From a virus: a DNA stretch of 21,541 bases. Location: IMG/VR virus record IMGVR_UViG_3300020580_000059, positions 1-21,541 of that record. One strand, 5' to 3'. Below the pieces are notes generated by a model that did not search any database, had not been told where the DNA came from, and was given only the letters and a program-made list of their open reading frames with translations. The position numbers and the translations under genes are program-made. Each line of letters begins with the position of its first letter. The first letter of the stretch is position 1. Below are positions 1 through 21,541 of this stretch, one piece after another.

Positions 1-1
1 A

Positions 2-307
2 CAGATGGCCGAGTGCAGCCCGCATGTTGGCCTGTTCGAGGAATTGAGCGAAGGCAAAAAGGCGGGCGCTCTTGGTGAGAAATTCCTGCTGCCGCCCTTT
101 ACTGTGCTGAATGCACGGGAAGGGTGGTGGCAGGACCGCAAGCGAGCGTGGCTGGAACTCGGCATTAAGAGCGAATTGGGCCGAGGCGGCGATGCCGCGC
201 CTGGAGGCTCGAAACAATGCGCTATTGATCCGGTTACCGGCAAAATTTGCCGTGCGGATAGTCGTGGACGCCCCATTCCAGGGACCGTAGCAAAGGTACA
301 TCAATGA
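2..307 (+). CDS. Phage DNA methylase-type protein, C-terminal part or detached N-terminal half (5'-partial)
   Basis: The frame is open to the left edge, so the gene probably begins outside the window; ATG at 5 is the first internal candidate. The diagnostic stretch is PPFTVLNAREGWWQDRKRAW followed by LELGIKSELGRG (about residues 31-61 from ATG 5). I recall this block from many phage DNA-modification methylases, where it sits between a ParB-like region and the methyltransferase domain. Here the protein stops about 40 residues later, after a Gly/Pro-rich tail, and a methyltransferase domain appears only 1.8 kb downstream (2193-3047). The stop overlaps the next start in an ATGA (304-307), so translation is probably coupled. 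The function of the block is unknown to me; a role in methylase specificity or DNA binding is inference. Confidence 0.6.
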   Translation, partial: QMAECSPHVGLFEELSEGKKAGALGEKFLLPPFTVLNAREGWWQDRKRAWLELGIKSELGRGGDAAPGGSKQCAIDPVTGKICRADSRGRPIPGTVAKVHQ

Positions 308-1458
308 ATGATTGGACCCATGGCTATCCGCTCGAACAACTAAAAACTTATGCCGGCATTTTCAAAGATGCACATAAGCCGTTGGTCTTTGGAGCATTTG
401 GTCTCGTCAAGGAACGCGATATTGCTCAGGCCTTGGTTGATGATAATTTGCTGCAAATAGGCGATCCGCCGCAAGCTTTGGCAATTGTTAGCTGCTCCAA
501 GCGGCCGAGCAAGCGCGAAGATTTTGCAAAGCGGGAATATATTGTTGCTGCGGAATCGTTACAGATCAAAGCGTTAGCCGGCAATTCTGCTGAAGCGGTG
601 AACGACATAATGGTGCTTTGCCTAGAACGAGCAAAGGGGTCGCCGATCTGGGCGGAAATTTTCGAAGAGGATCCGTTTGCTCGCCAAGCAATGGTAGACT
701 TTACCTATGTTACTACCAAAATTTCAGCAGGAGGTGAAGTCAAGGGGATTTATTTATACGGCAGTAAGTCTCCGCTGCCGCCTTTAAGCGCGGCTGAGAG
801 CGCTGCATTGGAAATTCTTGAATTACAGTTTCTGAAAAAAGAGAAGCTTGCAGCAATTTGCAACGAGTGCCAGCGCTTCGATAAGTACTGGACACAGCAT
901 TACAGTACATACAATAAACGAAAAAGCTGGACCTCCTTTGCGTTGCGTGGGTATTCAGACGATCCTTCTTTTATCATAAAGCCCAGCGAAATGTCGAAAA
1001 GCTGGAAAGAAGAGAATGCTGCCGTGTTGCAGCAGTCTACGCGCTGGACTGCTGCGACAGAATATTTTCCCGTGACCATGGAAGCAGTGGAGCGCCTTGG
1101 AAAAGGAAGCGAGCTAGACCGGGTGCGTTTCATGCGGCTGCGCGCCAAAGATGGTGAACTCTCGCGACATGCCGACATTACCGATCATGAAGCAGGTGTG
1201 GCAAACGGCTGCATTGCTCGTTTGCATGTTCCAATTCGAACCAGCAACGCAGTATCTTTCTACGGTTGGGACACACGAGGCCGTAAAATCGAGAAAAAGC
1301 TTCCCGAGGGAAGCTTATGCTATCTGGATCAACGTAAGCCGCATGCGGTCAAGAATACCGACCTTTTGCTGGATAGGATACACTTGGTAATAGATCTTGT
1401 CTCGAACGAACGGTTACGAAAAACTATTGGCGATGTATTTACAAAAAGTAACCAATAA
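304..1458 (+). CDS. GNAT-like domain fused to Asp/Asn beta-hydroxylase-type 2-oxoglutarate/Fe(II) oxygenase
   Basis: This 384-aa protein has two apparent parts. The C-terminal part (about 270-370) carries the Fe(II)/2-oxoglutarate signature of the aspartyl/asparaginyl beta-hydroxylase family: H289-A-D291 (in RHADITD), the strand RLHVPIRT, H347 (in KPHAVKN) and R358 (in DRIHLVIDL), with spacing normal for the family. The N-terminal part (about 20-150) looks like a divergent acetyltransferase fold: a strand ALAIVSCSK, then IWAEIFEEDPFARQAM, typical of the last GNAT strands. That part is tentative. The enzyme would oxidise a carbon using O2 and 2-oxoglutarate. Its position between a methylase fragment, a PLP enzyme and a methyltransferase suggests a DNA base or a base adduct as substrate rather than a protein; this is inference. 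Start chosen by the ATGA overlap with the upstream gene. Confidence 0.72.
   Translation: MNDWTHGYPLEQLKTYAGIFKDAHKPLVFGAFGLVKERDIAQALVDDNLLQIGDPPQALAIVSCSKRPSKREDFAKREYIVAAESLQIKALAGNSAEAVNDIMVLCLERAKGSPIWAEIFEEDPFARQAMVDFTYVTTKISAGGEVKGIYLYGSKSPLPPLSAAESAALEILELQFLKKEKLAAICNECQRFDKYWTQHYSTYNKRKSWTSFALRGYSDDPSFIIKPSEMSKSWKEENAAVLQQSTRWTAATEYFPVTMEAVERLGKGSELDRVRFMRLRAKDGELSRHADITDHEAGVANGCIARLHVPIRTSNAVSFYGWDTRGRKIEKKLPEGSLCYLDQRKPHAVKNTDLLLDRIHLVIDLVSNERLRKTIGDVFTKSNQ
1297..1316. repeat. Perfect 9-bp inverted repeat with a 2-nt centre, inside the oxygenase gene
   Basis: AAGCTTCCC (1297-1305) and GGGAAGCTT (1308-1316) are perfect reverse complements separated by GA. It lies in the codons for residues KLPEGSL of the oxygenase. 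It could form a tight hairpin, but it may be chance because the residues are ordinary for this strand of the fold. Confidence 0.6.
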
Positions 1459-2134
1459 TATTACTGTTTTACGCGATGACCTGCTCGAAGGAGGCAGCAA
1501 AACGCGTTTCTTGCCGTATCTTATCAAAGGTGCCGATGAAATTGTATTTGCAGGACCGTTCTGCGGCGGTGCGCCATTGGCGCTCTCGGTTCTCGGCCGG
1601 CAAAGCGGTCAAAAGATCACGTTGTTTTATGCAAAGCGCAAGCTTTGGCATCGCAAGCAGCTTGCTGCCAAGAAGAACGGAGCGAATATTATTGAGGTAA
1701 CACCCGGATACATGACTGTGAATCAATCGCGTGCTCGCACTTATGCCAAGGAAGCTGGGGCTTTGTTCTTGCCGTTGGGTTTCGATGTACCGGCCGCCGA
1801 GGAACCATTTGTGGAATTCATGGAAAAGGTACGCAAGAAAATAGACAAGGTGGATCAGGTTTGGTGCTGTGCCGGCTCCGGCATGCTGGCACGCTGCCTC
1901 GGCAACGCTTTTCCTGAATCCGAAATATGTGCGGTAGCCATAGGCTTGGCGTCACGGCACGAGGCGCAATCGTTCGATTCGAATATTCGAATGATTAAAA
2001 GCCGCTATCGTTTCGAACAGGAGACCAGAGCAGAGTGTCCATTTCCATCGTGTGCTAATTATGATCGCAAAGCGTGGGAGGTATGTGCTAAAGAGGCCAA
2101 AGGTAAGATACTTTTTTGGAACGTATCATCATGA
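1433..2134 (+). CDS. PLP-dependent enzyme, fold type II (ACC deaminase / D-cysteine desulfhydrase-like), phage type
   Basis: The 233-aa product starts (from ATG 1433) with RDDLLEGGSKTRFLPYL. The pattern resembles the lysine region of the ACC deaminase/tryptophan-synthase-beta superfamily, so K23 is the likely PLP Schiff-base lysine. Further support is AGPFCGGAPLAL (substrate-loop position) and a Gly/Ser loop CCAGSGMLAR where the PLP phosphate would bind. It is shorter than cellular relatives (about 330 aa), so one subdomain is reduced. A TTG at 1397 in the same frame is possible, but ATG 1433 gives a smaller overlap (26 bp) with the oxygenase gene; neither has a strong ribosome binding site. 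The stop overlaps the next ATG (2131). A role in supplying or trimming an amino-acid-derived group on a modified base is inferred from context only. Confidence 0.68.
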   Translation: MYLQKVTNNITVLRDDLLEGGSKTRFLPYLIKGADEIVFAGPFCGGAPLALSVLGRQSGQKITLFYAKRKLWHRKQLAAKKNGANIIEVTPGYMTVNQSRARTYAKEAGALFLPLGFDVPAAEEPFVEFMEKVRKKIDKVDQVWCCAGSGMLARCLGNAFPESEICAVAIGLASRHEAQSFDSNIRMIKSRYRFEQETRAECPFPSCANYDRKAWEVCAKEAKGKILFWNVSS

Positions 2135-2196
2135 CAAAGAAACCAGATGCGCGTACTTTCGGTCAGGATATTATGCGGGGGGGGAACATGTTATGA
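2131..2196 (+). CDS. 21-codon ORF, probable detached N-terminus of the downstream methyltransferase
   Basis: ATG 2131 overlaps the stop of the PLP gene in ATGA and would encode MTKKPDARTFGQDIMRGGNML before TGA at 2194. RTFGQD-(L/I)-MRG followed by EHV is, as I recall, a conserved start of this phage methylase domain. Here the EHV appears in the next frame, directly after a run of eight G (2177-2184). Reading the run with one extra base, or by a -1 slip, joins this ORF to the 2193-3047 frame. I therefore read it as the true 5' end of the methyltransferase, disconnected by the G tract, rather than an independent peptide. Confidence 0.45.
   Translation: MTKKPDARTFGQDIMRGGNML
2177..2184 (+). repeat. 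Homopolymer G8 tract at the methyltransferase 5' end
   Basis: Eight consecutive G follow ATGC at 2173-2176, just before AACATG. The run sits where the ORF from 2131 must change frame to reach the methyltransferase. It could be a phase-variable slippage tract, a programmed -1 slip site, or a homopolymer length error in the assembly. Confidence 0.9.
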
Positions 2197-3047
2197 AGAA
2201 GCACAAGCAAAGTGCTTCGCTGAAAGATGGGCTTACATGGTCTACTACTGATCCATACCGCTCAACAAAGTCAACACGATCTTTTAATACTCAGGATTGG
2301 GTTCAACAAAAGATCGTTGAGGGAGATATCTCTGGCGGACTTGCCAGCGAGCAATCAGGTACCTCCATATTCGACCCGGTGCTGTGCGAGCTTACCTACC
2401 GTTGGTTCTGCCCAAAAAATGGATTGATACTTGATCCTTTTGCAGGCGGCTCAGTGCGCGGCATTGTTGCTGCCAAGATGGGCCGCCGTTATATCGGCAT
2501 CGATCTGAATAAACGGCAGCTTGAAGCGAATTATTTACAGGCTGAGGTAATCTGTACTAACGGTGATCCTTTTCCTGATTGGCGGCAAGGCGACTCGCGT
2601 AATATTGCCGAGCTGGTATCGGAACAAGCAGATCTTATTTGGTCTTGCCCTCCGTATGCTGACCTAGAGCGCTATTCAGATGATCCTCGTGATCTTTCTA
2701 CATTGAAATACGAACAATTTTGCGATGCCTATGCTGAAATTATCAAAGCAACGTGCTCGCGCTTGAAACAGGATCGATTCGCCTGCTTTGTAGTCGGTGA
2801 TGTTCGCGATAAGGATGGATTCTATTACGGCTTCCCCTGGCACACCATTGCTGCGTTCGAGATGGCGGGGCTGCGCCTTTATAACGAAGCAATACTCATA
2901 ACCGCTGTAGGATCGCTGCCGATCAGAGCTGCACGTCAATTCGAGTCCGGAAGGAAGTTGGGCAAGACTCATCAAAACTACCTTTGCTTCATCAAAGGCG
3001 ATCCCAAGAAAGCAACAAAGGCCTGCGGACAGCTTGAAGAGTCTTGA
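2193..3047 (+). CDS. DNA methyltransferase, N6-adenine/N4-cytosine type, atypical CPPY motif
   Basis: The 284-aa reading from ATG 2193 (which overlaps the TGA of the 21-codon ORF) has the SAM-binding motif I LDPFAGGSVRG (80-90), the acidic loop YIGIDLNKRQLEAN (100-113) and a motif IV-like SCPPYADLERYSDDPRDL (151-168). The order SAM motif then PPY fits the alpha/gamma layout. The residue before PPY is Cys, where amino-methyltransferases normally have D, N or S. SGTSIFDPVLCELTYRWF (55-72) is a conserved block of this phage family. In relatives I recall, this domain is fused behind the NAREGWWQDRKRAW block, here encoded separately at 2-307. The frame is also open upstream to 2052, but that part overlaps the PLP gene and lacks family features. 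The true N-terminus may be at 2131 (see the G8 tract). Confidence 0.85.
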   Translation: MKKHKQSASLKDGLTWSTTDPYRSTKSTRSFNTQDWVQQKIVEGDISGGLASEQSGTSIFDPVLCELTYRWFCPKNGLILDPFAGGSVRGIVAAKMGRRYIGIDLNKRQLEANYLQAEVICTNGDPFPDWRQGDSRNIAELVSEQADLIWSCPPYADLERYSDDPRDLSTLKYEQFCDAYAEIIKATCSRLKQDRFACFVVGDVRDKDGFYYGFPWHTIAAFEMAGLRLYNEAILITAVGSLPIRAARQFESGRKLGKTHQNYLCFIKGDPKKATKACGQLEES

Positions 3048-3072
3048 CATTTCCTTTCTTTCTTTATAGATT
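3044..3072 (+). promoter_or_regulatory. Candidate sigma-70-type promoter
   Basis: A perfect TTGACA (3044-3049) overlaps the methyltransferase stop. With a 17-bp spacer it is followed by TAGATT (3067-3072, 4/6 to TATAAT); TATAGA (3065-3070) at 15 bp is an alternative. The spacer is a pyrimidine tract. It lies about 20 bp upstream of the AAGGAG of the next gene and would give the 3095-onward operon its own transcription start. Confidence 0.45.
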
Positions 3073-3094
3073 AGGTCGAACAAGGAGAGCAGAG

Positions 3095-3367
3095 ATGACC
3101 CTGACCGAAAATGATTTTGCAGATACACTTGAGGAGTGGGAAGATCGTGTTATTGCTGCCGCTTCCTACTTTCGCCTGCACCGTTATTACGGTCGAGGCG
3201 GGTTGGATCGAATGCAAGCTGCGACCTTCCTGGTCGCCAAGACAGCGGCCAAGCATGCGCTAGAAGGTATGCCAGGTTGTCGTGTGCTGATCTATGCGGT
3301 AACCGATTCTGGGCGTTCGGTGCTCATTCCCAAGGAAAAGTGGGACTCTCTTACATTAGGAAAATAA
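3095..3367 (+). CDS. Small conserved phage hypothetical protein (90 aa)
   Basis: Start ATG 3095 is chosen because AAGGAG lies directly upstream; an in-frame TTG at 3044 would place the candidate promoter inside the gene. The product begins MTLTENDFADTLEEWEDRVI and contains SYFRLHRYYGRGGLDRMQAA, with a basic-aromatic cluster in a predicted helical first half and a LIYAVTDSGRSVLIP strand pair near the end. I do not recognise a function. It is the first gene after the candidate promoter and is followed after 1 bp by the next start. Confidence 0.7.
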   Translation: MTLTENDFADTLEEWEDRVIAAASYFRLHRYYGRGGLDRMQAATFLVAKTAAKHALEGMPGCRVLIYAVTDSGRSVLIPKEKWDSLTLGK

Positions 3368-3368
3368 A

Positions 3369-3707
3369 ATGCGATTGGAGAGCGCGAGTTCTGCAAAAGG
3401 CTCTAACAGAGGCCGTCGTTATCAGAAGGAACCACGTGCAGGAACATATCTTCGAGTGCTATGGGAATGCTTCAAGATGAATAAAGGCGTACCTGTCGAT
3501 GTTTCCTGGTGGGGCAAAGGTTCTGTACTTAGTGCTAGCTTAGCACAACTTCGTGATTTTTATGGTCTTGATATTCGCACCACAACAATTCGGCTTAATC
3601 CAGGAAAAAAAGGAAGACCAAGCTACAAGTGTGCACTTGTGGGTGAATGGTTCGGCTCCGAATATCGAGACTATCTTGCAAAGGTAATACTAAAAGGTGA
3701 AAAATGA
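3369..3707 (+). CDS. Small basic protein, possible winged-helix DNA-binding protein
   Basis: 112 aa, starting 1 bp after the upstream stop. The N-terminal 30 residues are strongly basic. The middle (about 26-65) runs as helix, short helix, helix: GTYLRVLWECFKMNKG, VDVSWWGKG, LSASLAQLRDFYGLDIRT. It is followed by a beta-hairpin-like RLNPGKKGRPSYKCALVGEW. This resembles the short phage winged-helix proteins in which two helices precede a wing ending in a tryptophan; that similarity is recall, not a search. An internal ATG at 3477 (MNKGVPVD) is an alternative start that would drop the basic region. The stop overlaps the next ATG in ATGA. Confidence 0.5.
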   Translation: MRLESASSAKGSNRGRRYQKEPRAGTYLRVLWECFKMNKGVPVDVSWWGKGSVLSASLAQLRDFYGLDIRTTTIRLNPGKKGRPSYKCALVGEWFGSEYRDYLAKVILKGEK

Positions 3708-3889
3708 AGGCAAAGCAGACAAAACACTTGCAGCAGCGCTTCATGTTATTGTGCAATTTGTTGGAGCAGCTCCTTTCCTTGAAAAGACCAGGACTCTCAT
3801 TGCGAAAAGAGCTGGTGCGGTTGCACATACTTTTGAGCCGCCTGAAAGAGGTTGGAGACATCGAACACTTCTACGGGCTTGGAGACTGA
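3704..3889 (+). CDS. Small helical hypothetical protein (61 aa)
   Basis: ATG 3704 overlaps the preceding stop in ATGA and has AAAAGGTGA upstream. The product is Leu/Lys/Arg-rich (for example LLCNLLEQLLSLKRPGLSLRKEL), amphipathic and without Cys or membrane segments. No function recognised. A second open frame (GTG 3697 to 3894) overlaps it almost completely; I prefer this one for its coupled start and better site. Confidence 0.45.
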   Translation: MKAKQTKHLQQRFMLLCNLLEQLLSLKRPGLSLRKELVRLHILLSRLKEVGDIEHFYGLGD

Positions 3890-3890
3890 A

Positions 3891-4859
3891 ATGAAGATGA
3901 CTATTGCTTGGCTCAATGCCGCTATTGGCCAGAGCGATCTCGGCGGCATGAGCTACTACAAGGTCAACGATAACGTTATCAGCGCTACTGACGGACAAAT
4001 CACTGCCTGTGCTCCATGGAAATGGGGCGGCAAGTTTTTTGTGCCCGGCGAAGAGTTTGAAAAAATTCTCAAACGTCTTCCCGGCGACCCGCAAATTGTA
4101 TCCGGAGAAGACAGTATCAAATTGAAAGCCGGACGTTTCTCCGGTACCATCAAAACGCTGCCTCTTACCGAATGGTCGTATCCGGGTGTTGAAAGCGCCT
4201 CTTGGCAGCCGTTGCCGCAAGGGCTTGGCGAAATGCTGAAAGCATTGCGTCCGTTTGTTGCCGAAGATGATAATTTGGCGGCATGGGCGCGATCCATTGC
4301 CTTGGCAGCTGGCTGGGCTTTCGCAACAAATAATATTGTCATTGCTGGGGCGCCATGTTCCGAATTGGGCGAATGTCAAGCCTTATTGCCTAGTCGTGCC
4401 GTAGACTTTTTGCTCGGCCGTTTAGAAGGGCTGGAGAGCTGGATCTGGGATGAAAATTTCATGGCGTTCCGCTGGAATAACGGCGCCTGGATGCGCACGC
4501 AGCTTATTGTAGGGCAGTTTCCCGAGAAAGCTGCCGAATTGGTGCGTTTCGCTGCCAAGGAAAAAACAACTCAGCCTGTTACCGACGAATTTCTCGAAGC
4601 GCTGAATCGCGTAGCCGATCTTGCCAGCGATACGGTGCTTATTTATGCTGACCGCATTGAAGCGGCCTTCAACAAGGCTGTTGTAGAGGAGGACATCGAA
4701 TGCAGAATCCCCAAGAATGCCGAATGTTCGATATGGGGAGCGCGTTTTCTTTTGCCTGCTCTGCAAGCGGCAAAAAGCTGGTCGCCTGATTGCTGGCCAG
4801 AACGTGCGCCGTTCAAGGGGCCGATAGTAAGTGGTTATGTAGTAGGGAGGAGAGCGTGA
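3891..4859 (+). CDS. Putative sliding-clamp-like (DnaN-like) phage protein
   Basis: 322 aa. Start ATG 3891 comes 1 bp after the upstream stop; an extended reading from 3852 would overlap that gene. Features suggesting a beta-clamp-type fold are the early YYKVNDNVISATDGQITAC, then GGKFFVPGEEFEKILKRLPGDP and IKLKAGRFSGTIKTLP. These mimic the DnaN pattern of a strand on the test object, a helix holding the subunit, and strands defining the next repeat. Later come IALAAGWAFATNNIVIAG and FMAFRWNNGAWMRTQLIVGQFPE, similar to a second and third repeat. Bacterial DnaN is about 366 aa. The call is fold-level recall, not a motif match, and a different replication accessory is possible. The gene sits 570 bp upstream of the DNA polymerase. 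Confidence 0.45.
   Translation: MKMTIAWLNAAIGQSDLGGMSYYKVNDNVISATDGQITACAPWKWGGKFFVPGEEFEKILKRLPGDPQIVSGEDSIKLKAGRFSGTIKTLPLTEWSYPGVESASWQPLPQGLGEMLKALRPFVAEDDNLAAWARSIALAAGWAFATNNIVIAGAPCSELGECQALLPSRAVDFLLGRLEGLESWIWDENFMAFRWNNGAWMRTQLIVGQFPEKAAELVRFAAKEKTTQPVTDEFLEALNRVADLASDTVLIYADRIEAAFNKAVVEEDIECRIPKNAECSIWGARFLLPALQAAKSWSPDCWPERAPFKGPIVSGYVVGRRA
4843..4859 (+). repeat. Junction repeat A, copy 1 (17 bp; copy 2 at 5235-5251)
   Basis: TAGGGAGGAGAGCGTGA here and TAGGGAGGAGAGCATGA at 5235-5251 differ at one base. Each copy holds the ribosome binding site of the next gene, that gene's start (GTG or ATG) and the previous gene's stop, and each forces the upstream protein to end in GRRA. Confidence 0.85.
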
Positions 4860-5251
4860 TCAAGATATGTAAGCGATGCCAAGCTCGTGGCGGAAAGACT
4901 TGGCACGGTTCCGATCCAACATGCTCGTTTCCAAACGAAGGCGTTTTCAATCCCAGCGGTTGGAATTGCGCGACAGCAAATGCAATCCGGGACTTATGCG
5001 GACAAGACGAGATCAACCCTGCCGCAGACCACCACTGCTGTGATGACCAAAACTACTCAACAATTAAAATTGACGATATTAAACTGCCGAAAGGTGATGC
5101 GCTCGCCTTATGGGTAAGCTGGTACAAGCACAGAGGCTGCACAGAGGCTATGTGGCTGCTGTCCGAAAATAAGATGCCAAGACGGCCAACTGCGGCAGAC
5201 TGCGAAGTCATTATTAATTTCTTTTCCGGAGTCATAGGGAGGAGAGCATGA
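4856..5251 (+). CDS. Cys-rich phage hypothetical protein, possible zinc binder
   Basis: 131 aa from GTG 4856, chosen because GGGAGGAG lies just upstream and the GTGA overlaps the previous stop; ATG 4790 in the same frame lies inside the upstream gene and has no site. The N-terminus has C5-x2-C8 (KICKRCQARGG) with further Cys/His (CSF, NCATANAIRDLC, HHCCDD), enough for one or two metal sites. The second half, IKIDDIKLPKGDALALWVSWYKHRGCTEAMWLL, is predicted alpha-helical and looks like a family I have seen in phage replication regions without a named function. It is bracketed by junction repeat A, so it may be a separately acquired cassette. Confidence 0.7.
   Translation: MIKICKRCQARGGKTWHGSDPTCSFPNEGVFNPSGWNCATANAIRDLCGQDEINPAADHHCCDDQNYSTIKIDDIKLPKGDALALWVSWYKHRGCTEAMWLLSENKMPRRPTAADCEVIINFFSGVIGRRA
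5235..5251 (+). repeat. Junction repeat A, copy 2
   Basis: Second copy of the 17-bp sequence at 4843-4859 (16/17). Here it supplies the stop of the 4856 gene, and the binding site and ATG of the 5248 gene. Confidence 0.85.
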
Positions 5252-5427
5252 ACAACGAGCGGTGGGATGACGTGATATTTTCGTGGCTTATAGAAATATC
5301 AATGCTATCCATAATGGTAATGGGCTCTCTAGGAGCAGTGTTTCTCTTGGCAGCACCTCCTGCCCTCTTCCTTTTTCTCTTATGGGAAGTGCTTACGGGC
5401 CTAATTCATTATTTAATGGGGACTTAA
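5248..5427 (+). CDS. Small membrane protein (59 aa)
   Basis: ATG 5248 overlaps the upstream stop and has an excellent GGGAGGAG site. The product begins MNNERWDDVIFSWLIEISML. A long hydrophobic stretch covers about residues 9-52 (for example MVMGSLGAVFLLAAPPALF), enough for one long or two short membrane helices broken by the PP pair, and it ends HYLMGT. No function recognised. Membrane proteins of this size in early phage regions are often takeover or exclusion factors, but nothing here shows that. Confidence 0.65.
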   Translation: MNNERWDDVIFSWLIEISMLSIMVMGSLGAVFLLAAPPALFLFLLWEVLTGLIHYLMGT

Positions 5428-5430
5428 ATA

Positions 5431-7359
5431 ATGACTTTAGGCACCGACAATAACGCATGGCCTGGCGCTCCTGCGGCAGATCGCTGTACTGCTGTGCCCA
5501 AAGCCTCGTTGCAGTTACCCGAAACCGATTGGAAGCTGCCCACCGAGTTCCCTGACTTATCAGGTCAAGGACTCATCGCTTTCGACGTAGAAACCTACGA
5601 TCCCGATCTTTCAACCAGAGGCCCCGGCGCTCAGCGCGACGGACGTCTGGTGGGCTTGGCCATAGGCACCGAGGCAGGCTTTCGCAAATATTATCCTATA
5701 GGGCACGAGACCGGTCCTAATTTGCCACGCGAGCAAGTACTCGACTGGGCGCGGCGAGAACTCGGTCGTCCGGGGCCGAAAGTCGGCGCCAATCTGCTTT
5801 ACGATCTTGATTTTCTTGCAGCCGCCGGGGTTCCGGTAAAGGGGCCGTTCTATGATATTCAGATAGCCGAACCGCTGCTGGACGAGAATCGTCTCAGCTA
5901 TTCGCTCGAATCGTTGGCGCATGAATATCTCCATGAAGGCAAGCACGAAAATATTCTATCGCAATGGCTTATTGCCATGTTTGGCAAAAACATCGATATC
6001 AAGGCGAGCATCTGGCGCGCTCCGGCGCAAATAGTAGGACCATATGCTGAAAGCGACGTCGATCTGCCGCTGCGCATTTTCGCCAAGCAAAAGCCAAAAC
6101 TGAAAGAACAGGCGCTGTGGGATTTGTTTATTTTGGAATCTAAGCTGATTCCTATGCTGCTCGCCATGAGGCAGCGTGGTGTGCGTGTTGATCTTGAGCG
6201 TGCCCAAAGGCTTTATGATGATCTAGAGCAAAGACAAGCGCTTGTAATCGAGGAAATAAAACGAGCTGCCGGTTTGGCAGTAGACATCTGGGCGGCGGAA
6301 AGCATTGCTAAAGTATTCGATCAAGCGGGAGAGTCTTACGAACGCACCAAAAAAACACGTGCGCCATCGTTTCGTCGCGAATGGCTGGAAAGCTGCAGCT
6401 TGCCGGCTGCAAAGCTGCTGGTCGAAGCCAGACGGCTGGATAAATTCAAAGGTACATTTGTCAAGGGCTATGTACTCGATGGTCATACCAACGGCCGCAT
6501 TCATTGTCAGTTTCACCAGTTGCGCGGTGATGAAAACGGTACGGTCAGCGGGCGATTCAGCAGCAGTCACCCGAATCTTCAGAACGTCAGTATACGTGAT
6601 GAGGAATTAGGTCCGGCGATGCGCAGCCTTTTTCTGCCGGACGAAGGACAGCTGTTTTGGTCATTCGATTGGAGTCAAATTGAATTCCGCTTGGCGGTAC
6701 ATTACGCTGCGCTCATGAATCTTCCTGGCGCGCAGGAAGTCGTCGAGCAGTACAAGCAAGATGATTCTACAGATTACCATGAAGTGGTTGCGCGTCTTAC
6801 CGGACTTCCTCGTAACCTTGCCAAGAACATGAATTACGGTATGGTCTACGGTATGGGCGCACCTAAGCTTTGTAATCATTTGAATGTAGCTCTTGCCGAA
6901 GGCCGAAAACTACTGGCCGAATATCATCATAATGTGCCATTTATAAAGCCATTGGCGAATGCTCTGACCAAGCAAGCGAACATGACTGGTGAGATCATAA
7001 CCTTGGCCGGTCGTCACCGACGCTTCAATATGTGGGGGAAAGATGGAAAGTATGCTGCGGAAGAATTTCCAGGAGCCAAGCGGGCGTTTACGCACAAGGC
7101 ACTGAACGCCTTGCTCCAAGGATCTGCTGCTGATATCATGAAGATTGGTATGGTACAGATTTGGGAATCGGGTGTATGCGATGTACTTGGTGCGCCGCAT
7201 CTTACGGTGCATGATGAGCTGGACGGCAGCCTGCCGCCCGGCAAAATCGCTAAAGAAGCGCTGGCCGAGGTATGCAATATCATGCAAAGTTGTGCAGCGT
7301 TATTAGTTCCACTGAAAGCCGATGGCGGGATAGGGAATAATTGGTCGGAAGCAAAATAG
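5431..7359 (+). CDS. Family A DNA polymerase with 3'-5' proofreading exonuclease
   Basis: 642 aa. The exonuclease domain (about 45-225) has ExoI FDVETYD (D52, E54), ExoII NLLYDLDFL (N121, D125) and ExoIII YAESDVD (Y205, D209). The polymerase domain has motif A FDWSQIEFR (D413, E418), motif B RNLAKNMNYG (R461, K465, Y469) and motif C VHDE (594-596). All catalytic residues are present, so it should be active in replicating the phage genome. No 5'-3' nuclease domain is present, as in T7-like phage enzymes. Tyr at 469, the position of E. coli Phe762 and T7 Tyr526, predicts weak discrimination against dideoxynucleotides. The start follows the 5425-5427 stop by 3 bp with only a weak site, so translation may depend on the upstream small gene. 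The last codons, NNWSEAK, lie in junction repeat B. Confidence 0.97.
   Translation: MTLGTDNNAWPGAPAADRCTAVPKASLQLPETDWKLPTEFPDLSGQGLIAFDVETYDPDLSTRGPGAQRDGRLVGLAIGTEAGFRKYYPIGHETGPNLPREQVLDWARRELGRPGPKVGANLLYDLDFLAAAGVPVKGPFYDIQIAEPLLDENRLSYSLESLAHEYLHEGKHENILSQWLIAMFGKNIDIKASIWRAPAQIVGPYAESDVDLPLRIFAKQKPKLKEQALWDLFILESKLIPMLLAMRQRGVRVDLERAQRLYDDLEQRQALVIEEIKRAAGLAVDIWAAESIAKVFDQAGESYERTKKTRAPSFRREWLESCSLPAAKLLVEARRLDKFKGTFVKGYVLDGHTNGRIHCQFHQLRGDENGTVSGRFSSSHPNLQNVSIRDEELGPAMRSLFLPDEGQLFWSFDWSQIEFRLAVHYAALMNLPGAQEVVEQYKQDDSTDYHEVVARLTGLPRNLAKNMNYGMVYGMGAPKLCNHLNVALAEGRKLLAEYHHNVPFIKPLANALTKQANMTGEIITLAGRHRRFNMWGKDGKYAAEEFPGAKRAFTHKALNALLQGSAADIMKIGMVQIWESGVCDVLGAPHLTVHDELDGSLPPGKIAKEALAEVCNIMQSCAALLVPLKADGGIGNNWSEAK
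7338..7358 (+). repeat. Junction repeat B, copy 1 (21 bp; copy 2 at 7689-7709)
   Basis: TAATTGGTCGGAAGCAAAATA, the last codons of the polymerase up to its stop, recurs 351 bp downstream with one mismatch (G for A at the 12th base). The downstream copy still reads N-W-S-E-A-K-stop but is not joined to a polymerase gene. Confidence 0.9.
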
Positions 7360-7375
7360 ACCTGTGGAGAATATA

Positions 7376-7395
7376 ACATGAGTAGATCAGGTTAC
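7376..7395 (+). repeat. Junction repeat C, copy 1 (20 bp; copy 2 at 8183-8202)
   Basis: ACATGAGTAGATCAGGTTAC, covering the start codon and first residues MSRSGY, is present identically at 8183-8202. The genes that follow the two copies differ completely after this point. Confidence 0.9.
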
Positions 7396-7503
7396 TCGGA
7401 TGCTTGGGATGATGATACCTGGGCCATAATCAGATGGCGCGGTGCCGTCAAACAGGCAATGAACGGCGCGCGAGGTCAGGCATTTAAACGTTTCGCGCGG
7501 TGA
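7378..7503 (+). pseudogene. Truncated MSRSGYS-type phage protein (41 codons)
   Basis: A good site (GTGGAGA) precedes ATG 7378. The product starts MSRSGYSDAWDDDTWAII and continues RWRGAVKQAMNGARGQAF, which matches my recollection of the N-terminus of a widespread phage hypothetical protein of more than 100 aa, usually MSRSGYS...RWRGAV..A..G.RGQAF. Here it ends after KRFAR with TGA at 7501, so about two-thirds of the usual protein is missing. The remnant lies between the real polymerase end and the duplicated polymerase end (7689-7709), consistent with truncation during recombination. The short product could still be made. Confidence 0.55.
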
Positions 7504-7721
7504 ATTGATCGACTGTTAGCCGCCCTGTTTGCTTTGGTGTTGATGGAGCCGTTTCTGTACTATTTTGTTGTCGCCCCGATGTATCGCAACCACTCCGAAT
7601 GTGGGAAGATTACGTTATGTCGGTGATGATCCTGAGGGCTACTTGGGTGCCGCCGTGGAAGCTAACCCCCGTTTGCCCTGCCCGAACCTAATTGGTCGGA
7701 GGCAAAATAAAAGGGAAAAAC
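7504..7721. other. 218-bp non-coding or decayed stretch
   Basis: No convincing gene. A 27-codon ORF (ATG 7543 to TGA 7626, hydrophobic start MEPFLYYFVVAP) lacks a binding site. It is in frame with the truncated gene at 7378 beyond its TGA, and the frame in between (starting I-D-R-L-L-A-A-L) is open and hydrophobic. The right end contains the second copy of the polymerase 3' end (7689-7709) and the AAGGG site for the 7722 gene. Confidence 0.5.
7689..7709 (+). repeat. Junction repeat B, copy 2
   Basis: Orphan copy of the polymerase 3' terminus (20/21 to 7338-7358), directly upstream of the 7722 gene. Confidence 0.9.
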
Positions 7722-8054
7722 ATGGACGAGTCGGATAATCCTGCTTCAGGGCTTGAAGCAATTAAAGGCACACCAGTTGCTGTTGCTCACGGGATCGCTG
7801 CCATCGCGTTGAACATGGCGATCAAGTATCACGATATCTCGACAATTCAGGACGGCACTTTGTATCAACAGTATAAATTGGAGGGCCGCAATATGCGCGA
7901 ACTCCATCTTGATATGGTTTTTGAAACCGCCATCCAGATGGAAGCTTTTCTTCTTGGCTCTTCAGAGAGGATTGCGAAGCTGGTCGTTGATGCTGTTGTA
8001 ACAGGTATTGATCAACAGGATGACTCGGATTCCGAGGAAGGTAAGATAGAGTAA
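7722..8054 (+). CDS. Conserved phage hypothetical protein (110 aa)
   Basis: ATG 7722 (MDESDNPASGLEAI) is preceded by AAAGGGAAAAAC; the in-frame ATG at 7692 lies in repeat B and is less likely. The product is soluble. GTLYQQYKLEGRNMRELHLD and METAIQ-like helices (ETAIQMEAFLLGSSERI) form the core and the tail is acidic (DDSDSEEGKIE). I recall similar small proteins in phage replication regions but know no function. It follows the orphan copy of the polymerase end, which suggests that in a relative it stood directly behind the polymerase. Confidence 0.65.
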   Translation: MDESDNPASGLEAIKGTPVAVAHGIAAIALNMAIKYHDISTIQDGTLYQQYKLEGRNMRELHLDMVFETAIQMEAFLLGSSERIAKLVVDAVVTGIDQQDDSDSEEGKIE

Positions 8055-8184
8055 TGAATACGAGACAGGAGAACTCGACTGGCTAGAGTGAGGGTCGGTG
8101 CCGAAATGTGTCCTCCGTGCCTGTCTCGGTTGGTTTCGTACGGTCAAGGACACAGTCTCACTCATTAAGTTTATGGAGATTGAC
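8055..8184. other. 130-bp intergenic region with inverted repeats
   Basis: CGAGACAGG (8061-8069) and CCTGTCTCG (8120-8128) are a perfect 9-bp inverted repeat around a 50-nt loop. GAGTGAG (8086-8092) inside the loop can also pair with CTCACTC (8158-8164), so the two pairings would form a pseudoknot-like fold. It could be a leader or processing structure for the 8185 gene. There is no T-run, so it is not a standard terminator. Confidence 0.35.
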
Positions 8185-8202
8185 ATGAGTAGATCAGGTT
8201 AC
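8183..8202 (+). repeat. Junction repeat C, copy 2
   Basis: Identical to 7376-7395; it contains the ATG of the 8185 gene and its first six codons. Confidence 0.9.
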
Positions 8203-8589
8203 AATGAAAACGCGGACCTAATCGCGCGACTGTTAGACGCTCAGATGATCCCCGGCTGCGGATGCGAGCCTTGTACCATGCTTCGTAATGCCGCTGTCGC
8301 CCTCGCCGCGCAGGACAAGATCATCACCCAGATACAGCCTCCGAATGACATTGGTGACAATTGTACAGCAGAGCTTGCAGTGAAGTGCGCTGATCTTGAG
8401 TCAAAAGTCGCCGCACAAGACAAGATCGTCGCGGTGATGCGGGAGGCACTGCAAATAACTGCTGGAGAGCAGCAATGCCTTGATAATCTCATGAGTCATG
8501 TGGAAGTTGCTTGCGCCGCCTTGGCGCTCACAAGAGAGAACCAAAATGACCCTGGACATCATCATAGACATGGATCAAGTCAAGATTGA
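8185..8589 (+). CDS. Small helical protein with repeated AAQDKI units, MSRSGY start
   Basis: 134 aa. Start ATG 8185 is chosen for its GGAG-like site and because MSRSGY matches the duplicated gene start at 7378; an in-frame GTG at 8098 would translate the structured intergenic region. C-G-C-x2-C near residues 24-29 (PGCGCEPC) may bind metal. The rest is helical with two similar units, AALAAQDKIIT-like ALAAQDKIITQ and VAAQDKIVAVMREAL, probably coiled coil. The same ALAAQDxI unit occurs in the protein at 20989-21360. Function unknown. The 3' end overlaps the 8546 gene by 44 bp. Confidence 0.6.
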   Translation: MSRSGYNENADLIARLLDAQMIPGCGCEPCTMLRNAAVALAAQDKIITQIQPPNDIGDNCTAELAVKCADLESKVAAQDKIVAVMREALQITAGEQQCLDNLMSHVEVACAALALTRENQNDPGHHHRHGSSQD

Positions 8590-8686
8590 AGGCTCTACGG
8601 TTATGCGGCCAGCCAGTGTGTCGCGTTCGGAATGGCTGGAAACATGGACCTATATACAAGCTATCTTGACAAGGAAAAAGAAATAA
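8546..8686 (+). CDS. Small hypothetical protein (46 aa)
   Basis: ATG 8546 is preceded by AAGAGAGAACCAAA, a modest binding site, and overlaps the end of the upstream gene. The product MTLDIIIDMDQVKIEGSTVM continues with RSEWLETWTYIQAILTRKKK. This is a strand-rich start followed by a helix with Trp and a basic tail. No function recognised. Its last codons contain a TTGACA that may belong to a promoter for the next gene. Confidence 0.4.
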   Translation: MTLDIIIDMDQVKIEGSTVMRPASVSRSEWLETWTYIQAILTRKKK

Positions 8687-8694
8687 AGTAAAAG
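8666..8694 (+). promoter_or_regulatory. Possible sigma-70-type promoter
   Basis: TTGACA (8666-8671), 17-bp spacer, then TAAAAG (8689-8694, 4/6 to consensus) in an A-rich stretch, about 30 bp upstream of the 8726 gene. It would drive the 8726 gene and the Sak4-like ATPase. Confidence 0.35.
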
Positions 8695-8700
8695 GTTTGT

Positions 8701-8730
8701 GCTTCTCAAAAGCAAAGGAGAGAAAATGGC
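8701..8730 (+). repeat. Junction repeat D, copy 1 (copy 2 at 8869-8900)
   Basis: The segment GCTTCTCAAAAGCAAAGGAG plus AGAAAATGGC here recurs at 8869-8900 with one substitution (CTC to CCC) and two extra bases in the GA run. Each copy supplies the AAAGGAGAG binding site and the ATGGC start of the gene that follows. Confidence 0.85.
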
Positions 8731-8911
8731 CGGCACTGAACACCTTGCTTCAAGGTTCCTGTGTACCAAATGTGTTGAGCAAGCTCAAGAAATTGAACTT
8801 TTGAGACGCTCGAATGCTACACTAAGAGAAGCACTTGCTGCAGCAAATGATATTATGAAGGCGCTTGCGCTTCCCAAAAGCAAAGGAGAGAGAAAATGGC
8901 CATCTCACTAA
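8726..8911 (+). CDS. Small coiled-coil protein with a Cys pair (61 aa)
   Basis: ATG 8726 follows AAAGGAGAGAAA. The product begins MAGTEHLASRFLCTKCVEQA and continues as a helix with heptad-like hydrophobics (IELLRRSNATLREALAAAND). C-x2-C could be half of a metal site or a disulfide pair. The final residues (SKGERKWPSH) are encoded by the second copy of repeat D, so the C-terminus is really the leader of the Sak4-like gene read in another frame. It is likely an inserted cassette. Function unknown. Confidence 0.55.
   Translation: MAGTEHLASRFLCTKCVEQAQEIELLRRSNATLREALAAANDIMKALALPKSKGERKWPSH
8869..8900 (+). repeat. Junction repeat D, copy 2
   Basis: Second copy of 8701-8730; it carries the binding site and the start of the Sak4-like ATPase gene. 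Confidence 0.85.
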
Positions 8912-9774
8912 AAGACTTGCATAGCGTACGAGCAACGCTGCCGCCGCGCGTGCTCATATTCGGCCCTCCCGGAATCGGGAAAACCTCGCTGGCATCTGAG
9001 TTTCCATTGCCGGTTTTTCTTCAGATCGAGGACGGTACTCCCAGCGATCTAGAGTTGCAATCCTTCGGCCATCTCACATCGTATGATCAGGTCATGGAGG
9101 CGATTGCCGCGCTCTATACCGAGGAGCATGCCAGATTTACGGTGGTGCTGGATTCGCTGGATAAGCTCGAACCTCTGCTGTGGGCAAAAGTTTGTGCCGA
9201 TAATCAATGGTCCTCAATCGAACAACCGGGTTATGGGAAAGGCTATGTCATGGCCGATCAGACATGGCGGGAGCTTCTGGAAGGCTTGAACGCCCTGCGC
9301 CGTGATAAGAATATGGGCGTAGTGCTTATTGCGCATTCTTCTATCGAGACAGTTAACGATCCGCTGACGGCAAGCTACAGCCGCTATGATATTCGCCTGC
9401 ACAAGCGCGCCATTGGAATCGTGCAAGACGAAATGGACGCCGTACTGTTCTTAAACCAGGATGTCTCCTTGCTGCAGAACGATCCGAAAGCCAAGGCCGG
9501 TCCGGGAACACGCCTTCGTGCAGCAGGCGGCGGCAATAGGTTCATCCATGCAACGCCTCGGCCGGCATATGTGGCAAAGAACCGGTTCGGCTTGCCGGAT
9601 AAAACTCAATATGAAAAAGGTCACGGCTACGAGACGATGAGGCCGTACTTTCCCGGCAGCTCGCCTGATGAAGAAACAGCAAAGAAAATAAATAACAAAG
9701 GTGTAGGGAAAGTAATACGTCGTCAAGTTGAAAATGATCTTGAGAGAACAGTAGCTAACTTTAGTTCAAAATGA
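8896..9774 (+). CDS. Sak4-like RecA-family ATPase (AAA_24 type), recombination/annealing
   Basis: 292 aa. Walker A GPPGIGKT (23-30) follows strand RVLIF, and a Walker B-like strand TVVLDSLD is at 82-89. IEQPGYGKGY (108-117) and GVVLIAHSSI (141-150) match the phage AAA_24/Sak4 proteins, as does the acidic segment QDEMDAVLFLN. These are short RecA-core ATPases that bind single-stranded DNA and promote annealing or strand exchange with the phage SSB in recombination-dependent replication. ATG 8896 has a strong AAAGGAGAG site. A DUF669 SSB-like gene is found 0.8 kb downstream, the usual partner arrangement. Family assignment is firm; the exact activity is inferred. Confidence 0.85.
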   Translation: MAISLKDLHSVRATLPPRVLIFGPPGIGKTSLASEFPLPVFLQIEDGTPSDLELQSFGHLTSYDQVMEAIAALYTEEHARFTVVLDSLDKLEPLLWAKVCADNQWSSIEQPGYGKGYVMADQTWRELLEGLNALRRDKNMGVVLIAHSSIETVNDPLTASYSRYDIRLHKRAIGIVQDEMDAVLFLNQDVSLLQNDPKAKAGPGTRLRAAGGGNRFIHATPRPAYVAKNRFGLPDKTQYEKGHGYETMRPYFPGSSPDEETAKKINNKGVGKVIRRQVENDLERTVANFSSK

Positions 9775-9828
9775 AAAGGTAAGCCAGCACGGCAGTAGAA
9801 TACGGTAACAGCATAGAGGAGTACGGAA

Positions 9829-10383
9829 ATGCTCGGACTTTTGACTAAGAAGACGCCGCTCAAACAAGTAATACGAGGGGAAGATGATAAGGTGGTAGCA
9901 AATAAACCGCTGCCGTCTGACGTGCAGCCAGCAAGATTCGAATCTCTTTTTGAGTACGAAGAAGTCTGTTCTAAGCTGGATTATAATCCGATTGCTCTAC
10001 AGGATTTTAAATTCAAGCACTTCTTATTTGATCGGGAAATTCCGTTGTATGATTATGCTCATGTTATAAAGTACCTAGGAAGTTACGTAAAGAGCGATGT
10101 GCACATATCTTGGGTGCCTTTAAAGAAGTCTTATGCGTATATTCAATATCGTCCACCCTATGGCGATAGGCTAAAGGTAGTCGATAACATCTCTGTAGAA
10201 TATGACAAACTCGTTCCATTAAGAGTTCTCAAAACAGCAGCTTTAATCTCAGAAACCTACCCAGAATCAAAATTTTATGTAAGTGACTTGATCAAGTTTC
10301 CTGATCCATTCGCTGCAGTCAACATAGGAACAGGAAGGCTTCATGTGTTTGCATGCTGGGATGAACCAGGATTTTCAGGATAA
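9829..10383 (+). CDS. AT-rich hypothetical protein (184 aa)
   Basis: ATG 9829 has an AGAGGAG site. The product MLGLLTKKTPLKQVIRGEDD begins basic and continues with no motif I know. It is rich in aromatic residues (FKFKHFLFDREIPLYDYAHV, SYAYIQYRPPYG) and predicted mixed alpha/beta; there is no signal peptide or membrane segment. Base composition is clearly lower in G+C than the flanking Sak4 and DUF669 genes, judged by eye (many TTT, ATA and AAA codons), suggesting recent acquisition. It separates two genes that are usually adjacent. Confidence 0.65.
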   Translation: MLGLLTKKTPLKQVIRGEDDKVVANKPLPSDVQPARFESLFEYEEVCSKLDYNPIALQDFKFKHFLFDREIPLYDYAHVIKYLGSYVKSDVHISWVPLKKSYAYIQYRPPYGDRLKVVDNISVEYDKLVPLRVLKTAALISETYPESKFYVSDLIKFPDPFAAVNIGTGRLHVFACWDEPGFSG

Positions 10384-10403
10384 ATTAAAAGCAGCAGCAT
10401 AGG

Positions 10404-10565
10404 ATGTCCTGCCAGCATCAATGGATCACAGTTGGCGCTCGTCGCTGGTGCGTGACACCGTATGACGAGGGCGGATGTGGAGTGTTCGAAACGCTGTCCA
10501 CTAAACCGCCGTCTGAAGGGTTATGCTCGAAACACACAGGAGATGAGAAACATGGCAAAAATTGA
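10404..10565 (+). CDS. Small Cys/His protein (53 aa), likely zinc-binding
   Basis: ATG 10404 to TGA 10563-10565; the frame is closed just upstream (TAA at 10386), so the start is fixed. The product is MSCQHQWITVGARRWCVTPY followed by DEGGCGVFETL and a C-x2-H near the end (LCSKHTG). C3-x-H5 then W15-C16, C25 and C41-x2-H44 could form a zinc site. The CxH-W-x-TVGA-(K/R)RW-C pattern resembles many tiny phage zinc-finger proteins I have seen. It overlaps the DUF669 start by 14 bp. The binding site is weak. Function unknown. Confidence 0.5.
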   Translation: MSCQHQWITVGARRWCVTPYDEGGCGVFETLSTKPPSEGLCSKHTGDEKHGKN

Positions 10566-11073
10566 ACAGGGGTTTTCGCCCGCCGATGTGCCGGAAAATG
10601 CCTATCCAACAATTCCAGCCGGTATTTATAAGCTACAGGTTGTTGAATCTAGCATTGAACCTACCAAAAGCGGCTCTGGTGATATGCTGGTGTTAATCGT
10701 AGAAGTAATAGATGGCATTCATGCCGGGCATAAAATAACTGATCGGCTCAACATCAGAAATCAGAACCCCGACGCCCAGCGCATAGCACAGCGTGCACTT
10801 GCTGATCTGTGTCTTTCCTTGGGAATTCTGGATCTGAGCGATTCGGAACAGCTGCACTTCAAGCCGTTTACTGCCAAGGTTCGTATTGAAGAAGATAAAA
10901 ACGGTCGATACGGTCCGCAGAATCGTATTCGTTATACCGAGGCTCGCGATCCTGCGACTCTGACGCAAAAAGCCGCTCCTATTTCGCCTGCAAAAGCAAA
11001 GCCGCAGGCAGCAAAAGCTGCGCCGGCCAAGCCCTGGGCGCGCAAAAAAGAGGACGATGAAATACCGTTCTAA
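10552..11073 (+). CDS. DUF669-family single-stranded-DNA-binding-like protein
   Basis: 173 aa from ATG 10552, chosen for its AGGAG at 10538; upstream in-frame codons (from 10462) overlap the small Cys/His gene and lack family features. Conserved features are VPENAYPTIPAGIYKLQVVE and VEVIDGIHAGHKITDRLNI, then FTAKVRIEEDKNGRYGPQNR, a layout typical of DUF669 proteins that accompany Sak4-type recombinases. An Ala/Pro/Lys-rich linker (about 145-165) leads to the last residues EDDEIPF, very like the acidic-IPF tip with which bacterial SSB recruits partners. I infer an ssDNA-binding role with a protein-interaction tail. Confidence 0.8.
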   Translation: MAKIEQGFSPADVPENAYPTIPAGIYKLQVVESSIEPTKSGSGDMLVLIVEVIDGIHAGHKITDRLNIRNQNPDAQRIAQRALADLCLSLGILDLSDSEQLHFKPFTAKVRIEEDKNGRYGPQNRIRYTEARDPATLTQKAAPISPAKAKPQAAKAAPAKPWARKKEDDEIPF

Positions 11074-11111
11074 AAGAACGCCAAGGGCGATGGATCTCTC
11101 CTTCGGCGCTG

Positions 11112-11136
11112 GCAGACCGCCGTTCGCCTGGTCTGC
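11112..11136 (+). other. Stem-loop upstream of the MazG-like gene
   Basis: GCAGACC (11112-11118) pairs with GGTCTGC (11130-11136) around an 11-nt loop. It lies in the 102-bp gap after DUF669. No T-run follows, so a standard intrinsic terminator is unlikely; RNA processing or translational control is possible. Confidence 0.4.
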
Positions 11137-11175
11137 AATTACTCAATGCTTTCGTAACAATGCTAGAGGTTAACA

Positions 11176-11469
11176 ATGAATCTCTTTGAATTGCACAAGA
11201 AAATGACAGGTCATCTATTTCCGGCATATTCATCGACAGATGAACGCTTTCTCGCGCTTGCCCTATGCGGCGAAGCCGGCGAGCTTGCCAACATGATCAA
11301 AAAGCGCTGGCGTGACGGAGTCGACCTTTCTGAAGAGATAAAGGATGAGATCGCTGACATCAGGATATACCTGGAGCTAATAGCCAAATGCTTTGACATC
11401 GAAGGCGATAAGCTCGACCAGCGTGTGCAGAGCAAACTGGCGAAAGTTGTCGAGAAACATAAACTTTAG
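11176..11469 (+). CDS. MazG-like nucleotide pyrophosphohydrolase
   Basis: 97 aa. It has the all-alpha NTP-pyrophosphatase signature: EAGE (33-36) and DEIAD (57-61) with an intervening KKRWRDGVDLSEEIK, giving the E-x2-E ... E-x2-D metal-binding set, followed by IRIYLELIAKCFDIE. Members hydrolyse (d)NTPs to the monophosphate and pyrophosphate. Phage versions are thought to adjust nucleotide pools or lower ppGpp, and in phages with modified bases they can remove the unwanted nucleotide. Length is normal for a single-domain phage MazG. Start ATG 11176 has an AGAGG site. Confidence 0.82.
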   Translation: MNLFELHKKMTGHLFPAYSSTDERFLALALCGEAGELANMIKKRWRDGVDLSEEIKDEIADIRIYLELIAKCFDIEGDKLDQRVQSKLAKVVEKHKL

Positions 11470-11585
11470 AACAAAGGACGGGGTGGGAATAACGATCCGA
11501 TGGATGACCACAGAAGGGAGGTGAGGCAGAAGACATTGAATCAATGAATCTCTCAAAACATCTCAAGAGGAAAGGTACTTTCAAA

Positions 11586-12221
11586 ATGAAGAGTTTGCTG
11601 CTTACCGGTGCGGTACTGCTTGTGTCAGCTGGTCTGGCTCAGGCTAACGATATCTCTGGATCGCTCTGGGCTGTTCCAGAGAGTGTGGCCCAAGATGCCA
11701 CTCCCGGCAACGTTCCGGTAACGACGCCAGACGTGACGTTTAATGTCAATGGCTCCGGTTTGGACTTCAACGCAACCAACGCTACCGTTGCAGCGTGGCT
11801 GGCCAGCGGCGGTGCCACCGGTATCGTCGAGAATACGGCTGGGACTCTTTCCAGTCGGATGGACAATAACGTCACTGGGCATCTGTTTGACTTCATGGGC
11901 GATGTTACAGTCACAAACGGGGAGACTTTCACAGTCACGCATGATGACGGTCTTACGCTGATCATCGGCGGGTTGACTGTGATCAATGCCCCTGGTCCAA
12001 CGACTCCGACTATTACTACGGAGACCTACACCGGGCCGAGCGGCAATCTGCCGTTCAATCTGGTGTATGCGGAGTGCTGTGAGGGGCCGGCTGTTCTTCA
12101 AATTAGCCTGCCTCTGGAACCGGTTCCTGGGCCTATCGTCGGCGCAGGACTCCCAGGCCTTGTAGCCGGCTGTATGGCTCTACTGGGCCTCGGCCGCTTC
12201 CGTCGCCGAAGCTCTATCTAG
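11586..12221 (+). CDS. Secreted PA14-like protein with PEP-CTERM-type C-terminal sorting tail
   Basis: 211 aa from ATG 11586, chosen because it starts a clean signal peptide (MKSLLLTGAVLLVSAGLAQA, cleavage expected after residue 20); an upstream in-frame ATG at 11544 would bury it. The mature part is Thr/Val/Gly-rich. VTHDDGLTLIIGG then NLPFNLVYAECCEGPAVLQI match the DDG core and the last strands of PA14-like beta-sandwich domains. The tail PVPGPIVGAGLPGLVAGCMA, a hydrophobic run, then RFRRR is a tripartite sorting signal of the kind I associate with exosortase-type or related surface anchoring in alphaproteobacteria. Such proteins are bacterial, not virion, so this looks like a moron gene acting at the host surface. 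Host assignment and surface role are inference. Confidence 0.72.
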   Translation: MKSLLLTGAVLLVSAGLAQANDISGSLWAVPESVAQDATPGNVPVTTPDVTFNVNGSGLDFNATNATVAAWLASGGATGIVENTAGTLSSRMDNNVTGHLFDFMGDVTVTNGETFTVTHDDGLTLIIGGLTVINAPGPTTPTITTETYTGPSGNLPFNLVYAECCEGPAVLQISLPLEPVPGPIVGAGLPGLVAGCMALLGLGRFRRRSSI

Positions 12222-12260
12222 ACTGAAGGCTCTGCGCTGCTGAAGCCAAGGTCTGTCGGT

Positions 12261-12308
12261 TGACCGGACCCGATAGCTCGGAAATGCTAGCTTCCCGAGC
12301 ACCGGTCA
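12261..12308 (+). other. Two-stage stem-loop after the PA14-like gene
   Basis: The outer stem TGACCGG (12261-12267) pairs with CCGGTCA (12302-12308), and the inner stem GCTCGG (12276-12281) pairs with CCGAGC (12295-12300) around a 13-nt loop. Both stems are perfect, with an 8-nt internal loop on the left and 1 nt on the right. It could end or stabilise the PA14-like transcript, or control the Gp157-like gene starting 37 bp downstream. No T-run is present. Confidence 0.5.
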
Positions 12309-12344
12309 CAAAAGAAGGGCTGTGATTATAAGGGGAGAAATACG

Positions 12345-12839
12345 ATGCCTCAATTCAATCTGCTTCACACTCAGTTACAAGTAAGCGCACTGTTGGCTGA
12401 TTTCCCTGAATTGATGGAAGACGATATTCTTCGTGCCGACATGCTCGAAGGCAGCACCGATCTGTTTCTGCTGCTGAGCCAAATCGAGGAGAAACGCCAG
12501 GAAACTCTGGCTTTTATTGAAGCACTTGAATATCGCGCTGCCATGCTGAAAGAGCGCAAAGATCGTTTCGAACGTCGTGATGAAGCCTTGCGCAAGCTGC
12601 TTTTTAATTTGCTGCAAAACGCAGGATTGAAAAAGGCCGAGCTGGCGCTGGCCACGCTTTCGGTTCGTGCTGGAACACCCAAGATAATCATCACAGATGA
12701 AGAGGCTGTGCCTGATGAGCTTTGCCGCTTCAAGCGCGAACCGGATAAGGTCAAGATCAAGGATGCATTGACAAAGAGTCATGTGGCTGGAGCTGCGCTA
12801 AGCAATGCCGAGCCGGTGCTGAGTATACGAGTAAAATAA
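12345..12839 (+). CDS. Siphovirus Gp157-like protein
   Basis: 164 aa with GGGGAGAAATACG before ATG 12345. The central long helix region (about 45-90) carries IEEKRQETLAFIEALEYRAA and RKDRFERRDEALRKLLFNLL. After this comes AGLKKAELALATLSVRAGTP (about 92-112), an acidic DEEAVPDELC, and KVKIKDALTKSHVAGAALSN before a closing LSIRVK. This order (coiled coil, LKK-x-(E)-x-LATLSVR, DEEAIP, K-x-KDAL) is the hallmark of the Gp157 family, first named from streptococcal phage resistance work. The family is usually found next to phage recombination and replication genes and has no settled biochemical function. It ends 1 bp before the next start. Confidence 0.85.
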   Translation: MPQFNLLHTQLQVSALLADFPELMEDDILRADMLEGSTDLFLLLSQIEEKRQETLAFIEALEYRAAMLKERKDRFERRDEALRKLLFNLLQNAGLKKAELALATLSVRAGTPKIIITDEEAVPDELCRFKREPDKVKIKDALTKSHVAGAALSNAEPVLSIRVK

Positions 12840-12840
12840 A

Positions 12841-14226
12841 ATGAGCGAATCGTTTCATGATAAACGTGTTGTGCTGCATTGCGGCGATTGCCTCGACGTG
12901 ATGCCGCAGCTCGCCGAGAATTCTATCGATGCCTGCATTTGCGATCCGCCCTATCACCTCACGTCGATTGTCAAGCGGTTCGGTGCGGACGATGCGGCAG
13001 CACCGCAAGTCAAGACTCGTCCATATGGCGGCGGCTTCAAAGAAGAGAATGGCGGCACTGGGGCTGCGTTCGCTCGCATGTCGCGTGGCTTTATGGGAAA
13101 ACAGTGGGATGGCGGCGACATCGCCTTCCGCGTCGAGACCTGGGCCGCGGTCTATCGCGTGCTGAAGCCCGGCGCCTACATCGTGGCGTTCGGCGGCAGC
13201 AGGACATTTCATCGACTAGGGTGCGCAATCGAGGACGCGGGATTTATCACGCATCCGTTGATCGGATGGATAACAGGACAGGGTTTTCCGAAGGCGCACA
13301 GCGTATCAAAGCACATCGACCGCATGGCGGGAGCGGAGCGCAAACTCACGCGTGAAGGCATCGTTACCCGCAATGGTTATGGTGATGACTTGGATACAGG
13401 ATCGAGTAAAAGCCGTCCTCGTTATGATCGACCAGCGACCGACGCCGCACGCCAATGGGACGGCTGGTTCTACGGTACGCAATCGCTCAAGCCGGCGATT
13501 GAGCCGATCTATGTCGGGCAGAAACCGTTCGAAGCCGGGCTCAACGGGACCGAAAACGTTTTGAAGTGGGGTACCGGCGCACTCAATATCGGCGGGTGCA
13601 GAGTTGGCTGCGAGGCGACACTTCGGTGGGGCACTGGAAACGATTTTGGTCTTATCAACGATGATGGATGGAAGCCGACGCCTGGACTACACGGCTCACC
13701 ACTCGGTCGCTGGCCAGCGAACGTCGTCCACGACGGCTCGCCCGAGGTGCTCGCGGCGTTCCCGGAGAGCGTGAGCGGTGGTGGTGATAAACACGGGAAA
13801 AAACCATCAATGTTCATGTCATCAACTAAACATGATCAGTTTCTAGGAACTAGTAACGGAGGCGACTCCGGCTCGGCCGCGCGGTTCTTCTACACGTCGA
13901 AAGCTGACGCAGGCGACAGAATTTATCGTTATACGGAAGACGAAAAGCGGCATGGTCATCCGACTTGCAAACCTGTTGACCTCATGAGATGGCTTTGTCG
14001 TCTAGTCACACCTCCCAATGGTATGATACTCGATTGTTTTGCTGGCTCCGGCACGACCGGAGAAGCGGCGTTCCATGAAGGCTTTCGCGCCGTGCTGATC
14101 GAAAAGGAAGTCGAATATCAGGATGATATCCGGCGTCGCATGGAAATGATGCATGCGGACCGCACAGAGCGTGTGCGTGTAAACAGAAATCCAGGTGCAA
14201 AATCAACCAAATGTGTTTGGGAGTAA
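12841..14226 (+). CDS. Site-specific DNA methyltransferase (N6-adenine or N4-cytosine), DPPY type
   Basis: 461 aa. Motif IV DPPY at 35-38 (ACICDPPYHL) comes before motif I LDCFAGSGTTGEAAF (397-411), the beta-class order. LKPGAYIVAFGGSRTFHRLG and PLIGWITGQGFPKAHS are typical of phage and Mu-like adenine methylases. HGHPTCKPVDLMRWLCRLVT is the conserved segment before the SAM motif. The central part (about 165-350), with FKEEN-like spacers and LGRWPANVVHDGSPEVL, is the specificity region. It would methylate an exocyclic amine in a short DNA target, protecting phage DNA from restriction. The start lies 1 bp after the Gp157-like stop; the site is internal to that gene and weak, so coupling is likely. 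Confidence 0.9.
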   Translation: MSESFHDKRVVLHCGDCLDVMPQLAENSIDACICDPPYHLTSIVKRFGADDAAAPQVKTRPYGGGFKEENGGTGAAFARMSRGFMGKQWDGGDIAFRVETWAAVYRVLKPGAYIVAFGGSRTFHRLGCAIEDAGFITHPLIGWITGQGFPKAHSVSKHIDRMAGAERKLTREGIVTRNGYGDDLDTGSSKSRPRYDRPATDAARQWDGWFYGTQSLKPAIEPIYVGQKPFEAGLNGTENVLKWGTGALNIGGCRVGCEATLRWGTGNDFGLINDDGWKPTPGLHGSPLGRWPANVVHDGSPEVLAAFPESVSGGGDKHGKKPSMFMSSTKHDQFLGTSNGGDSGSAARFFYTSKADAGDRIYRYTEDEKRHGHPTCKPVDLMRWLCRLVTPPNGMILDCFAGSGTTGEAAFHEGFRAVLIEKEVEYQDDIRRRMEMMHADRTERVRVNRNPGAKSTKCVWE

Positions 14227-14232
14227 TTCCTA

Positions 14233-15159
14233 ATGACTACTCTTCCTGAACCAATACGACATACCATAGAGGCTATATGGAAAGCCTATGAAGCTCGCAG
14301 TCGAAGCGGTGACAGCCTTGGCGTGCCGATGTCACAAGCTGGTAATGAATGTGCAAGAGCGATTTGGTATGCCTTTCGTTGGACATGTTCTTCTGAATCT
14401 CCGAACGGTCAGCGCCAGCGACGTTTCGAGACCGGCTTGCTCGAAGAAGAGCGCCTGTTGAACGATCTCGAAGCAGCAGGAATCAAGGTAGAGCGCCTGG
14501 ATCCCGCTACAGGCACCCAGTTCAGAGCAGCGCTAGCCGATGGCTGGCTGCGCGGCAAGCTCGATGGCAAGGTTATCGGCTTGCCGGAGGCTTCGCTTAC
14601 CGAACATGTTGTCGAATGCAAATCGCATAACCAGAAATCTTTCGATGACTTGAAAAAGAAAGGGCTAAGACAGTCGAAGCCTGATCATTGGACACAATGT
14701 CAGTTGTATATGAAAGCGACGGGGCTGCAGCGGTGCCTTTATCTGGCAGTCAATAAAAACGATGATGCGCTTTACAGCGAGCGCATCGAATATGATAAAA
14801 CAGCTGCCGAGCAGCTGGAAAAGCGAATTGAGTGGGTAGTAAAGGCCGATCAGGCTCCTCCCAAGCTATGGGAAAGCTGTATTCATCAATGCAACTGGTG
14901 TTCTGCACGAGGAGTTTGCCACGAAGGCGCATGGGCACGAGTCAATTGCCGCACATGCATCGAGGCGCGCTTTCTGCCGGGAGCAGTGGTACGCTGCGCG
15001 CTGTGGGACAAGGAGCTTAGCTATGATGAGCAGCAACGCGGATGCGAGAAGCATCTTTTCTTGCCAAGCCTAGTTCCCGGAGAACAGATCGATGCCGATG
15101 AAGAACATCGAACGGTAAGCTATAAGCTGCATGATGGATCGGTGTGGGTGGATAAATGA
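14233..15159 (+). CDS. PD-(D/E)XK nuclease, Cas4/RecB-like, probable iron-sulfur protein
   Basis: 308 aa. Nuclease core: GKLDG (D111), VVECKSH (E128, K130) and HWTQCQLYMKATG (Q157) give the D ... E-x-K ... Q set of the RecB/Cas4 branch. C40 (GNECARAIWYAFRW) together with C220, C223 and C229 (HQCNWCSARGVC) has the spacing of the four cluster ligands in Cas4 and AddB, so a [4Fe-4S] cluster is likely. A second Cys group (NCRTC, VVRCALWDK, RGCEKH) suggests a zinc ribbon in the C-terminal part. Likely role: processive exonuclease that makes single strands for the Sak4/DUF669 pair. The last codons GSVWVDK lie in repeat E. The stop overlaps the next ATG in ATGA. Confidence 0.82.
   Translation: MTTLPEPIRHTIEAIWKAYEARSRSGDSLGVPMSQAGNECARAIWYAFRWTCSSESPNGQRQRRFETGLLEEERLLNDLEAAGIKVERLDPATGTQFRAALADGWLRGKLDGKVIGLPEASLTEHVVECKSHNQKSFDDLKKKGLRQSKPDHWTQCQLYMKATGLQRCLYLAVNKNDDALYSERIEYDKTAAEQLEKRIEWVVKADQAPPKLWESCIHQCNWCSARGVCHEGAWARVNCRTCIEARFLPGAVVRCALWDKELSYDEQQRGCEKHLFLPSLVPGEQIDADEEHRTVSYKLHDGSVWVDK
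15134..15153 (+). repeat. Junction repeat E, copy 1 (20 bp; copy 2 at 16656-16675)
   Basis: ATGGATCGGTGTGGGTGGAT encodes the last residues of the PD-(D/E)XK nuclease. An identical copy at 16656-16675 is stranded inside a chimeric remnant 1.5 kb downstream. Confidence 0.92.
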
Positions 15160-16589
15160 GGGCTTACTACAATGAAATCGATCCCTACTGTATCGCTTGG
15201 CTGCGAAATCTTATTTCTGCCGGATGCATTGCGCCAGGAGACATTGACGAGCGCAGCATTGCCGACGTACAACCTGATGATTTACGAGAATATACCCAGT
15301 GTCATTTCTTTGCCGGTATCGGCGGTTGGTCCTATGCGTTGCGACTCGCAGAATGGAACGATAATAGACCAGTATGGACAGGAAGCTGTCCCTGTCAGCC
15401 GCTTTCGAGCGCCGGACAGCACAAAGGTCATGCCGACGAACGACATCTCTGGCCCGCTTTTTACCGACTCATCGCCGAGTGCCAGCCTACAGTACTTTTT
15501 GGAGAGCAGGTTGCGAGCAAAGATGGGCGTGAATGGCTCGCTGCTGTTCGATTTGATCTGGAAGCACTGGAATATGCTGTCGGGGCCGCAGATCTGTGCG
15601 CTGCGGGCGTCGGGGCGCCGCATATCCGACAGCGATTGTGGTTCGTGGCCGACGCCGTGCCAACAGGATGGACCGAAAGGAGGCTCGGCGCAGGGAACGA
15701 ACAGGTTACCAGGAGCGGCTGCGCTCGCGAGCTGGCCGACACCGATGGCCGGCACGCCAGCGCAGAAGGGCTACAACGAAGCTGGGAACACCGACAGCAG
15801 CCGGAAGACGGTGAACATGGTGAGCTGGACGACGCCGCAATCGCGCGACGGAGCGCACAGCCGCAGCGGCCAACCCGAACGGACGGGCGGCAGACGGCGG
15901 AACCTGGACGACTACGCGACGCTGGCGAGCTGGAGCACGCCGCGCGCGAACAAGAGGGGTTTCCCAGACGCTCACGGCAGTCACGAGGAACCTATTGGTC
16001 CAATTGCGACTGGCTCCCCTGCGTCGACGGAAAAGCGCGGCCGGTTGAATCCGGCACACAGTCGATGGCTGATGGGTTATCCGGCGCAATGGGACTTATG
16101 CGCTCCAATCCATCGATTGCCAAGGAAATCATAAATGCCGCGCAAAGCGTTGGACTTACAGACCAAATCTTGTCTGCGTTGCGGAGCGGTCATAGAGCGC
16201 CAGAGATTTGGCAATCGCTTGGAAGATGCATCGGCGTTTCGGAGGCGGCAATTTTGCTCGCTTGCGTGTGCGAACACTCGGGGCAACTGGGGCGATTCTT
16301 CTACGGCCAAGCATCGAGAGGCGAGCAAGATGGCAAAGCCGAGCTGCGAGAAATGCGGCAAACTGCACCGATGGCTGCACGTTCACCACTTGGATGGCGA
16401 TTATCGGAACAATTCGCCGGAAAACTTGCAGACGCTTTGTCCTTCTTGCCACAAGCTCGCACACTCGCCTCGTTCAACGGGTTTCCGTTAAGCCATGGGA
16501 TTCCCGGCCGAGTGGGACGCCTGCGCGCCTACGGCAATTCGATCGTGCCGCAAGTTGCGGCCGAGTTCATAAGCGCATTCATGGATTGA
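15156..16589 (+). CDS. C5 cytosine DNA methyltransferase with an internal in-frame insertion
   Basis: 477 aa. Motif I HFFAGIGGWSYAL (50-62), catalytic motif IV GSCPCQPLSSAGQ with C80, motif VI GEQV (E117), motif VIII QRLWFVADA (159-167) and motif X AYGNSIVPQVAAEFI (near the C-terminus) are all present, so a complete cytosine-5 methyltransferase can be read. MRAYYNEIDPYC fits the normal start of this phage subfamily, and ATG 15156 overlaps the nuclease stop. Between the target-recognition region (ends about residue 310) and motif X lie about 135 residues unlike the family. Most coincide with an HNH gene in the +1 frame (16135-16491), and they are bracketed by a duplicated segment encoding GLSGAMGLMR and GIPGRVGRLR. 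Whether the enlarged protein is active is open. Confidence 0.88.
   Translation: MRAYYNEIDPYCIAWLRNLISAGCIAPGDIDERSIADVQPDDLREYTQCHFFAGIGGWSYALRLAEWNDNRPVWTGSCPCQPLSSAGQHKGHADERHLWPAFYRLIAECQPTVLFGEQVASKDGREWLAAVRFDLEALEYAVGAADLCAAGVGAPHIRQRLWFVADAVPTGWTERRLGAGNEQVTRSGCARELADTDGRHASAEGLQRSWEHRQQPEDGEHGELDDAAIARRSAQPQRPTRTDGRQTAEPGRLRDAGELEHAAREQEGFPRRSRQSRGTYWSNCDWLPCVDGKARPVESGTQSMADGLSGAMGLMRSNPSIAKEIINAAQSVGLTDQILSALRSGHRAPEIWQSLGRCIGVSEAAILLACVCEHSGQLGRFFYGQASRGEQDGKAELREMRQTAPMAARSPLGWRLSEQFAGKLADALSFLPQARTLASFNGFPLSHGIPGRVGRLRAYGNSIVPQVAAEFISAFMD
15172..16134 (+). CDS. Long overlapping ORF in the +1 frame of the C5 methyltransferase (WPTP-type)
   Basis: 320 codons fully inside the methyltransferase gene, from ATG 15172 with GAGGG 9 nt upstream. 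It shows features unlike random frame noise: W-(P/T/S)-T-P at 159-162, 188-191, 219-222 and 254-257, GSPASTEKRGRLNPAHSRWL (281-300) and MGYPAQWDLCAP (301-312). I recall hypothetical proteins with PTNDxSGPL, LESRLRAKM, WPTP repeats and LNPAxSRWLMG(F/Y)PxxW in many phage and alphaproteobacterial genomes. I also see that these blocks map onto conserved methyltransferase blocks (ADERHLWP, QRLWFVADA, the motif X approach). They are therefore either a true overprinted gene or a conserved shadow of the methyltransferase. It ends one codon before the HNH start, in the same frame. Confidence 0.4.
   Translation: MKSIPTVSLGCEILFLPDALRQETLTSAALPTYNLMIYENIPSVISLPVSAVGPMRCDSQNGTIIDQYGQEAVPVSRFRAPDSTKVMPTNDISGPLFTDSSPSASLQYFLESRLRAKMGVNGSLLFDLIWKHWNMLSGPQICALRASGRRISDSDCGSWPTPCQQDGPKGGSAQGTNRLPGAAALASWPTPMAGTPAQKGYNEAGNTDSSRKTVNMVSWTTPQSRDGAHSRSGQPERTGGRRRNLDDYATLASWSTPRANKRGFPDAHGSHEEPIGPIATGSPASTEKRGRLNPAHSRWLMGYPAQWDLCAPIHRLPRKS
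16072..16106 (+). repeat. Diverged duplicated segment flanking the HNH gene (copy 2 at 16495-16529)
   Basis: 35-bp segments at 16072 and 16495 match at 25 of 35 positions (shared blocks ATGGG, CCGGC, TGGGAC, TGCGC) and are 423 bp (141 codons) apart. Both read in the same methyltransferase frame, and in the +1 frame both read MG(Y/F)PA(Q/E)WD(L/A)CAP. The HNH gene lies between them. Confidence 0.75.
16135..16491 (+). CDS. HNH homing-type endonuclease nested in the C5 methyltransferase gene
   Basis: 118 aa in the +1 frame of the methyltransferase. ATG 16135 directly follows the TAA of the 15172 ORF and has AAGGA 8 nt upstream, so it has its own initiation site. HNH core: LHVHHLDGDYRNNSPENLQT then LCPSCHKLAH, giving H84/H85, N97 and H106, with structural zinc pairs C71-x2-C74 and C102-x2-C105. 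A further N-terminal Cys set (C13-x2-C16, C41-x3-C45) suggests a zinc-ribbon DNA-binding module. Phage HNH proteins of this type nick or cut a recipient allele and spread by gene conversion. Its placement near motif X of a methyltransferase, between duplicated flanks, fits a homing insertion. Confidence 0.82.
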   Translation: MPRKALDLQTKSCLRCGAVIERQRFGNRLEDASAFRRRQFCSLACANTRGNWGDSSTAKHREASKMAKPSCEKCGKLHRWLHVHHLDGDYRNNSPENLQTLCPSCHKLAHSPRSTGFR

Positions 16590-16591
16590 TG

Positions 16592-16635
16592 ATGCTTACC
16601 CTCAGACCATACCAGCGCGCCGCCCTTGATGCGCT
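16592..16635 (+). repeat. Junction repeat F, copy 1 (44 bp; copy 2 at 16893-16936)
   Basis: The 44-bp helicase start sequence occurs at 16592 and 16893 with a single difference (C/T at 16621/16922). Copy 1 is a dead end; copy 2 begins the intact helicase. Confidence 0.93.
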
Positions 16636-16655
16636 TTTGGGATTACTGATTCAGT

Positions 16656-16675
16656 ATGGATCGGTGTGGGTGGAT
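16656..16675 (+). repeat. Junction repeat E, copy 2
   Basis: Identical to 15134-15153 (end of the PD-(D/E)XK gene), stranded in the chimeric remnant. Confidence 0.92.
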
Positions 16676-16702
16676 GGAGATTAACAAAGAGGAGACAAGG
16701 TA

Positions 16703-16885
16703 ATGCCGATCAAGCAAGAGATTGAAGCGGCGGTTAAAGCAGTTAGTGAAATACCCGCTTCAAATAGAGGGGTCATGGAGTTGTATCCAATGACTTTGAG
16801 GCAGCAATTAAGTGAGGAGTTAATTGAAATAATTGTTCGTGCTGTCCTCACAGCTGCTGAAAAGGCGCGGCACGACGTGCCGTGA
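16703..16885 (+). CDS. Small helical hypothetical protein (60 aa)
   Basis: ATG 16703 has a strong AAAGAGGAGACAAGG site. The product begins MPIKQEIEAAVKAVSEIPAS and is nearly all helical, Glu/Lys/Ala-rich, with no Cys. Function unknown. It lies between the stranded nuclease end (16656-16675) and the true helicase start, so in a relative it probably stood directly between those two genes, where the C5 methyltransferase stands on the other side of the scar. Confidence 0.55.
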   Translation: MPIKQEIEAAVKAVSEIPASNRGVMELYPMTLRQQLSEELIEIIVRAVLTAAEKARHDVP

Positions 16886-16892
16886 TAAGGGC

Positions 16893-18485
16893 ATGCTTAC
16901 CCTCAGACCATACCAGCGCGCTGCCCTTGATGCGCTCTATCAATACTGGGAACATCAGGGCTGCAACGGTCTTATCGTATTGCCTACCGCCAGCGGCAAA
17001 TCGCTGGTTATGGCCGCCTTGTGCCAGGAGCTGTTAAAGCTCTATCCCAAGCTGCGTATTGGCATAGTCGCGCATATCAAGGAGCTGATCGCACAGAATT
17101 ACAGCGAACTCAAGACCCTGTGGTCCGAAGCGCCGGCTGGCATTTATTCGGCAGGTCTTGGGTGCCGCGATACAGATCAGCGCATATTGTTTTGCGGTAT
17201 CCAATCGGTTTTTGACAAGCTGGAGCAATTAGGAAGCTTTGATTTGATAATAGTTGATGAGGCGCATCTCATCAGTAAAAACTTTCAGACAATGTACGGA
17301 AAATTCTTTGCTGCCGCGCGCCAGCGTATGCCGGATCTGCGCATCGTCGGGCTTACTGCGTCGCCATGGCGACTCGATTCCGGCAGGCTGGATCAAGGCA
17401 AGGATCGCATCTTTGATAAGATTGTCTATGAGATCAATGTAAAGCGCCTTATCGACCAGGATTATCTCTGCCCCTTGATAAGCAAGGCTACGATCACGGC
17501 GCTCAATGTTGCAGGCGTGCGCAAGCGCGGCGGTGAATTCATTCCCGGCGAGCTGGAAGCAGCGGTTGATAAAGATCCTATTACACGCGCCGCTGCCAAA
17601 GAGATCGTGCAATATGGCGAAGGCCGGCGCTCCTGGCTGGTCTTCTGCGCAGGCATCAGCCATGCTCGGCACGTTTGCGAGGAATTGTGCGCGCTGGGCG
17701 TGCAGGCTTCCTGCGTCTTTGGCGAGACTTCCAAGGCCGAGCGGGATCAACTGATTCTGGACTTCCGCAACAGCAGGATCAAATGTCTGGTAAGCGTCAA
17801 TACCCTGGGGACTGGCTTGAACGTGCCGCAGGTTGATCTAATTGCTTTGCTGCGGCCTACGGCTTCTGCTGGTTTGTTTCTCCAGCAATGCGGACGCGGC
17901 TTTCGCAAGGCGATTGGGAAGAGTAATTGCCTTATTCTAGACTTCGCCAGAAATACCGCACGCCATGGTCCGGTCGATACCATAACCGCGTCTACTGCCG
18001 GCAAGGAACGAGGCGACAATGCGCCATTGGTTAAGGAGTGCCCGCAATGTGCATCGATCATTCCGCTTTCCAGCAAGGAATGTCCGGATTGCGGTTATGT
18101 ATTTCCATGCGCGCTTTCAACGCACGAAGCCGCAGCTGACAGCGAGCGTCATATTCTTTCGCAGGCAGTATGGTTAAATGTACGAAAAATGACGTGCTTC
18201 AAGCACATCAAGACAGGCTCGTCGCCAAGCCTGCGGGTAGAATATGAATGCGGCAGTCTGCTTGTACACAAAGAATGGATCTGCCTGGAGCATTCCGGCT
18301 ATGCGCGCAGCAAAGCCGAGCATTGGTGGCAAAAAGCAGGCGGCGGCAGCGCGCCTCGGAATGTCGATGAGGCGCTGCGGCGCAGGAACGAGCTGATTGC
18401 GCCGACACAAATCAAGGTGCGGCAGGTCGGCAAGTATTTTCAAGTCGAGGAAAGACGTTACATTGGTCAAGATCATCCAAGGTGA
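16893..18485 (+). CDS. SF2 DEAD/DEAH-box helicase with zinc ribbon
   Basis: 530 aa from ATG 16893; codons upstream to 16833 overlap the small gene. Q-type motif LRPYQRAALDAL (4-15), motif I PTASGKS (31-37), motif II DEAH (122-125), motif III-like TASPWR (155-160), motif V VNTLGTGLNVPQVD (302-315) and motif VI QQCGRGFR (331-338) are all intact, so it should be an active ATP-dependent translocase. C383-x2-C386 ... C397-x2-C400 forms a zinc ribbon after the second RecA domain, followed by a C-terminal domain of about 130 residues typical of phage replication helicases of this type. Probable role is fork or recombination-intermediate unwinding. The 3' end overlaps the next gene by 23 bp. Confidence 0.92.
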   Translation: MLTLRPYQRAALDALYQYWEHQGCNGLIVLPTASGKSLVMAALCQELLKLYPKLRIGIVAHIKELIAQNYSELKTLWSEAPAGIYSAGLGCRDTDQRILFCGIQSVFDKLEQLGSFDLIIVDEAHLISKNFQTMYGKFFAAARQRMPDLRIVGLTASPWRLDSGRLDQGKDRIFDKIVYEINVKRLIDQDYLCPLISKATITALNVAGVRKRGGEFIPGELEAAVDKDPITRAAAKEIVQYGEGRRSWLVFCAGISHARHVCEELCALGVQASCVFGETSKAERDQLILDFRNSRIKCLVSVNTLGTGLNVPQVDLIALLRPTASAGLFLQQCGRGFRKAIGKSNCLILDFARNTARHGPVDTITASTAGKERGDNAPLVKECPQCASIIPLSSKECPDCGYVFPCALSTHEAAADSERHILSQAVWLNVRKMTCFKHIKTGSSPSLRVEYECGSLLVHKEWICLEHSGYARSKAEHWWQKAGGGSAPRNVDEALRRRNELIAPTQIKVRQVGKYFQVEERRYIGQDHPR

Positions 18486-20502
18486 TTGCAGGGACGTGCT
18501 CGCCGGCATGGCGGAGGAGTCGGTGCATTGCTGCGTGACATCGCCTCCGTACTGGGGCCTCCGCGACTACGGCATTCCGCCGACGATCTGGTGCGGTGAT
18601 CCGGCGTGTGCGCATATTTGGCGAGACGAGATAACTGCGCGTCCGAACGCGGGCGGCGGAGATTTGACCGTCGATGGCGGCAAGATCAAGCAGCGAGAAG
18701 CCTCGGAAATCGAAGGACGAATAAGCACAAGCTCATTCTGCCAGCGCTGCGGCGCATACAAGGGCGCACTCGGGCTGGAGCCGACGCTCGATCTTTTCGT
18801 GCAGCACGTGGTCGAGGTGTTCCGCGCGGTGCGGCGCGTGCTGCGGAAAGATGGAGTATGTTTCTTAAATCTCGGTGACTCATATTCTACCGGGGTGTCG
18901 AATGCGTCTGATTTTCTCGCGGCATCGCTGAAAGGCCACATTCTCTTCTATGGTGGCGCCGACCCGCGTGGACGTTCCTCCGAGCGTATTAACGTACTGC
19001 TTTACGACAAGGCCGCGCCAAATGACGTATTCGAGCCGCTTTTTGCTTCGCAGCGGATAAGCATCAAAAACGGGCAAGATCACCTGTGCGAGATCGGAGG
19101 CTTTTTCGACCCTCCAATTTTGTGCCTCACGAGTGTTGCCTGCCTTCGCAGGAGATTTCCACAAGACGCCAACACCAAGAGAGTGATGGATTTGCCGGAG
19201 AACGTCGGCATCATCGTCACGGCAGGAGATTTGCACGCCGACGCGGCGCTCAGAAAGGCCGCAGCGTTCACGATAAAAAACGGTAAGGCAGCCTTCGCCA
19301 TCAAAATAGCCGGAGAACCAATAGCCGAAAGCGTCCCCGGCGACGTACCTGTTTGGGATGCCATCACGCTCAATTCTGGCCCGGAAGGCGCTGCGCAGAT
19401 CGATGCCGTAGATCAGCCGATTGCGCTCCTTGATGGTTCCAAGTTTCTCGCCCGTCGCCGCGACAATTTCCGCATACGAGAAGCCGGCCACGAGCAACTC
19501 ACGCTCGCGTTGCATTGCGGATGTCAGATTAGTTTCCTCGGAGTAGCCCATTTATTCGCCTCCAATAACGGTCTTACGCCATATGGGAGAGAATTGGACA
19601 AAGCGCAACGACAAGCGAATGCCAATCGGGCGAAACAAGAGCTTGGCATTCCCGATCTAGTCAAACGGGCGCTCATGGAGGACGGGTGGATTTGTCGGCA
19701 AACCATCATCTGGTCAAAAAAAAATCCGATGCCCGAAAGTTGCACCGACCGCTGCACCAAGTCGCACGAGTTTCTGTTCTTGCTCACGAAGTCGGCGCGG
19801 TATTTTTACGATGCCGAAGCGATCAAGGAGTCGGGCAGTGTGACAAGCCATGGCGGCGGCCGAATCGACAAAAATCATACCTATAGCGAGGGTGCCGGAC
19901 GAAGAGATTTCAAGAGCGTGGCCATGCAAAACCCACACCCAGCCGGGGAAGCCGGACGCAACAAGCGCAGCGTGTGGGAGATCGCCACCGCGCCGTTTCC
20001 CGAGGCGCATTTCGCCACCTTTCCGCCCGCGCTGATCGAGCCGTGCATCAAGGCCGGCACCAGCGCGCGCGGCTGCTGCGCCAAGTGCGGCGCGCCGTGG
20101 GAGCGGATGACGAGCAAGATCACCACATTTCAAAGCGGTTCCGGTGCGGCTGGCAAGACGGCCGAAGAGGTCAACGCCAACGGCAAATGGGCCGGCATTC
20201 AGCACGGCAAGAATATCAAACTTGGTCCAGTCAATTCGACGGTCACGACAGGCTGGCGTCCGACCTGCACCTGCGACGCCGCTGTCGTCCCGTGCACCGT
20301 GCTTGACCCGTTCGGCGGCGCCGGCACTACTGGGTTGGTCAGTAAATGGTTGAATCGAAGCTCTATCCTAATTGAAATGAATCCGAAATATATTACAATG
20401 ATGAAACTTCGGCTCAACGAAAAAGCAGCGCGGCACGAGCTGGAAGAATACGAAAAAGAAAAGCAGGAAAAAAGCGGCCAAAAGCCGGTCTGGCTAGATT
20501 AG
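18463..20502 (+). CDS. DNA methyltransferase (N4-cytosine/N6-adenine, TSPPY type) interrupted by an antisense LAGLIDADG gene
   Basis: 679 aa from TTG 18463 (MVKIIQGDCRDVL), chosen because family members start near (V/I)xIIxGD; the frame is open upstream inside the helicase gene. Motif IV VTSPPYWGLRDYG (25-37), zinc-type Cys groups (C44, C49; C93-x2-C96), FLNLGDSY (134-141), QTIIWSKKNPMPESCTDR, KSHEFLFLLTKSARYFYDAE, a second Cys group (CCAKCGAPW) and SAM motif LDPFGGAGTTGLVSKWL (614-630) give a complete beta-class enzyme. Relatives are about 400-450 aa. The excess here is residues about 142-365, exactly antisense to an endonuclease gene (18880-19551). The frame stays open through that block, so either a large insertion is tolerated or the enzyme is broken. 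Confidence 0.85.
   Translation: MVKIIQGDCRDVLAGMAEESVHCCVTSPPYWGLRDYGIPPTIWCGDPACAHIWRDEITARPNAGGGDLTVDGGKIKQREASEIEGRISTSSFCQRCGAYKGALGLEPTLDLFVQHVVEVFRAVRRVLRKDGVCFLNLGDSYSTGVSNASDFLAASLKGHILFYGGADPRGRSSERINVLLYDKAAPNDVFEPLFASQRISIKNGQDHLCEIGGFFDPPILCLTSVACLRRRFPQDANTKRVMDLPENVGIIVTAGDLHADAALRKAAAFTIKNGKAAFAIKIAGEPIAESVPGDVPVWDAITLNSGPEGAAQIDAVDQPIALLDGSKFLARRRDNFRIREAGHEQLTLALHCGCQISFLGVAHLFASNNGLTPYGRELDKAQRQANANRAKQELGIPDLVKRALMEDGWICRQTIIWSKKNPMPESCTDRCTKSHEFLFLLTKSARYFYDAEAIKESGSVTSHGGGRIDKNHTYSEGAGRRDFKSVAMQNPHPAGEAGRNKRSVWEIATAPFPEAHFATFPPALIEPCIKAGTSARGCCAKCGAPWERMTSKITTFQSGSGAAGKTAEEVNANGKWAGIQHGKNIKLGPVNSTVTTGWRPTCTCDAAVVPCTVLDPFGGAGTTGLVSKWLNRSSILIEMNPKYITMMKLRLNEKAARHELEEYEKEKQEKSGQKPVWLD
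18880..19551 (-). CDS. LAGLIDADG homing endonuclease, antisense inside a methyltransferase gene
   Basis: 223 aa on the minus strand, the only convincing minus-strand gene here. ATG at 19551-19549 is preceded by TTGGAGGCGAATAA, an excellent binding site. An N-terminal helix-turn-helix-like part (FSYAEIVAATGEKLGTIKER, 24-43) leads to the catalytic helix FSGYFDGEG (79-87, the LAGLIDADG motif). The C-terminal PLRSKKRLEYVIWRGLVV (166-183) is the conserved helix seen in single-motif phage and organelle enzymes, which act as homodimers. Its codons are aligned with those of the sense methyltransferase, so it must avoid TTA, CTA and TCA to keep that frame open. The stop lies in the codons of the conserved NLGDSY motif, a typical homing site in an essential-looking sequence. 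Confidence 0.85.
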   Translation of the reverse strand: MGYSEETNLTSAMQRERELLVAGFSYAEIVAATGEKLGTIKERNRLIYGIDLRSAFRARIERDGIPNRYVAGDAFGYWFSGYFDGEGCLTVFYRERCGLSERRVGVQISCRDDDADVLRQIHHSLGVGVLWKSPAKAGNTREAQNWRVEKASDLAQVILPVFDAYPLRSKKRLEYVIWRGLVVKQYVNTLGGTSTRVGATIEENVAFQRCREKIRRIRHPGRI

Positions 20503-20517
20503 AGGAGAGGAAGTATC

Positions 20518-20823
20518 ATGGATGACAGGACCAAAGAAGCGCTGGAAGGGTCGATCAGGAAATGGCAGGATATTGTTGCCGGTACAGGGGTTGATGAAGG
20601 TTCGGATAACTGTCCGCTGTGCTGGCTGTTCATTAGTAATGAATGCAAAGGATGTCCGGTCAGCACTTTTACGGGAAGGAGCAGGTGTCACGGAACTCCT
20701 TATGAAGATTGGAATGCTGCCAATGAAAACGACGGTCTTGCTCACACTGCTGAGTTTAAAGAGTTGGCACAGAAGGAACTTGATTTCCTCATATCGCTGC
20801 GGGATCCGGAAGTTCGTAAATGA
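20518..20823 (+). CDS. Cys-rich phage hypothetical protein (101 aa)
   Basis: ATG 20518 has an AGAGGAGAGGAAG site 15 bp after the methyltransferase stop. EALEGSIRKWQDIVAGTGVD leads into a Cys group DNCPLCWLF ... NECKGCPVSTF ... GRSRCHGTPY, giving five Cys and one His, a likely zinc-binding core, then a helical tail. I recall this arrangement (GSIRKW..IVAGTG.D.G..NCPLC) as a common small phage protein without known function. A second frame from 20522 is also open but begins after this start and lacks the family pattern. Confidence 0.72.
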   Translation: MDDRTKEALEGSIRKWQDIVAGTGVDEGSDNCPLCWLFISNECKGCPVSTFTGRSRCHGTPYEDWNAANENDGLAHTAEFKELAQKELDFLISLRDPEVRK

Positions 20824-20996
20824 AATGGAATGACAGCAGTCTAGCCTATGGGCAGGGCTTCCGTGACGGTTGGACAAGCAGCTATTTCGGCACCGTTGTT
20901 GAGAATTTCAACGCGTCTTATGAAATTGGCTTTATTATAGGCTGGAACGAAAAAAGGCGCAGAGAGAATAAACAGGAGGACAAGCAAAGTGCCTAG
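20820..20996 (+). CDS. Small hypothetical protein (58 aa)
   Basis: ATG 20820 overlaps the upstream stop (ATGA). The product contains two similar units, AYGQGFRDGW and SYEIGFIIGWNEKR, i.e. Y-x(2)-G-F-x2-G-W repeated, followed by a highly charged tail. This repeat is seen in other tiny phage proteins; function unknown. Its tail codons hold the AGGAGG site of the next gene, and it ends 8 bp inside that gene. Confidence 0.5.
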   Translation: MKWNDSSLAYGQGFRDGWTSSYFGTVVENFNASYEIGFIIGWNEKRRRENKQEDKQSA

Positions 20997-21360
20997 CGAA
21001 CATGAGGTTATGGCCAATCTGCGTGAGGATCTGCATGACGCGCTAGAGAAGGCGCGGATTTCGCTGGAAATGATGCGGATCGCGAAGCGCGATGCCGCGA
21101 TCCGCACAAACGAGCTTATCGCCGCCCTTGCCGCGCAGGACGAGATCATCGCTGCCGTGAAGGTCGAACGCGACGCCATCAGGGCGAAGACGATTGTGCA
21201 GTGCAAGAATGTGGCGTTGGAGCAGCGCTGCGAACGTAGAACGCCATGGGACCTCGCCTGCGTCACCATAGCCGACATGATCCGCAACTTGCCGCTGACG
21301 CTCGCCTGCAGCGCGGCGATGCAACTCGGGTACTTGATCGGATCGGTGGTGACGGGATGA
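20989..21360 (+). CDS. Helical hypothetical protein with ALAAQDEI unit (123 aa)
   Basis: GTG 20989 is chosen because AGGAGGACAAGCAAA lies directly upstream. Residues 1-75 are a long charged helix (REDLHDALEKARISLEMMRI), probably coiled coil, and include ALAAQDEIIAA, also found in the 8185 protein with matching DNA. The C-terminal 40 residues hold a moderately hydrophobic stretch (NLPLTLACSAAMQLGYLIGS) that may be a membrane or hairpin segment. Function unknown. The stop overlaps the next ATG (ATGA). Confidence 0.55.
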   Translation: MPSEHEVMANLREDLHDALEKARISLEMMRIAKRDAAIRTNELIAALAAQDEIIAAVKVERDAIRAKTIVQCKNVALEQRCERRTPWDLACVTIADMIRNLPLTLACSAAMQLGYLIGSVVTG

Positions 21361-21541
21361 AAAAGCCTAAAGAGGTTTGCCGCCTCGCGATGCGGCGAGA
21401 GGGCGGTATGTGGAACGCTTATCTTGCCGCAATGAATACGATGGACGGCGCGACTGTCATCGGCTCAATCGCCGTGGCGGCGGTTATCGATAATCCGGAA
21501 CGTAAAGCGGCCTTTCAGCGCATGATGACCGAGTTTGTTTC
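21357..21541 (+). CDS. Conserved phage hypothetical protein, 3'-truncated by the window edge
   Basis: ATG 21357 overlaps the preceding stop in ATGA; the frame is open to the last base. MKKPKEVCRLAMRREGGMWN followed by AYLAAMNTMDGATVIGSIAV, an IDNPERKAAFQRMM-type helix and TEFV match my memory of a common phage hypothetical protein (CR.A.R.EG..WNAY.A..DTM.GA..IGSI). No function is known to me. Confidence 0.65.
   Translation, partial: MKKPKEVCRLAMRREGGMWNAYLAAMNTMDGATVIGSIAVAAVIDNPERKAAFQRMMTEFV

Follow-up and report, generated by a model that had tools for sequence, protein, structure and literature searches.

The first 3,047 nucleotides of a viral DNA stretch of 21,541 nucleotides, the whole of which is called the window here, carry four coupled genes. 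What would a phage do with a DNA methylase, a PLP enzyme and a 2-oxoglutarate oxygenase in a single operon? An initial annotation, made from the sequence, proposed that the operon puts an amino-acid-derived or hydroxylated group on a DNA base. We consider the operon likely, at a probability of about 0.72, to serve post-replicative hypermodification of phage DNA bases by a proposed ParB/MTase/PLP/GNAT-oxygenase course.

Four coupled genes and a divided ParB-methylase

All open reading frames of the operon lie on the + strand, at 2-307, 304-1458, 1397/1433-2134 and 2052-3047. They are overlapped or coupled, as initially annotated. Genes 1 and 2 meet at an ATGA at position 304. Gene 3 overlaps gene 2 by 26 nt if it starts at ATG 1433, with TTG 1397 as an alternative start. 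ATG 2131, which opens a short leader frame, overlaps the stop of gene 3, and ATG 2193 overlaps the stop of the leader.

Gene 1 (2-307), open at the 5' edge of the window, had been taken for part of a methylase. It instead encodes the C-terminal end of a ParB-like protein, matching the ParB-like partition nuclease family PHROG 15396 (2e-12). It carries the conserved linker PPFTVLNAREGWWQDRKRAWLELGIKSELGRG, is mostly 55-76% identical to the ParB tails of relatives, and corresponds to the region connecting ParB to the methyltransferase (MTase) in their fused proteins. Because the window is a fragment, further genes of the pathway may be located beyond its ends.

Gene 4 (2193-3047, in a frame open from 2052) is a probable N4/N6-type DNA methylase, in keeping with its earlier assignment as a methyltransferase. 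It passes the Pfam N6_N4_Mtase cut-off (2.3e-12) and matches PHROG 12517 (2e-96) and the ParB-MTase family PHROG 498 (2e-78). Motif I, DPFAGG, lies at 2433-2450 and motif IV, CPPY, at 2646-2657. N4/N6 amino-methyltransferases usually have (D/N/S)PP(Y/F/W) as catalytic motif IV. CPPY departs from this at the D/N/S position, and C173-P-P-Y is invariant in 25 of 25 sequences.

The whole-domain profile and the gene 1 linker place the tail of gene 1 and gene 4, as its two halves, in the ParB-MTase family (PHROG 498/12517). Unlike in the family at large, genes 2 and 3 come between the halves in the window. The leader differs too: a G8 run (2177-2184) distributes its conserved motif ARTFGQD[L/I]MRGEHV over two frames, whereas relatives such as L010 and L032 keep the leader intact. 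The first half of the motif lies in the leader frame at 2131-2196 (MTKKPDARTFGQDIMRGGNML, then a stop). Because of this split, the usable start of gene 4 is likely ATG 2193. In a run search, G8 was the sole G or C run of at least 7 in the window. Poly-G tracts are strongly enriched upstream of this methylase family.

The PLP enzyme and the GNAT-oxygenase fusion

Gene 3 (1433-2134; 233 aa) had been called a fold-type-II PLP enzyme with K23 as its lysine, and the alignments bear this out. Counted from ATG 1433, the Schiff-base K23 (codon 1499-1501) sits in GGSKxR, in a stretch that aligns with the corresponding stretch of ACC deaminase. In the 38-member family alignment K23, G148-S149-G150, Y210 and K213 are invariant. 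Gene 3 matches PHROG 7093 (1.7e-34); its Pfam PALP match (8.4e-7) is under the family cut-off, which one relative passes at 4.5e-12. PDB profile matches are to cysteine synthase, ACC deaminase and D-cysteine desulfhydrase, with which it has in common the GGxKxR lysine, the GSG phosphate loop and a Y-x-x-K close to the end. Gene 3 thus has the Schiff-base lysine and the glycine-rich phosphate loop of fold type II. ACC deaminase is longer by about 90 residues, and in gene 3 the usual substrate-carboxylate loop of PLP enzymes (SGN/SNxT type) is replaced, which leaves its substrate uncertain.

Gene 2 (304-1458) was modelled with AlphaFold2 (pLDDT 94.9, pTM 0.90). The model and its PDB matches show a GNAT domain (aa ~1-160) followed by an Asp/Arg-hydroxylase-type 2-oxoglutarate/Fe(II) oxygenase (aa ~163-375). 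The active-site residues named in the initial annotation are correctly placed between 1168 and 1377: H289 (1168-1170), D291 (1174-1176), H347 (1342-1344) and R358 (1375-1377). They are invariant in alignments of 15 and of 30 members. PF05118 (Asp_Arg_Hydrox) matches 26 of 30 family members, at best with 4.8e-17, the window copy being below detection, and the fold agrees (Z 16.6 against 4p7w). Among solved structures the best sequence match is a free-amino-acid hydroxylase, L-proline cis-4-hydroxylase (3.8e-6); AspH and PHD2 match the fold as well. Gene 2 shares the fold and the HxD...H...R motif with PF05118 members such as L-proline cis-4-hydroxylase and AspH, but differs by its GNAT fusion and its separate phage clade. 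In a tree that took in the cellular homologues of a genome scan, with protein hydroxylases such as AspH outside it, the phage oxygenases split from the cellular Asp/Arg hydroxylases at 100/99.

Whole-model fold searches listed mostly oxygenases. Therefore, the N-terminal domain (304-783) was modelled alone (pLDDT 95.3). Nearly all of its 50 best structural matches are GNAT enzymes, many of them N-terminal protein acetyltransferases, and it aligns with 2pc1 over 141/165 residues (Z 12.0, rmsd 3.4). The suggested GNAT-like N-terminus is therefore supported. The R/Q-x-x-G-x-G/A acetyl-CoA loop was not found in the family alignment, read by eye, and the strand-4-to-helix loop reads ALAGNSAEA. Judged by this loop, the domain may be non-catalytic.

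Viral relatives of gene 2 came from an alignment scan, a single-protein scan having returned none. The genome scan gave 220 relatives, 80 of which were kept. Only one, on the Elusimicrobia contig L078, has both GNAT and oxygenase; the other 79 have the oxygenase domain and no GNAT part, and a cellular origin of gene 2 was rejected.

Linkage among relatives and a second genomic home

The cluster occurs in dozens of related environmental viruses, and this conservation across many viral contigs excludes chance as the source of the four-gene set. The co-occurrence on which the initial proposal depended is found. Of 69 distinct PLP loci that have over 3.2 kb of upstream sequence, 68 lie within 2.5 kb of this MTase. 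Gene 2 accompanies both MTase and PLP genes at 27 of the 35 loci with flanks, and the MTase only at 2. In L072 it adjoins RecA- and RuvC-like genes with no MTase nearby. The order is MTase-gene 2-PLP at 62 loci, MTase-PLP-gene 2 at 4, and gene 2-PLP-MTase in the window, with all genes on one strand. Their median spacing is 50-84 nt. In the Erythrobacter phages ZS04 and R6L the MTase is interrupted by the PLP domain, with motif I on one side of the insertion and CPPY on the other. C-terminal fusion also occurs among relatives. ParB-MTase loci often stand alone: 24 of 48 MTase-anchored loci (1.5 kb on both sides) lack PLP gene and gene 2. One relative (L008) carries an intein at a conserved site, between QHY and SSYNKR. 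A description of this gene set was not found in the literature searched, the main 2013 base-modification survey lying outside its coverage.

Gene 2 has a second home. Homologues occur in operons with ParB, TET/JBP-like, ADDT and Ploopntkinase3 genes in Mycobacterium phage LilMcDreamy, where the homologue is gp4, in L071 and partly in L073 and L075. ADDT is an amino acid:DNA transferase, which adds an amino acid on DNA. Matches in these operons are 2.7e-12 and 8.3e-14 for ADDT (PF18724), and 1.4e-71, 1.5e-22 and 3.6e-22 for Ploopntkinase3 (PF18751). Two LilMcDreamy labels were set aside. For gp2 (queuine tRNA-ribosyltransferase) a TET/JBP-like oxygenase is the better reading (HRD...H...R; the PF12851 match is weak, below the family cut-off), as is Ploopntkinase3 for gp5 (terminase small subunit). 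PF18724, PF18751 and PF12851 were undetected in the window, nine related IMG/VR contigs of 24-74 kb and the complete phages Mae-JY30 and ZS04. A thymidine TET/ADDT operon was accordingly rejected for the window and its relatives, on contigs that may be incomplete. Since the four-gene contigs examined are without the thymidine-pathway genes, the GNAT-oxygenase appears to be a back end common to two front ends.

Proposed course, alternatives and known systems

The sequences and models establish the four genes, how well they are conserved, their predicted folds and the residues of their active sites; from these we infer the order of steps, the base and the product. The ParB-like protein would position or regulate the complex on DNA. 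The methylase-fold enzyme, to judge from its family, would transfer a SAM-derived group to a base. The PLP enzyme, in some phages inside the methylase, would make or rearrange an amino-acid-like substituent at the modified site, as its linkage, insertion and cofactor class suggest. The GNAT-oxygenase would then hydroxylate this substituent, and perhaps acylate or hold it, a role suggested by its family and second genomic home. The added group would shield phage DNA against nucleases, those of restriction included. The module thus probably makes and hydroxylates an amino-acid-like substituent. The initial proposal is partly supported. Neither of the refuting outcomes it named that sequence can check was seen: the genes co-occur, and the oxygenase lies apart from the cellular Asp/Arg hydroxylases of the scan and is closest in sequence to a free-amino-acid hydroxylase. 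The homologues in TET/ADDT/kinase operons add to this support.

The product of the enzymes could instead be a modified small molecule (a SAM analogue or modified nucleotide, for example) that the MTase or a polymerase then uses, in which case neither the PLP enzyme nor the oxygenase would act on DNA itself. The nesting of the PLP domain inside the MTase fold in two phages speaks against this, as do the gene-2 homologues of ADDT operons, in which amino-acid addition takes place on DNA. We hold it to be unlikely, although the oxygenase resembles free-amino-acid hydroxylases, L072 pairs gene 2 with no nearby MTase, and CmoA, which makes carboxy-SAM for CmoX, is a precedent (PMC12783734). The CmoA family itself was undetected in the window, the nine IMG/VR contigs, Mae-JY30 and ZS04, and a CmoA/Cx-SAM route was rejected.

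Plain methylation by the MTase is possible because ParB-MTases often stand alone. That it merely methylates A or C against restriction, beside a PLP enzyme and oxygenase that are unrelated cargo, is nevertheless very unlikely. The solitary 24 of 48 loci and three further MTases in the window fit such a view; the 68 of 69 PLP loci next to this MTase, the nested and C-terminal fusions, the tight spacing and the invariant catalytic residues do not. It is more improbable still that gene 2 hydroxylates or acetylates a host or phage protein and is grouped with modification genes for regulation. AspH and PHD2 are protein hydroxylases, and protein acetyltransferases abound among the GNAT matches, but the phage clade stands apart from the cellular homologues found (100/99; AspH-type hydroxylases outside the tree), and gene 2 accompanies DNA-modification genes in two unrelated operon types.

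Within base hypermodification, a less probable reading is that the CPPY MTase is no methylase and instead moves a larger, amino-acid-bearing part of SAM (e.g. 3-amino-3-carboxypropyl) to the base, where the PLP enzyme, sometimes nested, processes the product. If true, it would open a way to amino-acid-decorated DNA that needs neither hydroxymethyl-dU nor carboxy-SAM and whose back end, the GNAT-oxygenase, also serves thymidine hypermodification. LilMcDreamy (on M. smegmatis), Mae-JY30, R6L and ZS04 are culturable phages for direct testing of the hypermodification proposal, and the module would give new enzymes for DNA labelling.

Phage Mu Mom is a GNAT-fold base modifier, likened to gene 2 in the initial annotation. 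The two share a GNAT-fold domain in a DNA-modification setting, and the analogy holds for fold only: homology was rejected (hhalign probability 0.4%, E 0.17), Mom itself matches PHROG 1384 while the GNAT domains give no match to it, and unlike Mom the gene 2 domain is fused to an oxygenase. Thymidine hypermodification operons of the hydroxymethyl-dU route (TET/JBP or hmdU, P-loop kinase, ADDT, tailoring enzymes) are likewise ParB-linked, and the gene-2 homologue there is a probable tailoring enzyme. Unlike these, the window and its four-gene relatives pair an MTase with a fold-type-II PLP enzyme, and ADDT, kinase and TET were undetected there. The 5-carboxymethylcytosine-glycine system of phage S-B43 (CmoA/CmoX/CmoY) offers a parallel, in which a SAM-dependent DNA enzyme adds a handle that later enzymes decorate (PMC12783734). 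ParB proteins are frequent neighbours in both. CmoX is a C5-MTase with SPPC, whereas gene 4 has a predicted N4/N6-type fold with CPPY. The operon differs further in that CmoA was undetected in the contigs tested and a ligase was not found among the operon's genes. Unlike known fold-type-II PLP enzymes, the gene 3 family is linked or fused to a DNA methylase. Most known DNA hypermodification begins at a hydroxymethyl or carboxymethyl handle. A module that combines a methylase fold with a PLP enzyme, widespread among phages and in some a single polypeptide, points to another DNA handle, and the common GNAT-oxygenase suggests that back-end enzymes move between pathways.

Architecture of the four-gene module

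The open reading frames, residues and couplings of the initial annotation were all found in the window sequence. Gene 1 (2-307, +), which it took for part of a methylase, is instead the C-terminal end of a ParB-like protein, truncated by the window edge. A second correction concerns gene 4, the methylase (MTase; 2193-3047, +), whose leader is split by a G8 tract at 2177-2184.

Gene 2 (304-1458, +) was modeled with 30 homologs at a pLDDT of 94.9. Structural matches to the C-terminal half of this protein include L-proline cis-4-hydroxylase (Z 16.6; also a sequence match, 3.8e-6), a nucleoside-antibiotic hydroxylase (15.8) and AspH (15.6). The phage oxygenases form a clade split from cellular homologs with support of 100/99. 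The N-terminal half, modeled separately (pLDDT 95.3), matches GNAT enzymes (2pc1, Z 12.0), and no acetyl-CoA loop is recognizable in this half. One gene-2 homolog (locus L008, ~1705-2452) is interrupted, within the conserved QHY|SSYNKR motif of its oxygenase, by an intein with a homing-endonuclease-like segment, LAGLIDADG-type by eye.

Gene 3 (PLP; 1433-2134, +) is a shortened fold-type-II PLP enzyme, with Lys23, the GSG loop, Tyr210 and Lys213 invariant across 38 members. Its profile extends to cysteine synthase, ACC deaminase and D-cysteine desulfhydrase. Gene 4 is a member of the phage ParB-MTase family; its motif I precedes motif IV, an invariant CPPY in which D, N or S would usually stand in place of Cys. 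Erythrobacter phages ZS04 and R6L carry the PLP domain inside the MTase, between motif I and CPPY, and at locus L038 a divergent PLP domain is joined in a C-terminal fusion.

The 21.5-kb virus record also encodes a PolA-type polymerase, a clamp-like processivity factor and three further methylases. In a 701-residue MTase frame (18397-20502, +), the insert is also open on the opposite strand (18880-19551, -), where it encodes a LAGLIDADG-like motif (GYWFSGYFDGEG); a homing endonuclease may thus lie antisense within the methylase gene. Overlapping a C5-cytosine methylase frame (15156-16589) in another frame are a Dcm-like segment of the usual phage type and an HNH-type open frame (15172-16134, 16135-16491); the gene looks rearranged by an HNH element. 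The frame at 11544-12221 has a signal peptide and, by eye, a PEP-CTERM-like tail (VPGPIVGAGLPGLVAGCMALLGLGRFRRR), uncommon for phage, which may be a clue to the host group.

Gene neighborhood and predicted function

Scans of viral contigs yielded 116 distinct loci for PLP and 50 for gene 2. An MTase lies <2.5 kb from PLP in 68 of the 69 PLP loci with >3.2 kb upstream, and gene 2 is accompanied by MTase and PLP at 27 of 35 loci with adequate flanks (by MTase only at 2). These figures are non-independent draws, as loci of this kind supplied the PLP queries and many of the contigs are relatives of one another. With redundant loci counted, MTase-PLP (70 loci) is the most frequent order and MTase-gene 2-PLP (62) the next, invariably on the same strand. 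Gene-2 homologs without PLP adjoin other N4/N6-type methylases at three loci (L076, 7148-7762; L068, 6887-7600; L078, 8921-10546), which suggests that several front ends pair with gene 2.

We consider base hypermodification on DNA, as initially proposed, the likely function class of the module (probability about 0.7). Comparative evidence is strong for the module, which is real and conserved and would be a variant, probably undescribed so far, of DNA hypermodification in phages. The MTase would likely act before PLP, and PLP before gene 2, because MTase and PLP without gene 2 are far commoner than gene 2 and MTase without PLP.

Poly-G tracts upstream of the methylase

Across the 147-150 distinct ParB-MTase loci surveyed, long tracts (G8 to G13) are strongly enriched in the stretch that separates the ParB tail from the MTase, and a locus with them often has two or three. 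Runs of at least G8 number 27 in the 85 kb preceding MTase motif I versus 4 in 1,107 kb elsewhere; runs of at least C8 number 0 in the same 85 kb. Resampling that kept nearest-neighbor composition, itself inflated by the runs, gave a mean of 6.0 and a maximum of 14. Tracts of at least G8 occur in 18/147 loci (besides the window, among them L161, L164, L170, L171, L173, L175, L177, L207, L210, L217 and L218), and the window is alone in this among 38 gene-2 loci.

ParB and MTase share one open frame in 0/11 loci with a run of at least G8 between them, versus 65/107 with runs <7. Slippage, either as a switch (phase variation) or programmed, is a reasonable guess; the tracts may also be assembly errors at homopolymers, or may simply separate the two genes.

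Comparison with thymidine-hypermodification operons

Gene 2 has a second home, in operons with an amino acid:DNA transferase (ADDT), a TET/JBP-like oxygenase and a P-loop kinase. In Mycobacterium phage LilMcDreamy (L001), gp1 reads as ParB, gp2 (855-1787) as a TET/JBP-like oxygenase by a weak match below cut-off, gp3 as an ADDT (2.7e-12), gp4 as the gene-2 homolog (clearly so across both halves in model comparison, E 1.2e-35, TM 0.83) and gp5 (3761-4333) as a Ploopntkinase3 protein (1.4e-71). The existing labels of gp2 (queuine tRNA-ribosyltransferase) and gp5 (terminase small subunit) are likely misannotations. Locus L071 encodes ParB, a TET-ADDT fusion (ADDT 8.3e-14; the TET part resembles LilMcDreamy gp2), gene 2 and a kinase of this kind (1.5e-22). 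Parts of this set occur in L073 and L075.

Searches for ADDT, kinase, TET and CmoA detected none in the window, in phages Mae-JY30 and ZS04 or in nine related IMG/VR contigs. Two unlike front ends therefore appear to share a common back end. For the ADDT front end, established ADDT chemistry leads one to expect an amino acid on a base as the product. Mainly because the back end is common with ADDT operons, we infer that the window operon, too, would place an amino-acid-like group on a base.
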